From Bacillota bacterium (GTDB lineage Bacteria; Bacillota; SHA-98; UBA4971): a DNA stretch of 64,000 bases. Position numbers and translations under genes: made by a program. Shown one piece after another: positions 1 to 64,000 of this stretch. Positions within the stretch are counted from its first letter, which is position 1. Every line of letters starts with the position of its first letter. The stretch lies in the NCBI GenBank assembly GCA_030024085.1, contig JASEJE010000016.1, forward strand, positions 1 to 64,000. The letters are read 5' to 3'. The notes under the pieces are model-generated. The model did no database searches, was not told where the DNA came from, and worked only from the letters and a program-made list of their open reading frames with translations.

Positions 1-1
1 G

Positions 2-412
2 TTCCTGGGGTTCGCCATCGCGGTGATTTCGGTGGAGGGAGCCCTCAAAGGCGCGGCCACCATCGCCCTCGCCATCCCCATGTTCGCCCTCGGGGTGCCG
101 ATCATCGATACCGCTTTCGCCATCGCGCGCAGGGTCCACAACGGAACACCGTTTTACCAGGCTGACAGGGACCACATCCATCATCGCCTGCTCGCGAGGG
201 GGTTCTCCCACCGGGGCGCGGTGGTGCTGATATACCTCGTCAGCGGCGTGCTGGCTTCGTTCGCCGTCCTGATGGCCCGCGTCCACGCTGTGGCCACCCT
301 GTATCTGGCCGTCGTGATAGCCCTGGGCGCCCTTGTGGCCGGTGTGAGCCTGCCCGGCAGGGTCCACTCGCGCACCACGGGCGGCACGCACACGCAGGTC
401 CATCACAGGTAG
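2..412 (+). CDS. WecA/TagO-type undecaprenyl-phosphate sugar-1-phosphate transferase, C-terminal part
   Basis: The frame is already open at base 2, so the gene begins outside the window and only the last ~136 residues are seen. The family moves a HexNAc-1-phosphate from UDP-sugar onto undecaprenyl phosphate in the cytoplasmic membrane, the first step of many wall or surface glycan pathways. Visible support: a hydrophobic segment ending in a PIIDT block followed by RDHIHHRLL, the His-rich cytoplasmic loop typical of WecA/TagO (MraY superfamily), then two further membrane segments (LIYLVSGVLASF and LYLAVVIALGALVAG). A polar His/Thr tail closes the protein. The neighbour is wecB (UDP-GlcNAc 2-epimerase), which fits a surface-glycan precursor role. 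The exact sugar specificity cannot be read from this fragment. Confidence 0.85.
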   Translation, partial: FLGFAIAVISVEGALKGAATIALAIPMFALGVPIIDTAFAIARRVHNGTPFYQADRDHIHHRLLARGFSHRGAVVLIYLVSGVLASFAVLMARVHAVATLYLAVVIALGALVAGVSLPGRVHSRTTGGTHTQVHHR

Positions 413-690
413 ACATCCGCCCACACCACTCATCCAGGGGCGGCACGGGGCGGCGTGGTCGACGGTCCCGGCGGCGTGGCCTGACGCAGTGCGACGTGGC
501 GTCACGCAGCCTGGCGCGGCGCGGCGCAGCATTGATTGCGTGGCGTGATGCAGTGCAATGCGGTGTGATGCGGTGTGGTGTGGTGGGGTGCGGCGTAGCG
601 CGGCACCGCAGCGAGTGGCACAGCGCGAACACGTCCGGCTGTGCGCCTCGCGCTGCGGGGCGCACGCGCGTGGCTGGAAGGGGGTTTCCC
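413..690. repeat. GC-rich low-complexity spacer with degenerate GYGGYGTGRY-like repeats
   Basis: This 278-base spacer between the transferase and wecB holds short, imperfect, purine/pyrimidine-alternating repeats (ggcgtg, gcggtgt, gtggtgt), densest at about 470-600. The wecB frame stays open through it, but the translation is Arg/Ala/Cys-rich with no family resemblance, so it is treated as non-coding. No promoter or terminator is clear. Confidence 0.5.
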
Positions 691-1842
691 GTGCCAGGAA
701 AGAAGGTCATGGCTGTCTTCGGGACGCGCCCGGAGGCCGTAAAGATGGCGCCCGTGGTGCGGGCGCTTCGAGAGTGCGACGACATCGAGTGCGTCGTGGT
801 GGTGACCGCCCAGCACAGGGAGATGCTCGACCAGGTGTTGGGCATCTTCGACATCGTGCCCCATTACGACCTGGACATCATGCGGGAGGGCCAGTCCCTC
901 ACCGGGATCGCTGTACGGGCACTCGCCGGGCTCGAAGGACCTGTCGCGAGGGAGAGGCCCGACCTCCTGCTGGTGCACGGGGATACGTCCACCACGTTCG
1001 TGGCGAGCCTGGTGGCGTTCTACCATCACGTGCAGGTCGGCCACGTCGAGGCGGGCCTGCGGACCCACGACAAGTACTTCCCGTTCCCGGAGGAGATGAA
1101 CCGGCGGCTTGCCGGGTGCCTTGCCGACATCCACTTCGCGCCGGTCGAGAACCACAAGAGAAACCTGCTGGCCGAGGGCGTGAAGGCCGAAGCTGTCCAC
1201 GTGACAGGCAACACCGTGATCGACGCCCTCCTCGATGTGGCAGGGAGGCCCTACGAGTTCCGGGACCCGGTCCTTGCGTCCATCGATTTCGAGCGCAGGA
1301 AAGTGATTCTCGTGACGGCGCACCGCCGGGAGAACCTTGGCGAGCCCATGCGCGAGATATGCCTTGCGCTCAGGGATATCGTGAATGCCCGTTCCGACGT
1401 CGAGATCGTCTTTCCGGTCCACATGAACCCGCTTGTAAGGGCTGACGTCATGGGCATCCTCCAGGGCACCCCGCGCGTGCACCTTATCGACCCCGTGGAT
1501 TATCAGGTCATGGTCGCGCTGATGAAACGGTGCTACATGGTCCTCACAGACTCCGGCGGCCTCCAGGAAGAGGCGCCATCCCTGGACAAGCCCGTGGTGG
1601 TGCTGCGCGACGTGACCGAGCGGCCGGAGGGTCTCGAGGCGGGAACGCTGGTACTCGCAGGGACGGACCGCAGGCGCATCGTGGACCGCGCGCAGGAACT
1701 CCTCGGGGACCCGAAGGCGTACGCGAGGATGGCGAACGCCCTCAACCCGTACGGCGACGGCCATGCCGCCGAGCGCATCCTCGCGGCCATCCTGTGGAGG
1801 TTCGGCATTTCCCCCTGCCGTCCGGAGGATTTTCGCGGCTGA
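691..1842 (+). CDS. wecB: UDP-N-acetylglucosamine 2-epimerase (non-hydrolysing)
   Basis: Interconverts UDP-GlcNAc and UDP-ManNAc in the cytoplasm, feeding ManNAc-containing wall or surface polymers. The protein is 383 residues, the usual family length. It opens with the hallmark FGTRPEAVKMAPV near the N-terminus, then HGDTSTT, GHVEAGLRTHD, FPFPEEMNRR, TGNTVIDALL, TAHRRENLG and the C-terminal DSGGLQEEAP nucleotide-binding block. The frame is open upstream to 496, but a GTG at 691, preceded at 677-685 by GGAAGGGGG, gives the family start; the upstream translation is low-complexity. It sits after the WecA/TagO-type transferase and before murA, so this end of the window is devoted to envelope precursors. 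Identity is firm; the polymer it serves is unknown. Confidence 0.95.
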   Translation: MPGKKVMAVFGTRPEAVKMAPVVRALRECDDIECVVVVTAQHREMLDQVLGIFDIVPHYDLDIMREGQSLTGIAVRALAGLEGPVARERPDLLLVHGDTSTTFVASLVAFYHHVQVGHVEAGLRTHDKYFPFPEEMNRRLAGCLADIHFAPVENHKRNLLAEGVKAEAVHVTGNTVIDALLDVAGRPYEFRDPVLASIDFERRKVILVTAHRRENLGEPMREICLALRDIVNARSDVEIVFPVHMNPLVRADVMGILQGTPRVHLIDPVDYQVMVALMKRCYMVLTDSGGLQEEAPSLDKPVVVLRDVTERPEGLEAGTLVLAGTDRRRIVDRAQELLGDPKAYARMANALNPYGDGHAAERILAAILWRFGISPCRPEDFRG

Positions 1843-1938
1843 ACCCGGGCACAATATGCCATGAACTGGACGGCCGGGGGCGAGTTTCCAGTTGAAGCCC
1901 CGGGCTGCCGGTGTTACACTCTCTACGTGGCTGCTAGA

Positions 1939-1998
1939 GGCCGGATTACCGGCCCTTGTTGCCAGGCGACAGGCCGGGTGCCCGGATTACCGCCGGGC
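1939..1998 (+). terminator. Pair of GC-rich hairpins between wecB and murA
   Basis: Two inverted repeats lie in the 178-base spacer: GGCCGG-ATTA-CCGGCC (1939-1954) and GCCCGG-ATTACCG-CCGGGC (1980-1998). Neither is followed by a good T-run, so termination is uncertain; they may equally be a small duplicated structural element (both carry ATTACC at the loop) in the murA leader. Confidence 0.35.
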
Positions 1999-2020
1999 CG
2001 TTTGGAGAGGAGGAAACCGC

Positions 2021-3310
2021 TTGGACAGCATCCTCATCCGGGGAGGGGTGAGGCTTTCAGGGCGGGTGGTTGTAAGCGGCGCGAAGAACGCGGCTCTGCC
2101 CGCCATAGCAGCGGCGCTTCTCACTGACGATGAAGTTACGATCTCCGGGGTGCCTGCCCTGGATGACGTGGACACCATGTGTGAGCTTCTTGGGAACCTC
2201 GGTGTGGCTGTAAGCGCAGCGCCGGGGCGCATCAGGCTTCGCGCCTCGGACGCGGCGGCGCGGCCGGCCCCTTATGACCTCGTGAGACGAATGAGGGCCT
2301 CGTTTCTCGTGGCGGGACCGCTTCTGGCGCGGTTCGGCGCGGCGCGCATGCCCATGCCGGGCGGTTGCGCCATCGGCTCGAGGCCGATCAACCTTCACCT
2401 CAAGGTGTTCACTGCCATGGGCGCGGACCTTGCGACCGGGAACGGCTACATCGAAGCCGTGGCGCCGTCCACTGGGCTGCGGGGGGCCCGGGTGTACCTG
2501 GACTACCCCAGCGTAGGCGCAACAGAGAACGCGATGATGGTGGGCGCGCTGGCAAATGGCACAACGGTCATCGAGAACGCTGCACAGGAGCCTGAAGTGG
2601 TTGACCTGGCAAACCTGCTCTCGGCCATGGGGGCAAGGGTCAGGGGCGCGGGCACGGGCGTCATCAAGATCGACGGGGCTGCCGAGCTTCACGGGGCGGC
2701 CCATACGATCGTCCCTGACCGTATCGAGGCAGGCACGTACATGGCGGCGGCCGCGATCACCGGCGGGGACGTAGTCATCGATAACGTGGTGCCGGAACAT
2801 CTCGCGGCGGCCATATCCAAGCTTCGGGAGGCCGGTGCGGCCATCGAGACGCAGGGTTCCAGCCTCCGCGTGAGGTCGTCCGGGGAGATCCAGCCTCTCG
2901 ACGTCAAGACAATGCCGTACCCGGGGTTTCCAACTGACCTCCAGGCGCAATTCATGGCCATCCTGTCTATTGCGCGTGGCACGAGCATCATCACCGAGAC
3001 GGTGTTCGAGAACAGGTTCATGCACGTGGATGAGCTCAACCGGATGGGCGCCAGGATCAAAATCGACGGCCGGTCCGCCGTGGTCGAGGGCGTGGAGGCC
3101 CTTTCCGGCGCCCCGGTCAGGGCGACCGACCTGCGCGCGGGAGCGGCGCTCGTGGTGGCGGCGCTCGTATCTCGCGGCGAGACCGAGATCTTCGGCGTGT
3201 CTCACATCGACCGCGGGTATGAATCCATCGAGCGGAAGCTGGGCGCGCTCGGAGCGCTGATCGAAAGGCGCGCCGACGCCCCCGAGTTCGTGGTCGCGGG
3301 GGCTTCATAG
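2021..3310 (+). CDS. murA: UDP-N-acetylglucosamine 1-carboxyvinyltransferase
   Basis: First committed step of peptidoglycan synthesis: transfers enolpyruvate from PEP to UDP-GlcNAc in the cytoplasm. The 429-residue length matches the family. GGVRLSGRVVVSGAKNAAL at the N-terminus is the MurA signature; the PMPGGCAIGSRP loop carries the catalytic cysteine (Cys116, the fosfomycin target). Later blocks include SVGATENAMM, DRIEAGTYM and PGFPTDLQAQFMA. The start is a TTG at 2021 with GGAGAGGAGG at 2004-2013; the frame is open further upstream but without family residues. It is followed by spoIID, as in Bacillus, where murA lies next to spoIID and spoIIQ. No resistance substitution (Asp for Cys) is present, so fosfomycin sensitivity at the target would be expected. 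Confidence 0.97.
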   Translation: MDSILIRGGVRLSGRVVVSGAKNAALPAIAAALLTDDEVTISGVPALDDVDTMCELLGNLGVAVSAAPGRIRLRASDAAARPAPYDLVRRMRASFLVAGPLLARFGAARMPMPGGCAIGSRPINLHLKVFTAMGADLATGNGYIEAVAPSTGLRGARVYLDYPSVGATENAMMVGALANGTTVIENAAQEPEVVDLANLLSAMGARVRGAGTGVIKIDGAAELHGAAHTIVPDRIEAGTYMAAAAITGGDVVIDNVVPEHLAAAISKLREAGAAIETQGSSLRVRSSGEIQPLDVKTMPYPGFPTDLQAQFMAILSIARGTSIITETVFENRFMHVDELNRMGARIKIDGRSAVVEGVEALSGAPVRATDLRAGAALVVAALVSRGETEIFGVSHIDRGYESIERKLGALGALIERRADAPEFVVAGAS

Positions 3311-3592
3311 ACGCGACGGCGGCGGACGTTTTCTCGGCTCACTCGGCACGCCCAACTCACCACGCCTACCTGGCTCGCTCGGCTTGCCCAGATCACCCGC
3401 CTCATTAGGCCGACTCAAGCTTGCTCTCTCATTCTGTTCGCTTCGTCTCCCGGCCTGCACGGCCTGCTCGTCCCCCTGCTTCCGCCGCGACGGCACGGGG
3501 TGGCCGGGTGTTCTATTATGCTCCCGAGCCGCGTAAGGATAGCTCAGAAGCCACTATAGACAAGCGGTTGTTTCTCACAGGGGGCAGGCTGG

Positions 3593-4621
3593 ATGGACAG
3601 GGCGGTGATCTTCTCCATCGCGTTCTGCATTCTCGTGGTCCTCGTGGTGCCGTCAGTGCTGGTGCGCGGCTGCGATTTCGGTGTTGAGCCACGGGAGGAG
3701 GCCGCGGGGCCCACACTGAAAGTATTCGTCGTTGCCACCGGGAAGCTGGTGGAGATGCCTCTCGAGGAATACGTGAGGGGTGTTGTGGCGGCGGAGATGC
3801 CGGCGTCGTTCGGCACGGAGGCTCTGAAAGCCCAGGCCGTTGCGGCCCGAACATTCGCGGTGAAGAGGATGAAGCAGTTCGGCGGCGCCGGTTGTGCGGC
3901 CCATCCCGGTGCTGACGTGTGCACCGACCACGTGCACTGCCAGGCGTGGATATCCGATGGCGAACTGCGAAAGAGGCTCAGCTACCTCGAGTACTACACA
4001 TATGCACGGAAGATCGCGGGTGCGGTGGAAGCGACCGCCGGAAAGATCGTTACGTATCAGGGTAAACCCATCGAAGCATACTACCATGCGGCCTCCGGCG
4101 GCTCAACCGACAACTCCGAGGACGTATGGTCGACTGCCATCCCATATCTGAGGGCCGTGGCCACCGAATTCGAGGCCAGGGAGCCCAGGTTCGAGCAGCG
4201 CCTGGAGTTGACCGTCGATGAGCTTGAGAAGAAACTCGGCGTGAAGCTGAGGCAGAAGAAGGTGACCACATACAAGGTCGCAGGGAAGGATGTACAGGTG
4301 GTCGCCGAGGAGAGGATGGATCGGCCGATCGAGGTGCTGAGCGCCTCACGAGCCGGGAGGGTCAAGGACATACGCGTCGGCGACCGGGTCTTCTCCGGCT
4401 ATTCCCTCCGCGAGATCCTGGGTCTACGCTCCACAAAGCTGACCTACCAGGTCGTGGGCGACAAGGTATACTTCACGACCACCGGCTATGGCCATGGCGT
4501 CGGCATGTCCCAGTACGGGGCGCAGGCCATGGCCCAGGCAGGGAAGTCCTACGTGGACATCCTCAAACACTACTATAGGGGCACTGAGGTCATCGCATCC
4601 ACGGGGCTTGCGGCCAGGTAG
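3593..4621 (+). CDS. spoIID: Stage II sporulation protein D, lytic transglycosylase
   Basis: SpoIID is a membrane-anchored lytic transglycosylase of the SpoIIDMP engulfment machine, processing stem-peptide-free glycan during forespore engulfment. The 342-residue protein has an N-terminal membrane anchor (about residues 4-24), then the SpoIID domain with EEYVRGVVAAEMP, in which Glu68 matches the catalytic acid, and ALKAQAVAARTFA. A CTDHVHCQAW segment (about residues 106-115) corresponds to the Cys/His metal site of the family, AYYHAASGG is the central conserved block, and GYGHGVGMSQYGAQAMA near the C-terminus is the strongest family signature. The start ATG at 3593 has GGGGGCAGGCTGG just upstream. 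It sits downstream of murA and upstream of the M23 gene, the same order as in Bacillus. Its presence is direct evidence of an endospore former. Confidence 0.96.
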   Translation: MDRAVIFSIAFCILVVLVVPSVLVRGCDFGVEPREEAAGPTLKVFVVATGKLVEMPLEEYVRGVVAAEMPASFGTEALKAQAVAARTFAVKRMKQFGGAGCAAHPGADVCTDHVHCQAWISDGELRKRLSYLEYYTYARKIAGAVEATAGKIVTYQGKPIEAYYHAASGGSTDNSEDVWSTAIPYLRAVATEFEAREPRFEQRLELTVDELEKKLGVKLRQKKVTTYKVAGKDVQVVAEERMDRPIEVLSASRAGRVKDIRVGDRVFSGYSLREILGLRSTKLTYQVVGDKVYFTTTGYGHGVGMSQYGAQAMAQAGKSYVDILKHYYRGTEVIASTGLAAR

Positions 4622-4921
4622 TCCGCGGTTTCAGGCTCACGATCCCTGATAACCGGACCGGCGCGGCGGGAGGTGACGTCGCAGCCTGGCAAGGCAGGTT
4701 CGGGCCGCCGCTTCCTTGGTGTGGGCACGTCAGCCTGCTCTGCAGGCGATGCCACGGTTCGGTCGCCTGGTAACGCCCTTTGCCTTCTCCTCTGCCTGAA
4801 CTCGTCCCACCTGCCGTTTATGAGAGAGACGCTCCGATTCGTCACTTCCTGTCGGCCGCCTGATACTGCTCTGTCATACATATATAAATCCCATGGTGGT
4901 GCCGTCACTTGAGCTGAGGAT
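4622..4921. other. Spacer after spoIID without a recognised gene
   Basis: About 300 bases upstream of the palindrome array. An AT-rich patch at 4874-4892 (catacatatataaatc) stands out from the GC-rich surroundings and could be promoter DNA, but no correctly spaced -35/-10 pair for a known sigma factor could be fixed. The short open frames here show no family resemblance. Confidence 0.4.
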
Positions 4922-5236
4922 TGACGCACGTCACGGGTTCTTCGCGAATCGTTCCTTGTACCATTCCCCGAAGCTGACGAATGACGTACATCACGGGTTC
5001 GCCCTCAACCGTCCCCTGCGTCACCCTTGAGGGCCATCCGGTGATGTACATCACGGATCCCGGCCCCACGCGTTCCCTACGTCACATGTGCGAGAGGAAA
5101 GATGACGTACGTCACCCGTCAGGCTCCTCCCGTTCCGTAGCTCACGCATCCGCCACCAATCGCTGATGTACGTCACCGTTGCCGCCTGACCTGTTCCCTA
5201 CGTCACGCATGCAGGCGAAAGGATGATGTGCATCAC
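4922..5236. repeat. Six-unit array of TGAYGTRCRTCAC palindromes with 60-61-bp period
   Basis: The 12-bp palindrome TGACGTACGTCA, or a close variant, followed by C, starts at 4922, 4982, 5042, 5103, 5164 and 5224, giving spacings of 60, 60, 61, 61 and 60. Between successive copies lies a second conserved block like GTTCCCTACGTCAC (best at about 5070, 5131 and 5192), which repeats one half-site. Other positions vary. The array ends about 90 bases before the M23 peptidase start. Regular spacing near six helical turns would put all sites on similar DNA faces, as expected for a cooperative protein-binding array. It is not CRISPR-like: the conserved blocks are short and degenerate and no cas gene is near. 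Confidence 0.85.
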
Positions 5237-5324
5237 GCTTCAGGCTCTTGTCGCTCCCTTCAGGATCTGCATAGGCCTGCATAGGCAGGAAACAAGTGGG
5301 GAGAATATACGGCGGGGTGATGGT

Positions 5325-6686
5325 ATGGAGGGAAGGGCGAAGAGAAGGAAGAAGCGACTATCTCCGGCAGAGGCCTGGGGGCGACTTGCAGCCTTGCCTC
5401 GCCGGGGGTTTCAGGGGGTAGGGCGGGGGGCGGCGGCCGTGTGGCGCGGCGTCTCGAGGGCGATGCCGCCGCGCGACGCCGTGCTCATCGTGGTGGCCGG
5501 GGGCCTCGCCTTTGGGCTTGGGGTGGCGCTGGGACGGGTCACCATGCCGCCCACGGCGCCGGGTGGCCCCGACTACGTCACGATCGAGCGGATAGACCTG
5601 CATGAAGGCGAAGCCGGCTCGCCCACGACGGGCGGGGGTGCGCATGTGGCGGCCGGGCAGAGCGGGTCGCCGGCCGGCACCGGACTTGCCGGGGACGGCC
5701 CGCCCGCAGGCGGCGCGGCGGGTCCAGGTGGGCAACAGGCCATCGGGGACGAATCAGAAGCAGCAAATGCTGAGGCGAAGAGGGTTGAGGCGGAGAGCGA
5801 TACGAAAGGCGGGGCGACGAGCGATGCGGAGGACACGGGGGTAGGCGTGGTCGGGCCGGTTCCGACATCTCTCGTGGGTGGCTCGCCCGCTGAAGGAACT
5901 GCCGCGGGGTCGGACGACGCAACCTCACCGGCCCCAGAACTGGGGCAGGCACCAGGTGGTGCCTCAGCCGCGCTATCGTCGTCGCCAACTGTAACGCCGT
6001 CGTCACCGTCACAGTCACCGTCACCGTCACAGTCACAGTCACAGTCATCGTCACCGTCGCCGCTGTCGCCGGGAGTCTCGCCTCACACCGGGAGCGCCGG
6101 TGCCGCTGGCACGGCTGGCACGGCTGGCGCGGCTGGTGCGACTGGTGTGACCTCACAACTCCCGAAGGCGGGCGCTGAGGCACCGAAGACGAGCAGCCTC
6201 CCGTCAAAGGCACCTGCGCCTGCTCCTAGGCCTTCCACGCCGCCGACGAAGCCGGCCCCGCAGGCGCCTGGACCGGCGTCCCCTTCGGCCGCGACGCAGA
6301 GGCAGGAGAAGATGCTCATGCCCGTCCAGGGGCGGATAATCTCGGATTTCGGGTGGAGGAGGCACCCTGTGTTCGCCGACTGGCGCTATCATACGGGAGT
6401 CGATATTGCCACCGCGCAGGGCACGCAGGTGAGGGCCGCCCTGTCGGGCAAGGTCCTGGAGGTGAAGAACGACCGGCAGCTTGGCCTGTGCGTGCTCCTG
6501 GAGCACCAGGACGGGCTTCGCACGAGGTATGGCCACCTCGAGTCAAGCCCTGTATCCCCTGGTGACCGCGTCACCCAGGGCCAGGCCATCGGCAGGGCCG
6601 GCTCGTCCGGCGTCACGGCAGGATGCTACCTGCACTTCGAGGTGATCCGCGAGGGCAAGGCCCAGGACCCCCGGGACTTCCTGTAA
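5325..6686 (+). CDS. spoIIQ: Membrane-anchored M23 (LytM) peptidase-like protein in the spoIIQ position
   Basis: 453 residues: a Lys/Arg-rich cytoplasmic N-terminus, one membrane segment (about residues 52-73), a very long low-complexity linker (about 85-325) rich in Ser-Pro, Ser-Gln and Gly-Thr-Ala repeats, and a C-terminal M23 domain (330-453). In that domain His356 and Asp360 (YHTGVD) and His437 (YLHFE) match the zinc ligands and His404 (RYGHLE) a catalytic histidine, but the first histidine of the HxH motif is Tyr435. Full endopeptidase activity is therefore doubtful. Bacillus SpoIIQ also has a degenerate site, at a different residue. Position between spoIID and spoIIID, plus the single membrane anchor, argues for a SpoIIQ role: forespore-side partner of the SpoIIIAH channel. 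Start ATG has GGCGGGG upstream at 5311-5317. Orthology is inferred from context rather than from unique motifs. Confidence 0.8.
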   Translation: MEGRAKRRKKRLSPAEAWGRLAALPRRGFQGVGRGAAAVWRGVSRAMPPRDAVLIVVAGGLAFGLGVALGRVTMPPTAPGGPDYVTIERIDLHEGEAGSPTTGGGAHVAAGQSGSPAGTGLAGDGPPAGGAAGPGGQQAIGDESEAANAEAKRVEAESDTKGGATSDAEDTGVGVVGPVPTSLVGGSPAEGTAAGSDDATSPAPELGQAPGGASAALSSSPTVTPSSPSQSPSPSQSQSQSSSPSPLSPGVSPHTGSAGAAGTAGTAGAAGATGVTSQLPKAGAEAPKTSSLPSKAPAPAPRPSTPPTKPAPQAPGPASPSAATQRQEKMLMPVQGRIISDFGWRRHPVFADWRYHTGVDIATAQGTQVRAALSGKVLEVKNDRQLGLCVLLEHQDGLRTRYGHLESSPVSPGDRVTQGQAIGRAGSSGVTAGCYLHFEVIREGKAQDPRDFL

Positions 6687-6729
6687 AGGTTTCCGGGCAA
6701 GAGGCGCAGGATGAAATCGTAAAGCCCAT

Positions 6730-6749
6730 GGCCCTGCCCCGGCAGGGCC
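6730..6749 (+). terminator. Perfect 9-bp hairpin after the M23 gene
   Basis: GGCCCTGCC at 6730-6738 pairs with GGCAGGGCC at 6741-6749. There is no T-run after it, so it may be a weak or factor-assisted terminator, or an mRNA stabiliser between the M23 gene and spoIIID. Confidence 0.5.
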
Positions 6750-6751
6750 TG

Positions 6752-6781
6752 ACATATCTCGCTGCTCCCCGAATATACATT
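6752..6781 (+). promoter_or_regulatory. Possible sigma-E-type promoter for spoIIID
   Basis: ACATATC (6752-6758) resembles the sigma-E -35 element and TATACATT (6774-6781) agrees with the CATACAAT-like -10 at six of eight positions, with a 15-base spacer. spoIIID is sigma-E-dependent in Bacillus, so the site fits by position; sequence agreement alone is modest. Confidence 0.4.
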
Positions 6782-6812
6782 GTATTAAACCGGGGGCAGG
6801 GGGGCAGTCGAG

Positions 6813-7067
6813 ATGAGAGAGTATATCCGGCGTCGGGTGCTGGACGTGGCTGGGCACATCGTCGAGACCAAGTCCACGGTCAGACAGGCAGCCAGGTTAT
6901 ACAACGTGAGCAAGAGCACGGTCCACAAGGACGTGACGGAGAGGCTGCCGCTCATAAGCAAGCAACTCTCGCGCAAGGTCAAGCGCATTCTCGAGCAGAA
7001 CAAGGCGGAGCGGCACATTCGCGGCGGAGAGGCCACGCGGAAGAAGTATCGTGAAAAGAAGAGGTAG
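6813..7067 (+). CDS. spoIIID: Stage III sporulation transcriptional regulator SpoIIID
   Basis: Small DNA-binding regulator of mother-cell gene expression that tunes the sigma-E regulon and helps the switch to sigma-K. The 84-residue protein has the family length and layout: N-terminal REYIRRRVLDVAGHIVETKSTVR, a helix-turn-helix in AARLYNVSKSTVHKDVTERLP (about residues 26-46), then a basic C-terminal tail (GGEATRKKYREKKR) that makes extra DNA contacts in Bacillus SpoIIID. The ATG at 6813 follows a G-rich ribosome-binding stretch at 6792-6805. A sigma-E-like promoter lies 30-60 bases upstream. It precedes an mreB/mbl gene, exactly the Bacillus spoIIID-mbl order. Identification is secure. Confidence 0.97.
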   Translation: MREYIRRRVLDVAGHIVETKSTVRQAARLYNVSKSTVHKDVTERLPLISKQLSRKVKRILEQNKAERHIRGGEATRKKYREKKR

Positions 7068-7109
7068 GTTCCAGCTCTGGGGAGGAGATCCTTTCAGTCT
7101 GTAGAAGTT

Positions 7110-7127
7110 CCCCTTCAGGGGTTTTTT
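7110..7127 (+). terminator. Short hairpin with T-run after spoIIID
   Basis: CCCC-TTCA-GGGG followed immediately by six T and CTT. The stem is short but GC-only and the T-run is good, so partial or full intrinsic termination between spoIIID and mbl is likely, implying a separate promoter for mbl. Confidence 0.65.
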
Positions 7128-7148
7128 CTTGTGGAGGCGGTGGATAAG

Positions 7149-7170
7149 CCCCCGGCGGTGTCACCGGGGG
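7149..7170 (+). other. Perfect 7-bp hairpin in the mbl leader
   Basis: CCCCCGG at 7149-7155 pairs with CCGGGGG at 7164-7170 with an 8-base loop, ending about 42 bases before the mbl start. No T-run follows. It could be an mRNA structure in the 5' leader. Confidence 0.4.
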
Positions 7171-7212
7171 TGAGTTTATCCTACACGGCGCGGGCTCGGG
7201 AGGAGTTGAGCC

Positions 7213-8235
7213 ATGTTCGGGCTTTCAGTGGACGTCGGGGTCGATCTGGGCACTGCCAACACCAAGGTTTATGTCAAGGGCAAGGGCGTGGTCATCCGCG
7301 AGCCGTCGGTGGTGGCCATGGACACCGATACCCGGAAGGTGCTCGCCGTGGGTGAGGATGCGCGCCGGATGATCGGCAGGACGCCCGGGAGCATCACCGC
7401 CGTGCGCCCCTTGAAGGACGGTGTGATCGCCGACTACGACATCACCGAGACGATGCTACGCCATTTCCTTGCAAAAGCGTGCGGCAGGCACACCTTCATC
7501 CGCCCGCGGGTGGTCATATGCGTCCCATCGGGCGTGACAGGCGTGGAGCGCCGTGCGGTGCTGGAGGCGGCGATGCAGGCCGGCGCCCGCCAGACATACC
7601 TCATCGAGGAGCCGATGGCTGCGGCACTCGGCGCGGGCCTCGACATCTCCGAGCCTTCGGGAAACATGGTGGTGGACATCGGCGGCGGCACCACCGACAT
7701 CGCCGTGATCTCCCTTTCCGGCATCGTCGTGACGGAGTCGCGCCGCGTGGGCGGCGACAAGTTCGACGAGGCCATCATCAGGTATATCAAGAAGGTGTAC
7801 AACCTGATGATCGGGGAGAGGACCGCAGAGGACATAAAGATCCAGATAGGGTCGGCGTATCCCGAGGGTGACGGGCTTACCGCCGAGATCCGCGGGCGCG
7901 ACCTGGTCACGGGCCTTCCGCGTACCATAAAGTTCACGTCCGCCGAGACCTTCCAGGCACTTGCGGAACCTATCGCGGAGATAATCGAGGGCGTTCGCGG
8001 GGTGCTGGAACGCACGCCCCCGGAGCTTGCCGCGGACATAGTCGACAAGGGCATCGTGTGCACCGGCGGCGGGTCGCTGCTCTCAGGGCTCACAAACCTC
8101 CTCGCCGACGAGACCGGCATACCCGTGCAGGTGGCTGATGACCCCATGAGCTGCGTCGTTCTGGGCACGGGCAAGATCCTCGACGCAATGGACCGGTTCC
8201 GGGAGAGCGTGGTCGTGGCGACCAGATCAGTATGA
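7213..8235 (+). CDS. mbl: MreB/Mbl rod-shape actin homologue
   Basis: Bacterial actin that forms short membrane-bound filaments and steers lateral peptidoglycan synthesis. The 340-residue protein has the actin-fold ATP sites: phosphate-1 loop [16 protein letters not shown] near the N-terminus, [18 protein letters not shown] as phosphate-2, and [14 protein letters not shown] as the adenosine loop. [14 protein letters not shown] and [16 protein letters not shown] are classic MreB blocks. The start ATG at 7213 is preceded by GGGAGGAG. Its place directly after spoIIID is the arrangement of Bacillus mbl, hence the symbol; from sequence alone MreB, Mbl and MreBH are hard to separate. No mreC or mreD is next to it, which also points to Mbl rather than the mreBCD operon. 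Confidence 0.93.
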
Positions 8236-8353
8236 GTCGCGCGCATGGCGCATGGCGCCCAGGAGGGCGCGAACGAGGAGCGAGAGATGACGGGCGACGG
8301 GTGGCCGGATGCGGCGGGATCCCCGGTCCGCGGTGGGCAAAGGCCCGCCCGGG

Positions 8354-8376
8354 AGCGGGATTCCTCCCGCTTTTTT
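8354..8376 (+). terminator. Strong intrinsic terminator after mbl
   Basis: AGCGGGA-TTCC-TCCCGCT forms a 7-bp perfect stem running into six T residues (8371-8376). It closes the sporulation/cell-shape block. Confidence 0.92.
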
Positions 8377-8854
8377 GTTGGGTGCGCCGGGCGACACGCA
8401 GGCGCGGCAGATGGGACGCTGTCCCCCTGGACGGGCGGGCAGGCGGAGGATGGCGGGTAGACGGCCGACCGGGCAGGCCGACCTGGCACGCCATGGGGAC
8501 CGGCATGCCGACCCGCGCGCGGATGTGCAGGCCTGTCGGCCTGTCAGCTGACGGGTCGGAGGAGGATGGCGGATAGGTGGATGGCGCGTCGATCGCCGGG
8601 CGGATGGGCTGATGCGCCGATGGCGGGTGGCGTCCTTGAATTGGCTCGCGGCGCACGGCGTCCGTCCATGGGCGGGTGGATGGCACTGATGAACCGCCTG
8701 ACAGCGAACGGCGCCCACCTGCCCACAATTTGGCACACACGTTTATTGATGGCAGGAGAGGATAGGGCGGATCCATATCGAAGACTAAGTATGATCGTGA
8801 GATCTCACGTTCGGGTGCCAGGAGCATGAAAGAGGGGGAGGAGGCGAAATCATC
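8377..8854. other. 478-base spacer without a recognised gene
   Basis: GC-rich, repetitive sequence with many gggcgg/gatggcgg words up to about 8690, then a more ordinary stretch leading to the next gene. The strong purine box GGGGGAGGAGG at 8833-8843 serves as ribosome-binding site for the next gene. The open frames here are Arg/Pro/Gly-rich with no family match. No promoter could be fixed. Confidence 0.4.
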
Positions 8855-10567
8855 ATGGCGTGCTCGCATTTAGGAATAGATGCTACGAGGAATTCCAGGA
8901 AAGGCAGGGCGATGCGCGCGCTCCGGCGCGTCGCGTCCGGGGCTACCGTGGCTGCGGCCGTCGTGGCGCTTGCATGCGGGGCGGCACTGTCCCAGGCGGC
9001 GCCGGGGGTTGACGCGGCAGCCGTGGCAGGCGAGGGAATACTTGGCCAGGCCGGGCTGCTGGTGGGAGGCGTGGCCCTGCCGCTCCCGATCCCCGCGGTG
9101 TTCAAGGGGCAGTGCGTGTTGCTGCCTGCGACGTTCGTCTCTGAGACGTTGAAGATCCCCATGAGGTACGATCCGGCTTCGCAGCGCCTCACGTACAGCA
9201 TCCCCACGGGGGCGCTGGAGATCTTCATGCACCAGCGCCAGTGGCGGCTGTCCTCCGGTGAGGTGCGGGAGTTCCCCGAGGCTCCGACCGTGGCTGCCGG
9301 GATACCGTTCGTGCCCGCGGACCTTCTCCGGATAACGGGCGAATACGAGGTGAGCTGGGATCCCCAGTCGAAGCTGGTCTACCTGCGCGGCCCGGGCGAC
9401 CCGAAGGCCGTCATTACGGGTGTCAGGTTCAACACGTACCCCGACAAGGTCCGCGTGGTGTTCGACTTCACCGGCGAGACCGGATGCCAGGTCACGCAGA
9501 TGAAGAATCCGGCCCGGGTCGTGGTGAGCTTCGACAGCACATACGTATGGGGCACGATAGACCGCGTCATCGGCGACATCGCGGTGAACCAGGTGCGGGT
9601 CGCCCCGCCGGAGGGCGGCAGGGCCAGGGCCGTCCTGGACTTCAACTACGCTTTGCCCGACGTGAAAACGTTCTGGCTCAAAGACCCCGCGAGGTTCGTC
9701 GTGGACGTGCCCAAGCTATACGATACCAGGGCGGCGCTCACCGTCACCCGGGGAGTGCGCTACATCGTCGTCAGTAAAGGTACCCCGTCGGGCCCGCTCA
9801 CGGTGGACGTCCTCGAGGTGGACCTCAAGGACCCGGCCGTCTCGGTGCGGCCGGTGCTCGCCGGGAGGGGTGGCATGCCCGGCCTTGCCAGGGTGAGTGA
9901 GGTTGTGGCGAGGGAAGGCGCGATCGCCGGAGTGAATGGGGTGTTCCACGCGGCGGACGGCACACCCCTGGGGCTTGTGATCATCGACGGCCAGATGAAA
10001 GCTCCTCCCCTCCTGAACCGCACGGCCCTCGGGATCACCTCCGACGGCACGGTCCTCATAGATAACGTTTCCATGGACGAGAAGGGTAATCTCACGCCGG
10101 ACTGGAGGACGCTCGGGGTGGTCCACGCCATCGGAGGTGGGCCGAGGCTCGTGAAGGACGGAAGGGCGCACATCACGTCAGGCGAGGAGAGCTTCAAGGC
10201 CGATGTCGCCGTCGGGCGGGCGCCGCGCACCGCAGCCGGGGTCACCCACGACGGCAAGCTCCTGCTGGTGGCCGTGACGGGCCGGCAGGCGTATCACAGC
10301 ATCGGGGTCACCCTGGAGGAGCTTGCGAACCTCATGGTCGAACTCGGGGCGAGGGATGCCATGAACCTCGACGGCGGCGGCTCGTCCACCATGGTGGTCC
10401 GCGATTATGTGATGAACACGCCGTCGGATGGACGGGAGAGGAAGGTCGCCGACGCCATCCTGGTCTTCTCGGACATTCCGCAGATCGCCCCGGTCGGGCC
10501 GATGCCGCCGAACTCAAAGCCCGGCCCTGAGCCAGGGTCGAGCCGGGAAGGCGGCTTACTACCGTAG
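8855..10567 (+). CDS. Secreted phosphodiester glycosidase (NAGPA family) with AMIN domain
   Basis: 570 residues, exported. A signal peptide (ARRVASGATVAAAVVALACGAALSQA-type, about residues 20-50) is followed by a copper-amine-oxidase-N-like stalk (about 60-170), an AMIN domain (about 180-285; FNTYPDKVRVVFDFTG and ARVVVSFDST) and a C-terminal NAGPA domain (about 310-555) with IAGVNGVF, AIGGGPRLV, RAPRTAAGVT and AMNLDGGGSSTM, the family's active-site blocks. NAGPA-domain proteins cleave sugar phosphodiester bonds; AMIN domains bind peptidoglycan or position proteins in the envelope. The 8855 ATG has the best ribosome-binding site (GGGGGAGGAGG); an internal ATG at 8912 would give a shorter signal peptide. 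It precedes an S55 protein and the TamB gene, so an envelope-remodelling or surface-glycan role is likely. Substrate unknown. Confidence 0.85.
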   Translation: MACSHLGIDATRNSRKGRAMRALRRVASGATVAAAVVALACGAALSQAAPGVDAAAVAGEGILGQAGLLVGGVALPLPIPAVFKGQCVLLPATFVSETLKIPMRYDPASQRLTYSIPTGALEIFMHQRQWRLSSGEVREFPEAPTVAAGIPFVPADLLRITGEYEVSWDPQSKLVYLRGPGDPKAVITGVRFNTYPDKVRVVFDFTGETGCQVTQMKNPARVVVSFDSTYVWGTIDRVIGDIAVNQVRVAPPEGGRARAVLDFNYALPDVKTFWLKDPARFVVDVPKLYDTRAALTVTRGVRYIVVSKGTPSGPLTVDVLEVDLKDPAVSVRPVLAGRGGMPGLARVSEVVAREGAIAGVNGVFHAADGTPLGLVIIDGQMKAPPLLNRTALGITSDGTVLIDNVSMDEKGNLTPDWRTLGVVHAIGGGPRLVKDGRAHITSGEESFKADVAVGRAPRTAAGVTHDGKLLLVAVTGRQAYHSIGVTLEELANLMVELGARDAMNLDGGGSSTMVVRDYVMNTPSDGRERKVADAILVFSDIPQIAPVGPMPPNSKPGPEPGSSREGGLLP

Positions 10568-10650
10568 CCTGCCGTGAAGGCCGCCTGCTGCCGCAGCCTG
10601 CTGTAGGGCGAGAGGCCTTCCATCCCCCGGATGAGGGACGGCAGTCTCCC

Positions 10651-10700
10651 GGCTTACGCCGCGGTCCCCAGGCTTACGCCGCGGTCCCCAGGCTTGCGCC
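10651..10700. repeat. 20-bp tandem repeat, 2.5 copies
   Basis: GGCTTACGCCGCGGTCCCCA occurs at 10651-10670 and 10671-10690, with a partial copy (GGCTTGCGCC) at 10691. It lies in the 255-base spacer before the S55 gene. Function unknown; likely simple slippage, though each unit contains a small inverted repeat. Confidence 0.8.
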
Positions 10701-10822
10701 GGGGAGAGGTCTTTTGAGCGCGTGAGCGTGCGGGCGAGGCAGCGGACGCAAATGATGGATACCGGCGGCACATGTGAGCGGGGCCGGCGCGGAAGGCCGG
10801 ACCGCGAAGGGAGAGCAAATCG

Positions 10823-12826
10823 ATGATCCAGCCTTCAACCTGTACGAACCTGCGTCGAGCGACAAGGGCGCTTGCGTTTGCGGTCGCCCTCACCGTCATC
10901 ATGGTGCTGGCGGGCATGGGAGCCCACGTTCCCGCCGGAGCGTCGCAAAACCAGGCGTTCATATCCATCGGCGAGCTCAGACCCGGCATGAAGGGTATCG
11001 GAAAGACCGTGGTGGAGGGCACGAGGATAGATACGTTCGACGTGCAGGTCCTCGGCGTTCTCAAAGGGGAGACGGCCACCGGCGACCTCGTGCTGGTCCG
11101 CGTGAGCGGCAAGCCTGTAGAGGCGGCGGGCGGCATAGCCGCGGGGATGAGCGGAAGCCCCGTGTACGTGAACGGCCGCCTCGTGGGGGCCATCGCGTTC
11201 GGCTTCGAGAGCGCCGACCACTTCGTGGGGCTCGTGACCCCTATCGAGGAGATGCTCAAGGTGTTCGCGGCGGCGAAGAGGCCCGTCCCGAAGCTGGCAT
11301 ACCTCTCGAGCCCGGTGAGGGTCGGCGACCGGCTGGCGAAGCGGGTTGTGCTGGCGAGGTCTGCCGGCGAGGCGGCACACCTCGCTGCGGCGGTGTCCGA
11401 CGACACGCTCGTGATGGTTCCTGTCGCGACGCCTGTCATGGTGAGCGGAGCGAGCAAGCGGGCGTTTGAGCGCTTGTCGCGAAGGCTGAGAGACTTCAGC
11501 CTCATGCCCGTACAGGGCGGTGGCGGCGGCGCTCGGGGCGCCGAAGGTGAGACCGCTCTCGAGCCCGGCAGCAGCATCGGCGTCCAGCTCGTGAGGGGCG
11601 ACGTGTCGGTGACTGCCATCGGGACCGTCACATACAGGCAGGGCGACGAGGTGCTTGCCTTCGGTCATCCCCTTCTCGGCAGGGGGAATTCGACCTACTT
11701 CGCCACGGGAGCCGAGGTCCATCTGGTCGTGAACGGAGAGGTCATGCCATTCAAGGTCGCAAGCCCGCTCGGCTTGGCCGGCACGATCGTCCAGGACAGG
11801 ACGCACGGGGTCCTCGTGGATGTGGGCAAGAAGCCGCCGAGCATCCCGGTGACCGTGACAGTGCGCGACCGCGACACCGGGGTGACCAGGATGCTCCGGG
11901 CGGACATCGTGCGTGACGATATGCTTTCCACGGACCTTGCAGGGGTGTTTACCCTGTCATGTCTCGACGCGACAGTGGACAGGATCGGGCGCGGCACGAG
12001 CCGCGTGAGCTTCCACGTCGATGGGAAGGGCCTTCCGAACCCCATCGTCAGGGACAACATGTTTTACAGCCCGGCGGACATCTCGGCAGATTCCATCGGC
12101 GAGCTCGTTGAAGCCGTTGCCACCGTCATCGACAACGAGTTCGCCGACGTGGAGGTCACAGGGGTGAAGGCGGATTTCGACGTGGAGGAGGCAAGGCGTA
12201 CCGCCAGGATCCACCAGGCTGAGGCGGCGGCGAAAGTTGTGAAGCCCGGGGACACCCTCGAGGTGAAAGTTCGGCTGCTGCCCTTCAGGGGGATCCCCGA
12301 GATCAAGATCGTCAAGGTTCAGATACCGGATGGCACTCCCCCGGGCACTCTGTACGTTACGGTGCGGGGCGGCGGTGTGCCTCCTGTCGACGAGGAGAAG
12401 GACGCCTCGGGCGCGGCGGGAGCGGCGACCAAGTCCGCCCAGCCAAGCGTCGCCGAAAGCCTTGACAAGCTCGTCCAGGACTTCATGTCGAGGGAGAGGA
12501 ACAACGACATCGTGGTGGAGTTCTACCCGGGCGAGGCGTCTCCCGACGCCCAGGCGGTGCCCGTGAACAGCGAGACTTCCCCTGGAGAGCCAGTCGGGTC
12601 CAGGGGACTCGGACAGGAACAGGGCGAGGAGCCGCCGCGCGGTGATGGAAAGCCCCAGAGAGCGCCGGAAGCGGCGGCTGGAGCCGAGGAGACCGGGGTC
12701 GTCAAGGCCACGCTCACCACGGGCTACGTGATCGAGGGCGAGACCACGGTGGAGGTCGAGGTGGAGGACTCAGGGCCAGGGACCCCGGCCGGGGCGCCTC
12801 GTGATGATGCGCCGCCTGAGGGATGA
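10823..12826 (+). CDS. SpoIVB-type S55 serine peptidase domain protein
   Basis: 667 residues with an N-terminal signal/anchor (about 15-40). FISIGELRPGMKGIGKTVVEG (about 46-66) and AAGMSGSPVYVNGRLVGAI (about 106-124) are the start and the serine-nucleophile block of the S55 (SpoIVB) family; the serine lies in GMSGSP at 108-113. The later GDEVLAFGHPLLGRGNS segment is also typical. SpoIVB itself signals sigma-K activation, but this longer version differs from sporulation SpoIVB in having a long C-terminal region (about 470-667) with Glu/Pro/Gly-rich linker segments and no clear PDZ domain. Ribosome-binding site AAGGGAGAG lies about 7 bases before the ATG. Context between a NAGPA protein and tamB suggests an envelope function, perhaps processing secreted proteins; a sporulation role is possible but not shown. 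Confidence 0.8.
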   Translation: MIQPSTCTNLRRATRALAFAVALTVIMVLAGMGAHVPAGASQNQAFISIGELRPGMKGIGKTVVEGTRIDTFDVQVLGVLKGETATGDLVLVRVSGKPVEAAGGIAAGMSGSPVYVNGRLVGAIAFGFESADHFVGLVTPIEEMLKVFAAAKRPVPKLAYLSSPVRVGDRLAKRVVLARSAGEAAHLAAAVSDDTLVMVPVATPVMVSGASKRAFERLSRRLRDFSLMPVQGGGGGARGAEGETALEPGSSIGVQLVRGDVSVTAIGTVTYRQGDEVLAFGHPLLGRGNSTYFATGAEVHLVVNGEVMPFKVASPLGLAGTIVQDRTHGVLVDVGKKPPSIPVTVTVRDRDTGVTRMLRADIVRDDMLSTDLAGVFTLSCLDATVDRIGRGTSRVSFHVDGKGLPNPIVRDNMFYSPADISADSIGELVEAVATVIDNEFADVEVTGVKADFDVEEARRTARIHQAEAAAKVVKPGDTLEVKVRLLPFRGIPEIKIVKVQIPDGTPPGTLYVTVRGGGVPPVDEEKDASGAAGAATKSAQPSVAESLDKLVQDFMSRERNNDIVVEFYPGEASPDAQAVPVNSETSPGEPVGSRGLGQEQGEEPPRGDGKPQRAPEAAAGAEETGVVKATLTTGYVIEGETTVEVEVEDSGPGTPAGAPRDDAPPEG

Positions 12827-12921
12827 CCCGGCCGTCGTTGCGCAAAGGCGTCTGTCACCTCTGAAGCCTGCCGGCTGTGGCGAGAGACCCGGGGAAGTGG
12901 AAGATGAACCATGATTTGGAG

Positions 12922-12944
12922 GTCCCCGCGCGGTGCGCGGGGAC
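12922..12944 (+). terminator. Perfect 10-bp hairpin before tamB
   Basis: GTCCCCGCGC at 12922-12931 pairs with GCGCGGGGAC at 12935-12944 around a GGT loop. It is very stable but followed by TTACGTTATAAAGG rather than a T-run. It could end the S55 transcript or act as a structured leader 60 bases before the tamB start. Confidence 0.5.
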
Positions 12945-13005
12945 TTACGTTATAAAGGAATGAGTCGCCGGATGTCGAACTATCTCCTGGCTGGGAGGGC
13001 AAGCC

Positions 13006-16000
13006 ATGCACATATCTCCGCGAAACCCCAGGGTCATAGCTGCCGTGAGCGCGCTGGCGCTCGTTGCGGCCCTGTTCTTCTTCATCTACACGCACCTTCA
13101 TGCGATCCAGGTCGCGGCGCTCGCAAAAGCGCACGATCTCGTGCAGTCGGCGCTCGAGGAGGGCCTCGGGCGGGAGGTGACTGTGGGCGCCATCACGAGC
13201 GGGGGACTCGACTCGGTCGTGCTCGCCGATGTTGTCGTGCCGGCAGGCCCCGGCGAGGGCGCAGGCGACCCGGTACTTGCGGCGAAGCAGGTCATCGTGA
13301 AGTACTCACTGCTCGACGTCGTTTTCCGGCGCAAACCCGTGGTGGAGACCATCACCTCCGTAACGCTGGTCGAGGCTGTGGCAAGGGCAGGGCGCGCTCC
13401 AGACGGGCGCCTCTGGCCGTACGGCCTTGTCGATATTTCGAGGCTGGCCCCGTCCGGCGGCGGGGTAGGGGGGTTCATGGGGTCCGTGTCCGTTCGGGAC
13501 GGGCGGCTCGAGGTCTCGGGGGTTCCGGGGATTGACGAGCCCGTCGTTGTGAAGGGTATCAATGGCGCCATCTCGTTCACGGGGGCGGGTCTTGCCTGGC
13601 GGGCGAGCGCGCATGGGGGACCGAAAGACGAGCTTCGTCTCGCCGTGACGGGCACGTTCGATGCGCCCCAGGGGGCCTTCGCGTGCGACGCCACGGCGTC
13701 GGGCGCTGTGCCAGCCGACCTTCTCGATATCGTCCGCCGCATTCTGGACGAAAGGCCTGATCTCGTCGGGCGAACCGGCGAAGGGGCCGGCCGGGAAGTC
13801 CTCGCCTGGCTCGGAGCGGCAGGTAAGGCGGAGCTTGGCGGAGGAAAGGTGCAGGTGGACATCCACGTGCGGCCCGGCCAGGATGGCGGGCGCCTGGTGC
13901 GCGGAGAGGTCAGCCTGGCCGAGACCCGTCTCTCAGTGAAGGATCCGGCTCCCGGGGTAGAGTCCATCCAGGGCGTCATCAACCTGGCGTCGGAGTTTCA
14001 GGTGGACCAGGCCGGGTTCTCGTGCCAGGGGAAAGGCTCGGCCTCGGTTGGAAGTGCACAGTGCGATGGGAGCGCGGTGGGCCTCGGGAGGTTCGAGGCC
14101 GACGGGCGGGCAGTGGTGGATTTCTGGCAGAGGGCCGGGGACGACCTGTGCATCGAAGGTCGCGCCGACCTCAGCACACCCGGCCTTTCCATGAGTGATG
14201 CCGTGCGGGCGGCCCTGGCGTCGGCGGTCGGCGGCGCGGCGGACAGCGGAACCGTCAAAGTGGAGGGCCCGCTCCACGTGTCCCTGGCCTTCGCCGGGCG
14301 GGCGTCGAAAGGTGTGGATGTGCGCGGCAAGGTCGCCATGGCGGGTGGACAGGTGCTCCTGCAAGACATCGCGCCCGAAATCGCACGGCTGGAAGGCGAT
14401 GTCGGCTGGGAAGTGGAGTTTACACGCGATGCGAAGGGCGTGTTTACCTATGCCGGAAAAGTCCAGACTACCAGGTCCTCCGTGGAGACCGGCCTCATTG
14501 CAGATACGGGCGGTTTCACGGGGGCTGTGAGCGCGACGTTTACGTTCTCGGGGGCGACCGGGTCGGGTCCGACTCCTGCTCTGACTCCGGCCCTGGTTCC
14601 GGCTCCGACCGCGACCCCGGGCGGGGGAGCGGAAAGTGACCCGGGCGAAGCCGGCGGGGCCGCGGGCGGACCGGGACCGGGGGCCGGATCGGGCGGCCAT
14701 GGTGACGGGGCCGGCGGGCGGCCCGCCGGGGTCTCGATCGCCATGATTCCGGCGTTCAGCGGACAGGTCACGATCCTTTCGGGCACTGTGCGCATGACGC
14801 GCCCGGCGGTCGGGCTCACGTCGGCCAGGGGGGCGGTCACAGGGTCCGTCAGCATAAGCGGTGGGGGCGCATCCGCTGCTGCTGAATACTCGGGCACGCT
14901 CAGGTTTGCCGGGGCGAGCCTCGCCATGGCGCGGCCGGAGGCGGGCCTCAGGTCCTTCGAGACCGGGGCGAGCGGCAGCGTGGAATTCGATGGCAGGTTC
15001 CCGGGCAAGGCGAGGTTCCAGGGAAGCGTGGACCTGGAAGACGGCAATGTTTCGGCGGAGATCTCGGGTGGGGGCGTGAAGTCGGCCTCGGGTGAGGCGC
15101 ACACTAGGGGAAAGGTGCTCTTCGCCGGGGAGTTCCCCGGGCGGATAGAGTACCGTGGCACTGTGGACGCGTCGAGGGGTCGTCTTGCGATGCGCGAGGG
15201 GCCCGGCGGCCTCGATCTCTGGGAGACTCAGGCGGAGGGACACGCAGATTTCGAGGGCAAGTACCCCGGCAGCGTGCGGTACGCGGGCGCGCTGAAGATG
15301 GGCCGCGGTCGCCTGGCGGTGAAGAACGGGCCGAGCGGCATCGCGTCATGGGAGACGGAGACAGGGGGCCGTGTGGATTTCGAAGGCGTGTACCCTGGGG
15401 CCGTGCAGTACAGGGGCGCGGCGGACATATCGCGGGGTCGGCTGCTGGTTGAGGATGGGCCGGGCGGTATCGTGTCATGGGAGACAGAGACCGCGGGCCA
15501 TGCGGATTTCGAGGGCGAATACCCGGGCAAGGCGAGTTTCGAGGCCTCGTGCACGTTCTTCGATGGGGCGATAGCAATCGCAAACGCCCCGGGCGGCATT
15601 GCGTCGGCATCGGGAAAGGTTTCCGGCACGGCGGCCCTGAGCGGCAGCCTGCCCGGCGACGTAAAGTACAGCGGGCACATCGACCTTGCTGACGCGTCCG
15701 TGGGCCTTCTGGACATCCCCGGCGGGATCAGGTCCCTTTCGTGTACCGCGAAGGTTGCAGCGGATTTCAATGGGTCCTCGTCGAGCGGCTTCGGGTACTC
15801 GGGAACCGCAGAACTCCTGTCGGGCCAGGTGACCGCCGAGGACATGCCCGGCGGCATCCGAAGCCTGAAAGGGCCTGTTTCGGGCAGCCTGGGTTTCAAG
15901 GGGACATATCCCGGGACCCCCGGGTTCGAAGGCACTGTCTCCTTCAAGGATGCCGACCTTGCGATGGGGGAGATCCCCGGGGTCGTAAGGTCTCTTTCCG

Positions 16001-19000
16001 GCCGCGTGACAGGGGAGATCGGCTTCAGAGCTAAAGACGGCAACGTCGAGACTTACTCGGGCAAGGCCACCGTGGGGCCGGCAACGTTCGTGTCCGACGG
16101 CGTCTACCCGGGGGTAAGCACGGCGAGAGGTCCGGTGAGGCTCTATGTGGAGTTCTCCTCGGCAGGCGCCGCGGGAGGGGTCGGCGCAGGTGGCTCGGCC
16201 GGGGGCGCGGCACGCGGCGCACCAGGCGGCGAACATCTTGCCTACAAGGGCAAGGCGACTATCACCGGCGCGAGGCTGCGTGGGGGGAGACTCTTCCCGG
16301 GCCTTGTGGACATCGATGGCAATGTCGATAGCTCCTTCGACTTCGAGAGTACCCCTGAAGGGGTGAAATACGGCGGTTCGGCGAAGGTCACGTCCGGAAA
16401 GGCAGTCCTGGGTGGCGAGGCGGTCCCGGGACTCGAGCGTATGGAAGGGGACATCGTGGTGTCCCTGGACTTCCAGGGCGTCGGCGGGAAGACGGGCACG
16501 TACAGCGGCAAGGCGCGACTTTCCGGCGCGACGCTCGTGGCAGGCGAGGTGGCGACGGGCGTCGAGCGGATAGAGGGCCCCGCCAGCCTCGATGTAGCGT
16601 TCTCGGGCGGAATCGGAGCCGGGGCTTCGTACAGCGGCACGGTTTCCGTGCACGATGCGGCGTTTCGCGCCGCCGAGATAGCCCCGGGCATGAAAAGCGT
16701 GACCGGCCGACTCTCGGGCGACATCTCGTTTGCCGGCCGGCCTGATAAGCCTGTTTCCTATGAAGGCAGTGCCGATCTTACGCACGCGTCGTTCGCTGCG
16801 GGCGCGGTATACCCGGGCATCAGGGAGCTTGGCGGGAACGGCAAAGCCCATCTTACGTTTGCTAATACCGGGGCCTCCGGGATGAAAGGCACGGCAGAGA
16901 TCACCGTGTCCAGGGGCGTGCTCGCCCACGATGCCATCGGGTCGCGAGTCGAGGACATCGCCGCCCAGGTCAGCGTGGGCGAAAACCTCATCGAGATCAG
17001 GGGCGTGACCGGCCGCCTTGGCGCGTCGAAGATAGAGGCCTCGGGCTGGCTTCGCCCTGGGAAGCGGGTGGAGATAGACCTTACGCTCAAGAGCAAGGAC
17101 CTGGCGCTCGCGAGCCTCGGCAAGATCGAGTTTGCAGGCGAGCCTGCCGTTCTGTCGGGGAGCGCAGCGGTGGACCTCAAGCTCAGAGGATACTATCCGG
17201 GTCTTCAGTATGGCGGCCGGATAGCACTCAAAGGCGTGACAGTGAAGCATCCCGCCCTCGATGCCCCGGTTCGTGACATCTCCGGTGTCATCGCCCTTTC
17301 CGGCAAGAAGATGACTGCCGAGTCCCTCAAGATGACGGTCGCCGGCCTCCCGGCGGAGGTCAGCGGCGAGATCACCGACCCACTGGACCCCCGATTCGAC
17401 GTCACCGTGTCCTTCGCCGATGCCGACATCGGCCGGCTGGTTGCGCTGTTCGCGCCGGGAGCGTCGCCTCGAGCTACTCCGGGGACGCCGACTGCTGGGG
17501 GCGACGACGGCGACGGCAACCGGGACGCCGCAACCGGCACAAATGGCACGGAGAATGTGAAGGACGGGAGCGGCACGAACGAGGCGAAGGCCGCGAATGA
17601 CGCGAGGGCCACGAATGGCGCGAAGGATGCCAGGGCGACGACGGACGCGAAGACCTCGAAGGACACGCGGGATGCGAATGGTGCAAGCGGTGCAAGCGGT
17701 GCAAGCGGTGCAGACGGTGCAGACGGTGCGAACGGGGTGAGCGGCAGAGGCGCCATTACCGCAAGGCTCACCGGAACGACGAAGGAACTCTTCGTCGAAG
17801 GCACTGCGGACCTCAGGACCCTGAGCTTCCCCATCGGAGGAAGGGCCATCGCCGCGTCCCGCGCGAAGGCGAGGTTCAGGTACGGCGAAGGCGCGCTTAC
17901 CCTGAGACAGGCAACTGCGCAAGTTGCGGGCGGAGAGGTTGCCTTCGAAGGGGTGATAGTGCCTGGCGATGGATGGCCCGGCGCCCAGCGCGACGCCGCG
18001 GCCGAGGCTTTGCCCTCCGCCTCGCCTGCCGTCCGGATCACCGCGGAGCTCAAGGGGTTGAGCGCGGCGGAGGTCTCGCCGTTCCTTGTTCCACCGGATA
18101 TCGCTGTGTCCGGGACCATTGATGGCAACATCGTGGTCGCGGGAGGAGGACCGGACGGGTCCGCGTACAGCGTGGCGGGATCATGCCGGATGGCTGCGGG
18201 GGGCGTTGCAAGTGATAAGGCAGACTTCGCCTTCACGACTCTCGAAGCGAGCTTTCGGGCGTCCGACGGCAGGATCGCGTTCGACCCACTGGTGGTCCGG
18301 GGCGCCGACGGCGACATCGATGCCAGGGGCACGATATCTCTGTCCCAGGGCGGGGAGGTCAACCTCCGGGCCGTCGTCAAGGGGGCTCGACTTGCGAAGC
18401 TGGCAAGAGTGGCCGGGTATGACGGAGCAGATGGCAAGCTGGGGTTTGCCGGAACCATCTCGGGAAAGGGCAGCGACCTTGTCATAGACGGGCTTGCCGA
18501 CGTGGAGAAAGGCGCGATCGCCGGCATAGGGTTCGATGCTCTCACGGGGCGCGTGAGGCTGTCCCGGAGCGAGGTTCATCTGGACAGCGTGAGCGTGCGC
18601 GACGGAAAGGCGTCTTACCTCGTTTCGGGGAAGGCAGGCCTGGATGCGGCGGCCGGGGGCAGCGGTCTCGACCTGGTGGTTCAGATTGCCGGGGTCCCGT
18701 GCCGCGATGTGTTGTCGTTTGCGGGGGCTGCAGGCGGGCTCGATTTGAAAGGCACGCTCTCGGGCGAGGTCGCCGTCAAGGGGACGGCTGCGAGCCCGGA
18801 GGCCCAGGGTTCGGTGGAGCTTTCAGGCGGCGAGATGTCCGGGGTGAAGCTGGATAGAGCCGATATGGAGTTTGCGTACGCAGGGGGCGCTCTTCGCATC
18901 GCCCGGCTTGCGGCGAAGGTCGGCCCCGCGGACATCGCTGCCAGTGGCGTGGTGGGCAAAGACGGAGGACTCGATCTCGAGGCCAGCGCGACCGGCGTGG

Positions 19001-21162
19001 ACCTCGCGAAGCTGCCTGTACGCATCCCGGACGATCTCATAAGCGCCGGGGCTGCCACCTTCGATGGCAAGGTCACCGGCGACTTGAAGACCCCCCGCGT
19101 CGAGGGGTGGGTTTCCGCAACCAACGTGGTTTTCAGAAACGTCCTGCTTCGGGGCGTCGCAGGCACGGTGAAGATGGATAGGAAGAAGATCGAGCTTTCG
19201 CCGCTTGCCATCCACGACGGAAGCGGCGATGCCGTGTTGACCGGCACCATCACGCCCGAGGCGAATGGGACCGCAAAAGGTGCCATCGAGCTCGAAATGG
19301 AAGCAAAGGGGCTTGGTCTCCGCACCGCCATGGATCTCGTGCAGCCGGGCTACAACGCTGACATCACGGGAAAGGTCAGCGGCACCGTCGTGCTCCGGGG
19401 GAGCATGGCGAGGCCCGATGTGGACATCGCGCTTCAGGCATCAGGCCTGAGCGTTGCAGGGGTGGCTTTTGCAAGCGCCGCCATCGATGCGAGGGCAACG
19501 GCGGGTGACGTCGAACTGCGCGTCCTGAGGCTTCGCCAGGAAGGCGGCGGCTACCTCGAGGCGAGCGGGACCTCGAGGCATGGCGGCGCCATCTCGTTCA
19601 TGGCATCCGCAAGGGGGTTCAACGCGGGTGTGCTGGCGAGCCTGCTCGGCGCCGGGTACTCCGTGAGTGGCACGCTCGACCTCGCGGCAAAGATCGAGGG
19701 TACGTCCGCGGACCCGACCGCCACTGTCGCCATGCAGCTCACAGAGGGCGCGGTGGAGCGGGTGAAGTTCGACACGATCACAGCGAGGATGGGCTTCCGG
19801 GGCGGGACGATAACGATCGAAGAGGGTGAGATCGTCCAGGGCCGTCACAGGGCGAGTGTGGCAGGGAGACTCCCTCTTGCCGGGAGGCAACTCGCAGCCC
19901 TCGGCATCGCGCCGCCGAAGCGCCAGGAGCACCTGGACATCGCAATCAGCATGAAGGATGCCAGCCTGGTGCTGCTCATGATGATGTCCGACCAGATTGA
20001 GTGGGCCGAGGGTGCGATGAACGTGGACCTTCGTATCGCGGGAAGCCTCGATGCCCCGCAGCTTCGCGGGCACGTCATGGTGAGCGGGGGCACCGTGAAG
20101 CTGGCGCCGCTCGCGGATGCCCTGAAGGACATGAAGGGCACTGTAGTCTTCAGCGGCACCGAGGCATCCATCGAGGGATTCTCGTGCCGGCTCGGTGACG
20201 GCACGGTAGGTGCGTCCGGCAAGGTTGCTTTCGTGTCGGGCGAAGGTCCCAGACTGGACGTCAGGGTAAAGAGCGAGCGTGCCAGGGTCAACACGGAGTT
20301 GTTGCGGGCTCTCGTGGATGCGAGCCTCGCGGTGTACGGCCCTGCCGCGCGACCGCTCATCAGCGGCGATATCAAGCTGGCAAAGGCGGAGGTAGCACCA
20401 CCGTCAGGCCTCGGGAGCGCGTCGGTGCCATTCGATGCGGACCTTGCGCTTGGCGTGTCCACCGAGGGCGACCTCAGGGTGCGAACGAAGATCATGGACA
20501 TCCCGGCGTCCGGTAGCCTCGTGGTGGGCGGGAGCCTCAGAGAACCGACCCTGGCGGGCAGGGTGGAGGCCCACCGTGGGTGGTTTGCATACTTCGGCAA
20601 CGAGTTCACGGTGCGGGAGGCGGTGGCCGAGTTCCGCGAGGACGGCGGGCTCATGCCCCATCTCGACATCCAGGCCGAGACCCGTGCCGGGGATACCGCC
20701 GTATACCTCGCCCTGCGTGGGACGCCGTCCGGGGAACTCACCATGGATCTCACGTCGAGCCCTCCGAAAGGCCGCGATGAGATCCTGGCGCTCCTGAACT
20801 ACCCCGGCGCTCTCGCGAAGATCCTCGAGGGCGACGTGGAGGGTGCCATGAAAGAGGAGATCGTGCGCATATTCGACCAGGAGCTCAGGCTGCAGCTCGT
20901 GGGAGGCATAGAGAGGGCGTTCGAGGACGCGCTCTCGCTGGATGAGTTCCGGTTCCAGCGGAGCACGTCCAACGAGCTGACGCTCAGGGTCGGCAAGTAC
21001 GTGGTGGATGACCTCTACCTGAGCTACGAGAAGGGCTTCGGACCGCAATCCTCGGGGGTGCTGAGGTTCGATTACATGTATGGCCCGGGAGTGGTACTGA
21101 CCGGGAAATTCGACGAGCGGGGCATATACACGTTCGGCATCGAGGCCCGGCTGCGGTTCTGA
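13006..21162 (+). CDS. tamB: Giant TamB/DUF490-type translocation-assembly protein
   Basis: 2718 residues, about twice the length of Escherichia coli TamB. An N-terminal membrane anchor (about residues 9-27) is followed by AsmA/TamB-like beta-rich sequence. Around residues 600-1110 lie some ten tandem modules of about 43 residues (PGGI..WETE....DFEG.YPG...Y.G pattern). A Pro/Gly/Ala linker sits near 520-570 and an Ala/Asn/Thr/Asp linker near 1500-1580. The C-terminal region (about 2350-2718) is the DUF490 domain, with the GRVEAHRGWFAYFGNEFTV-type block and a final strand ending in phenylalanine. TamB-family proteins span the periplasm as a hydrophobic groove, working with BamA-type partners and in phospholipid transport to the outer membrane. 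bamA follows 129 bases downstream. Start ATG has GGGAGGG at 12991-12997. Confidence 0.92.
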   Translation: MHISPRNPRVIAAVSALALVAALFFFIYTHLHAIQVAALAKAHDLVQSALEEGLGREVTVGAITSGGLDSVVLADVVVPAGPGEGAGDPVLAAKQVIVKYSLLDVVFRRKPVVETITSVTLVEAVARAGRAPDGRLWPYGLVDISRLAPSGGGVGGFMGSVSVRDGRLEVSGVPGIDEPVVVKGINGAISFTGAGLAWRASAHGGPKDELRLAVTGTFDAPQGAFACDATASGAVPADLLDIVRRILDERPDLVGRTGEGAGREVLAWLGAAGKAELGGGKVQVDIHVRPGQDGGRLVRGEVSLAETRLSVKDPAPGVESIQGVINLASEFQVDQAGFSCQGKGSASVGSAQCDGSAVGLGRFEADGRAVVDFWQRAGDDLCIEGRADLSTPGLSMSDAVRAALASAVGGAADSGTVKVEGPLHVSLAFAGRASKGVDVRGKVAMAGGQVLLQDIAPEIARLEGDVGWEVEFTRDAKGVFTYAGKVQTTRSSVETGLIADTGGFTGAVSATFTFSGATGSGPTPALTPALVPAPTATPGGGAESDPGEAGGAAGGPGPGAGSGGHGDGAGGRPAGVSIAMIPAFSGQVTILSGTVRMTRPAVGLTSARGAVTGSVSISGGGASAAAEYSGTLRFAGASLAMARPEAGLRSFETGASGSVEFDGRFPGKARFQGSVDLEDGNVSAEISGGGVKSASGEAHTRGKVLFAGEFPGRIEYRGTVDASRGRLAMREGPGGLDLWETQAEGHADFEGKYPGSVRYAGALKMGRGRLAVKNGPSGIASWETETGGRVDFEGVYPGAVQYRGAADISRGRLLVEDGPGGIVSWETETAGHADFEGEYPGKASFEASCTFFDGAIAIANAPGGIASASGKVSGTAALSGSLPGDVKYSGHIDLADASVGLLDIPGGIRSLSCTAKVAADFNGSSSSGFGYSGTAELLSGQVTAEDMPGGIRSLKGPVSGSLGFKGTYPGTPGFEGTVSFKDADLAMGEIPGVVRSLSGRVTGEIGFRAKDGNVETYSGKATVGPATFVSDGVYPGVSTARGPVRLYVEFSSAGAAGGVGAGGSAGGAARGAPGGEHLAYKGKATITGARLRGGRLFPGLVDIDGNVDSSFDFESTPEGVKYGGSAKVTSGKAVLGGEAVPGLERMEGDIVVSLDFQGVGGKTGTYSGKARLSGATLVAGEVATGVERIEGPASLDVAFSGGIGAGASYSGTVSVHDAAFRAAEIAPGMKSVTGRLSGDISFAGRPDKPVSYEGSADLTHASFAAGAVYPGIRELGGNGKAHLTFANTGASGMKGTAEITVSRGVLAHDAIGSRVEDIAAQVSVGENLIEIRGVTGRLGASKIEASGWLRPGKRVEIDLTLKSKDLALASLGKIEFAGEPAVLSGSAAVDLKLRGYYPGLQYGGRIALKGVTVKHPALDAPVRDISGVIALSGKKMTAESLKMTVAGLPAEVSGEITDPLDPRFDVTVSFADADIGRLVALFAPGASPRATPGTPTAGGDDGDGNRDAATGTNGTENVKDGSGTNEAKAANDARATNGAKDARATTDAKTSKDTRDANGASGASGASGADGADGANGVSGRGAITARLTGTTKELFVEGTADLRTLSFPIGGRAIAASRAKARFRYGEGALTLRQATAQVAGGEVAFEGVIVPGDGWPGAQRDAAAEALPSASPAVRITAELKGLSAAEVSPFLVPPDIAVSGTIDGNIVVAGGGPDGSAYSVAGSCRMAAGGVASDKADFAFTTLEASFRASDGRIAFDPLVVRGADGDIDARGTISLSQGGEVNLRAVVKGARLAKLARVAGYDGADGKLGFAGTISGKGSDLVIDGLADVEKGAIAGIGFDALTGRVRLSRSEVHLDSVSVRDGKASYLVSGKAGLDAAAGGSGLDLVVQIAGVPCRDVLSFAGAAGGLDLKGTLSGEVAVKGTAASPEAQGSVELSGGEMSGVKLDRADMEFAYAGGALRIARLAAKVGPADIAASGVVGKDGGLDLEASATGVDLAKLPVRIPDDLISAGAATFDGKVTGDLKTPRVEGWVSATNVVFRNVLLRGVAGTVKMDRKKIELSPLAIHDGSGDAVLTGTITPEANGTAKGAIELEMEAKGLGLRTAMDLVQPGYNADITGKVSGTVVLRGSMARPDVDIALQASGLSVAGVAFASAAIDARATAGDVELRVLRLRQEGGGYLEASGTSRHGGAISFMASARGFNAGVLASLLGAGYSVSGTLDLAAKIEGTSADPTATVAMQLTEGAVERVKFDTITARMGFRGGTITIEEGEIVQGRHRASVAGRLPLAGRQLAALGIAPPKRQEHLDIAISMKDASLVLLMMMSDQIEWAEGAMNVDLRIAGSLDAPQLRGHVMVSGGTVKLAPLADALKDMKGTVVFSGTEASIEGFSCRLGDGTVGASGKVAFVSGEGPRLDVRVKSERARVNTELLRALVDASLAVYGPAARPLISGDIKLAKAEVAPPSGLGSASVPFDADLALGVSTEGDLRVRTKIMDIPASGSLVVGGSLREPTLAGRVEAHRGWFAYFGNEFTVREAVAEFREDGGLMPHLDIQAETRAGDTAVYLALRGTPSGELTMDLTSSPPKGRDEILALLNYPGALAKILEGDVEGAMKEEIVRIFDQELRLQLVGGIERAFEDALSLDEFRFQRSTSNELTLRVGKYVVDDLYLSYEKGFGPQSSGVLRFDYMYGPGVVLTGKFDERGIYTFGIEARLRF
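14800..16250 (+). repeat. Tandem 43-residue (129-bp) modules inside tamB
   Basis: Module starts at 15208, 15337 and 15466 are exactly 129 bp apart; flanking modules are more diverged and of 43-45 residues. The consensus runs G-I-x-S-W-E-T-E-x-x-G-x-x-D-F-E-G-x-Y-P-G, then a Y-x-G strand and a G-R-L strand. The array implies expansion of the periplasm-spanning groove by duplication. Outer boundaries are approximate. Confidence 0.8.
17683..17727 (+). repeat. 9-bp tandem repeat encoding Ala-Ser/Asp-Gly
   Basis: GCAAGCGGT occurs three times (17683-17709) and GCAGACGGT twice (17710-17727), inside the low-complexity linker of tamB. Whole-codon units keep the frame, so length variation here would be tolerated. 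Confidence 0.85.
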
Positions 21163-21291
21163 AAAAGGTACCGTCGCTGGAACAGCCTGCTGGAGAGGAC
21201 AATAATTGCATGGCCGGTTGGGAAGGATTTACGTTGAATGGGTCGAAATAGACAACGTTCTCGCGTGCGGCAACGAAGAGGAGGGACGAAC

Positions 21292-23073
21292 GTGAACCAC
21301 ATTTCCGGGCTCCGCGCCAAGAAACGCGGCATGCTTCCCGTAGTGCTCGCCGCACTGGTGGTTGCGATGACCGCAAGCTTCACCACTGCCGGTGCGTTCG
21401 CGCAGGTCCCGTCGGGCCAGAAGGTCGTCGCGGTGGAGATCGATGGCCTCAAGAGTGTCCCGGAGGAGACCGTAATGGAAGTCGTGAAGGTGAAGGTAGG
21501 CGACACGCTGACGGAGGAAGCGGTCAGGTCAGACATGCAGGCCATCAATGACCTTGGCCTGTTCTTCAACGTGTCTGCCAGGTTCCACCCGCACCTGGGC
21601 GGGATAAGGCTGGTGTACGAGGTCGTCGAGAACCCCAGGGTGAAGAGCGTCGCGTTCCAGGGCAACGAGGCCGTCACCACCGACAAGCTGGAGCTTCTCG
21701 TGAGCATAAAGCCGGGGGAGATCCTGAACCTAAAGAAGCTCAACGGCGACCTGGAACGGATACTCAAGTACTATTACAACGAGGGCTACTCCGCCAGGAT
21801 CAAGGATGTGAACATCTCCGAGCAGGGCGACGTCACGATAGTCCTGGAGGAGCTGCGGGTGAGCGATATCAAGATCGAGGGGATCAAGAAGACGAAGGAG
21901 TACGTCATCCGCAGGCAGATCACGGTGAAGCTCGGCGAGCTGCTCAACGTGAACAAGCTGCGTGAAGACCAGCGGAGGCTCGGGACCCTCGGCATCTTCG
22001 AGAGCGTTGACATCAAGCTCGACCTCGATGAGACGAAAAAGGGCTACATAGTCACCTACGTCGTCAAGGAGGCCAAGACGGGCAGCGCCGCGCTGGGTGC
22101 GGGCTGGAGCTCGGCCGAGGGGTTCATCGGGTACATCGAGCTTGCCGAGGACAACTTCCTCGGGAGGCAGCAGCGGGTCAACATAAACTGGCAGTTCGGC
22201 GGCGGCCGCAACTCGTACGAGCTTGGGTTCTACGACCCGTGGCTCGACAGCCGGCGCACGTCGTTCGGTCTCAACCTCTACAACCGGACGTCGCGGGTGG
22301 AGAGGAACTGGGACGCAGAGCGGTATGAGTCGATAGGAGGAACGGTGGACAACCCGGAGAAGGTGAAGTACAGCGAGCAGCGGAGGGGCGGCAGCGTGTC
22401 AGTGGGGCGGCCGCTCAACCTGGACACCCGGGTGTCGCTTACGCTCAGGATCGACGCGACGAAGCTGACCCCCTTGCCGGGGGAGGGAGAAACCCAGGCA
22501 GGATGGGCGTGGCTGCCCGGCAAGGACCCGAGCGGCGAGACCAGGAGCCTTACCCTCGCGCTCGTCAACGACACCCGCGACCACTATATGAACCCGAAGA
22601 GCGGCAGCCTCAAGCGGGTGTCCGCCGAGATGGCCGGGGGAATCCTCGGCGGCGACTACACGTTCGGGAAGTACCAGGCAGAGGGTAGCGTATACCGCGA
22701 GGTCCTCCGCAACCAGGTGGTCGCGTTGCATCTTGCTGCGGGGCTGTCCACCGGGACGTTGCCGCCGCACGAGCAGTACCGTATCGGCGGCGCGGAATCC
22801 TTGCGCGGCTATGACTACGGCGAGTTCTACGGGGATAAGATGGTCCTCGCGAATGCGGAGTACAGGTTCCAGATCATCAAGGGCCTGCAGGGCGTGGTGT
22901 TCGCCGACAGCGGGGCGACATGGCTCAAGGACGACTCGATGAGCCTCGCTGACTTCTCGACCGGCGCCGGCGTGGGTGTGCGTATCGACACGCCCATAGG
23001 GATGCTGCGGATTGACTACGGCGTAGGCAAGAAGGGCGGCCAGGCGTACTTCAGCTTCGGTCAGATGTTCTAA
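21292..23073 (+). CDS. bamA: BamA/Omp85 outer-membrane protein assembly factor
   Basis: 593 residues. A Sec signal peptide (about 12-36, ending AFAQ) precedes roughly three POTRA domains (KVVAVEIDGLKSVPEETV; PRVKSVAFQGNEAVTTDKL; DIKIEGIKKTKEYVIRRQI) and a C-terminal 16-strand barrel starting near TGSAALGAGWSS. The lid-loop motif appears as SLRGYDYGEF (about residue 503), and the protein ends in an aromatic-terminated strand (YFSFGQMF). It inserts beta-barrel proteins into the outer membrane. A GTG at 21292 with GAGGAGGGA at 21278-21286 is preferred; an in-frame ATG at 21238 has no such site. Neighbours tamB, ompH and lpxD form a classic outer-membrane block, and this gene is strong evidence for a diderm envelope. 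Fewer POTRA domains than the five of Escherichia coli. Confidence 0.95.
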   Translation: MNHISGLRAKKRGMLPVVLAALVVAMTASFTTAGAFAQVPSGQKVVAVEIDGLKSVPEETVMEVVKVKVGDTLTEEAVRSDMQAINDLGLFFNVSARFHPHLGGIRLVYEVVENPRVKSVAFQGNEAVTTDKLELLVSIKPGEILNLKKLNGDLERILKYYYNEGYSARIKDVNISEQGDVTIVLEELRVSDIKIEGIKKTKEYVIRRQITVKLGELLNVNKLREDQRRLGTLGIFESVDIKLDLDETKKGYIVTYVVKEAKTGSAALGAGWSSAEGFIGYIELAEDNFLGRQQRVNINWQFGGGRNSYELGFYDPWLDSRRTSFGLNLYNRTSRVERNWDAERYESIGGTVDNPEKVKYSEQRRGGSVSVGRPLNLDTRVSLTLRIDATKLTPLPGEGETQAGWAWLPGKDPSGETRSLTLALVNDTRDHYMNPKSGSLKRVSAEMAGGILGGDYTFGKYQAEGSVYREVLRNQVVALHLAAGLSTGTLPPHEQYRIGGAESLRGYDYGEFYGDKMVLANAEYRFQIIKGLQGVVFADSGATWLKDDSMSLADFSTGAGVGVRIDTPIGMLRIDYGVGKKGGQAYFSFGQMF

Positions 23074-23088
23074 AGTAGTGCGTTTCCG

Positions 23089-23112
23089 CCCGGGCCTGTG
23101 GAAGTGCCCGGG
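23089..23112 (+). terminator. Hairpin after bamA
   Basis: CCCGGGC at 23089-23095 pairs with GCCCGGG at 23106-23112 around a 10-base loop, 16 bases after the bamA stop. There is no T-run, so terminator strength is doubtful; the strong promoter just downstream makes some separation of transcripts plausible. Confidence 0.4.
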
Positions 23113-23213
23113 GCGTCGCAGGGCCTCTCCAGATCTGCTGTGAACGCGCCAGGCTGCTGCCAAAGTGGCATGCACTTGGAAGCAGGAGAGGGCGAGATCG
23201 TCGGGGGAGGTCC

Positions 23214-23242
23214 TTGCGACGCAAGGGTGGCATTGCTATAAT
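23214..23242 (+). promoter_or_regulatory. Near-consensus sigma-A promoter for ompH
   Basis: TTGCGA (23214-23219), a 17-base spacer and a perfect TATAAT (23237-23242) preceded by TG one base upstream, i.e. an extended -10. Expected transcription start is near 23249, giving an ~80-base leader before the ompH ATG. This is the best housekeeping promoter seen in the window. Confidence 0.8.
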
Positions 23243-23329
23243 GGGCATGTCCCGACCGGACGGTTTTCTCCGGGCGCCCTCCGGGAGGAGGATGCCACCA
23301 TCGCTGAAAGGCTGAAAGGATGGATAGAG

Positions 23330-23878
23330 ATGCTCAAGAGCTCGACAACGAAGGTGCTGGGGCTGATGGTGATTGCGGTGGCTGCGGTCGCCGTTATCGT
23401 GAGCCTCAACGGGTCCTCGGTTTCACGTGCCGCGGGCGAGTCGCCTGTAGTGGGGTTCATCTATTCGCCACGGATAATCGCCGCCGTGGAAGGCTCGCAG
23501 GAGTATGCGAAGGCGAGAAAGACCTACGAGGACTTCGCCGCGAAGCTGCAGAAGGATTATGAGTCGCAGGCCGAGGGGATGGACGATCAGACCAAGAGGA
23601 ACAAGCTGGCCGAACTCAGTCAAAAGCTCGCCGCAAAGCAGGTCGATCTCAACAAGCCTTTCCAGGACAAGATCCAGAAAGCCATAGAGGAGGTTGCAAA
23701 GAGCGAGGGCGTCTCAATCGTCCTCAGCCAGCGGGTGGAGTTCGAGGCGTTCGTGCCGGTGCGCGACAAGAACGAGAAGATCGTCGACTCCCAGCCCGCC
23801 CCGGTGTCCCTGCCGATCGTCGTGACCGGCGGCAAAGACCTCACCGACATCGTCATAAAGAAACTCGGCGTGAAGTAG
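23330..23878 (+). CDS. ompH: OmpH/Skp-family periplasmic chaperone
   Basis: 182 residues. An N-terminal signal/anchor (about residues 8-35) is followed by VVGFIYSPRIIAAVEGSQEYAKA, the usual OmpH opening strand, then a long charged coiled coil (about 60-125) and a C-terminal strand region ending DLTDIVIKKLGVK. Skp-like trimers hold unfolded outer-membrane proteins in the periplasm on the way to BamA. ATG at 23330 is chosen because it lies downstream of a near-consensus promoter at 23214-23242; the frame is open upstream, but that part overlaps the promoter. The C-terminal part carries an insert (VEFEAFVPVRDKNEKIVDSQ) not usual in short Skp proteins. It sits between bamA and a second coiled-coil exported protein. 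Confidence 0.88.
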   Translation: MLKSSTTKVLGLMVIAVAAVAVIVSLNGSSVSRAAGESPVVGFIYSPRIIAAVEGSQEYAKARKTYEDFAAKLQKDYESQAEGMDDQTKRNKLAELSQKLAAKQVDLNKPFQDKIQKAIEEVAKSEGVSIVLSQRVEFEAFVPVRDKNEKIVDSQPAPVSLPIVVTGGKDLTDIVIKKLGVK

Positions 23879-23981
23879 GCCTGCCGGTCCTGCGATACCG
23901 ACACTCCTTGAGTTTCTTCCATGTTACTATAGCCAAGCGGGCGGCCGCGAGCGCGGCCCGCCCGCCGGTGGCGGTGGTCTC

Positions 23982-25673
23982 ATGAAGCGGATGACCCTTG
24001 TTACAATTGCGCTGCTCGGGGTGCTTGCCGTGGTGACCGTCAAGTTGCCCTCGGCGATCCTCGGCCCAGGGCCCGGGATCGAAGGGCACGACAGCGCAGC
24101 TGCGGTCAAGGGGAGTTCGCCTGTTTCTTTTCGGGGCCTCCCGAACATCTCCCCGCTGGTCATCAAGAGGGGAGACCCCTCGCTCCCCGCGACCTTCGCG
24201 CCCCTGTCCACCGCCCGCCCAGGCCCGGGCCAGGCCGTGCCTCAGAACGTTCACATAGCGGAGGCAAGTGAGGATGCAGGTCGGCCTGTGCCGGCCGCCC
24301 CGGTGCCCGAGATGGACCTGGGGATCTCCCCCGATATGCGGGCGGCAGGCAAGCCTGGCAGCGGCCTGGAGATACGCGATGTTGCAAGGTCCGACGGGGC
24401 CGTCCCCGGGCTCGTGTCGTCCGATCCGGTTTCCGGCTCCGCGCCCGGTTCCGGTTCCGGTGTTGAGTCCGACTCCGACTCCTGCCCCGGCCCCGATTTC
24501 GGCTCCGGCTCCGGCTCCGGCTCCAGCTCCGGATCCCGCTCTCGTTCGTCCGCCCCGGCTGCCGGGGCGCCGCCCGAGACCCCGACTGCCCCAGGTGGCG
24601 TGATGGACGGCGGCGGGGTGCGCCACGGTTTCGTCGTGCTGGACGAGGCTGTAAGGAGACATCCGCTGTGGGCGGAACTTGCCTCCGTGGAGCAGGAGAT
24701 GGACGCGTGCAAGGCGGAGTGGCAGCGGGAGGTGGACGCCTCCTGCCTGACCCAGGAGGATATCGACAGGTGCTACGCGGCCGCTGAGAGGCTGCTTCTG
24801 GTGCCGGTGGCCCGCGGGGGCAGCAGCGGCAGGGACGGCGGCGACGGCGACGGTGACGCCAGCGCGGCGTACGCCGGAACGCTCGTGAAGAGGCTCAAGG
24901 AGATGGAGGCGCGGCTTCGGAATGAGGCCGAAAGGCGCGTGGAGGCGCATGCAGGCGAGGTCAGTGCAAGGCTCGAGGATGATCTCTACGCTGAGAGGGC
25001 CAGGCTGAACCGCGAGTTCGATGAGTTCAAGGAGAAGACGCTGAAGGAGTATTACCTGTCGCTCTTCAACACGCAGGCTAGGCTGAAGCTCCTCAAGCTG
25101 CCCGAGGAAGAGCGCAGGGCCTTGCAGGAGAAGCTTGCGAAACTCACAGTGGAGATGGAGATGAAGATCGACGCGAAGGCTAGGGAGAACGATGCGGCCT
25201 TCGCGGCATACGCGGAGAAGAGGCGCGCTGAGGCCGAGGCGGATGCCGCGGCGTTCCGGAACAGGGAGGAGCAGGAGCTATCCGGAAAGCTTGCCGGTGA
25301 GCGGGCGAGGCTGGAGAAGAGCCTTGCCGGGCTTTTGAGCGCGACTGATCTGTCGCTGCGGGAGGACGCCCAGGCGTGGTGCGACGAGGCCGTCAGGCGG
25401 GCCAGGACGGAGCTTGCCGCAAGGCGGGATCGGATCGCGAGGGACTTTGCAGCAAAGGAAGAGGCATTCACCGAAAAGTACACGAAGCTACAGCAGCGGC
25501 GCGACGCGCTGTACAGGACCGTCTGCGACGACATCCGGGCAGCCGCTCGCGAGCTCGAGGTAGCTGCGGCCATGAAGGTGAGCGTCCTGGAGCGCGGCGC
25601 AAAGCGGCCAGCAGGCACAGGTGAAGACGAGGACGTCACCGAAAGGGTGCTGGCCATCATCCGCAACCGATGA
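23982..25673 (+). CDS. Exported coiled-coil protein of unknown function between ompH and lpxD
   Basis: 563 residues, no family recognised with confidence. An N-terminal signal/anchor (residues 4-24) is followed by a Pro/Ala-rich stretch and a Ser-Gly/Ser-Asp low-complexity linker (about 145-190, encoded by GGCTCC/GGTTCC-like repeats at 24430-24540). FVVLDEAVRRHPLWAELASVEQEM (about 215-240) resembles the start of OmpH-like helices, and about 300-530 is a nearly continuous, strongly charged coiled coil rich in Glu, Ala, Arg and Lys. Length and anchoring suggest a periplasmic holdase or a spacer tethering layers of the envelope; the location between ompH and lpxD supports an outer-membrane role. 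This is inference from composition and context only. Start ATG is at the first Met before the signal. Confidence 0.75.
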   Translation: MKRMTLVTIALLGVLAVVTVKLPSAILGPGPGIEGHDSAAAVKGSSPVSFRGLPNISPLVIKRGDPSLPATFAPLSTARPGPGQAVPQNVHIAEASEDAGRPVPAAPVPEMDLGISPDMRAAGKPGSGLEIRDVARSDGAVPGLVSSDPVSGSAPGSGSGVESDSDSCPGPDFGSGSGSGSSSGSRSRSSAPAAGAPPETPTAPGGVMDGGGVRHGFVVLDEAVRRHPLWAELASVEQEMDACKAEWQREVDASCLTQEDIDRCYAAAERLLLVPVARGGSSGRDGGDGDGDASAAYAGTLVKRLKEMEARLRNEAERRVEAHAGEVSARLEDDLYAERARLNREFDEFKEKTLKEYYLSLFNTQARLKLLKLPEEERRALQEKLAKLTVEMEMKIDAKARENDAAFAAYAEKRRAEAEADAAAFRNREEQELSGKLAGERARLEKSLAGLLSATDLSLREDAQAWCDEAVRRARTELAARRDRIARDFAAKEEAFTEKYTKLQQRRDALYRTVCDDIRAAARELEVAAAMKVSVLERGAKRPAGTGEDEDVTERVLAIIRNR

Positions 25674-25937
25674 ATGCAGGGCACAGATGGCTGCCACCAT
25701 TTCAGGGGCTGCCGGGGTCACGCTCCGTGCGTGGCTGGCGCGCCTGCGGCGCACCTCGTCGGAATCGGCGCCCGACCGGCCAGGTCTTCAATGCCCCGTC
25801 GCGTAATGGCTGGTCTCGAACGGACCGCCGGATCGACGCGGATTTGCGAATCTGTGCCCTGACTGCGTCGGGGTGATGCGGTGGCAGCGGAAGGGCTCCG
25901 GATTGCTCCAGATCTCGGGGCGGGAGAATCGGGCGAG

Positions 25938-26972
25938 ATGCGAAACAGGTGGACCCTTGGAGAACTTGCCAGGATGGTCGCGGGGGAGCTTGTAGGCGAC
26001 CCCGACCTTTGCATAACGGGGGTCTCCTCCATCGAAGCGGCGGGCCCCGGCGATATGACGTTTGCCGACGATGCGAAGAAAGCTCGAGTCGCAGCAGCCG
26101 GCGAGGCTGGGGCGGTGGTTGTGCCCCCAGGGGCGGACCTTGCGGGAAAGCCGGGTGTCGTCGTCGACAACCCGAGGCTCGCGTTTGCGAGGATCCTGGC
26201 GGCTTTCGAGCCGGAGGGGAGCGTTCCCGCGGAGGGGATCGACCCGCGCAGCGCTGTCCATCCAGGTGCCACCGTCCTCGGTGGCGCGCGGATCGGGCCG
26301 CACGTCACCGTCGAAGACGGCGCGACCATTGGGGAAGGCGTCGTGCTCTATCCGGGCGTATACGTCGGGCGCGATGCGAAGGTAGGCGCGGCGACAGTCC
26401 TGTATCCCAACGTGGTTGTGAGAGAGCGGGTCGTTATCGGCCGGAACGTCATCATCCACCCCGGGGCGGTCATAGGTGCCGACGGCTTTGGCTATGTGGA
26501 ATCCGGTGGGGTGCATCACAAGATCCCTCAGATAGGTACGGTCGTCATCGAGGACGACGTTGAGATCGGAGCAGGCGCCTGCGTGGACAGGGCCACAATG
26601 GGCGCGACCGTGATCGGCAGGCGAACGAAGATAGACAACCTGGTCCAGATCGGGCACAACGTGAAGGTGGGCGAGGACTGCATCATCGTCGGGCAGACAG
26701 GCGTGGGCGGGTCGAGCGAGATAGGTGCCTCATCAACCCTGGCAGGCGGGGTGGGGGTGAAGGACCACGTCAGGATCGGGCCAGGCACCGTGGTCGCGGC
26801 GCGCACCTTCGTGTGCGCCAACCTGCCGCCGGGGGCCTTCGTCTCCGGCAGCCCTGCTCGCCCGCACCGAGAGCAACTTGCCATTGAGGCGGCCGTGCGC
26901 AAGCTTCCCGAACTCCTGGAGCGCGTCCGCTCATTGGAGGCGAAGATCGAGGAGATCAAGCGCGATCGCTGA
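25938..26972 (+). CDS. lpxD: UDP-3-O-acylglucosamine N-acyltransferase
   Basis: Adds the second acyl chain in lipid A synthesis (acyl-ACP to UDP-3-O-acyl-GlcN) in the cytoplasm. 344 residues, the family length. N-terminal uridine-binding domain (WTLGELARMVAGELVGDPD; ITGVSSIEAAGPGDMTF), then a left-handed beta-helix of hexapeptide repeats (about 100-310) and a C-terminal helix pair. DGFGY...HHKIPQIG and NLVQIGHNVKVG are LpxD signatures; His240 corresponds to the catalytic histidine. ATG at 25938 matches family starts; a GTG at 25881 is an alternative without resemblance in its extra residues. Presence of lpxD implies lipid A-type LPS, although no other lpx gene is in this window, so the rest must lie elsewhere. 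Confidence 0.95.
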   Translation: MRNRWTLGELARMVAGELVGDPDLCITGVSSIEAAGPGDMTFADDAKKARVAAAGEAGAVVVPPGADLAGKPGVVVDNPRLAFARILAAFEPEGSVPAEGIDPRSAVHPGATVLGGARIGPHVTVEDGATIGEGVVLYPGVYVGRDAKVGAATVLYPNVVVRERVVIGRNVIIHPGAVIGADGFGYVESGGVHHKIPQIGTVVIEDDVEIGAGACVDRATMGATVIGRRTKIDNLVQIGHNVKVGEDCIIVGQTGVGGSSEIGASSTLAGGVGVKDHVRIGPGTVVAARTFVCANLPPGAFVSGSPARPHREQLAIEAAVRKLPELLERVRSLEAKIEEIKRDR

Positions 26973-27210
26973 CGGCTTCGCAGCTCAACGCGGCGTTCGG
27001 CACTTATCGGAAGCGGCTTGCCTGATGGAGCGATGCTCCCTTTGTCTTGCAGAGCGAGCCCTCACCGCCTCTCGCAAGCGGGGATCGATCTCGATCTGAA
27101 CGGACTCCATGTCATCCGTGTAATCAGTGGTATCATGGGTCGCCCAGAACTCGGCCTCTTCCTCTCATGCCTGATGAGTCGAGTCCGCGCCATCCGCCGT
27201 ATGGGTTAAT
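26973..27210. other. Spacer after lpxD without a recognised gene
   Basis: About 240 bases before a probable promoter. Short open frames (for example around 27018-27209) show no family resemblance or good ribosome-binding sites, and no terminator with a T-run is visible. Confidence 0.35.
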
Positions 27211-27239
27211 TTGCCATGTTCAGGTGGCGCTTCTAAAGT
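27211..27239 (+). promoter_or_regulatory. Probable sigma-A promoter for the YjbH-like gene
   Basis: TTGCCA (27211-27216, five of six consensus bases), a 17-base spacer and TAAAGT (27234-27239, four of six). The leader then holds an inverted repeat around gaggagaataatcctc and a strong ribosome-binding site, GAAAGGAGG, ten bases before the ATG. Confidence 0.45.
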
Positions 27240-27303
27240 AGGAAACCGCGGCCCACGAGGAGAATAATCCTCCAGACCACGGAGAAAGGAGGATCGTTCG
27301 GAC

Positions 27304-27942
27304 ATGCGAAAGACCGGTATTGCTCTCACAATCGCAGTGCTGCTCGTCGCGGCGGCCGTCGCAGGACCCCGGAGCTACGCTTCCACCACGTACACCGGTG
27401 AAACCGGGCTTCTGCTGGCGCCTTCCGCAGACACGCTTGGCACGAACTCCCTGGCGATCACGTACGGCCACCTGAGGCTGGTGAACATCGTGTCGGTCGG
27501 CGTCGGGCTTACGCCCAACTTCGAAATCGGCGTCGGATCCGCCGGGTTTGGCGAGGGCAGCGGCTCGGCCTATCCCCTTCTGAAGCTGAGGCTCGTGGGG
27601 GAGTCCCGCGACATGCCCGCGGTTGCCGTGGGCCTTGAGGACAAGGCCCTGTATGTGGCTGCCAGCAAGCGACTCTCAGCGCGGGGCGCCCGTGCCCACG
27701 TGGGATTCGGCTCGGGAAGGTTCGACGGGCTTTTCGCCGGCGTCGACCTCGTGCTGAATCCAGTGAGCATATCCAACGGCGGCGCGTCGGGGTTCCCGGT
27801 GACGACGCTCATGGGCGAGTATGTCGGAGGCGGCTTCAACGTGGGCGCCAGGTTCGACATCGCCAGGGGCCTTGCGGTAAACCTCGGGCTCCTCGACATG
27901 GACTCGCTCTCAGCGGGCGTGTCGTTCAAGATGAAGTTCTGA
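27304..27942 (+). CDS. YjbH-like outer-membrane beta-barrel protein
   Basis: 212 residues. Signal peptide (about 1-26, ending SYAS), then TGETGLLLAPSADTLGTNSLAITYG, the opening pattern of YjbH/GfcD-type barrels linked to exopolysaccharide export in proteobacteria. The remainder is a run of amphipathic strands (NFEIGVGSAGFG, AHVGFGSGRFDGLFAGVDL, GGGFNVGARFDIA), and the last residues (LSAGVSFKMKF) form a terminal strand ending in Phe, the usual BamA recognition signal. It is much shorter than full YjbH, so it is a small barrel (roughly 8-10 strands) rather than the complete export protein. It lies alone with its own promoter between lpxD and a repeat element. Exact role unknown. Confidence 0.7.
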   Translation: MRKTGIALTIAVLLVAAAVAGPRSYASTTYTGETGLLLAPSADTLGTNSLAITYGHLRLVNIVSVGVGLTPNFEIGVGSAGFGEGSGSAYPLLKLRLVGESRDMPAVAVGLEDKALYVAASKRLSARGARAHVGFGSGRFDGLFAGVDLVLNPVSISNGGASGFPVTTLMGEYVGGGFNVGARFDIARGLAVNLGLLDMDSLSAGVSFKMKF

Positions 27943-28126
27943 GCAAACGCTGCCCGAACACCGGTGACCGCGCCGCGGATACCGGCCGCCCAGGCGGCGA
28001 CAGCGGGGCCGCAACTGCCGTGCCGAGATGGCGGTTGCGGCCTCTCTGGTACATCGATCGCTCAGGTCCTCAGGTCCGCTTCCCGGCACCATCATGGCGG
28101 AAGCAGCCGCCACGCCATGCCACGTC
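27943..28126. other. Spacer after the YjbH-like gene
   Basis: GC-rich sequence leading into a repeat element; the left end of that element is not recognisable here and may be eroded into this stretch. No gene or terminator is visible. Confidence 0.35.
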
Positions 28127-28245
28127 GCGGCGCGCCTCGTTCGAATTTGGCGCACGGGCCAGCCAAATTCTCGACGCCCCGCCCTAGCAAGCACCGGCAA
28201 CCCTAACACCCCCAAGAAAAGTGGCGAAAACTTATGGCGCCATAC
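28127..28245 (+). repeat. Interspersed MITE-like repeat, partial copy A
   Basis: Matches the right-hand 60 percent of the copy at 33094-33294: CTCGTTCGAATTTGGCGC, the CCCTAGCAAGCACCGGCAAC block, then AAAAGTGGCGAAAAC and the end palindrome TATGGCGCCATA. The left terminal repeat is missing or diverged. Same orientation as copy B. Confidence 0.85.
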
Positions 28246-28413
28246 TTAGTCTCGCAAGGCGCGTCGCAAGCGCGCCGTCCCCAGGGTCCAGCACCGCGAA
28301 CCCCTGAGAGTTGGTAGCGGCCTTCTCGACCTACGTCTGGGAAGGAGGTCCCAGTTTCAGCGCAGGAGGGATTTGGCCAAATAAAGAGAAAATAGCATGA
28401 GGGGGCGTAGCTC

Positions 28414-29391
28414 ATGGCGGCACCGGGTAGAGGTAACGACAGCCTTGCCTCATTGCGCCGTGGCGTGGCAGTCACTGTCGCCGCAGTCGTGGCCGCCGTG
28501 GCCGCGGCGGCCGTCGCCCTGGCCGTAGGGGGCGATTCGGCCTGTGCCTGTGTCGGCGCGCGTCCACTCGCCATGGGCGGGGCGTTCATTGCCGTGGCGG
28601 ACGACTCGTCAGCCGTGTACTGGAACCCTGCAGGCCTTGCAGGACTGACCCGACGGCAGCTTGCCCTGACGTCCACGCTCAATAACAGGGCGACCTTCAA
28701 CTACGATGACTTCCTGGCCTACGTGGGGCCAGGCGCTGCCCCCGGGTCCGGCGCGGGGTTCAGCTTTGTGACGGAACATGTCGGGACGCTGGAGGGCGGC
28801 GGGGCTTACCGCGCCTCCAGGTGGCTGGTGTACTCGGTCGGTCGCCCGGTTTCCCGCGACCTCGCGCTTGGCGCGAACCTGCGTTACGAGACCCACGCCC
28901 GCCGCCTTCCCGGCTCGGGCCTTGTGCTCGGGTCGCGGTGGGGCATCGATCTTGCGCTCCTTTACCGGTTGATGCCCGGGGTTTCACTGGGCCTGCTCTT
29001 GCAGGATTCAGGCCTCTCGCCCATCAGGTGGGAGGATGGTCAGGAGGAGGCCGTGCGGGTGAACGTCCGTCCGGGGTTCGCGTATCGTCCGGATTCACGA
29101 ACCGTCATCGCCGTTGACCTGTATGACCTCGGCGCGCTCGTATCCGGACCTCCGGAGGCGGGGAGCAGCACGTTCGCCGTGCGCGCCGGCGTGGAGCGCC
29201 GCGTGTCCGGGCGCCTCGCGGCACGGCTCGGTTACTACGGGATCAGCCCAGAGGTCGGCGCCATCACGTGCGGAGCGGGGTGGCGGGAGGATGCGTGGCA
29301 GGTGGATTACGCGTACCTGGGTGCCGCGACGACCCCGGGCCACCCGGGGCTTGGCGGGACGCACCAGATAGGGGTGACGTTCAAGTTCTGA
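28414..29391 (+). CDS. PorV/UPF0164-type outer-membrane beta-barrel protein
   Basis: 325 residues. A long hydrophobic signal (about 15-45) precedes GARPLAMGGAFIAVADDSSAVYWNPAGLA, the signature of the FadL/PorV/UPF0164 family of 14-strand barrels: a GGAF(I/V)A(V/L)ADD strand followed by a WNPAGLA plug turn. The remainder alternates short amphipathic strands, and the protein ends HQIGVTFKF, a Phe-terminated strand. Family members include long-chain fatty-acid channels and type IX secretion shuttles; which applies here is not clear. It overlaps the start of the lptF/G gene by a few bases (TTCTGA), so they are translationally coupled, tying it to LPS export. Ribosome-binding site GAGGGGGCG lies at about 28399-28407. 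Confidence 0.8.
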   Translation: MAAPGRGNDSLASLRRGVAVTVAAVVAAVAAAAVALAVGGDSACACVGARPLAMGGAFIAVADDSSAVYWNPAGLAGLTRRQLALTSTLNNRATFNYDDFLAYVGPGAAPGSGAGFSFVTEHVGTLEGGGAYRASRWLVYSVGRPVSRDLALGANLRYETHARRLPGSGLVLGSRWGIDLALLYRLMPGVSLGLLLQDSGLSPIRWEDGQEEAVRVNVRPGFAYRPDSRTVIAVDLYDLGALVSGPPEAGSSTFAVRAGVERRVSGRLAARLGYYGISPEVGAITCGAGWREDAWQVDYAYLGAATTPGHPGLGGTHQIGVTFKF

Positions 29392-30467
29392 GGATCATCG
29401 ATCGCTATGTGGCAAGGGAGTTCCTCGGCCCGTTCAGCGCGTGCATCGGCGGGTTCGTCCTCATTGCTCTGGCGGGCCAGCTCTTCTGGCTCGCTGAACT
29501 CATCATCGTCAAGAAGATCGCCACCTCGGTGGTGGCGAGGATGCTCATGTACAAGCTGCCCGACGCCGTCGTGCAATCGCTTCCCGTGGCCACGCTCTTC
29601 GGCGCGCTCCTCGCCCTCGCACGCCTTTCCAGGGACAGCGAGCTTTCAGCGCTGCGGGCGAGCGGCGCGCGCGTGCCCAGGCTCATCATGCCGCTCGTGA
29701 TCCTCGCCGTGCTCATAAGCGGCCTCACGTTCTGGCTGAACGAACGGGTCGTCCCCTGGACCAACCACCAGTATGAGAACATGGTGCGAAAGCTCATCTT
29801 GCAGGAAGCCCTTCCGGCAGTAGAGGAGAACGTCTTCTTCCGTGGCACGGGGGACAGGTTCTTCTACGTAAGGGAGGTCGACCCGAACGCACGCGTGCTT
29901 CATGACGTTATGATATATGAGGTGAGGAACGACAGGCTCCCGAGGATCATCACGGCGCGCCGTGGAACAGCAGAGGCCGCCGTTTGGACCCTGGACGACG
30001 GAGTCGTCCACGACCTCGACAGGGACGGCTATGTGACGTACGAGGCAAGGTTCAAGTCCATGGTCATCGAGATGGACCAGGGTCTCGAAGCCTTCTTCGG
30101 CGAACAGAAGACTCCCGCAGAGATGAGCCGCAGGGAACTGGGCGAGCATATCGCCCTCTTCCGCCGGAGCGGCATCAGGGTGAACGCCCTCGCCGTGGAC
30201 TACGACCTCAAGCTGGCGCTGCCGCTCGCAGCGCTCATCTTCGTCCTCACCGGCGCGCCCCTCGGCGTCGCCGGGCCGAGGTCGGGCAGGCTTTTCGGCG
30301 CCGTGGTGAGCGGGGCGATAGCGTTCTCATACTATGTCTTTTCGTCGATCCTCCGCTCCCTGGGGTGCAATGAGATCCTGCCGCCGGTCGTGGCGGCGTG
30401 GACGCCCAACATCCTGTTTGCGGCGGCCGGCGTGTTACTCATGATACGAAGCGAGAGGGTGCGGTAG
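29388..30467 (+). CDS. LptF/LptG (YjgP/YjgQ) LPS export permease
   Basis: Inner-membrane permease of the Lpt bridge, which extracts LPS with the LptB ATPase and passes it to LptC/LptA. 359 residues in the usual layout: RIIDRYVAREFLGPF at the N-terminus, two membrane helices, a periplasmic jellyroll (about 130-255; RFFYVREVDPNARVL, MVIEMDQGLEAF), then helices from about 265 (YDLKLALPLAALIFVLTGAPLGV; SYYVFSSILRSLG; WTPNILFAAAGVLLMI). No ATG, GTG or TTG fits the family start; a CTG at 29388 overlapping the previous stop codon gives LRIIDRYV, so a rare CTG start with translational coupling is proposed. Only one permease gene is present, so it may homodimerise or pair with a distant partner. Confidence 0.9.
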   Translation: MRIIDRYVAREFLGPFSACIGGFVLIALAGQLFWLAELIIVKKIATSVVARMLMYKLPDAVVQSLPVATLFGALLALARLSRDSELSALRASGARVPRLIMPLVILAVLISGLTFWLNERVVPWTNHQYENMVRKLILQEALPAVEENVFFRGTGDRFFYVREVDPNARVLHDVMIYEVRNDRLPRIITARRGTAEAAVWTLDDGVVHDLDRDGYVTYEARFKSMVIEMDQGLEAFFGEQKTPAEMSRRELGEHIALFRRSGIRVNALAVDYDLKLALPLAALIFVLTGAPLGVAGPRSGRLFGAVVSGAIAFSYYVFSSILRSLGCNEILPPVVAAWTPNILFAAAGVLLMIRSERVR

Positions 30468-30828
30468 GCCATTGCGGACAAGGTCAGGAGCCTGGGCTGA
30501 AGGGCCGGGAGGAACCTACACACGGCGAGCGCAAGGGGAGGTTGCTTTGGGGCGTAGCGCCGCCAACCACCCAGGTGCGGATTGCGCGGATCGCCCGAGC
30601 TACGCAAGTATGCTGCAGGCTGCGTGCCGGGTCGGCGGTAACCGCGGGTTTGTCGCTGCCGCAACCGCCCTTCCGGCGGCTCTTGCAATAGCTTCTGCAG
30701 TCGGTCGGTTCACTGCCAGCATCACCGGCTGGTTGACCGGCTGCAGCACGCACCGGGTCACCGCCCGCGTCACTGACCGGGTCGCGGGCCGGGTAGCCGG
30801 CCACATCGCCGACCGGGTGGGCCGCGCC

Positions 30829-33090
30829 ATGATGATGGATCACGCATCCGGGTGCGCTGGCCCCGACCCTGTCCCTGTCCGCGGCCCCGGCCCTGGGCCC
30901 GGCCGTGGTTTCGGTCTTGCTGTCGGCTGCTCCCTGGTCCTCCTCAGCCTTGTGGCTCCAGCCCCTGCGTTTGCGTCTGGTGCCCCGGCCTCGCCTGAGC
31001 CGGCTCGCATTTCAGGCGACAGGGTGACCGTGGACCTGGAGGCAAGCCGCGCGCGGGCTGAGGGCAACGTGGTGCTCACATACAAGGATCTGCGGATCAT
31101 CTGCGACGTGCTGGAGGTGAACACCGCCTCGGGGGAGCTCGTGGCCACCGGGCACGTGGAGTTTGACGACGGCGACGACGTGGTCACCGGGGACGTCCTC
31201 CGGTACGACCTCAAGGCGCGGCGCGGGAGCATCACGCACGGCAGGGCGGCCGTGACCGGCGAGCGCATGGATGGCAAGATGTACGTGTCCGGAGAGGAGT
31301 TCGCCGCGGAGCCGGGCAAGATCACAGTCAAAGACGGCAGTTTCACCACGTGCGATCTGGAGGAGCCTCATTACCACGTGGAAGCCGGTGAGATAGAGGT
31401 ATACATAGACGACAGGATGGTCCTGCGAAAGGTATCCTACTGGGAGGGCAAGATACGCCTCTTCTACTGGCCGTACCTGGTCCTGCCCATCCGGGAGGAG
31501 AACAGGTTCGACCTCCCGAAGATAGGCTACGGACCGACCGAGGGATGGTTCATAAAGACCACCTACAACTACTACAGTAACCCGTCCAACCGGGGGTCGC
31601 TTTACCTCGACTACTTCAGCAGGCTCGGCGTGGGGGCGGGCGCGAAGCACCTCTACAAGGTGGGCGCTCTGGGAAGCGGGTTCGTATACGTATACGGCCT
31701 TGCCAACAAGCTCGCCGGGCGCACCGACGGCAAGCTCGAGATCTCCCATGATATCCCGCTGGGCGAGAAAACCGAGGCGCACCTTGGCCTCCGTTACAGC
31801 GATGCGGCCTCGTCCACGGGCGTCCCCACGAGAGAGCTTGGCGGAAGCGTGAAGCTGGACCACCGCGACGACAATGGCGCCATGAGCCTCGCCGCGGAGC
31901 GGACAGCGAAGCGCGGGGCGTCAGCGAGCGACGAGACGAGGGTGCAGGCAAGCGTAAGCCGGAGGTTCCAGAGCGGGCTGTCTCTCTCGGGGAACGCCGC
32001 CTACCTTGACCGCCGGGTGCCCGGCGGCGACGAGGGGTCCGGCGAGAGGTTCCTCAACTACAAGCTCGACGTCGCGAAGGACACGTCAATAGGCTCGCTG
32101 CGGGCCATCTGGGAGCAGTACGTGAAGCCCCGCGAGCGCGAGGAGAAGGAAGAGGAAGGCGAGGTCGACCCTTTGCCATATGAGGCCATCGGTCGCGCTC
32201 CGGAGATTACCTTTGAGAGCAGGCCCTTCGGGCTTGGTGCCTTGCCGGTGAGGCTGCAGGTGGCTGCGGGATACGGGCGATATGTAGAGAGGCCGTCGGG
32301 ATGGACCCTCCCAGGCATGGTGAGGGCCGCCAGGACAGAGCTGGCGCTCCTCGCTCCATCGCAGTCCTACCCGCTCTGGAAGGGCGCGAGGGCCACGATC
32401 TCGGGCGGGATCACGTTTGACAGCTACACCACCGGCGACCGGCGTTACGTGGCCGATGCCGGCCTGGGTCTGGAGACGCGCCTCTTCAAGGATGCCCTGA
32501 GGCTCAAGGGCGGCTATGAATACTGCGGGGTGTTCGGCCAGACGCCTTTCGCCTTCGATGAGGAGGTCCGTAAGGGCCTTCTCAGCGGGAGCCTCACCAT
32601 TTCACGCGGCCCCATCACGGCCTCGCTGGAAGGTGGGTACGACCTCTATACGCAGGTGTACAAGGATCTCGCGGCCTGGGTAAAGGTGTCGCCGGGCAAG
32701 GCGTGGGCAGTGGAAGCGAGGGCGAGCTACGACCCGAACGAGGCGGCCATGAAGGAGGCCACGGGGAAGATCGAACTCTCTGCGTCGGAGCGCTGCACGG
32801 TGAAGCTGGGAGCGAGGTACAGCTTCCCGAAACAGGCACTGGACCGGGTCGAGAGCGATGTCGCGCTGAGCATGGGAGATGCGTGGAAACTGCAGTGGAC
32901 TCTAGTGTACGGTGGGCCGGCCAAGGGCGTGCTCCGGGGTGATGTGGGCGTGACGCGCGACCTGCACTGCCGCGAGCTCAAGCTATCTTACAGCTACACC
33001 AACAACCAGGTGTGGCTGGAGTACAGGATCAAGGCGTTCCCGTACGAGGGCATCCGGTTCGGCCTCGGAGACCAGGGCGTGCTGTTCTAA
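30829..33090 (+). CDS. lptD: LptD/OstA-type outer-membrane LPS assembly protein
   Basis: 753 residues. A signal region (about 25-50, ending PAFAS) precedes an OstA/LptA-like jellyroll (about 60-210: RARAEGNVVLTYKDLRIICDVLEV; ATGHVEFDDGDDVVTGDVLRYDL; GSFTTCDLEEPHYHVEA), where LPS slides toward the outer membrane. WPYLVLPIREENRFDLPKIGYGPTEGWFI marks the LptD transition to a large C-terminal barrel ending LGDQGVLF. The frame is open to a TTG at 30472, right after the permease stop, but that extra 119-residue part is Arg/Ala/Val-rich with RVTDRVAGRVAG-like repeats, so the ATG at 30829 (GGGTGG eight bases upstream) is preferred; this choice is uncertain. With lptF/G it gives the two membrane ends of the LPS export bridge. 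Confidence 0.88.
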   Translation: MMMDHASGCAGPDPVPVRGPGPGPGRGFGLAVGCSLVLLSLVAPAPAFASGAPASPEPARISGDRVTVDLEASRARAEGNVVLTYKDLRIICDVLEVNTASGELVATGHVEFDDGDDVVTGDVLRYDLKARRGSITHGRAAVTGERMDGKMYVSGEEFAAEPGKITVKDGSFTTCDLEEPHYHVEAGEIEVYIDDRMVLRKVSYWEGKIRLFYWPYLVLPIREENRFDLPKIGYGPTEGWFIKTTYNYYSNPSNRGSLYLDYFSRLGVGAGAKHLYKVGALGSGFVYVYGLANKLAGRTDGKLEISHDIPLGEKTEAHLGLRYSDAASSTGVPTRELGGSVKLDHRDDNGAMSLAAERTAKRGASASDETRVQASVSRRFQSGLSLSGNAAYLDRRVPGGDEGSGERFLNYKLDVAKDTSIGSLRAIWEQYVKPREREEKEEEGEVDPLPYEAIGRAPEITFESRPFGLGALPVRLQVAAGYGRYVERPSGWTLPGMVRAARTELALLAPSQSYPLWKGARATISGGITFDSYTTGDRRYVADAGLGLETRLFKDALRLKGGYEYCGVFGQTPFAFDEEVRKGLLSGSLTISRGPITASLEGGYDLYTQVYKDLAAWVKVSPGKAWAVEARASYDPNEAAMKEATGKIELSASERCTVKLGARYSFPKQALDRVESDVALSMGDAWKLQWTLVYGGPAKGVLRGDVGVTRDLHCRELKLSYSYTNNQVWLEYRIKAFPYEGIRFGLGDQGVLF

Positions 33091-33093
33091 GTA

Positions 33094-33294
33094 GATCGCC
33101 AGAAATCCGCGCTGCTTTTCAGCGTGCAGGGGATCTCCAGGGTTGCCGCTGTTGCACTCCGGGGACGGCGCGCTCGCGGCGCGCCTCGTTCGAATTTGGC
33201 GCGCGGGCCAGCCAAATTCCAGGCGCCCCGCCCTAGCAAGCACCGGCAACCCTGACACCCTCAAGAAAAGTGGCGAAAACCTATGGCGCCATAC
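33094..33294 (+). repeat. Interspersed MITE-like repeat, full copy B
   Basis: About 200 bp directly after the lptD stop. Left end GATCGCCAGAAATCCGCG...CTTTTCAGCG; right end AGAAAAGTGGCGAAAACC followed by the 12-bp palindrome TATGGCGCCATA. The ends are imperfect inverted repeats of each other (shared CACTTTTC and CAGGGTTGCCGG blocks in reverse complement). The copy at 55285-55484 is the same element inverted; 28127-28245 and 37019-37165 are partial or degraded copies. No coding potential. Confidence 0.9.
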
Positions 33295-33348
33295 TTGGAG
33301 CGCGAGGGCGCGTCCTTGACGTCCGGGCGCCCCGGCGCGACGCCGGGC

Positions 33349-34644
33349 CTACACCACCAGACCCAGCATTCTGAGAAATCCCATGCCGAGATAGATCCCG
33401 AGACAGAGGAATACGGCTGTGATGGCTGTTCTGATGGCCGCTGCGTGGCGCTTCGTCAGGGCGGCCAGGCGCTCGGAGGTTGTGCCCAGGCTGACCAGGG
33501 CGACGGCAGAGAGCATCGGAGCAACGAATGCAACATTGTACAGGACCAGCATGCCGGCCGGGCGCCTCACGTCGTCCGCCGTCTGCAGCATATACAGGAT
33601 CGTGGGAAGGTAGAGCTGCCCTGTGCACACGAACTCCGTGGTCGCGACCACCGCTCCGGTCAGCAGGGCCGCGGCGGCCAGGTAGGGCGACGCGGACGCC
33701 CGCTTGATGGCGGTATGAGCGAACCTTGTGAGGCGGCGCGGAAGCCTGAGTCTCACGGCTGAGGAAGCTCCCAGGCGAACCTGCACGAGGTCGTGAATCG
33801 TGAGCGCTGCGAGCGCGAAGCATAGAACGGCTGCTGCGAGGTACACCGCCCTGTGCAGGAAGGAAACGCTTCGCAGGAAGCGCGTGGCCTCGAGGAGCCC
33901 GAAGCCCGCCGTAAGGTACGTCGCGAATACTCCTGCAGCAAACGCGACGCCGGTGGCGACGATCTGGCGCCTGCTCCTGCCGGCGAACGTCAGGTATGAT
34001 ACGAGAAAGACGAGAATGGCAAACGCGCACGGGTTGATCCCGTCTGCGAATCCTGCGGCGACGATGACGAGAGCGCTGAGCATGCCTCCTTCTCGCTCGA
34101 TGGCGAGCTCCGCGGCCTCGATTTCCTCTGCTCCCACCTGCACCTGCACCTGCACATGGTCTTGACCTTCACCTGGGGCCAGGGCAAGGCCGTCAATCGC
34201 CTCGAGGAGGTTTTCGAGGGTGATCTCCTCTCCGACGAGATGCCTCGGGCCGATGAAGACGGCCGGCACGTAGTCCCGCATTCGACGGGGGACTCCCGCG
34301 GCCGTCGCGAAAGCCCGGTGCAACGCCTGGTTACGGGCAAGCACCACGTCGTGTTCAATCACACGGACCTCGGGCCGGACGGCAACAAGGCGTGCAAGCT
34401 GCAGCTTCACGATCTCGCAGCTCGGGCACATCGAGCTGTAAAAGAAGTGGATCTCAGTTCCCGGGGTCGCCCCGCCACCCGTACGGGCAGTATCCGGCGG
34501 GCCGGCGCCCTGCCCCGCCGCGCGATCGGAGGGCGCGACGATGACGACGGAGAGCGCGAGGCAGAAGAGTGCGATTCCGGCCGGAAACAGCCCTGGAAGA
34601 AGGCTCGGGAGATTCCTTGGGTTTACGAGCCGGAGGAGTCTCAT
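33349..34644 (-). CDS. Thioredoxin-like domain fused to CcdA/DsbD-type membrane domain
   Basis: 431 residues, the only convincing minus-strand gene. An N-terminal membrane segment (about 15-37) is followed by a thioredoxin-like domain (about 60-160) with the CxxC pair Cys73-Cys76 (FFYSSMCPSCEI). From about residue 190 there are six membrane helices of the CcdA/DsbD family; NPCAFAILVFLVSYL and EFVCTGQLYLPT carry its two paired cysteines. Such proteins move electrons from cytoplasmic thioredoxin across the membrane to extracytoplasmic thiol proteins. The fusion would act as a self-contained relay. GGGAGGTGG eight bases before the ATG at 34644 fixes the start; an upstream in-frame ATG at 34698 is less likely. 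It converges on lptD, with repeat B between them. Targets are unknown; disulfide repair of envelope proteins is the natural guess. Confidence 0.88.
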   Translation of the reverse strand: MRLLRLVNPRNLPSLLPGLFPAGIALFCLALSVVIVAPSDRAAGQGAGPPDTARTGGGATPGTEIHFFYSSMCPSCEIVKLQLARLVAVRPEVRVIEHDVVLARNQALHRAFATAAGVPRRMRDYVPAVFIGPRHLVGEEITLENLLEAIDGLALAPGEGQDHVQVQVQVGAEEIEAAELAIEREGGMLSALVIVAAGFADGINPCAFAILVFLVSYLTFAGRSRRQIVATGVAFAAGVFATYLTAGFGLLEATRFLRSVSFLHRAVYLAAAVLCFALAALTIHDLVQVRLGASSAVRLRLPRRLTRFAHTAIKRASASPYLAAAALLTGAVVATTEFVCTGQLYLPTILYMLQTADDVRRPAGMLVLYNVAFVAPMLSAVALVSLGTTSERLAALTKRHAAAIRTAITAVFLCLGIYLGMGFLRMLGLVV

Positions 34645-35203
34645 CCCTGCCACCTCCCAAATCGTCTCCGGTCGTGAGCCCTGGCGGGGGTCCTTCATGT
34701 GCCGGGCGTCTACAAGTTCGACGGCGCGTGCGCCTATCCTTCTGTGTCTGTCCTGCTTTGCTGAGTTCTGCTCTGACCTGCCCTGATCAGCTACGGTATG
34801 GTATGCTTTGCTGGGCGCATGTAGTCATTGTGCCGCCCGAGGGACGTCGCCGCTCCGCAGTCAGCGCATGTCGGGCCACCTATGTCAGGCCACCTTTGCA
34901 GGCGACGCCACCATGTGGTCGCGCGGGAGGCCGGTCTTGCCGCGACCAGGTCGCCGGGCCTGGTTGGGCTTCCGGAAGCCAACCCCAGGCTGATCCTGGA
35001 TCGCTACGCACCACCCCCACGGTCCCCACGACCCACCGGTCCGTGCACCTGCAGACTATTCCATGCACCCGCAGCAGGATTCTTTCAATGAGAGTTGAAT
35101 AGATCCATGGCGAATTAAACCAGGCTAAACAGCCTGACTGGAAACTGGAGCTTGAGAGATCCTCCCGGAGCGCCAGCAGGCTGGCATCCCGGGAGGACGG
35201 CAG
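34645..35203. other. 559-base divergent intergenic region
   Basis: Separates the minus-strand CcdA fusion from the catabolic cluster, so it should hold promoters for both directions. The sequence is less GC-biased around 34730-34810 (ctacggtatggtatgctttgc) and 35080-35130 (ttcaatgagagttgaatag...aattaaaccaggctaaac). No -35/-10 pair with correct spacing could be fixed. Open frames here are Arg/Pro/Ala-rich and not gene-like. Confidence 0.4.
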
Positions 35204-36478
35204 GTGGAATCACAGGTGGAACACGTCAGGCATCTTCAGTGCACCACGTGCGGCGCGGTCGTGGAGGAGAGCCATGCCGCGCTCACGTGCCCTTTCTGCG
35301 CGAGCGAAGGCATTCTGGATGTCATCTACGACTACGAGGCTATCGCGCGCAGGGTGAGCCGCGATTGCTTCGCCGCCAGCGGCGAGAATTCCATGTGGCG
35401 CTACGTGCCGTTCCTGCCGGTCGACCCGGCCTGGGAGAAGCCGCCGCTTCGGGTCGGGTGGACCCCGCTCCATGACGCCCGTCGCCTTGCTCGCGCGCTT
35501 GGGGCACGCACGGTTTTCGTGAAGGATGAAGGGGTGAATCCCACGGCGTCGCTCAAAGACAGGGCGTCGGCCATCGCGGCCGTCCGCGCGAAGGCGGCCG
35601 GGCGGCGCATCGTCGCTTGCGCCTCCACGGGCAACGCCGCCTCGTCGCTCGCGGGGTGCGCGGCGTCGATGGGCCTGCGCTCGTGTATCTTCGTGCCGAG
35701 GCGGGCGCCGCGCGGCAAGCTCATGCAGCTTCTCATCTATGGTGCCACCGTCGTTTCCGTGGACGGCTCCTACCACGACGCCTTCTCGCTCTCGGCGGCA
35801 GCCATTGAGAAGTGGGGCTGGTACAACCGCAACGCTGCCATCAACCCATACCTCGTCGAGGGCAAGAAGACCGTGAGCTTCGAAATATGCGAGCAGCTTG
35901 GCTGGCAAGTCCCCGACTGGGTGGTGGTCTCGGTCGGCGACGGCTGCACCATAGCAGGTGTGTACAAAGGTTTCTACGATTTCTTCAGGACCGGCCTCAT
36001 AACGCGGATTCCGCGCATTCTCGGCGTCCAGGCCACCGGATGCCAGCCGCTCGTCGAGGCGTTCAGGTCGGGCGAGCGCTTCCGGCCGTCGCCCGAGAAC
36101 ACCATAGCCGACAGCATAGCGGTGGGCGTGCCGCGCAACCCGACCAAGGCCCTGAATGCCGTCCGCCGATCTGGTGGCGACATGATCGCCGTGCCCGACG
36201 AGGAGATCCTCCGCGCTATGAGGCTGCTCGGGTCGACGACCGGCGTGTTCAGCGAGCCAGCCGGCGCTGCGAGCCTTGCGGGCCTTGCCACAGCCCTCGA
36301 AAGCGGCACCATAGGCCGCGAGGAGACGGTGGTCGTCATCGCTACCGGCAACGGCCTCAAGGACATCGCCAACGCCGAGCGGGCCGCGCCGCCTCCTATA
36401 GAGGTCGGGCCGAGCATCGAAGACCTCCGCCAGATGCTCGAGGCCCGCGCGCAAGACCTTCTAGCGCAGGGGGAATGA
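35204..36478 (+). CDS. Threonine-synthase-like PLP enzyme with N-terminal zinc ribbon
   Basis: 424 residues of the tryptophan-synthase-beta fold. An N-terminal zinc ribbon (CTTC at 13-16 and CPFC at 29-32) precedes the PLP domain; Lys118 in NPTASLKDRAS is the Schiff-base lysine. Further family blocks are ACASTGNAASSLAG, INPYLVEGKKTVSFEI and VVVSVGDGCTIAGVYKG (phosphate cup). True threonine synthase makes threonine from O-phosphohomoserine, but no other threonine gene is near, and the gene heads a purine/pyrimidine-type catabolic cluster. A beta-elimination or deamination of an amino-acid intermediate (such as 2,3-diaminopropionate, handled by YgeX in urate loci) is therefore a fair alternative. 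GTG start with GGAGGA upstream; its stop overlaps the start of the regulator (ATGA), so they are coupled. Confidence 0.8.
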   Translation: MESQVEHVRHLQCTTCGAVVEESHAALTCPFCASEGILDVIYDYEAIARRVSRDCFAASGENSMWRYVPFLPVDPAWEKPPLRVGWTPLHDARRLARALGARTVFVKDEGVNPTASLKDRASAIAAVRAKAAGRRIVACASTGNAASSLAGCAASMGLRSCIFVPRRAPRGKLMQLLIYGATVVSVDGSYHDAFSLSAAAIEKWGWYNRNAAINPYLVEGKKTVSFEICEQLGWQVPDWVVVSVGDGCTIAGVYKGFYDFFRTGLITRIPRILGVQATGCQPLVEAFRSGERFRPSPENTIADSIAVGVPRNPTKALNAVRRSGGDMIAVPDEEILRAMRLLGSTTGVFSEPAGAASLAGLATALESGTIGREETVVVIATGNGLKDIANAERAAPPPIEVGPSIEDLRQMLEARAQDLLAQGE

Positions 36479-37017
36479 CGTTGCTCGGCAGGAAGATACG
36501 GGAAAAGCGCCGCGAACGAGGAAAGAGCCTAAACGAACTTGCGGCGCTCACGGGGCTTACCGCAAGCTTCTTGAGCCAGGTCGAGAGGGACGTGGCCGAG
36601 CCGTCCATAACGTCTCTGCGCAAGATCGCGGAAGCTCTCGATGTGCCCATATTCTATTTCCTCCTTAACTCGGACGGTTACAGCCCCGTGGTGAGGAAGG
36701 ACAGCCGAAAGACCCTGAAGTTTCCCAGGTCCCACCTGGCCTTCGAGCTCCTGTCGCCCGACCTCAGCAGGCAGATGGAGGTCATGATGGCAACGCTCGA
36801 GCCCGGCACGTCCACATGTGAGGAGCCGCTTGCGCACCCCGGAGAGGAATGCACTGTGGTGCTGCAGGGCGCGATGGACATAGAGATTGGCGATGAGTGC
36901 TACCACCTGGAGGAGGGTGACAGCATCTACTACTATTGCGCCATCCCACACAAGATCACGAGCGTCGGCGACAAGGGCCTCGTCTTCATCTCCGCCATCA
37001 CGCCGCCGGCGTTCTAA
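36475..37017 (+). CDS. XRE-family regulator with C-terminal cupin sensor domain
   Basis: 180 residues. Helix-turn-helix of the XRE type at about 5-60 (GRKIREKRRERGKSLNELAALTGLTASFLSQVERDVAEPS), then a cupin domain at about 100-178 with PLAHPGEECTVVLQGAMDIEIGDECYHLEEGDSIYY, the two cupin motifs. HTH-cupin regulators typically sense a small metabolite of the pathway they control. Here the ATG overlaps the stop of the PLP-enzyme gene and the next genes belong to the purine-type cluster, so local control of that cluster is the simplest reading. The ligand is not known; candidate operators were not identified. Confidence 0.9.
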   Translation: MTLLGRKIREKRRERGKSLNELAALTGLTASFLSQVERDVAEPSITSLRKIAEALDVPIFYFLLNSDGYSPVVRKDSRKTLKFPRSHLAFELLSPDLSRQMEVMMATLEPGTSTCEEPLAHPGEECTVVLQGAMDIEIGDECYHLEEGDSIYYYCAIPHKITSVGDKGLVFISAITPPAF

Positions 37018-37018
37018 G

Positions 37019-37165
37019 TGCGGGTTCGGAAATCACCGCCGCCTTTCCAGGGGCTCGCGGTGTTGCACTCCGGGGACGGCGCGCTCGCGTCGTGCCTCGT
37101 CAGATTCGGCATCGAGACGTGCCAGATCGAAAGGGCCCCGTCGTGCAGGCACCGGCGACCCGGAA
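37019..37165 (+). repeat. Interspersed MITE-like repeat, degraded copy D
   Basis: Starts right after the regulator stop. A 29-base stretch (37061-37089, beginning TGTTGCACTCCGGGG) is identical to copy B at 33150-33178; flanking parts align only with mismatches and small gaps (for example GGCACCGGCGACCC near 37150). The terminal palindrome is lost, so this is an old copy. Confidence 0.7.
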
Positions 37166-37370
37166 GCTTCTCTCGGACCGACATGGATTTGTGGACTGGC
37201 ACATAGCGGGTAGCCGGCCCGATCCAGACGGGAACGAAGGGCCCAGGGGCAAGTGAACGGAGGGTGAAGGGGCGGGGAAACAAGGGGCGGAGGGGCAAGG
37301 AGCGAAGCCCAGGCAGGCTCGGGGGAACGAGGAGGTCGGGGACCACGCATCCGGGAGAGGAGAGGGCAAG
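37166..37370. other. Purine-rich leader before carbamate kinase
   Basis: From about 37250 the + strand is strikingly purine-rich (ggagggtgaaggggcggggaaac, ggggcggaggggcaaggagcg), ending in a strong ribosome-binding stretch (GGGAGAGGAGAGGG, 37353-37366). No promoter could be fixed. Confidence 0.4.
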
Positions 37371-38306
37371 GTGCAGACCACGATCGTTGTGGCTCTTGGG
37401 GGCAACGCCATTCTGAAGCCCGGCGAAAAGGGCACCGCCGCGCAGCAGATGGCCAACGTCGAGTCCACGTGCAGGAGCATCGTGCAGCTCATAAAGAGAG
37501 GGTACAGGGTGGTCATCACCCACGGCAACGGTCCGCAAGTAGGGAACATCCTCATCCAGAACCACGGCGCGCGTGATATCGTCCCCGCGATGCCGCTGGA
37601 CATCTGCGGCGCCGAGAGCCAGGGGCTCATCGGCTACATGATCCAGCAGGCCATGCACAACGAGATCGCCCGCCAGGGCCTCCGCGCTTCCGTAATCACC
37701 GTCCTCACCCAGGTCGTCGTTGACGCGGCCGACCCCGCGTTCACGAACCCCACGAAGCCCATTGGGCCGTTTTACACAGAGGAGGAAGCGCGCCGCTTCA
37801 TGGCCCAGCGGGGGGAGGTCTGGAAGGAGGATGCGGGCCGCGGCTGGCGCAAGGTTGTGCCGTCGCCCCTTCCGGTGCAGATTTTCGAGAGGCGCGCCAT
37901 TGAAAGCCTCCTCGATGAGGGTGAGGTCGTCATTGCCGCCGGGGGCGGGGGCATCCCTGTCATCAAGGAGGGGGAGACGCTGCGCGGGGTCGAGGCGGTC
38001 ATTGACAAGGACCTCGCCAGCGCCAAGCTGGCGACGGACATCGGCGCCGACATCCTGCTCATTCTGACGGACGTGGAGAAGGTGGCCATAAACTACCGCA
38101 CCCCGTCGCAGGTTTTCCTCGACAGCATGACCATCGAGGAAGCCAGGCGCTACATGGCCGAAGGGCATTTCAGGGCGGGAAGCATGGGTCCGAAGGTGCA
38201 GGCCTCCGTCAACTTCGCATCCGCCGGCGGGCTTGCGATAATCGCGTCGCTCGACAGGTGCCTCGACGCCCTCGACGGCCAGAGTGGCACCAGGATTGCC
38301 AGGTAG
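37371..38306 (+). CDS. arcC: Carbamate kinase
   Basis: Converts carbamoyl phosphate and ADP to ATP, CO2 and ammonia in the cytoplasm: an energy-yielding last step of arginine, allantoin or purine fermentation. 311 residues, the family length. TIVVALGGNAIL at the N-terminus, VVITHGNGPQVGNIL, VDAADPAFTNPTKPIGPFYTEEEA and the AAGGGGIPVI block are carbamate-kinase signatures, with VIDKDLASAKLA and PKVQASVNFA toward the end. GTG start with GGGAGAGGAGAGGG upstream. No arcA or arcB is nearby; instead hydantoinase and xanthine-dehydrogenase genes follow, so it probably harvests ATP from carbamoyl phosphate made in ureide breakdown. A carbamoyltransferase (ygeW type) that would supply carbamoyl phosphate is not in the window. 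Confidence 0.95.
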   Translation: MQTTIVVALGGNAILKPGEKGTAAQQMANVESTCRSIVQLIKRGYRVVITHGNGPQVGNILIQNHGARDIVPAMPLDICGAESQGLIGYMIQQAMHNEIARQGLRASVITVLTQVVVDAADPAFTNPTKPIGPFYTEEEARRFMAQRGEVWKEDAGRGWRKVVPSPLPVQIFERRAIESLLDEGEVVIAAGGGGIPVIKEGETLRGVEAVIDKDLASAKLATDIGADILLILTDVEKVAINYRTPSQVFLDSMTIEEARRYMAEGHFRAGSMGPKVQASVNFASAGGLAIIASLDRCLDALDGQSGTRIAR

Positions 38307-38395
38307 CGCGCGAGCACGAACGGGGCGCGGCCGCCGCGAGGCGAAAACGAGCCAGGCGAGGCCGTGGCGTAAGGTCAGGGAGGGGTGGCGCAGTC

Positions 38396-39769
38396 GTGGA
38401 CTTCCTCATCACAGGAGGACTCGTGGTAACGGCGGATGGCGAGTTCCGCGCGGACGTGGCCGTGGACGGAGAGAAGATCGTCTCCGTCGGTGAGGCTCTC
38501 CCCAGAACGCCCGAGGCCGTGGTGCTCGACGCATCCGGCAAGTACGTGCTTCCCGGGGTCATAGACGTGCATACGCACTTCGCCCTGCGTTCCCGCGGGA
38601 CCGTCACCGCCGATGATTTCGCCTCGGGCACGCGTTCCGCAGCGTGCGGTGGCGTCACGACCGTGGTCGACTTCGCGGACCAGCTTCCCGGCGCGTCCAT
38701 TGTAAGGTCGGCCCGGGCGCGCATCGAGGAGGCGGCGCCCGGCGCCTCGGTGGACTTCGCGTTGCACATGACGATCACGAGGGTGCCGGAGGACCTTTCG
38801 GGCGAGATGGCAGATCTCGCAAGGATGGGCGTAGGGGCCGTCAAGCTCTTCACCACGTACAGGGCGGCGGGGTATCTTCTGGAGGACGACGACTTCCTGG
38901 CGGTGGCAAAGGCCGCGAATGACGCCGGCCTTCTTGTCACGGTGCACGCTGAAGACAACGACATCGTGGAACGGCTCGAGGCTGCGTTCCGCGACCAGGG
39001 GACGGCGTCGCCGTCGCAACACGCCAGGTCGCGGCCGTCCGAGGCTGAGGCCGTAGCCATCAGGAACGTGGCCGCGTATCTTGGAAGGCTCGGCATTCCC
39101 GTCTACTTCGTGCACGTCTCGAGCCTCGCGGGGCTTCAAGCGGTCCGCGAGGCGAGGCGGGCGGGCCGCGCCGTCCACGCCGAGACGTGCCCCCATTATC
39201 TGCTGCTGACCGAGGACGAGTATTCACGGGACAGGGCGCGGGAATTCATCATGACGCCGCCCCTCCGAACCGCGCCGGACGCGTCGGCGTTATGGAACGC
39301 CGTCCTCGGCGGCGAGATCGATGTCATCGCCACCGACCACTGCGCCTTCACGCGGGAGCAGAAGGCCCTCGGTGAGACGTGCTTCGACGTCTTGCCAGGG
39401 ATTCCCGGGGTCGAAACGCTCCTTCCGCTCATTCATCATGAGGGGGTGGTGCGGCGAGGCATGGAGCTTCGAGACATGGTCAAGGTGCTCTCCCACAACC
39501 CGGCGCGGCTGTTTGGGATCTATCCCCGCAAAGGGGCTGTCGCTCCTGGCGCGGACGCTGACATAGTCATCTTCGACCCGGGGTGTGCCCGGGCGATTTC
39601 CGCAGCGGACCTGCATTCGAACGCAGGGTACACGCCCTACGAGGGGATGAAGGTGCAGGGGTGGCCTCGAACGGTGATGGTTCGCGGCAGGGTCGTATTT
39701 GCCGGCGACCAGTTCGTCGGCACACCTGGATGGGGCAGGTTCGTCCCGGCCGCATCCGGACGCGGTTGA
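38396..39769 (+). CDS. hyuA: Hydantoinase/dihydropyrimidinase family cyclic amidohydrolase
   Basis: Opens cyclic ureides (dihydropyrimidines, hydantoins, allantoin-like rings) in the cytoplasm. 457 residues with the binuclear metal site of the family: His59 and His61 (DVHTHF), Lys150 (GVGAVKLFTTY), the usual carbamylated lysine, then HAEDND, YFVHVSSL and ATDHCAFT, whose Asp is the catalytic base. The GTG at 38396 with AGGGAGGGGTGG upstream gives the family N-terminus DFLITGGLVVTADGEF. Located between arcC and a 2Fe-2S dehydrogenase subunit and close to preT/preA, so either a reductive pyrimidine pathway or the hydantoinase step of anaerobic purine degradation fits. Substrate cannot be told from sequence. 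Confidence 0.93.
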   Translation: MDFLITGGLVVTADGEFRADVAVDGEKIVSVGEALPRTPEAVVLDASGKYVLPGVIDVHTHFALRSRGTVTADDFASGTRSAACGGVTTVVDFADQLPGASIVRSARARIEEAAPGASVDFALHMTITRVPEDLSGEMADLARMGVGAVKLFTTYRAAGYLLEDDDFLAVAKAANDAGLLVTVHAEDNDIVERLEAAFRDQGTASPSQHARSRPSEAEAVAIRNVAAYLGRLGIPVYFVHVSSLAGLQAVREARRAGRAVHAETCPHYLLLTEDEYSRDRAREFIMTPPLRTAPDASALWNAVLGGEIDVIATDHCAFTREQKALGETCFDVLPGIPGVETLLPLIHHEGVVRRGMELRDMVKVLSHNPARLFGIYPRKGAVAPGADADIVIFDPGCARAISAADLHSNAGYTPYEGMKVQGWPRTVMVRGRVVFAGDQFVGTPGWGRFVPAASGRG

Positions 39770-39843
39770 TGGTGGCCGGCGCCGGGCGAGGCGGCGGGGA
39801 GGGAGTTGTCACGCTGGGCGAGCAGAAGGGTTGGTGGTCTCCA

Positions 39844-40434
39844 GTGAGCGAATGCTGTGGTGCCGGGGGCGCGCGGGAGAGCGCGGCGAATGGCCCTGGG
39901 CCGAGAGCGACGTTCAGTGTCAACATGTTGGTGAACGGCCGCGCCGTGCGGGCGGAGGTCCCTGCGACGCGCACCCTGCTCGAGTTCATCCGGGAAGACC
40001 TGGGCCTCACCGGCACGAAAGAGGGTTGCGGCAAGGGCGAGTGCGGAGCGTGCACGGTGCTCCTCGACGGAAGGCCTGTGAACTCGTGCCTGGTGCTGGC
40101 TTACCAGGCCGACGGCCGAGAGGTGTTGACCGTTGAAGGCCTGGAGCAGGATGGCAGCCTTCACCCGATCCAGGAGGCGTTCGTGGCCGAGGGCGCGGTG
40201 CAGTGTGGGTTCTGCACGCCGGGGATGATCATGTCCGCCCGTGCCCTGCTCGACGTGAATCCGTCCCCGACGCGGGACGAGATCCGGCGGGCGATATCGG
40301 GAAACCTGTGCAGATGCACCGGTTATGCGAAGATAATCAAGGCCGTCGAGGCAGCGGCGTCGAGGCTCAAGGTAGCAGGCTCAGATGGCGGGGCCGGGGC
40401 GGCCGGCACGGGCACGACGGGTGCCGCCGGATGA
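39844..40434 (+). CDS. Xanthine-dehydrogenase-type 2Fe-2S subunit (first set)
   Basis: 196 residues. Plant-type ferredoxin domain with EGCGKGECGACTVLLDG and LVLAYQ (first 2Fe-2S cluster), then the helical domain with VQCGFCTPGM and SGNLCRCTGY (second cluster). This small subunit carries electrons from the molybdenum centre to FAD in three-subunit xanthine dehydrogenases and related hydroxylases. It has a Cys/Gly-rich N-terminal extension and an Ala/Gly-rich tail. Starts are uncertain: the GTG at 39844 is chosen; an ATG at 39769 overlapping the previous stop (TGATG) would add 25 residues. Its partners, the FAD and molybdenum subunits, are about 6-7 kb downstream, with cofactor genes between. 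Its stop overlaps the mocA start (ATGA). Confidence 0.92.
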   Translation: MSECCGAGGARESAANGPGPRATFSVNMLVNGRAVRAEVPATRTLLEFIREDLGLTGTKEGCGKGECGACTVLLDGRPVNSCLVLAYQADGREVLTVEGLEQDGSLHPIQEAFVAEGAVQCGFCTPGMIMSARALLDVNPSPTRDEIRRAISGNLCRCTGYAKIIKAVEAAASRLKVAGSDGGAGAAGTGTTGAAG

Positions 40435-41075
40435 TAGCCGCCGTCATTCTCGCAGCAGGCGAATCGCGCAGGATGGGCCGGCTGAAGCAGGTCCTTTCCT
40501 GGGGCGACCGGACGGTGGTGGAGGCGGCGGTCGACGCGGCCCTCGGCGCGCCGGAGGTGGACGTGGTCGTGGCGGTGCTGGGGCACGAAGCCGAGACGGT
40601 GGAGGCCGCGCTCCGCTCCCGACCGCGCCCGAGAATGCGCGTGGTCGCAAACCCCGACTACCGTCTCGGGATGCTGTCGTCGGTCAAGGCTGGGGTGAGG
40701 GCGCTGGAACCAGGGGTTGAGGCCCTTCTCGTGGTCCCGGCGGACCAGCCCGCTATCCGCCCCGAAGACTATAGCCTGGTCGTGCAGGCGTACAGGCGCG
40801 CCCGGCCGCCCGTCGACATCGTCGTCCCGACCTTCGGCGGGAAGGGAGGGCACCCGACGCTTTTCGCCGGGGCCCTCAGACAGGAGGTTCTGGAGCTACC
40901 GTATAGCGGGCAGGGGCTTCGCGACCTCGTGAAAAGGCATGAAGGCCGGGTTGCCCGGGTGGAAATGGGCGAGCGGGCGGTGGTCGAGGACCTGGATACG
41001 ATCGAAGACTACACGCGAGCGCTTGAGAACATGCACCTGGACCGGGCGCGGCACGGAGAGGGGACCCGATCATGA
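40431..41075 (+). CDS. mocA: MocA-type molybdenum cofactor cytidylyltransferase
   Basis: Adds CMP to molybdopterin to make the cytosine-dinucleotide cofactor used by xanthine-dehydrogenase-family enzymes. 214 residues; the nucleotidyltransferase signature LAAGESRRMGRLKQVLSWGD lies at about 7-26, followed by NPDYRLGMLSSVKAGV, VPADQPAI (metal-binding DQP) and GGKGGHPTLFAG. ATG overlaps the stop of the 2Fe-2S subunit gene. Short length and the FGGKGGHP block favour MocA over MobA. Its presence, with XdhC next door, indicates dedicated maturation of the dehydrogenases encoded here. Confidence 0.92.
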   Translation: MIAAVILAAGESRRMGRLKQVLSWGDRTVVEAAVDAALGAPEVDVVVAVLGHEAETVEAALRSRPRPRMRVVANPDYRLGMLSSVKAGVRALEPGVEALLVVPADQPAIRPEDYSLVVQAYRRARPPVDIVVPTFGGKGGHPTLFAGALRQEVLELPYSGQGLRDLVKRHEGRVARVEMGERAVVEDLDTIEDYTRALENMHLDRARHGEGTRS

Positions 41076-41104
41076 GCGGCGGCAGCGGCTCACATGCGCG
41101 CTAA
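41072..41104 (+). CDS. Possible 10-codon overlapping mini-ORF
   Basis: ATG at 41072 overlaps the mocA stop (ATGA) and runs ten codons to TAA at 41102. It may only keep ribosomes on the message before xdhC; no conserved peptide can be claimed. Confidence 0.2.
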   Translation: MSGGSGSHAR

Positions 41105-41168
41105 AAAGTATCGCGAACTCGTGGCGGTCTACTCAGAGCCTGCATTGGACGAAGGGAAGGGACTTGCA

Positions 41169-42017
41169 GTGGAGGGTGAACGTGTACGAGAGCCCGGGTC
41201 CGGACGCGGACCTCTGACCGGCACAGGTCCTGCCGACTCCGTGGCCGTCTACAAGGAGATCGCCCGCATCATCGACGAGGGGCGGCGGGCGGCGCTCGCC
41301 ACCGTCATCGCGACGCAGGCGTCGTCGCCGGGCCTTCCCGGCTTCAAGATGCTGGTCTTCCCCGACGGGTCCGCGCTCGGCACTGTCGGCGGGGGAGCGC
41401 TTGAGGCAAGGATCATCCGCGAGGCGCAGGACGCCCTGACGGAGGACGCACCGAGGCTCGTCGAGGTGGAGCTTGCGCCTGGGACCCAGGACAGCCTCGG
41501 GATGATATGCGGAGGCGTGGCGAGAGTGTACATCGAGCCCATAGCGCCGAGGCCCAGGGTCGTAGTCTTCGGGGCAGGGCACGTGGGAGCGGCCGTGGCT
41601 CACGTCGCGACAGTGGCCGGGTTCAGGGCGGTGGTAGTGGACGACCGTCCGGAGTTCGCCGACAGGGAGAGGCTGGTGGCCGACGAGGTGACGGTCTCGG
41701 ACCTCCCCGATGCGGCGCGGAGCGTCCACATGGACTCCAGCACATACGTGGTCATCGTCACTCGCGGCCATGCTTTCGACCGGGAGGTGCTGGCCGAGTG
41801 CCTGAGGCGCAAGCCCCGCCCGGCCTACATCGGCATGATCGGGAGCCGGTCGAAGGTTCGCGCTACCTTCGACGCGCTCCTCGGCGAGGGTCTCTCTCAG
41901 GAGGATGTGGCGTGCGTACACGCGCCCGTAGGCCTCGACATCGGCGCGAAAACGGCGCAGGAGATCGCCGTGGCGATCGTGGCGGAGATGATCGCGGTCA
42001 AGAATGGGAAGATATGA
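41169..42017 (+). CDS. xdhC: XdhC/CoxI-family dehydrogenase maturation factor
   Basis: XdhC proteins bind the molybdenum cofactor, help its sulfuration and insert it into xanthine dehydrogenase. 282 residues: an N-terminal XdhC domain (YKEIARIIDEGRRAALATVIATQASSPG; VGGGALEARII; MICGGVARVYIEPI) and a C-terminal Rossmann domain (VVVFGAGHVGAAVAHVA, about 132-148; YIGMIGSRSKV; HAPVGLDIGAKTAQEIAVAI). GTG at 41169 has GAAGGGAAGGG seven bases upstream and is preferred over an ATG at 41094 without such a site. It follows mocA and precedes preT, matching the order of cofactor genes in YqeB/MocA-containing purine loci. Confidence 0.9.
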   Translation: MEGERVREPGSGRGPLTGTGPADSVAVYKEIARIIDEGRRAALATVIATQASSPGLPGFKMLVFPDGSALGTVGGGALEARIIREAQDALTEDAPRLVEVELAPGTQDSLGMICGGVARVYIEPIAPRPRVVVFGAGHVGAAVAHVATVAGFRAVVVDDRPEFADRERLVADEVTVSDLPDAARSVHMDSSTYVVIVTRGHAFDREVLAECLRRKPRPAYIGMIGSRSKVRATFDALLGEGLSQEDVACVHAPVGLDIGAKTAQEIAVAIVAEMIAVKNGKI

Positions 42018-42090
42018 GCCGGCAACCCGGCAGACGCTGGAAAACCCGGAGGAATCGACGAACCACCGCTTTGAGGAGGCAGTTGCGGGC

Positions 42091-43440
42091 ATGGGTGTAA
42101 GAGCCAGGATGCAGGAGATTTCGCCGGAGGAGCGGAAGAAGGGATTCGATGAAGTTGAACGGGGGCTTGCGATACACCAGGCGCTCGCCGAGGCTTCGAG
42201 GTGCCTTTTCTGTCACGATGCCCCATGCGTCGCGGGGTGCCCTGCCGGAGTCGACGTGCCAGGGTTCATCCGGAGGCTGAAGACCAGGAACTTCATCGGC
42301 GCTGCGCGGCTCATACGCGATGCCAATATCCTCGCGGGAGTGTGCGCGAGGGTGTGCCCGGCGGAGGAGCTTTGCGAGAAGAAGTGCTCCAGCACGAACC
42401 TGTCGGAGCCGATAGCCATCGCGGCGCTCCAGCGGTTTGCGGCCGACGAGGAGCTAAGACGCGGAATCCGGCTCCCGGGTCCGGGTGTGCCTACAGGGAG
42501 AAAAGTGGCGGTCATCGGGTCGGGCCCGGCGGGCCTCGCATGCGCCCACGAGCTTGCGACGCTGGGGCACTCCGTGACGGTCTACGAGGCCGACGAGAAG
42601 CCGGGCGGGCTTCTTGTTCGCGGGATACCCCGGTACAGGCTGCCGCTCGCCGTTGCGGAGGCGGAGGTCCGCGCCGTGCTTGAATCGTCCGGCGTGGAGA
42701 TCAGGTCAGGGGTGTGTGTGGGCAGGGACATATCGGCCGACGAGATCCGGAGATCGTCCGACGCCGTATTCCTCTCCCCGGGCCTGGGGTACCAGTCGTC
42801 GCTTGGGGTCCCGGGCGAACGCCTCCCCGGCGTTCTCCAGGCGGGTGAGGTCCTGAGGAAGGTGGCCGCCGGCAATGACGTGCGGTTTACCGGGAGGGTG
42901 GCAGTCATCGGCGGTGGCAACGTGGCCATGGACGCCGCGTGTTCCGCCCTGCGCTGCGGAGCCTCGGAGGTCGTGGTGCTTTACAGGCGCTCGCTCGATG
43001 AAATGCCCGCCTGGAAGCGGGAATACGAGTTCGCCGCGGCCGAGGGGGTGAAGTTCGAGTTCCTCACCGCCCCGACGAGGTTCGTCGAGGACGGTGGTGG
43101 CCTTGCGGGAGTCGAGTGCGTGCGCACGCGTCTGGGCGAGCCCGACTCGAGCGGGCGGAGAAGGCCGGAAATGATCCCCGGAAGTGAGCATATGATCGAG
43201 GTACGCACCGCCATCGTGGCGACGGGCCAGGCGCCCTGGCCGGGGCTTGTCGGGCTTTTCCGCGGCCTGGCTGCCGGGAAGGCGGGCGTCATTGAGGTGG
43301 ACCAGGGAAGCCAGATGACGTCGGTGGAGGGCGTGTTCGCCGGGGGCGATGTGACAAGTGGCGGCGCCACGGTGGTGCAGGCGGTTGCCGAGGGCAAGAG
43401 AGCCGCGAAGGCCATCGACGCCTACTTGAAACGGGTTTGA
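42091..43440 (+). CDS. preT: PreT-type NAD(P)-binding, Fe-S flavoprotein subunit of dihydropyrimidine dehydrogenase
   Basis: Transfers electrons between NAD(P)H and the PreA subunit; the partnership reduces uracil/thymine or runs in reverse. 449 residues: an N-terminal double 4Fe-4S domain (CLFCHDAPCVAGCP; CARVCPAEELCEKKC), an FAD domain (AVIGSGPAGLACAHEL; GGLLVRGIPRYRLP) and an NAD(P) domain (AVIGGGNVAMDAACSALR), with GVFAGGDVTSGGATVVQAVAEG near the end. The same fold occurs in glutamate synthase small chains, but preA lies nearby. ATG at 42091 with GAGGAGGC upstream is preferred; an ATG at 42004 overlapping xdhC would add 29 residues. preA is separated from it by an unexpected peptidase-like gene. 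Confidence 0.92.
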   Translation: MGVRARMQEISPEERKKGFDEVERGLAIHQALAEASRCLFCHDAPCVAGCPAGVDVPGFIRRLKTRNFIGAARLIRDANILAGVCARVCPAEELCEKKCSSTNLSEPIAIAALQRFAADEELRRGIRLPGPGVPTGRKVAVIGSGPAGLACAHELATLGHSVTVYEADEKPGGLLVRGIPRYRLPLAVAEAEVRAVLESSGVEIRSGVCVGRDISADEIRRSSDAVFLSPGLGYQSSLGVPGERLPGVLQAGEVLRKVAAGNDVRFTGRVAVIGGGNVAMDAACSALRCGASEVVVLYRRSLDEMPAWKREYEFAAAEGVKFEFLTAPTRFVEDGGGLAGVECVRTRLGEPDSSGRRRPEMIPGSEHMIEVRTAIVATGQAPWPGLVGLFRGLAAGKAGVIEVDQGSQMTSVEGVFAGGDVTSGGATVVQAVAEGKRAAKAIDAYLKRV

Positions 43441-43492
43441 CCCTTCGGGGCCGGGTTCGGGTGAGCGACGTCAGGTGGGCCGTCCCCACCCG

Positions 43493-43520
43493 GCTGCCAG
43501 CGTTGCACCCCCGGACGGCG
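43493..43520 (+). repeat. Possible short relic of the MITE-like repeat (copy E)
   Basis: GCTGCC-A-GCGTTGCACCCCCGGACGGCG resembles the internal part of copy B (about 33143-33171) with several mismatches. It supports a non-coding origin of the stretch just before the peptidase-like gene, but the match is short. Confidence 0.35.
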
Positions 43521-43550
43521 TCCCAGGCCGGGATCTCCACCGGATGTGAG

Positions 43551-45173
43551 ATGAAGACCATGGGCATAGGTTGGGTAGCAAGGCAAAAAAGAACACATCT
43601 CTTCTCATCGCTGGCGCGCTGCGGCGACGAGGCCGCGGTAACGCGCTACGACATCTCCGTGAGGGCAGACGTGGAGCAGGGGAGGCTTGAAGCTACGGCG
43701 GTCCTGGTGCTCAGGGCGCTCGTCCCCGGCGTGACGAGGCACTGCTTCATCTTGAACAGCGGCCTCGATGTACAGGCAGTGGCCATGTGCGGCGAGCGCC
43801 TCGAGACGCGCGAGCTCGAGCTTGCTGACGCGCCGGGCCTCAAGGCCGTGTGGGTGAACCTGCCGAAGCCTCTCGACGGGGGTCAGGAGGAGCGCCTGAC
43901 ATTCGTGTACGCGGGCCGACCGGCAGGCGGCAGGTGGGCGCACATAGACGAGGGCGGCCTTCGCCTCTCGCGCCGGGCAGCGTGGTACCCGGTCGGGGCG
44001 GGATTCGACTCGTTTACAGCGAGAGTCGCATGTGCGACCTTGCCAGGCATGGTGGCCGTTACAGACGGCGACCTCGTATCATCGTCGGAAACCGTGGATC
44101 AGGCCGTCTACGTGTGGGAGACATCTGAGCCCATCTCCGGCCTCGCCCTCACGTCGGGCAGGTTCTCGGTCGAACGCAAAGAGCATAGAGGCGTGGATCT
44201 CGAGCTTTACCTCGGGCCCCTTCTGAAGGACCAGGCCACCCAGTCCATGGATCTCTTCCGCGGCGTGATCGACGCCTACTTCTCGATGCTGGGCCCGCCC
44301 GGGGCTAGCCGATTTACGGCCGTCCTGAGGCGCCGGTACCCGGGGGATGAGCATCTCGTGCGCCTCGTAGCGGCCCTCGCCCACGAAACCGCCCACATAT
44401 GGTGGGGAAGCCCGATTTCCGTCGGGTTCGGCGACACGTGGTTTCACGAAGCGCTGGCACGCGCGATGGCGTACGAGACGGTGGGGCGCGTGCTGGGTGA
44501 TGATGCGAGAGCAGCCCTCATCCATGAGGAGATCGACAGGTACGCCGCGGACTCGGCCATCGGGTCGGGGGCAGAGGAGAGCGTCCTATCGTGGGCGAAG
44601 AGCCGCGTGCTCGACGCGCCGCGTCCCGTGTGCATCAGGGCGGCGCTCGTCCTCAGGCTCCTTCACTACACCCTCGGGAACGAGGCCTTTCTCGAGACGC
44701 TCAGGCGACACGCGTCGATGTATCGGGCGAAGCCGTCCGGGCTTTCGGAATTCGTCGAGATCGCGGAGAGGGTGTCGGGCAAACCCATCGAGCAGTTCGT
44801 CAGGCAGTGGCTGGGCACCAGCGCGAGCTTCGCGTACGAGATCCGGAACGCGCGCTGCATTGCGAAGCCTGGTGGCGGATTCATGACGAAGTTCGCCCTT
44901 GTGAACATGGCTGACGCCGTAGGTCCGGTCCAGGCGGATGTGCTGCTCGCGGGCGGCGAGTGGAAAACGCGGGAAAAGGTGACCCTCACCGGGCGCGACC
45001 AGGTTCTCGTGATATGCACGAAACACCCAGTAAGCTGCATTGTCCTTGATCCGGACGCGTACCTTCCGAACCGGAGCTGGAGGCACTGCCGGGCAAGCAT
45101 TGGGCCAGGCGTCACGGGGTCCACGGGGTCCACGGGGTCCACAGGGCATACGGAGGATGGGGGACGCCCGTAG
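43551..45173 (+). CDS. M1-type (gluzincin) metallopeptidase-like protein
   Basis: 540 residues. The first ~200 form a beta-rich domain like the N-terminal domain of M1 aminopeptidases. His278-Glu279-Thr-Ala-His282 is an HExxH zinc site followed by WWGSP and, 17 residues on, Glu300 (FHEALA); M1 enzymes normally have 18 between the second His and that Glu, so the site is one residue short. The GAMEN-type exopeptidase motif is not seen. No signal peptide, so it should be cytoplasmic. The C-terminus ends in a Gly-Ser-Thr repeat (9-bp units at about 45114-45142). A TTG at 43437 would extend it upstream, but that stretch resembles a decayed repeat. It splits preT from preA, an odd place for a peptidase; a role in dehydrogenase maturation or amide hydrolysis is speculative. 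Confidence 0.78.
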   Translation: MKTMGIGWVARQKRTHLFSSLARCGDEAAVTRYDISVRADVEQGRLEATAVLVLRALVPGVTRHCFILNSGLDVQAVAMCGERLETRELELADAPGLKAVWVNLPKPLDGGQEERLTFVYAGRPAGGRWAHIDEGGLRLSRRAAWYPVGAGFDSFTARVACATLPGMVAVTDGDLVSSSETVDQAVYVWETSEPISGLALTSGRFSVERKEHRGVDLELYLGPLLKDQATQSMDLFRGVIDAYFSMLGPPGASRFTAVLRRRYPGDEHLVRLVAALAHETAHIWWGSPISVGFGDTWFHEALARAMAYETVGRVLGDDARAALIHEEIDRYAADSAIGSGAEESVLSWAKSRVLDAPRPVCIRAALVLRLLHYTLGNEAFLETLRRHASMYRAKPSGLSEFVEIAERVSGKPIEQFVRQWLGTSASFAYEIRNARCIAKPGGGFMTKFALVNMADAVGPVQADVLLAGGEWKTREKVTLTGRDQVLVICTKHPVSCIVLDPDAYLPNRSWRHCRASIGPGVTGSTGSTGSTGHTEDGGRP

Positions 45174-45336
45174 ACCCAGGTTTCTTGATCCGCACCAGCC
45201 TGGCGACGATTCCGGGACCGGCGCTTGCGCGACGGGGCGCTCCGGATCCGGCCCGGTCGCGCCTGGCAGACGCAAGGGAGTGTCGCTTCTTCGTCACACG
45301 ACATGCACATACTTCGACTTACAGGAGGGACCGGAG

Positions 45337-46542
45337 ATGGCTGACCTATCTATCGAGTTCTGTGGCGTGAGATTCCCCAACCCGTTCACTCTCGCGGCGG
45401 CACCGCCGACCGACAGCGCGGAGATGGTGGCAAGGGCCTTCGAGGCCGGCTGGGGCGGGGCGATCCTCAAGACCACCTCAGTCGAGACCGAGGTGGTCGA
45501 GCTCGCGTACCCCATGATGGCGGGGCTCGACTACGAGGAGAAGAAGCTGATGGGTCTCGAGAACATCGACCTCATCTCCGAGCGCCACATCGGCGAGGTC
45601 GAGAAGGACGTGAGGGCGCTCAAGAAGGAGTACCCTGACAGGGTGGTCGGCGCCAGCATAATGGGGGCGAAGAAAGAGGACTGGCAGGAGCTCGTGCGCA
45701 GGCTGGAGGCGGCGGGTGTAGACTTCATCGAATGCAGCTTCTCGTGCCCGCACGGTATGCCCGAGCGGGGCATGGGCTCCACAATCGGCCAGGACCCGGA
45801 GCTTACCGAGCGCACCGCTCGGTGGGTCAAGGAGGCCGCAAAGCGCGTACCGGTCGTCATCAAGCTCACCCCACAGATAGCCGACATCACGGCGGCGGCC
45901 CGCGCAGTCAAGAGGTCGGGAGCTGACGGCGTGTGCGCCATCAACACTCTGAAGAGCCTCATCGGCGTTGACCTCGATACGTTCGTGCCCTATCCCAATG
46001 TCGGCGGATACTCCACGTTCGGGGGGTATTCGGGCCCTGCCATCAAGCCTGTGGCCCTCCGATGCGTGGCGGAGATCGCGAAGGCAGTCGACATCCCCAT
46101 AGCCGCAGTGGGAGGCATCAGCACGTGGAGGGACGCCGCGGAGTTCCTTCTCGTCGGCGCCACGAACGTCCAGCTCTGCACCGCGGTGATGCACCACGGG
46201 TTCAGGATCATCGAGGACCTCATCGACGGCCTCGACGTTTACCTCGAGGAGAAAGGTATGAGATCTGTCAAGGAGCTTGTGGGTAGATCCCTGCCCTACA
46301 TCGTCGAGCACTCGCACCTTTCGCGCCGGCACAAGGTCGTCGCCGCTATCAACCGCGAGACGTGCGTCAAAGACGACCTCTGTTACATCGCGTGCAGGGA
46401 CGGCGGTCACCAGGCCATCGAGCTCGACTCAAACCGCCTGCCGAAGGTGGATGAGGACAAGTGCAAGGGCTGCGGTATGTGCGCCACGGTGTGTCCGGTC
46501 TACGACTGCATTCAGCTCAGGCCAAAGGTGGGAGCGGTGTGA
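45337..46542 (+). CDS. preA: PreA-type dihydropyrimidine dehydrogenase, FMN/4Fe-4S subunit
   Basis: Catalytic partner of PreT. 401 residues: an FMN-binding TIM barrel of the dihydroorotate-dehydrogenase family (FCGVRFPNPFTLAAAPPTDSAEM at the N-terminus; ECSFSCPHGMPERGMG as the active-site loop; VVIKLTPQIADI; IAAVGGISTWRDAAEFLLVGATNVQLCTAVM for phosphate binding) and a C-terminal ferredoxin-type region (CVKDDLCYIACRD; CKGCGMCATVCPVYDC) for two 4Fe-4S clusters. Ribosome-binding site AGGAGGGA lies at 45322-45329. It reduces pyrimidine C5-C6 bonds with electrons from PreT, or another ureide in this anaerobic setting. Its stop overlaps the GTG of the next gene, so it is co-translated with the FAD subunit. 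Confidence 0.94.
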   Translation: MADLSIEFCGVRFPNPFTLAAAPPTDSAEMVARAFEAGWGGAILKTTSVETEVVELAYPMMAGLDYEEKKLMGLENIDLISERHIGEVEKDVRALKKEYPDRVVGASIMGAKKEDWQELVRRLEAAGVDFIECSFSCPHGMPERGMGSTIGQDPELTERTARWVKEAAKRVPVVIKLTPQIADITAAARAVKRSGADGVCAINTLKSLIGVDLDTFVPYPNVGGYSTFGGYSGPAIKPVALRCVAEIAKAVDIPIAAVGGISTWRDAAEFLLVGATNVQLCTAVMHHGFRIIEDLIDGLDVYLEEKGMRSVKELVGRSLPYIVEHSHLSRRHKVVAAINRETCVKDDLCYIACRDGGHQAIELDSNRLPKVDEDKCKGCGMCATVCPVYDCIQLRPKVGAV

Positions 46543-47489
46543 GGCCTTTTTGCGTCACGGTCCCCGAGAGCGTGGAGGAAGCCGTCCGGGTCCTCGCGAA
46601 ATGGGGGCCCGAGGCGCATGTCATTGCGGGCGGGACGGACCTTCTTGTTGAGATCAAGGAGGACAGGCGTTCCCCGAAGGTCCTGGTGGACATAAGTCGG
46701 CTCGATGAGCTTCGCCAGATCAGGGTTGAATGCGGAGTCAAGGCCGAGGCTGGGGCTGAGACCGGGCGCGAGTGCAAGCGCACGGACGAAGGAGAGGGCG
46801 ACGTGGTATGGGTGGGGGCGCTCGCCACCCACGCCGAGGTGGCATCGTCGCCCGTTGTGAGGAAGGCCGCGCCGCTTCTCGCCGAGGCGTGCGCCCACGT
46901 GGGCTCACCGCAGATACGCGGAAGGGGCACCGTGGGCGGAAACATCTCGACCGCCTCTCCGGCGGGCGACGTCATACCGCCGCTCTTCGCGCTGGAGGCG
47001 TCGGTGGACGTGGAAGGCCCGCGCGGCGTGCGCAGCGTCGACGTGGAGTCGTTCTTCGTGGGTCCCAAGAGGTCGGCGCTCGCGCCGGGCGAGATGGTCC
47101 TGGGGGTGAGGTTTCGTGAGCTCGGGCCCAACCATGTCTCGTTCTTCCGCAAACTGGGCCAGAGAAGGTCGCTTGCCATTTCCGTCGTGAGCGTGGCGTT
47201 CGCCGCGCGGAAGGTGCGCCCCGATGCTTTCGACGACGTGCGTATTGCTTTCGGGGCCGTCGCGCCCACGGTCGTAAGGGCCCGCACGGTGGAAAAGGCG
47301 CTGTGCGGCAAGAGGCTCGACCCGGTGATGGCGCGGCAGATATCGCGTCTTGCGTTCCGCGACGTGATGCCCATAACCGACATCAGGGGATCGCAGGCGT
47401 ACCGTCAGGAGATGGCGTGTAACCTCCTGTACGAGGGTTTGCTGGACCTGCTTTCAGGAAGCCCTGCGGCCGGCGCAAGGGGGGGGTGA
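46539..47489 (+). CDS. Xanthine-dehydrogenase-type FAD-binding subunit (first set)
   Basis: 316 residues of the CoxM/XdhB (medium) type. HVIAGGTDLLVEIKED (about 28-43) and RGRGTVGGNISTASPAGDVIPPL (about 127-149) are the two FAD diphosphate-binding motifs; FFRKLGQRRSLAISVVSVAFA is the C-terminal domain signature. It passes electrons from the 2Fe-2S subunit to NAD or another acceptor. The N-terminal half contains an insert of roughly 20 residues (VKAEAGAETGRECKRTDEGEGD) not usual in the family. GTG start overlaps the preA stop. The MoaD-like and molybdenum-subunit genes follow within 300 bases. Confidence 0.93.
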   Translation: MRPFCVTVPESVEEAVRVLAKWGPEAHVIAGGTDLLVEIKEDRRSPKVLVDISRLDELRQIRVECGVKAEAGAETGRECKRTDEGEGDVVWVGALATHAEVASSPVVRKAAPLLAEACAHVGSPQIRGRGTVGGNISTASPAGDVIPPLFALEASVDVEGPRGVRSVDVESFFVGPKRSALAPGEMVLGVRFRELGPNHVSFFRKLGQRRSLAISVVSVAFAARKVRPDAFDDVRIAFGAVAPTVVRARTVEKALCGKRLDPVMARQISRLAFRDVMPITDIRGSQAYRQEMACNLLYEGLLDLLSGSPAAGARGG

Positions 47490-47495
47490 GGAAGG

Positions 47496-47723
47496 GTGAA
47501 AGTCAACGTCGTCCTCTTCGGGACCATGAGGAGGTACGCGAAGGAAGACAAGTTCCAGATGGAGTTCGACGAAGGGGCAAGGCTGGGCGACCTCCTGGAC
47601 CGCCTCGCGATAGACGACAGGGTGTACATCATCGTCCTCGTGAACGGCCGGCGCGCGGATGAGGACACGGTGCTCACTGACGGTGCGAACGTGCACATCC
47701 TGACCCCGGTCGGAGGCGGGTGA
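47496..47723 (+). CDS. MoaD/ThiS-like ubiquitin-fold sulfur carrier
   Basis: 75 residues with the beta-grasp pattern: VNVVLFGTMRRYAKED, a helix around GARLGDLLDRLAID, VLVNGRRADEDTVLTDGANVHIL and a C-terminal Gly-Gly (VGGG). Proteins of this type carry sulfur as a C-terminal thiocarboxylate, made by an MoeB/ThiF-type enzyme, for molybdopterin, thiamin or other sulfur transfers. Placed between the FAD and molybdenum subunits, it probably supplies sulfur for molybdopterin or for the terminal sulfido ligand that xanthine dehydrogenase needs. No E1-like activating enzyme is in the window. GTG start just after the FAD subunit; its stop overlaps an alternative start of the next gene. Confidence 0.85.
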   Translation: MKVNVVLFGTMRRYAKEDKFQMEFDEGARLGDLLDRLAIDDRVYIIVLVNGRRADEDTVLTDGANVHILTPVGGG

Positions 47724-47761
47724 GCAAGGCGCCGCGTGTCCGCGGAGGGGAGGCATCGCTT

Positions 47762-50044
47762 ATGGATGAATCCAGATGGGTGGGCGCCCGGGTCGCCCGC
47801 ATAGACGCGGAGGATAAGGTCACGGGCAGGCTCAAGTTCATGTCCGACCTTTCGTTCCCGGACATGCTCTGGGGCGCTGTGCTCCGGAGCGCGTATCCGC
47901 ATGCCTTGATCAAGAAGATAGACACTTCGAAGGCCGAGGCCATGGACGGCGTGGTTGCCGTGCTGACCCACAGGGACGTGCCGGGCCTCAACGGCTTCGG
48001 CATCGTTGTCCCTGATCAGCCCGTGCTGTGTGCCGACAAGGTGCGCTACATGGGCGATGCCGTCGCGCTGGTGGCGGCCACCACGAAGGAGGGGGCACGC
48101 GAGGCCCTGCAGGCGATAGACGTCGAATACGAGCCGCTCCCGGTGGTGGACGACCCCGAGGAGGCGATGCTCGAGTCATCGCCGAGGGTGCACGCCGACG
48201 GGAACATCCACCATCACATCAAGGTGGAGCGTGGCGACGTGGACGCGGCGTTTCGAGATGCTGCGGTCGTGGTGGAGAACACCTATTACACTCCCAGGCA
48301 AATGCATGCCTTCATGGAGACGGAAAGCGGCGTCGCGACGATAGACGAGGACGGTAACATCACCGTCTGGTGCGGAAGCCAGCATCCTTTCAGGGATCAG
48401 CTCCAGATTGCGCGCGCCCTCGGGATGAATCCCAGGAAGATCCAGGTCGTATCGACGCCCGCCGGCGGCGCCTTCGGCGGCAAGGACGAGATAACCGTGC
48501 AGATATACCTCGCGCTCCTTGCGCTCCGCACGGGCCGCCCCGTGAAGATCGTGCTCTCGCGGGAGGAATCGGTGGTCGCCGGGATGAAGCGCCATCCGAT
48601 GAAGATCCGCATGAAGACTGCGGCTGCGGCCGACGGCACCCTCCTTGCCAACGAGGTGCGGGTGGTGGGCGACACGGGGGCATACGCGTCCCTCGGCGGT
48701 CCCGTCGTGAACCTTGCCATCGAGCACTCGTGCGGCGTGTACCGAATGCCCAACGTCAGGCTCGAGGGCTTCTGCGTGTACACCAACAATGGCCTCGCTG
48801 GGGCCTTCCGAGGGTTCGGCGCGAACCAGGTGGTATTCGCGCTCGAGACGCAGATAGACATGATCGCCGAGCGCCTCGGCATGGACAAGCTGGAGTTCCG
48901 CCGGAAGAACGCTCTTCGCCAGGGCGATGTGGCCGCCCTCGGGCACACGATGACGGCTTCTGTGGGCACCATAGCCACGCTGGACGCGGCGTCGAGGTGC
49001 GAGATATGGGCGCGGCGGGAGGAGCTGAAGGCGATGCCGTCGGCGCCTCACAAGAAGCGCGGCATTGGAATCGCGACAGAGCTTCACGGGTGCGGGCTCG
49101 GCGTGGGGCTGCCGGACTACGGGGCGGCCACCATCGAGCTCCTCCCCGGCGGTCGGTTTGCCGTGGGGGTGAGCTGTCCAGAGATCGGCCAGGGAAACAC
49201 GACGGCATTCGCCCAGATGGCCGCGGACAGCCTGGGCTGCTCCGTTGGGGACATCGTGATGGTTTCGGGGGACTCCAGGCACACCCTGGATTCCGGCACG
49301 TCCACGGCGTCGCGGTCGGTGTATACCGGCGGGAACGCGATCAGGTCGGCGGCGGCGCGGATGCGGGAGATCCTCGCGGACGTAGCCGCGGAGGCGCTGG
49401 GCGCCGCGCGCGAGGAGATCGCTTTCGGTCGCGGGGGCGTGGAGGTGCGGTCCTGTCCGGCGGGCGCGGCGCGGCGGCTCTCCTATCGCGAGATCGCCCG
49501 CATCGGAGAGGGGAAGGGCAGGCATCTGAAAGCCGAGGGCGACTTCATCTGGCCGGTGGCCGACAGGGGACTCGAGGGGTATTTCGGCCTGCCGCACCTC
49601 ATCTACTCGTACATCACGCAAGTCGCCCTCGTGGAGGTGGACACCCTCACAGGCGAGGTTGAGGTCCTCCGGGCTGTGTCCATCCCTGACCCGGGCAGGG
49701 CCATCAACCCAGCGGGAATCGAGGCGCAGTCGGAGGGCGGCGTGGTCATGGGGATGGGCTACGCCCTGATGGAGGACACCGTCATAGAGCATGGGATCAC
49801 GAAGACGCCGAACTTCTCCACGTACATAATCCCCACGGCACTGGACGCGCCCGAGATAGAAACCATAATCGTGGAGGAGCCCGAGCCATCGGGGCCGTTC
49901 GGCGCCAAGGGCATCGGGGAGGCGGTGTGCGTTCCCATTACGCCCGCCATCACCAATGCCATCCACGATGCGACCGGCGTCTGGATAACGCACATCCCCG
50001 CCACGGCGGAGCGGGTGTACATGGCCCTCAAGGAGCACGCGTGA
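47762..50044 (+). CDS. Xanthine-dehydrogenase-type molybdenum-binding subunit (first set)
   Basis: 760 residues of the large-subunit (XdhA/CoxL) family. N-terminal hammerhead domain (RVARIDAEDKVTGRLKFMSDLSFPDMLWGAVLRSAYPHA), then the cofactor domains with PAGGAFGGKDEITVQ, AFRGFGANQVVFALE, GVSCPEIGQGNTTAFAQM and, near the end, PFGAKGIGEAVCVP containing the conserved catalytic glutamate. It hydroxylates a heterocycle such as xanthine, hypoxanthine or nicotinate. ATG at 47762 has GGAGGGGAGG eight bases upstream and is preferred over a GTG at 47720 that overlaps the MoaD-like stop. True substrate is unclear: the catalytic pocket residues cannot be compared without alignment. Confidence 0.93.
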   Translation: MDESRWVGARVARIDAEDKVTGRLKFMSDLSFPDMLWGAVLRSAYPHALIKKIDTSKAEAMDGVVAVLTHRDVPGLNGFGIVVPDQPVLCADKVRYMGDAVALVAATTKEGAREALQAIDVEYEPLPVVDDPEEAMLESSPRVHADGNIHHHIKVERGDVDAAFRDAAVVVENTYYTPRQMHAFMETESGVATIDEDGNITVWCGSQHPFRDQLQIARALGMNPRKIQVVSTPAGGAFGGKDEITVQIYLALLALRTGRPVKIVLSREESVVAGMKRHPMKIRMKTAAAADGTLLANEVRVVGDTGAYASLGGPVVNLAIEHSCGVYRMPNVRLEGFCVYTNNGLAGAFRGFGANQVVFALETQIDMIAERLGMDKLEFRRKNALRQGDVAALGHTMTASVGTIATLDAASRCEIWARREELKAMPSAPHKKRGIGIATELHGCGLGVGLPDYGAATIELLPGGRFAVGVSCPEIGQGNTTAFAQMAADSLGCSVGDIVMVSGDSRHTLDSGTSTASRSVYTGGNAIRSAAARMREILADVAAEALGAAREEIAFGRGGVEVRSCPAGAARRLSYREIARIGEGKGRHLKAEGDFIWPVADRGLEGYFGLPHLIYSYITQVALVEVDTLTGEVEVLRAVSIPDPGRAINPAGIEAQSEGGVVMGMGYALMEDTVIEHGITKTPNFSTYIIPTALDAPEIETIIVEEPEPSGPFGAKGIGEAVCVPITPAITNAIHDATGVWITHIPATAERVYMALKEHA

Positions 50045-50122
50045 GATTCCGCATGGGGCGGTGGTCGTTTCTGTCTCCCGCACACAGGAGAATGCGAGGT
50101 GCGGGAAAGGAGGCCAAGACAG

Positions 50123-52492
50123 GTGGAGATCGAGAGATACGACACGGGGGAACATGACCCCCGGGAGGAATTCGGCGTAGTGCACCGCGCCGCGAAGAGG
50201 GTGGACGGCGTCGAGAAGGTGACGGGCAAGGCCAGGTTCGCGGCCGACCTCTACTTCGACGGGATGCTCCACGCGCGCGTGCTGCGGGCGAAGTTCCCCC
50301 ATGCGAGGATTCTCCGGATCGACGCAAGCGAGGCCCAAAACGCCCCGGGGGTGGTCGCGGTCATCACCCACGAGGACGTCCCGGGCGCGAAGACCTTCGG
50401 GCCGGTGAGGCGGGACATGCCCGTGCTCGCTTTCGACAAGACGCGTTACCTGGGCGACGGTGTGGCAATGATTGTGGCGACTACGCTTGAGGCGGCCGAA
50501 CAGGCTCTTGAGCTTGTGCGGGTGGATTACGAGGAGCTTCCGGCCGTGTTCTCACCCGAGGAGGCCATCGCCGAGGGAGCGCCGGTCCTGCACGAGGATG
50601 CGCCGGGCAACATCGTCAACCACCACAAGGTCCGAAAAGGCGACATGGAGGCGGGGTTTGCCGCGTCCGACGTGGTCATCGAGCGTGAGTACCGCACGCA
50701 GTTCATCGAGCACGCCTACATCGAGCCCGAGGCTGCGGTGGCAGTGCCGAATCCGGGCGAGGGGTCCGTCACGGTGTACGGGTCCATACAGAACCCGTTC
50801 ACGGCGAGGCGCGTGGTGGCTGAGGTCCTCGGGGTCAGCCTGAATAAGGTGCGTATCGTCCAGTGTACGATGGGCGGGTCCTTCGGGGGCAAGGACGACG
50901 TGATGTCCTGCATGTGCGCGCGGGCGGCGCTCGCGGCCCTGAAGACAGGGCGGCCCGTGAAGATGGTGAACACGCGCGAGGAGTCCATCGTGGAGGGGTA
51001 CAAGCGCCATCCGTACATGTTGAAGTACAGGGTCGGCGCCACGAAAGACGGAAAGCTCCAGGCCATGGAGATACGCATCCTTGCCGACGGCGGGGCTTAC
51101 GCGTCCATGACCCCGTTCGTGACGTGGCGGTCGGTGGTGCAGGCGACCGGCCCATATGAGATCCCGAACGTGAACACCGACGTACACGGGGTATACACGA
51201 ACAACACTTACACGGGCGCCATGAGGGGGTTTGGAAGCCCTCAGATCATCTTCGCCCACGAGTCGCTGATGGACGAGCTTGCCGCTGAACTTGGTATGGA
51301 CCCCTTGGACCTTCGCCTGAAGAACGGCTTTCGGCCGGGGTCTGTCACCGCCACCGGGCAGACGCTGGATGACCACGCGGTGAGCCTCGTGGAGGTCATG
51401 CAGAAGGCGGCGGACGCCATCGGGTACCGCGAAAAGAGAAAGGCTTATAACGAGGCCGCGCGGCGGGCAGGGTCCAAGAAGGTGAGGGGCGTCGGGATCG
51501 CGGCGAGCTATCGCGGCGTGAGCCTGGGCGGAGAGGGCGTGGATGCTACTGGCGCCATCGTCTCGGTGCAGCAGGACGGCAGCGTTTATGTGTATGCAGG
51601 GCTTGCCGAGAACGGCCAGGGCCTGCGCACGATATTCAGCCAGATAGCCGCGGAGGAGCTCGGGTGCCATCTCGAGGATGTGGTGTTCATGGACACCGAC
51701 ACCTCGCTCATCCCCGACGGCGGCCCGACTGTGGCGTCGAGGAGTACCACCATGGGCGGGAACGCCGTGCGCGACGCAGCGCGCAAGGTCCGCGAGATGC
51801 TCCTTTCGGTGGCCGGGGAGATGCTGGGGACGTCTTGCGAGGCGCTCAGGGCCGCGGGCGGCAGGGTGTTCGTGGCAGGCCGGCCGGAGCGAAGCGTGAG
51901 CTTTGCCGATGTCGCGCGGGCGGCCTATAGCCGCGGCGAGCTCATGGCGGCTTTCGGATGGTATAAGGGCCCCAAGGTGTGGTGGGACGAGGAGAGCGGC
52001 CAGGGACGGGCCTATTTCACGTATGTGTATGGTTGCCAGGCCGCCGAAGTCGAGGTCGATACCGAAACGGGCAGGGTCAAGGTGCTGAAAGTGGCGGCCG
52101 CCCACGATGTGGGCCGGGCCATCAACCCCGCCACGGTGGAAGGGCAGATATACGGCGGCGTCGCCATGGGGATGGGATACGGCCTCCTGGAGGAGGTCGA
52201 GATGGCCAGGGGTGTCACGAGGACTCAGAACTTCGACGAGTACCTCATAGCTACGTCCATGGACGTGCCAGAGGTCATGCCGATCGTGGTGGAAAACCCC
52301 GATCCGTACGGCCCCTACGGGGCCAAGACCATCGGCGAGCCCACGTGCGAGCTCCTCGCGCCGGCCATCGCGAACGCTGTGTGCAATGCGACCGGCAGAA
52401 GGATCCGCGAGCTTCCGCTGGACCTCGAGAAAGTGCTGCTGGGGCGGTCCCTCAAGGCTGCGCGCGGCAGGAGAGGAAGTGAGCAGGCATGA
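50123..52492 (+). CDS. Xanthine-dehydrogenase-type molybdenum-binding subunit (second set)
   Basis: 789 residues, same family as the preceding gene but clearly diverged, so the two are paralogues. Hammerhead domain (RAAKRVDGVEKVTGKARFAADLYFDGMLHARVLRAKFPHARI), TMGGSFGGKDDVMSCM, GAMRGFGSPQIIFAHE, YAGLAENGQGLRTIFSQI and PYGAKTIGEPTCELL with the catalytic glutamate. The GTG at 50123, with GAAAGGAGG nine bases upstream, is chosen. It is followed by its own FAD and 2Fe-2S subunits in overlapping frames, so the second enzyme is encoded in the order Mo - FAD - 2Fe-2S. It may act on a different purine or ureide from the first. Confidence 0.93.
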   Translation: MEIERYDTGEHDPREEFGVVHRAAKRVDGVEKVTGKARFAADLYFDGMLHARVLRAKFPHARILRIDASEAQNAPGVVAVITHEDVPGAKTFGPVRRDMPVLAFDKTRYLGDGVAMIVATTLEAAEQALELVRVDYEELPAVFSPEEAIAEGAPVLHEDAPGNIVNHHKVRKGDMEAGFAASDVVIEREYRTQFIEHAYIEPEAAVAVPNPGEGSVTVYGSIQNPFTARRVVAEVLGVSLNKVRIVQCTMGGSFGGKDDVMSCMCARAALAALKTGRPVKMVNTREESIVEGYKRHPYMLKYRVGATKDGKLQAMEIRILADGGAYASMTPFVTWRSVVQATGPYEIPNVNTDVHGVYTNNTYTGAMRGFGSPQIIFAHESLMDELAAELGMDPLDLRLKNGFRPGSVTATGQTLDDHAVSLVEVMQKAADAIGYREKRKAYNEAARRAGSKKVRGVGIAASYRGVSLGGEGVDATGAIVSVQQDGSVYVYAGLAENGQGLRTIFSQIAAEELGCHLEDVVFMDTDTSLIPDGGPTVASRSTTMGGNAVRDAARKVREMLLSVAGEMLGTSCEALRAAGGRVFVAGRPERSVSFADVARAAYSRGELMAAFGWYKGPKVWWDEESGQGRAYFTYVYGCQAAEVEVDTETGRVKVLKVAAAHDVGRAINPATVEGQIYGGVAMGMGYGLLEEVEMARGVTRTQNFDEYLIATSMDVPEVMPIVVENPDPYGPYGAKTIGEPTCELLAPAIANAVCNATGRRIRELPLDLEKVLLGRSLKAARGRRGSEQA

Positions 52493-53373
52493 GTCCTCGA
52501 AAACCCGGGTATGTGGTGCCAGAGACCTTGGCCGAGGCCAGCGAGTTCCTGCGGGAGCACGCCGAGGACGCGAGGATCATCGCCGGAGGTACGGACGTCC
52601 TGGTGCAACTCAGGCGCCGTGGGCGCGCCGGGGGCGAACATCCTCGTTGGCTCGTGGACATCTCCCGGATCCCGGGGCTTGCGGGCGTGTCCACCGACAG
52701 CGGCACCATCAGCATCGGGGCGATGACGACGCACGAGGAGATCGCCCGGAGCCCCATCATCAGGAAGGGCGGGCCGCTTCTTGCAGAGGCATGCGCGAGC
52801 GTGGGCTCGCCGCAGATCCGGGCGCGGGGCACCATCGGCGGGAACATCATGAATGCCTCGCCTGCTGCGGACACCATCGCGGCGCTCGCGGTTCTTTCGA
52901 CAAGGGTGCGGCTGTCGGATCGCATGGGTACTCGCGACATCCTCATCACCGATGTCTTCGTCGGGCCGTACAAGACGTCCGCGCAGCCAGGGGAGGTGCT
53001 CATGGAGGTCTACTTCGATGCGCTCGCTCCGACGTGCGGGTCCGCCTTTGTGAAGCTGGGGAGGCGGGAGGCGCTCGCCATCGCGCGGTTGAGCTGTGCC
53101 GTGGTCATCGAGCGTGACGACGCCGGGCGCGTGACGCGGGCGGCGATAGCCCCAGGGGCGTGCCTGCCCATGCCGGCGCGGGTGGAGTCGGCAGAGGAGA
53201 TGCTGGTGGGGAAGGTGCCTGACGAGGCGGCCGTCGATGCGGCCGCGCGCGAGGTCGCTGAGGAGATGGTGAGGAGGACGGGTGTGCGCTGGTCCACGGA
53301 TTACAAGAGGCCTGCCGTGGAGGCTATCACCAGGCGCGCGATCTGGAGGGCTCTGGGGGTGAACGTGGAGTGA
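52489..53373 (+). CDS. Xanthine-dehydrogenase-type FAD-binding subunit (second set)
   Basis: 294 residues, the usual length. ARIIAGGTDVLVQLRRRG (about 23-40) and RARGTIGGNIMNASPAADTIAAL (about 111-133) bind FAD; SAFVKLGRREALAIARLSCAVV is the C-terminal signature. It lacks the insert found in the first-set FAD subunit. ATG overlaps the stop of the molybdenum subunit (ATGA), and its own stop overlaps the next start, so the three subunits are translated together in equal amounts. Confidence 0.93.
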   Translation: MSPRKPGYVVPETLAEASEFLREHAEDARIIAGGTDVLVQLRRRGRAGGEHPRWLVDISRIPGLAGVSTDSGTISIGAMTTHEEIARSPIIRKGGPLLAEACASVGSPQIRARGTIGGNIMNASPAADTIAALAVLSTRVRLSDRMGTRDILITDVFVGPYKTSAQPGEVLMEVYFDALAPTCGSAFVKLGRREALAIARLSCAVVIERDDAGRVTRAAIAPGACLPMPARVESAEEMLVGKVPDEAAVDAAAREVAEEMVRRTGVRWSTDYKRPAVEAITRRAIWRALGVNVE

Positions 53374-53921
53374 AAGAGATCGGGCCAGGGGCCATGACGA
53401 CGATTTCATTCAAGGTGAACGGAGGGCTGGTCGAGGTTGAAGTTTCGGCTGATGACAGGCTCATAGACGTGCTCCGCGAGGGCCTCAGGCTCACCGGCAC
53501 GAAGGAGGGGTGCGGCGTCGGCGAGTGCGGCGCATGCACCGTGCTTCTCGACGGAAAGCCCGTGAACTCCTGCCTCGTCCCGGCGCTCCAGGTGGAGGGC
53601 CGGGAGGTGGAGACCGTGGAGGGCCTCGCGAAGGACGGCCGGCTTCACCCGCTCCAGGAGGCGTTCATCGAGCATACGGCGGTCCAGTGCGGGTTCTGCA
53701 CGCCGGGCATGCTAATGTCGGCCGCGGCTCTTCTCCGCGAGAACCCTGACCCCACAAGGGAAGACATCGCCCGCGCGATCTCGGGGAACCTCTGCAGGTG
53801 CACAGGGTATCACCAGATCATGGCAGCGATAGAGGATGCTGCGAGGAGGATCAGGGCCGCGGTGCCGGAGACGTCGGAGGCGGAAGGTGCAGCCGGGACG
53901 CCGGAGGCGCGTAGGGAGTAG
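53370..53921 (+). CDS. Xanthine-dehydrogenase-type 2Fe-2S subunit (second set)
   Basis: 183 residues. EGCGVGECGACTVLLDG, VQCGFCTPGMLM and SGNLCRCTGYHQIM hold the eight cysteines of the two 2Fe-2S clusters. A Glu/Ala-rich tail follows. GTG at 53370 overlaps the previous stop; an ATG at 53394 would match the family start (TTISFKVNGG) more closely. It completes the second dehydrogenase. Confidence 0.93.
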   Translation: MKEIGPGAMTTISFKVNGGLVEVEVSADDRLIDVLREGLRLTGTKEGCGVGECGACTVLLDGKPVNSCLVPALQVEGREVETVEGLAKDGRLHPLQEAFIEHTAVQCGFCTPGMLMSAAALLRENPDPTREDIARAISGNLCRCTGYHQIMAAIEDAARRIRAAVPETSEAEGAAGTPEARRE

Positions 53922-53955
53922 AGTGCGGCGAAGGATTGGAAGGAGGTAGCATGTG

Positions 53956-55284
53956 ATGCTCATTGTCGGGCGAGGCTGCGTCATCACCCTTGACCCGGAG
54001 GGGAGGGTCCTGGATGACGGCGCCGTCGCCATTGCAGACGGCGTCATCCGCGAGGTGGGGGCCACAGACGAGGTGAGGGGGCGCCATCCGGACGCCGAGT
54101 TCATCGATGCCGAGGGCCGCGTCATCATGCCCGGCATGATAAACACCCATATGCATCTCTACAGCACGTTCGCGCGGGGCATGGCGCTCAAGGACGCGCC
54201 TCCGCGGACGTTCATGCAGATCCTGGAGCGCCTGTGGTGGAGGCTGGACAAAGCTCTGGGATCCGAGGACGTTTACGTGAGCGCGCTCGTGCCGCTCATC
54301 GACTGCATCCGCTGCGGGACCACGACCCTCCTTGACCATCACGCAAGTCCCATGGCAGTGCCAGGTAGCCTCGACGAGATTGCGCGCGCGGTGGGCGAGG
54401 CCGGCATCAGGGCGTGCCTGGCGTACGAGGTGTCGGACAGGGACGGCGGGGAGGTGGCGGGCCAGGGCATTCGCGAGAACGTGAGGTTCATCGAGAGGTG
54501 CCGGCGCGAGGGGGGCGAGCACCTGGCCGCGTCGTTCGGGCTTCACGCGCAGGTCACCCTCTCCGACGCGACGCTCGCGAAGTGCCGCGAGGCTGCGGAG
54601 GGGCTCGACGTGGGGTTCCACGTCCACGTGGCCGAGGGGCCGGAGGATGTGGAGGACGCGCTGGCAAAGTCCGGCAAGCGCGTGGTGGAGCGCCTCGACG
54701 CCTTCGGGATCCTGGGGCCGAGGACCATCGCTGCTCACTGCGTCCACGTGAACGAGGCCGAGATGGACATCCTGCTCGAGCGCGACGTCAACGTGGTGCA
54801 CAATCCCGAGTCCAACATGGGAAACGCCGTGGGCGTGGCGCCCGTCCTGCGGATGCTGGGGAAGGGTGTGAAGGTCGGCCTCGGAACCGACGGCTATACT
54901 TCCGACATGTTCGAGTCGGTGAAGGTCGCCAACATGCTCCACAAGCTTGCCGAGAGGAACCCCAGCGCGGCGTGGGCCGAGGTGCCCGTGATGATATTCG
55001 AGAACAACAGGGAGATCGCCCGCCGCATCTTCGGGCGCAAGCTGGGCGTGCTCGAGCCGGGGGCCGCGGGGGACGTCATAGTCGTGGACTACCGCCCGCC
55101 GACACCCCTCGGCCCGTCCAACTATTACAGCCATGTGCTGTTTGGTATGAGCGGGGGTCTCGTGGACACGACGGTGGTGGCGGGGCGCGTGCTCATGCGC
55201 GGGCGCAGGCTCACGGGGCTCGACGAGGAGAGGATCACCGCCCGCTCGCGCGAGCTTGCGAGGCGGGTCTGGGAGAGGTTCTAG
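53956..55284 (+). CDS. ssnA: SsnA-type amidohydrolase/aminohydrolase
   Basis: 442 residues of the metal-dependent amidohydrolase superfamily, close to SsnA and the TrzN/guanine-deaminase group. Metal ligands: His65 and His67 (MINTHMHLYSTF), then FHVHVAEG, AAHCVHVN and GLGTDGYTSDMFE with the conserved Asp. FASFGLHAQVTLSDATL-type and SNYYSHVLFGMSGGLVDTTVVAGRVLM blocks are typical of SsnA. SsnA belongs to the urate/purine degradation locus of gut anaerobes and probably deaminates or opens a purine-ring intermediate. ATG at 53956 (or the GTG just before it) follows GGAAGGAGG. It closes the run of dehydrogenase genes, and a repeat element begins at the base after its stop codon. Confidence 0.9.
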   Translation: MLIVGRGCVITLDPEGRVLDDGAVAIADGVIREVGATDEVRGRHPDAEFIDAEGRVIMPGMINTHMHLYSTFARGMALKDAPPRTFMQILERLWWRLDKALGSEDVYVSALVPLIDCIRCGTTTLLDHHASPMAVPGSLDEIARAVGEAGIRACLAYEVSDRDGGEVAGQGIRENVRFIERCRREGGEHLAASFGLHAQVTLSDATLAKCREAAEGLDVGFHVHVAEGPEDVEDALAKSGKRVVERLDAFGILGPRTIAAHCVHVNEAEMDILLERDVNVVHNPESNMGNAVGVAPVLRMLGKGVKVGLGTDGYTSDMFESVKVANMLHKLAERNPSAAWAEVPVMIFENNREIARRIFGRKLGVLEPGAAGDVIVVDYRPPTPLGPSNYYSHVLFGMSGGLVDTTVVAGRVLMRGRRLTGLDEERITARSRELARRVWERF

Positions 55285-55484
55285 GTATGGCGCCATAAGT
55301 TTGCGCCACTTTTCGTGACGGTGTTGGGGTTGCCGGTGCTTGCTAGGGCGGGGCGCCTGGAATCTGGCTAGCCTCAAGCGCCAGATTCGAACGCATCTCA
55401 GCGCACGCGCCGTCGCCGGAGTGCAACACCGGCAACCCTGGAGAGGACTTGCGCGCTGAAAAGTGGCGCGAATTCGTGGCGATC
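55285..55484 (-). repeat. Interspersed MITE-like repeat, full copy C (inverted)
   Basis: Reverse complement of copy B with about four in five positions alike by eye. It starts GTATGGCGCCATAAGTTTGC and ends TTCGTGGCGATC. Its two ends, read inward, share GCGCCACTTTTC and GGGTTGCCGGTG, so terminal inverted repeats are clear. CTTAG occurs just outside the right end and near the end of copy A, but a target duplication is not established. It separates ssnA from the PLP enzyme. Confidence 0.9.
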
Positions 55485-55516
55485 GGCTTAGTGCCGCAAG
55501 GAAAGGTGAGTGACTC

Positions 55517-56908
55517 ATGAAGCGGAAACCCGTCTACGGTCCGACATTCGAGGAGATGCTGTATCCTGAACGCATAGATCCGGCGGTGAGGCAAAGGGCC
55601 ATCGATGCGATGAAGGAGGACATCCTCGACCCCGTCAACTTGTACAACATCACGTGGAAAGGGACTGACAACAGAGTAAGGTACTTTCTCGTGCCGAGGG
55701 AGCTGACGGGCGTCGAGCCGAACATCGTTCTCCTGTACAGCAGGGATTTCCCTACCGGGAGCCACAAGGTCGGGGCGACCTACTCTGTGGCCATCGAAAA
55801 GCAGCTCCGTGGCGAGATCCGCCCGGGCGAGCACACGCTGGTCTGGCCCTCGACGGGTAACTACGGGATCGGTGGGGCCTGGGTCGGCCCGAGGATGGGG
55901 TACGACTCCCTGGTCATCCTTCCGGAGCAGATGAGCGCGGAGCGCTTCGAGAAGATAGCGTACTACGGGGCGCGGGTCATCGCGACCCCGGGATGCGAGA
56001 GCAACGTCAAAGAGATCTACGATAAGTGCAAGGAGCTGGTCAAGGCCGACCCTGAGCGGGTGCGCGTTCTAAACCAGTTCGAGGAGATGGGCAACTACCG
56101 ATTCCATTACTACGTGACGGGCAACAGCGTGATCGAGGCCGTGCGGGAGCTGGGGGAGAAGGGCATCGGAAACGGGAGGACGGCCGCTTTTGTTTCGGCG
56201 ATGGGTTCCGCGGGGACCATCGCGGCCGGGGACCGTCTCAAAGAGCTGTTCCATGAGACGCGCATCGTGGGCCTCGAGCCAATACAGTGCCCGACGCTCT
56301 CGTATAACGGATACGGCGGCCACGACATCCAGGGGATCGGCGACAAGCATGTCACGTGGATCCACAATGTGAACAACATGGACGCGATGATGTGCATCGA
56401 TGACCTGGAGTGCAAGAAGGGCCTACAGCTCCTCACCGACCCCGTCGGCATGAAGTATCTCGCGGGCGAAGCGGGGATAGACGAGACCACGGTCGAGAAA
56501 CTGTCCGGCATCATCGGGATCTCGGGCGTCTGCAACGTCCTGGGGGCGATCAAGACAGCCAGGTTCTACGAGCTCGGCCCGAACGACAACATCGTCACAA
56601 TCGCCACGGATGCCATCGACCGGTACAGGTCGGTGATGAAAGCGCTGTCTCACACGTACGGCAAGATGGACCGCGCAAAGGCGGTGAGCCGCCACGAGGG
56701 GATATTCCTTTCGGCCAAGCTCGATTACATCGTCGAGGGGACGGTGGAGAACCGGAAGCGGTGGCACAACCTCAAGTACTACACCTGGGTTGAGCAACAG
56801 GGCAAGACCGTCGAGGAGCTCAACGCGCAGAAGAGCCAGGAGTACTGGATTAGGCAACGGGCGATGATCCCTGAGCTGGACGCCATGATCCGCGCCGCCC
56901 GCGGATAA
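55517..56908 (+). CDS. PLP-dependent enzyme of the cysteine-synthase/tryptophan-synthase-beta family
   Basis: 463 residues. The PLP lysine is Lys84 in DFPTGSHKVGATYS, an unusual SHK context compared with the SVKDR of cysteine synthase. LVWPSTGNYGIGGAWVGP (substrate/PLP ring loop) and FVSAMGSAGTIAAGDRLK (phosphate cup) complete the site. The N-terminal ~60 residues and a long C-terminal helix-rich tail (KKWHNLKYYTWVEQQGKTVEEL-like) are extra relative to cysteine synthase. Family members of this kind are annotated only as PLP-dependent protein. In this cluster it may take the place of YgeX (diaminopropionate ammonia-lyase), releasing ammonia from an amino-acid product of purine breakdown; that is inference from position. 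Ribosome-binding site AAGGAAAGGTGAG precedes the ATG. Confidence 0.82.
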   Translation: MKRKPVYGPTFEEMLYPERIDPAVRQRAIDAMKEDILDPVNLYNITWKGTDNRVRYFLVPRELTGVEPNIVLLYSRDFPTGSHKVGATYSVAIEKQLRGEIRPGEHTLVWPSTGNYGIGGAWVGPRMGYDSLVILPEQMSAERFEKIAYYGARVIATPGCESNVKEIYDKCKELVKADPERVRVLNQFEEMGNYRFHYYVTGNSVIEAVRELGEKGIGNGRTAAFVSAMGSAGTIAAGDRLKELFHETRIVGLEPIQCPTLSYNGYGGHDIQGIGDKHVTWIHNVNNMDAMMCIDDLECKKGLQLLTDPVGMKYLAGEAGIDETTVEKLSGIIGISGVCNVLGAIKTARFYELGPNDNIVTIATDAIDRYRSVMKALSHTYGKMDRAKAVSRHEGIFLSAKLDYIVEGTVENRKRWHNLKYYTWVEQQGKTVEELNAQKSQEYWIRQRAMIPELDAMIRAARG

Positions 56909-56971
56909 ATGCGCCGCAGGCTGCCCAGGGACGATGGCGGTGTGCCATGGCACTCATTTGGCGAACGGAAC

Positions 56972-56992
56972 GGGGACGCGTCCTGCGTCCCC
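56972..56992 (+). terminator. Perfect 8-bp hairpin after the PLP enzyme
   Basis: GGGGACGC at 56972-56979 pairs with GCGTCCCC at 56985-56992 around GTCCT, 63 bases after the stop. Followed by ATCCTTCATTC, only weakly T-rich. It probably ends the catabolic cluster. Confidence 0.5.
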
Positions 56993-57341
56993 ATCCTTCA
57001 TTCACAGTCGAGGCTCTGTATGACGTCGCCTGCCGCAGCGACTCGCACGACTGCCTTCACTTCTTCCAGGGATCATCACCTGCCCCTTCGGGCTCATGGT
57101 CGTGGTGGTCTCCTGCGTGGGTTCCGCACTGGCCACCTCCTTGGTAATGCGTAATACCACCTGCTTCGATTGTGCAGCCTTCTTGCGGCCTGTGCAACGG
57201 CCCCAGGGCCGCCGTGTGAGGTCTGCGCGCTGGAGCGACGCGGATGGGGGCCTTCCCGCAGTGGGAATGGCCTGGGATACCCTTATCGCAAAGCCCACCG
57301 CCAGTTCCAGCTGGCACGGGCTGGATAGGAACCCATTTCGA
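56993..57341. other. Decayed-looking spacer before the gatD relic
   Basis: About 350 bases with no intact gene. On the minus strand a frame around 57060-57200 reads ..TTTTMSPKGQVMIP.., faintly like an AbrB/SpoVT DNA-binding opening, but it is not followed by the rest of that domain in any single frame. Composition begins to shift toward lower GC here. A murT gene, the usual partner in front of gatD, is absent. Confidence 0.35.
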
Positions 57342-58148
57342 CTGAAGAACTCTTGTGTATGTCATCTCTACCCAGATCTCATCAACACCTATGGCGACCG
57401 TGGAAAGGTAATAGCGCTCGAGAGGAGGGCCTCCTGGCGTGGATTAGGGGTCGAGGTAGTCTCCGTGTTCCTCGGAGCAAGCCCGGATTTCGGTGCGTTC
57501 GATCTTGTCTTCTTCGGTGGGAGCCAGGACAAGGAGCAGCGGCCGGTATCCCGGGATCCTGTGAGCTCAAAGACGAACTCACTGCTGGATGCCGCCGAAA
57601 GCGGTGTTGTCATCCTTGCCGTGTGCGGCGGCTATCAACTGCTGGGTGAGTATTGCCAGACGCTGGCCGGCGAGGGACTGCCGGGTGCAGGGATCCTCGA
57701 TATCAGAACAGATGCAGGGAATCAACGTTTTGCTGGGAATGTCGTGATAGAGTCACGATTGCCTTTGGGCTAGGTCGTCACTGTGGTGGGATTTGAGAAT
57801 CACTCGGGAAGGACCTGCCTTGGCACCGGGGTAGCCCCACTCGGGAGGGTGGTTGTCGGATACGGCAATAACGGGAGCGATAGGTCAGAGGGCTGCGTCT
57901 GTAGAAATGTCATAGGCACTTACCTCCATGGTCCGCTTCTGCCCAAGAACCCGCATCTAGCCGACTATCTCATCCGGAAGGCTTTGGGCAGGAGCCTAGG
58001 AGAACCAGATCTGACCCCACTCGATGACGGGCTAGAGGTTGAGGCGCATCGCGCTGCAGTTGCAGGGGCCAGGAGAGCAGCACCTAGTCAAGTAGTTCGC
58101 AGGCGAGCTGCCGTCAGGATACTTAGTTCTTACCGCTCTTGCGCATGA
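57342..58148 (+). pseudogene. gatD: gatD-like glutamine amidotransferase gene with in-frame TAG
   Basis: The translation matches GatD (CobB/CobQ-like amidotransferase subunit of the MurT-GatD lipid II amidating enzyme): CHLYPDLINTYGDRGKVIALERRA at the start, LVFFGGSQDKEQ, then ILAVCGGYQLLGEY with the nucleophile cysteine. The frame stops at TAG 57771-57773 right after IESRLPLG and resumes in the same frame with VVGFENHSGRTCLG, which holds the catalytic histidine, GTYLHGPLLPKNPHLADYLI and the C-terminal DDGLEVEAH. A truncated product would lack the histidine. No ATG/GTG/TTG lies at the expected start; a CTG at 57342 would fit. No murT is next to it. Most likely a nonsense-mutated pseudogene; amber readthrough or a sequencing error are alternatives. 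Confidence 0.82.
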
Positions 58149-58321
58149 ACCCGTCATGGCGGAGCGACGTGCACCTGTCTGCAGATTGGCCAGCTGGGCC
58201 AGAGCCTCGGGAGTCGCGGTCATTTCCCCAGTTCCGTAGCAGCCACGTGAGGGCAGCGATGCCATCGCACGAAACAGAATACACAAATTCGACCCCTCCT
58301 AGCGACGGCCAAAGAAGGAGA

Positions 58322-58348
58322 TTGAACCCGGACAGCGAATAACATACT
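58322..58348 (+). promoter_or_regulatory. Possible promoter of the lacI-type gene
   Basis: TTGAAC (58322-58327) and CATACT (58343-58348) with a 15-base spacer; the spacing is short for sigma-A. The palindromic operator begins seven bases after the -10, where repressor binding would block initiation. Confidence 0.35.
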
Positions 58349-58354
58349 TAGCAA

Positions 58355-58368
58355 CCGAAGCGCTTCGG
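58355..58368. promoter_or_regulatory. LacI-family operator O1
   Basis: CCGAAGCGCTTCGG, a perfect 14-bp palindrome with the central CG typical of LacI/GalR operators. It lies 96 bases before the regulator start. Confidence 0.75.
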
Positions 58369-58431
58369 ATGTGCACGCGCCGTGGGGTGCGCAAACATCA
58401 GCACGCCTGCATCGTGGCGATTCAGCGCGCC

Positions 58432-58445
58432 GGAAGCGCTTCGAA
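58432..58445. promoter_or_regulatory. LacI-family operator O2
   Basis: GGAAGCGCTTCGAA, sharing the GAAGCGCTTC core with O1 and centred 77 bp from it, just before the regulator's ribosome-binding site. Two such sites suggest autoregulation by looping. A weaker AAGCGCT core occurs at about 59535-59541, upstream of the ABC transporter genes. Confidence 0.65.
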
Positions 58446-58463
58446 GCACAAGAGGAGACGCCG

Positions 58464-59492
58464 ATGGATTCACCAACGCTCGACGACATAGCCAAGGAAA
58501 GTGGCTGCTCACGAACCACCGTTTCGAGGGCTCTAAACGGGTACAGCGACGTTAGCGAATCTACGCGCCGCAAGGTTCTAGCAGTTGCACATCGTCTAAA
58601 TTACCGTCCCAATGCCCACGCGCGTGGCTTGGCCTCCAATCGGTCCCATAGTATTGCTGCTGTCATGAGGCAGAGTGCTTTCGCCGAGACGCCCATTTTC
58701 ATCGAAGTGTTGGAAAGCGTTCGCCACACCCTGGGCGGTCTTGGCTATCATCTGCTCCACGCTGCACCAACCCCGGAGTTCGTGGGCATCGAAGATGCCC
58801 TCAGCATGTATCAGATGCACAAAATCGATGGGGTGATTCTTCTTGAGGTAGAGGTAAACGATTCCGTGCTTCCTCGCTTCCTGGATCTAGGTATTCCGGT
58901 CGTCTTGTTCGGGCAAGCAGAAGGGCGGCGTTCCGTCCCGTCTGTAGACGTAAATGGAGCGGCAGCGATGGCCCGAGTGACTCGTTATCTTCTTGACCTC
59001 GGTCACAGACGGATTGGCTATCTCAGTGGACCCCTGAAATACGTGTATGCACAGCATCGCTTTTCAGGATTCGAGCAGGTCATGACGGAAGCCGTGGGAG
59101 GGCCCATCGCGGAGTGGGTCGTCGAGGTAGAGGGGTCTCTTCAGAGCGGATACGACGGAGCGGCACGCGTGCTATCGATGCACCGACGTCCTACGGCAGT
59201 CATCTGCAACAGCGATTACGTTGCCCTTGGGGCCATGAAGGCCATCCGTGATTGGCGCCTGCGGGTTCCTGAGGACATCTCCGTCGTCGGATTCGACGAT
59301 GTTCCAGTGGCTCGCTTCCTCAGTCCGCCGCTTACCACAGTTCGCCAGCCAACCGGTGAGCTGGGCCGACTCCTGGCGGAGCAAATGATAAGTGCTATTG
59401 AAAGGAGTACTAGCCCCGCTGGCAACATCGTTCTCGAATGCGACCTCGTCCTTAGGGACTCGTGCGCCCGCATTCAGCATGCTGAGGAATAG
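58464..59492 (+). CDS. LacI/GalR-family transcriptional regulator
   Basis: 342 residues. N-terminal LacI helix-turn-helix and hinge (TLDDIAKESGCSRTTVSRALNGYSDVSESTRRKVLAVAHRLNYRPN, about 5-50), then the periplasmic-binding-protein-like sugar domain (DGVILLEVEVNDSVLPRFLDLGIPVVLFGQ; LGHRRIGYLSGP; AVICNSDYVALGAMKAI; DISVVGFDDVP; LTTVRQP). It should repress the following ABC transporter genes until a sugar ligand binds. ATG at 58464 has AGAGGAG upstream; the frame is open earlier, but that part contains the O1/O2 operators. Codons end in A or T more often than in the upstream clusters. The effector is unknown. Confidence 0.95.
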   Translation: MDSPTLDDIAKESGCSRTTVSRALNGYSDVSESTRRKVLAVAHRLNYRPNAHARGLASNRSHSIAAVMRQSAFAETPIFIEVLESVRHTLGGLGYHLLHAAPTPEFVGIEDALSMYQMHKIDGVILLEVEVNDSVLPRFLDLGIPVVLFGQAEGRRSVPSVDVNGAAAMARVTRYLLDLGHRRIGYLSGPLKYVYAQHRFSGFEQVMTEAVGGPIAEWVVEVEGSLQSGYDGAARVLSMHRRPTAVICNSDYVALGAMKAIRDWRLRVPEDISVVGFDDVPVARFLSPPLTTVRQPTGELGRLLAEQMISAIERSTSPAGNIVLECDLVLRDSCARIQHAEE

Positions 59493-59639
59493 CGCTGTTG
59501 TGCCGGCGGTGGTATCCTCAACACGGCTGGGTGCAAGCGCTGTAAGGAAGTCCGGGCTGTAGGGGGTGGTGCTTGAGAGAGTCCAAGAGGTCAAGGCGAT
59601 GCCACCAGTGTCCAAATTCGCGAACGGGAGGGACGTATC

Positions 59640-60947
59640 GTGTCTCGTAACATCTGCGCTGGCCGTTTACGTGCGTTCGTTATCCTAGTGGTGATGGTTA
59701 TGATGATCGGCGCGGTACCGCAGACCCTGGCTACATCCAGGATTCCCCTAACCCTTACCTTCTGGGGCGAGGGCAAGGACCTACCCGTGTACGAGAATCT
59801 CGTGGCGCCTTTCGTGAAAGCCCACCCGGACATCGATCTGAAGGTCGTGAACATCCCGTCGTTAGGCGGGACCCAAAGCTATGTTACAAAGGTCTTGACC
59901 ATGATCGCGGGTGGGACCCCTCCCGACGTCCTCCAAATCGACGCGCCAGACTTTGTCGCCATGGCCGGGAGGAATGCTTTCTATAACCTAGACACCTTCC
60001 TGACAAAGGAACCAGAAGTGAAAGCGGACATCTACCCGCAGTTACTCAGCGCTTTTCAAGCGGATGGCCATCAGTATGCTCTTCCGAAGGACTTTACCAC
60101 GGTCGTTGTCTACTACAACGAGGACATGTTCCGAGACGCTGGTTTGAAGATGCCCAACGAGTATGCACGGGAAGGGCAGTGGACATGGGACACTCTGCTG
60201 AAGGTCGCAAAAGCTCTTACCAAAGACGTCGATGGCGACGGTAAAGTAGACCAGTTCGGCGTGGCTCCGGAAACCTGGGGCGGCTTTTGGAACTTCTGGG
60301 TCTGGCAAGCCGGCGGAAGGGAGTTCAATGATGCGATCACGGAGTCGACCATCAACTCCCCACAGGCCAGAGAAGGGCTTCAGTTTCTGTCCGACCTGTG
60401 GAACAAGTACCATGTCGCTCCGACGCCGGCACAGAAGACCTCCATGCAGGCCTATCAGATGTTCCAGAACGGGAAAGTCGGCATGGTGATGTACGGACGG
60501 TGGATGGTGGCAACATATCGCCAGGTCAAGAGCTTCCGCTGGGACATTGCTCCGCTACCTGCCGGTAAGGAGAAAGCGACCCCCATCTTCAGTAGCGGCT
60601 GGGCTATCGCTCGTAATGCGAAACACCCCGACAAGGCTTGGGAACTCCTGCGATACTTGTGTGGAGCCGAGGGTCAAAGGGCGATAGCTGAGTTGGGCGT
60701 CGGTGTTCCGGTGTCGAAGACTATTGCTGAGTCGGACATGTTCATCCAGCCTGGCATGCCCCCGAAGCATGCATCGGTTTTCATGGAGAGCCTCGAATTC
60801 GGTCGGTTCCTCCCATTCTTCGAGCAGTACGGGAAAGCCGACAGCATAACGAACAAGGAGCTTGACAGGCTTTGGATAGGCCAGAGCAGCGCGGAAGAAG
60901 TGACAAATGCGATTAAGAACCAGGTAGACGCTATATTGAAGCGGTAA
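59640..60947 (+). CDS. Extracellular sugar-binding protein of an ABC transporter
   Basis: 435 residues of the family-1 (MalE/UgpB-like) binding proteins. A Sec signal peptide (about 8-32, ending LAT) lacks a lipobox cysteine, so the protein is probably free in a periplasm, which fits a diderm cell. LTFWGEGKDLPVYENLVAPFVKAHPDIDLKVV, GGTPPDVLQIDAPDF, VVYYNEDMFRDAGL, the Ca-loop-like DVDGDGKVDQFG and AWELLRYLCG are typical. GTG start with CGGGAGGGA upstream. It is followed by an alpha/alpha-barrel protein and two permeases, so they form one uptake operon; the ATPase is not in the window, as is common for this class. Oligosaccharide or glycoside import is likely. Confidence 0.94.
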   Translation: MSRNICAGRLRAFVILVVMVMMIGAVPQTLATSRIPLTLTFWGEGKDLPVYENLVAPFVKAHPDIDLKVVNIPSLGGTQSYVTKVLTMIAGGTPPDVLQIDAPDFVAMAGRNAFYNLDTFLTKEPEVKADIYPQLLSAFQADGHQYALPKDFTTVVVYYNEDMFRDAGLKMPNEYAREGQWTWDTLLKVAKALTKDVDGDGKVDQFGVAPETWGGFWNFWVWQAGGREFNDAITESTINSPQAREGLQFLSDLWNKYHVAPTPAQKTSMQAYQMFQNGKVGMVMYGRWMVATYRQVKSFRWDIAPLPAGKEKATPIFSSGWAIARNAKHPDKAWELLRYLCGAEGQRAIAELGVGVPVSKTIAESDMFIQPGMPPKHASVFMESLEFGRFLPFFEQYGKADSITNKELDRLWIGQSSAEEVTNAIKNQVDAILKR

Positions 60948-60967
60948 GGTTCGGCAGTACCCAACTA

Positions 60968-60980
60968 GTAGGCGGCCTAC
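60968..60980. other. Short inverted repeat in the operon spacer
   Basis: GTAGGC-G-GCCTAC just after the binding-protein stop. Too short for a confident terminator; it may reduce read-through so that the binding protein is made in excess of the permeases. Confidence 0.35.
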
Positions 60981-61057
60981 ATCGCCTATCTCCCGTGGCA
61001 TGCGATGTGGGCTGCCTACCAAGCAAGGCGAAGCCGCAGGAAAGGCGGGAAGCTGTC

Positions 61058-62266
61058 ATGTACGGCATTGTATCGCCCAGGGACTGGCAATTGGAGCCTG
61101 CGACCAGACAAATGAGCTCAGTCATCGAAGCATGGACTGGAATCACATATGACGAGTTGGAGCGACGTTGGCGTGGCGCGACAGACTGGTTGTTGAGGCA
61201 GTTCAATGAGGAAACCGGAGCGTTCCACGGCTTCTACCGCGCAATTGAGAGAACCTTTGAACCACCGCAGACGGTGAACCTTATCGCGCCCATGCAGCTC
61301 CTGGCAGCTCACGACAGGTATGGTGACGTTCACCTTCTGGAGACGGCCCGCCGAAGTGCTGAGTGGTTTTATTACCACTTTGTCGTTAGCCACCCAATGA
61401 GCGTTGTTCAAGGTGGTGTGCGTGACACCTCTGCCCCTGAGTTGTGGATCAAGTACACGGCGGAGTTTTGCATGCTGAATCAGGCTCTCTACACTCGGAC
61501 CGGGGACGGGGTATATCTGTATCGCGCCCGGCAAGCGGCTGGCTTCCTCGTTCAGTCGCAAAGGCACGGCTTCTCGCCCAAGTTCAACACCAAGGATGAG
61601 GAATGGGAGCAGAAAGGTTGGATGGCTTTCGGCCGAGTGGTTGAGGCCTTTCTTGGCCTTTATGAACTCACTAACGACGCGGTGTGGCGAGAGCGGGCGA
61701 TCGCCTGGGGTGAGCATGCGCTGACATTGCAGGCTAAGGACGGCTGCTTCTACCTAATCGATATGGAATACTACAATACGGACTTGGCAGCCGATCCTCT
61801 CAGGGCACTGGTCTTCTTGTTCGAGGAAACCGGTGATGCCCGGTACCTGCAAGCTGCGCGGCATTTCGGCGACTGGCATCTGGCGCACCAACGGCCGGAC
61901 GGTGCTTGGCCACTTACCTACGACTCCGATGGAAACGTCGTGTGTGAGATTGTTGGCCCGGGCGATATCCCGAACATAGGGATTGCGCTCTTGCGTCTGT
62001 ATAGGGCAACCAAGGAGACTAGGTACATACGAGCAGCCATCAATACAATGCGCTACTCGATTTCCGTCCAGGTGGACCCGGGCACTCACTCCCCTTATGC
62101 TGACGACCCCAACGTGGCATGGGGCTTCTGGTCGTGGCAGCCCCACTATGATTACACCCTTTCGGGCGATCAATCCACGCTGCACGTGCGGGGAATGATG
62201 TTTCTCACCGACTACTTGTCCAGTCTGGGCAAGCCACCGGCGGATGCAGTGGCCATTGAACCATAG
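61058..62266 (+). CDS. (alpha/alpha)6-barrel protein, probable glycosidase or sugar epimerase
   Basis: 402 residues without a signal peptide. Repeated helix-pair patterns with aromatic residues typical of six-hairpin glycosidases appear throughout: WLLRQFNEETGAFHGF, AEWFYYHFVVSHP, YLYRARQAAGFLVQSQ, GWMAFGRVVEAFLGLYELT, DPLRALVFLFEETGDARYLQAARHFGDW, and a C-terminal WGFWSWQPHYDYTLSG. Such barrels occur in unsaturated-uronyl hydrolases (GH88/GH105), N-acylglucosamine 2-epimerases and glucuronyl C5-epimerases; no catalytic motif here decides among them. Encoded inside a sugar ABC transporter operon, it probably acts on the imported glycan in the cytoplasm. ATG at 61058 has GGAAAGGCGGGA upstream and is preferred over an ATG at 60995. 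Confidence 0.72.
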   Translation: MYGIVSPRDWQLEPATRQMSSVIEAWTGITYDELERRWRGATDWLLRQFNEETGAFHGFYRAIERTFEPPQTVNLIAPMQLLAAHDRYGDVHLLETARRSAEWFYYHFVVSHPMSVVQGGVRDTSAPELWIKYTAEFCMLNQALYTRTGDGVYLYRARQAAGFLVQSQRHGFSPKFNTKDEEWEQKGWMAFGRVVEAFLGLYELTNDAVWRERAIAWGEHALTLQAKDGCFYLIDMEYYNTDLAADPLRALVFLFEETGDARYLQAARHFGDWHLAHQRPDGAWPLTYDSDGNVVCEIVGPGDIPNIGIALLRLYRATKETRYIRAAINTMRYSISVQVDPGTHSPYADDPNVAWGFWSWQPHYDYTLSGDQSTLHVRGMMFLTDYLSSLGKPPADAVAIEP

Positions 62267-62310
62267 CTCGGTGCAGGGCTAGACGACATAAGGAAAGGAG
62301 AAACGACTGC

Positions 62311-63198
62311 GTGGCCAGGCGCGTATCAGCCCTCCAGCGTGCGCAGACAAGAAGAGCGTACCTCTTCCTGTTACCGAATATCGCTGGCTTCTTTGTATTC
62401 ATACTGGGGCCGGCAGTGGCGTCACTCTTGCTGGCCTTCACAAACTGGGACTTGTTGACTCCCATTCAGTTCGTTGGCCTCGCAAACTTCAAGGAGATGG
62501 CGGGCGACCGCGACTTCCGGCAAGCCCTGTGGAACACCGTATACTATACGGCCGCAAGTGTGCCCTTGAGCATCGCGTTTTCGCTTATGCTTGCCCTGGT
62601 GCTTAACAAGGTGGTCCGGGGGATCTCCTTTCTGCGCGCAGCGTATTTCATACCAGTCATCTCGTCTACGGTAGCCGTTGCTATTGTCTGGATGTGGATC
62701 TACGAGCCAGAGGGTGGGATTCTCAACCGCCTCCTAAGTCTGATCGGAATTGAAGGGCCCCAATGGCTGACAGACCCATCCTGGGCAATGCCTGCGGTCA
62801 TTCTGATGAGCGTGTGGAAGAACCTCGGGTACAACATGGTCATTTTCCTTGCTGGTCTGCAAGGCATACCGTCCCACCTATACGAGGCGGCCCGAATTGA
62901 CGGCGCCAACCAGTGGAGTCAGTTTTGGTACATTACTGTTCCTCTACTCTCCAACACCACCTTTTTCGTGGTCATCATGTCGGTCATAAGCTCCTTCCAG
63001 GTGTTTGATCAGGCATACGTGATGACCAAAGGGGGACCGGCCGGAGCGACAATGACCGTCGTGTACTACCTATACCAGAATGGCTTCCAGTTCTTCCGGA
63101 TGGGCTATGCAGCCGCCATCGCCTGGTTCTTGTTCGTTATCGTTTTCGCCATATCTGTCATAGAGTGGCGTGCTGGAGGCCGGTACGTTCATTACTAA
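62311..63198 (+). CDS. Sugar ABC transporter permease (MalF/UgpA type)
   Basis: 295 residues, six membrane helices. AYLFLLPNIAGFFVFILGPAVASLLLAF at the N-terminus, VGLANFKEM, WNTVYYTAASVPLSIAFSLMLALVLNK, FIPVISSTVAVAIVWMWIYEP and the EAA loop LYEAARIDGANQWSQFWYITVPLL (about 190-213), which docks the ATPase. GTG start after AAGGAAAGGAG. It pairs with the next gene as the heterodimeric channel for the substrate bound by the 59640-60947 protein. Confidence 0.95.
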   Translation: MARRVSALQRAQTRRAYLFLLPNIAGFFVFILGPAVASLLLAFTNWDLLTPIQFVGLANFKEMAGDRDFRQALWNTVYYTAASVPLSIAFSLMLALVLNKVVRGISFLRAAYFIPVISSTVAVAIVWMWIYEPEGGILNRLLSLIGIEGPQWLTDPSWAMPAVILMSVWKNLGYNMVIFLAGLQGIPSHLYEAARIDGANQWSQFWYITVPLLSNTTFFVVIMSVISSFQVFDQAYVMTKGGPAGATMTVVYYLYQNGFQFFRMGYAAAIAWFLFVIVFAISVIEWRAGGRYVHY

Positions 63199-63266
63199 CC
63201 GGTTGGGCTCGTTGGTGACACCTTTCCAATCGGTCACGTTCAGTGGTGGTTGAGGAGGACTTGGCT

Positions 63267-64000
63267 ATGGACACCCCAAACAGGGCGGAACGCATAGTAG
63301 CCCACAGACCGCGGAGGCCGAGACGGGGCAAAGTGCCGTTCAATGGCGTGGCTCTCACCCGCGTCCTTTACTACGTGGTTCTGTTTGGCGGAGCTACCGT
63401 AATGATGGTACCGTTTCTCTGGATGATATCGGTTTCCCTCAAGGAACCGGGACAGGTCTTTGTTTATCCGCCACAGTGGATCCCCGACCCCATCGTGTGG
63501 GCCAACTACGGGACCGTGTGGACGACGGTGCCGTTCGCCATGTTCCTTCTGAACACCACGAAGATAGCAATCCTGGTCACCTTGGGCCAGTTCCTTACCT
63601 GCTCCCTGGGTGCCTACGCATTTGCAAGGCTTGAATTTCCTGGGCGTGATCACTTGTTTCTTGCTTACCTCGGCACCATGATGATCCCGTACCACGTAAC
63701 CCTTGTTCCGGTGTTCATTCTTATGCGATATTTGGGTTGGGTCGACTCTCACTTGTCTTTGATTGTCCCAGCTTGTTTCAGTGCCTTCGGCACATTCCTG
63801 CTTCGCCAGTTTTTCTTGACGATCCCGAGGGAATTGGAAGACGCTGCCCGTATCGACGGATGCTCCGAGTTCGGTATCTACAGCCGGATTGTCCTTCCTC
63901 TGGCGAAACCGGCTCTTGCCACTCTCGGAGTCTTCACGCTCCTGTGGAGCTGGAACGACTTCATCGGCCCCCTCGTTTTCATCAACTCTACGGAGAAAAA
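63267..64000 (+). CDS. Sugar ABC transporter permease (MalG/UgpE type), cut by the window end
   Basis: ATG at 63267 with GAGGAGGA at 63252-63259; the frame is open to the last base, so the 3' end lies outside (about 244 codons seen). MDTPNRAERIVAHRPRR is a basic cytoplasmic start, followed by LYYVVLFGGATVMMVPFLWMISVSLK, the family opening helix and SLK turn; then LNTTKIAILVTLGQFLTCSLGAYAFARL, YLGTMMIPYHVTLVPVFILMR, and the EAA loop ELEDAARIDGCSEFGIYSRIVLPL. WSWNDFIGPLVFI follows near the edge. Partner of the preceding permease. Confidence 0.94.
   Translation, partial: MDTPNRAERIVAHRPRRPRRGKVPFNGVALTRVLYYVVLFGGATVMMVPFLWMISVSLKEPGQVFVYPPQWIPDPIVWANYGTVWTTVPFAMFLLNTTKIAILVTLGQFLTCSLGAYAFARLEFPGRDHLFLAYLGTMMIPYHVTLVPVFILMRYLGWVDSHLSLIVPACFSAFGTFLLRQFFLTIPRELEDAARIDGCSEFGIYSRIVLPLAKPALATLGVFTLLWSWNDFIGPLVFINSTEK

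Follow-up and report, generated by a model that had tools for sequence, protein, structure and literature searches.

Among described mobile repeats, the RUP element of Streptococcus pneumoniae (107 bp), which is thought to be moved by IS630-Spn1 (PMC2229807), is close in character to the family analysed here. Both are non-coding, mostly intergenic repeats with nested copies, a TA target and IS630-like ends, and RUP is present in about a hundred copies (PMC2229807). The present family differs in being twice as long, in its different ends, in its conserved folded core, in its strong preference for CTAG and in that no intact partner was found in its genome. According to PMC2170065, which cites Tenzen and Ohtsubo (1991), IS630 prefers the TA within CTAG. 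The same paper describes duplication of TA on insertion for IS630 of Shigella sonnei and for ISY100 (Tc1/mariner/IS630 family), as found here, although both are autonomous and encode a transposase, whereas the present elements measure ~200 bp and encode nothing. The Correia elements of Neisseria are likewise structured, intergenic MITEs of 100-200 bp with more than 100 copies (PMC2229807, PMC10969869), but their host is unrelated, and RNase III processing and IHF sites have been reported for them. Finally, MITEPsy1 of Pseudomonas syringae is a short MITE that inserts at CTAG or YTAA; whereas the present family duplicates TA alone, the target duplication of MITEPsy1 is 4 nt long, and its ascription to IS5 carries a question mark (PMC3189936).

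The repeats of the window (the whole 64-kb stretch of DNA that was analysed) are read here, with a probability of about 0.9, as non-autonomous cut-and-paste MITEs that a DDE transposase of the IS630/Tc1-mariner type mobilises in trans. Fixed ends, duplication of TA, ends that resemble those of an IS630 element and the poor conservation of the occupied sites all support the original prediction of a MITE-like family. The family is new, belongs to the IS630 kind of MITE and comprises several subfamilies; selfish DNA of this kind is well known. A search of the literature, with the terms tried, found no account of such a repeat in digester Bacillota. This reading accounts for an abundant repeat in poorly known uncultured Bacillota and provides its exact ends, its target and the likely type of its partner.

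Copies and anatomy of the element

The copies of the window (Table 1) were sought with nhmmer, filters off, at E<=1e-3. The original prediction had recognised B and C as full copies, C inverted, and A as a partial one, and all three assignments hold. Copy D, which it had called degraded, is a real element but a near full-length member of another subfamily with other ends, and a possible relic proposed at 43493 was not recovered by this search. Copies B and C are 83% identical and contain no conserved reading frame. The right-hand TA of copy B is mutated to TG, and the right end of copy A is intact (TACTTAG). The palindrome TATGGCGCCATA at one end and the shared end sequence GCGCCACTTTTC, both noticed earlier, are present.

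Table 1. Elements and relics of the family in the 64-kb window.
Feature	Positions	Strand	Remarks
Copy B, full-length subfamily 1 MITE	33087-33298	+	span takes in target C, both TA copies and target G
Copy B, conserved core	33138-33254	+	outer stem CAGGGTTGCCGCTG/CACCGGCAACCCTG around two hairpins
Copy C, inverted full-length MITE of subfamily 1	55281-55491	-	
Copy D, near full-length, subfamily 2	37014-37206	+	ends CTAAGTGCGGGTTC...CACATAG; after stop TAA
Copy A, subfamily 1 MITE without its left part (right ~60% present)	28124-28249	+	
Inverted partial core of another copy, adjoining copy A	28255-28311	-	
Left-end relic of a subfamily 1 copy	41089-41136	-	nhmmer E 4.8e-6, and BLAST
Relic, decayed core	25699-25802	+	nhmmer E 3.2e-5, and BLAST

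The genome-wide search confirmed that the copies are spread across the genome and that their ends are fixed. Of this 65-contig draft of 3.11 Mb, 1.67 Mb (54%) was read for locus counts. It holds 200 loci, including 115 full-length copies (81 of subfamily 1 and 34 of subfamily 2), from which ~200-215 full copies are extrapolated for the whole genome; the repeat accounts for roughly 1.4% of the bases read. For the core 16-mer GCAAGCACCGGCAACC, 241 occurrences were counted genome-wide (<=1 mismatch), against a single one for its reversed control, which is far in excess of chance. About 40 copies match at E<1e-60, and the best pairs of copies are 97-99% identical, which indicates recent movement. 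The core is also present in the Bacillota MAGs AS02xzSISU_21 and UBA6811, and joined to other ends it occurs within the same bacterial family as well as in a different family of the class; searches of other members of the phylum did not find it.

The ends are sharp and read C-TA/AGT...ACT/TA-G (slashes mark the element boundary). From the outside inwards, the order is the target C, the duplicated TA, AGT with a subfamily-specific inverted repeat (AGTAGATCGCCA and AGTATGGCGCCA; AGTGTGGGTTCAGAAAT; AGTGAGGGTGCAGAAAT), a subterminal segment, GCCACTTTTC(CAGG), and a core of ~115 bp, in which an outer stem, GGGTTGCCGGTG/CACCGGCAACCC, encloses two hairpins. The hairpin arms vary among subfamilies while their pairing is kept (GAATTTGGC/GCCAAATTC; AAAATCCGGCC/GGCCGGATTTT; TGAAATTTGGC/GCCAAATTTCA). 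Subfamilies 1 and 2 have this core in common and differ in their ends, and the occurrence of hybrids with one end of each implies that the ends are exchangeable. Across bacterial families the folded core is kept while the ends diversify. With their short, non-coding sequence, terminal inverted repeats and many copies, the elements have the general make-up of a prokaryotic MITE.

High copy number, intergenic location and a palindromic core are equally features of REP/BIME-like palindromes, which owe their spread to a tyrosine transposase of the RAYT type. This origin is nevertheless extremely improbable here, as the elements are long, with fixed inverted ends and a duplicated TA, whereas REPs are short and are not known to be flanked by target duplications, and cores lying outside such ends are few and decayed.

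Target site and candidate partner transposase

The flanks of the elements are random up to a sharp boundary, at which a C precedes the TA in 116 of 122 subfamily 1 ends, while CTAG accounts for only 2.3% of NTAN sites. Precise empty sites were identified in four cases in congeners, three of them CTAG and one ATAT, and the filled counterparts read C-TA/.../TA-G or A-TA/.../TA-T. The comparison shows that TA is duplicated on insertion and that the outer C and G belong to the target, as expected of a prokaryotic MITE and, with a duplication of 2 bp, of one of IS630/Tc1-mariner type; no longer duplication was found when looked for. Thus, the target duplications expected under the original prediction exist, and duplication of TA within CTAG is the signature of IS630/Tc1-mariner transposition. 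The flanks of copy D are joined without the element in the congeners G003, G004 and G005. In a nested case, a subfamily 1 copy (L003) lies within a subfamily 2-type element, of which a relative has CGAG at the same place. At the CTAG stop occupied by copy C, G003 carries a different element of ~140 bp (G003:C1:115478-115620, with CTAAGCGAGGGTGCAGAAG... ends); either the two insertions used this target independently, or one element replaced the other.

The earlier statement that no transposase lies near the copies holds, and no IS630 DDE_3 domain was found anywhere in the genome: neither PF13358 nor tblastn with the transposase described below recovered an IS630 transposase. Paired-end searches of the genome's own sequence recovered no autonomous copy, and no intact partner was found in the genus. 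For classification as a MITE, a partner in the same genome is helpful, not required, and a draft can miss a gene. In the class, however, the search for a transposase with matching ends succeeded. An IS630 element at G015:C2:149738-150878, whose left end reads CTA/AGTTAGTGTCCAATTAAATTTGCCACTTTGCCAGG, carries a transposase in two pieces that matches HTH_29/HTH_32 and DDE_3 (Pfam) and NF033545, and a relative of it in G014 has the left end AGTAAGAGTTCTTTTACATTTGCCACTTTACCAGG. The G015 element was located through its own inverted repeats, independently of any likeness to the MITEs. When a weight matrix built solely from the MITE ends of the genus was scored on all TA sites of each locus, the IS630 ends ranked 1 and 2 of 437 in locus L140 and 1 of 225 in L139, and the left ends still came first with the first six bases ignored. 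These ends, which come from other families of the class, are recognisably similar to those of the MITEs, not identical. Additionally, relics of the G015-type transposase occur in the congeners G001 and G004.

An IS5-family element would be another conceivable source. Some subgroups of this family are described as duplicating TA, DDE_Tnp_1 genes occur in the genus, and CTAG is also the target of the IS5-ascribed MITEPsy1 (PMC3189936). Against this, TA alone is duplicated, not the 4-bp CTAG/YTAA as in MITEPsy1, and the MITE ends match an IS630 element, which leaves an IS5 origin very unlikely. It is very probable that the elements rely on an IS630-type transposase that is produced elsewhere. This protein would bind the terminal AGT... 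segment together with the subterminal GCCACTTTNCCAGG segment, excise the element and paste it into another TA, and the partner may have been lost from the genome or be missing from the draft.

Gene ends, orientation and the folded core

The placement of copies B and C directly after stop codons, as first described, and likewise that of copy D, follows from the CTAG target, which contains TAG. The stop TAA (33088-33090) of the gene preceding copy B arises at the left end of the element, and the TAG stop (55282-55284) of an SsnA-like aminohydrolase gene is supplied by copy C. Among the 97 full copies without gene overlap, 31 abut a stop codon, and 51 of the 262 non-genic CTAG sites outside elements are themselves stop codons; the association with stops is thus mostly due to the TAG within the target. 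Insertion at C-TAG leaves C-TAA or C-TAG, so that the stop is regenerated and the gene keeps its end, a simple route by which a transposon may land at genes and yet spare them.

Exploratory orientation tests, based on a simple ORF caller, showed that in tandem gene contexts the copies lie antisense to the genes in a ratio of 71:33 (p 2.5e-4), a bias present among the full copies of each subfamily (32:14 and 15:5), and that antisense copies are nearer the downstream gene (median 88 vs 196 bp, p 0.0014). Where local and regional gene direction are in conflict, the bias follows local transcription (11:3). A replication-strand cause was considered and rejected, since orientation relative to GC skew over all contexts (111:89) displays no clear bias.

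This bias, together with a strong fold of the + strand (z -4.2) and core stems kept across subfamilies despite changed sequence, would suit an element that serves the host at gene ends, either as a conserved structured RNA or in regulation, such as a terminator, an mRNA stabiliser or an RNase III site. The occupied sites, however, are mostly unconserved: the element is absent from 29 of 38 syntenic intervals, where a conserved RNA gene would be expected at orthologous positions, and the empty sites prove insertion. There is no match to an Rfam family, and copy B contains no promoter or terminator of note. Rare mutations (in <=3 of 92 copies) are spread evenly over the element, at 1.5-2.2%, which, together with the empty intervals, argues against a conserved RNA gene; for common variants, the frequency in the arms is about double that in the core. 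We read this as constraint on source copies with near-neutral decay of resident copies. The decay of pairs is symmetric between strands (G-T 210 and 156 vs A-C 254 and 140), as assessed on a fold in which G-T pairs were disallowed; the structures that RNAalifold derived automatically from alignments of the whole family were poor and biased by strand. The core stems show a small deficit of rare mutations (p 0.017), which leaves room for weak constraint in place. Taken as a full account, host use as an RNA element is refuted and deserves very little credence, while for a minority of copies it could still hold. In line with the original prediction, the ends are consistent among copies and the sites are mostly not shared between species.

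Conservation of the core and the antisense bias are nonetheless more than a simple MITE needs, and they count against the main reading. They could also fit a ~115-bp core that works as a folded module, in the form of RNA or cruciform DNA, with exchangeable IS630-type ends, spreading through a class of uncultured Bacillota and acting on transcription in one orientation, with selection leaving copies mostly antisense to operons. Such a mobile regulatory cassette, settling at stop codons without breaking genes, is an unlikely reading. Under the preferred reading, that of MITEs moved in trans, active source copies would retain the folded core for an aid it may give to moving or persistence, not for any host use of resident copies.

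Neighbouring repeats and the wider window

In congeners, the two genes that flank copy B lie on separate contigs or have differing neighbourhoods, and this copy may mark a rearrangement point; more generally, the MITE repeats may mark rearrangements in the genus. Contigs C22, C11, C3, C30, C32 and C33 have a MITE copy at or close to one of their ends, and the copies are probably a cause of breaks in the assembly. Another MITE family, with ends AGTTAGTGCGCA resembling those of the G015 IS630 element, occurs at loci L238-L243 of G013, with core-bearing elements nested inside. In the window itself, an intergenic cluster of imperfect palindromes like TGAYGTACRTCA at 4892-5207 is repeated elsewhere (for instance at C11:238302 and C11:42866), and a third short repeat family at 34884-35046 has relatives in the congeners G002, G003 and G004 and in the genome's own contigs C6 and C11. 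Finally, the G+C content falls to 0.55-0.59, vs 0.65, at 57000-64000, a segment that encodes a LacI-type regulator, a sugar-binding protein and a glycosidase-like gene.
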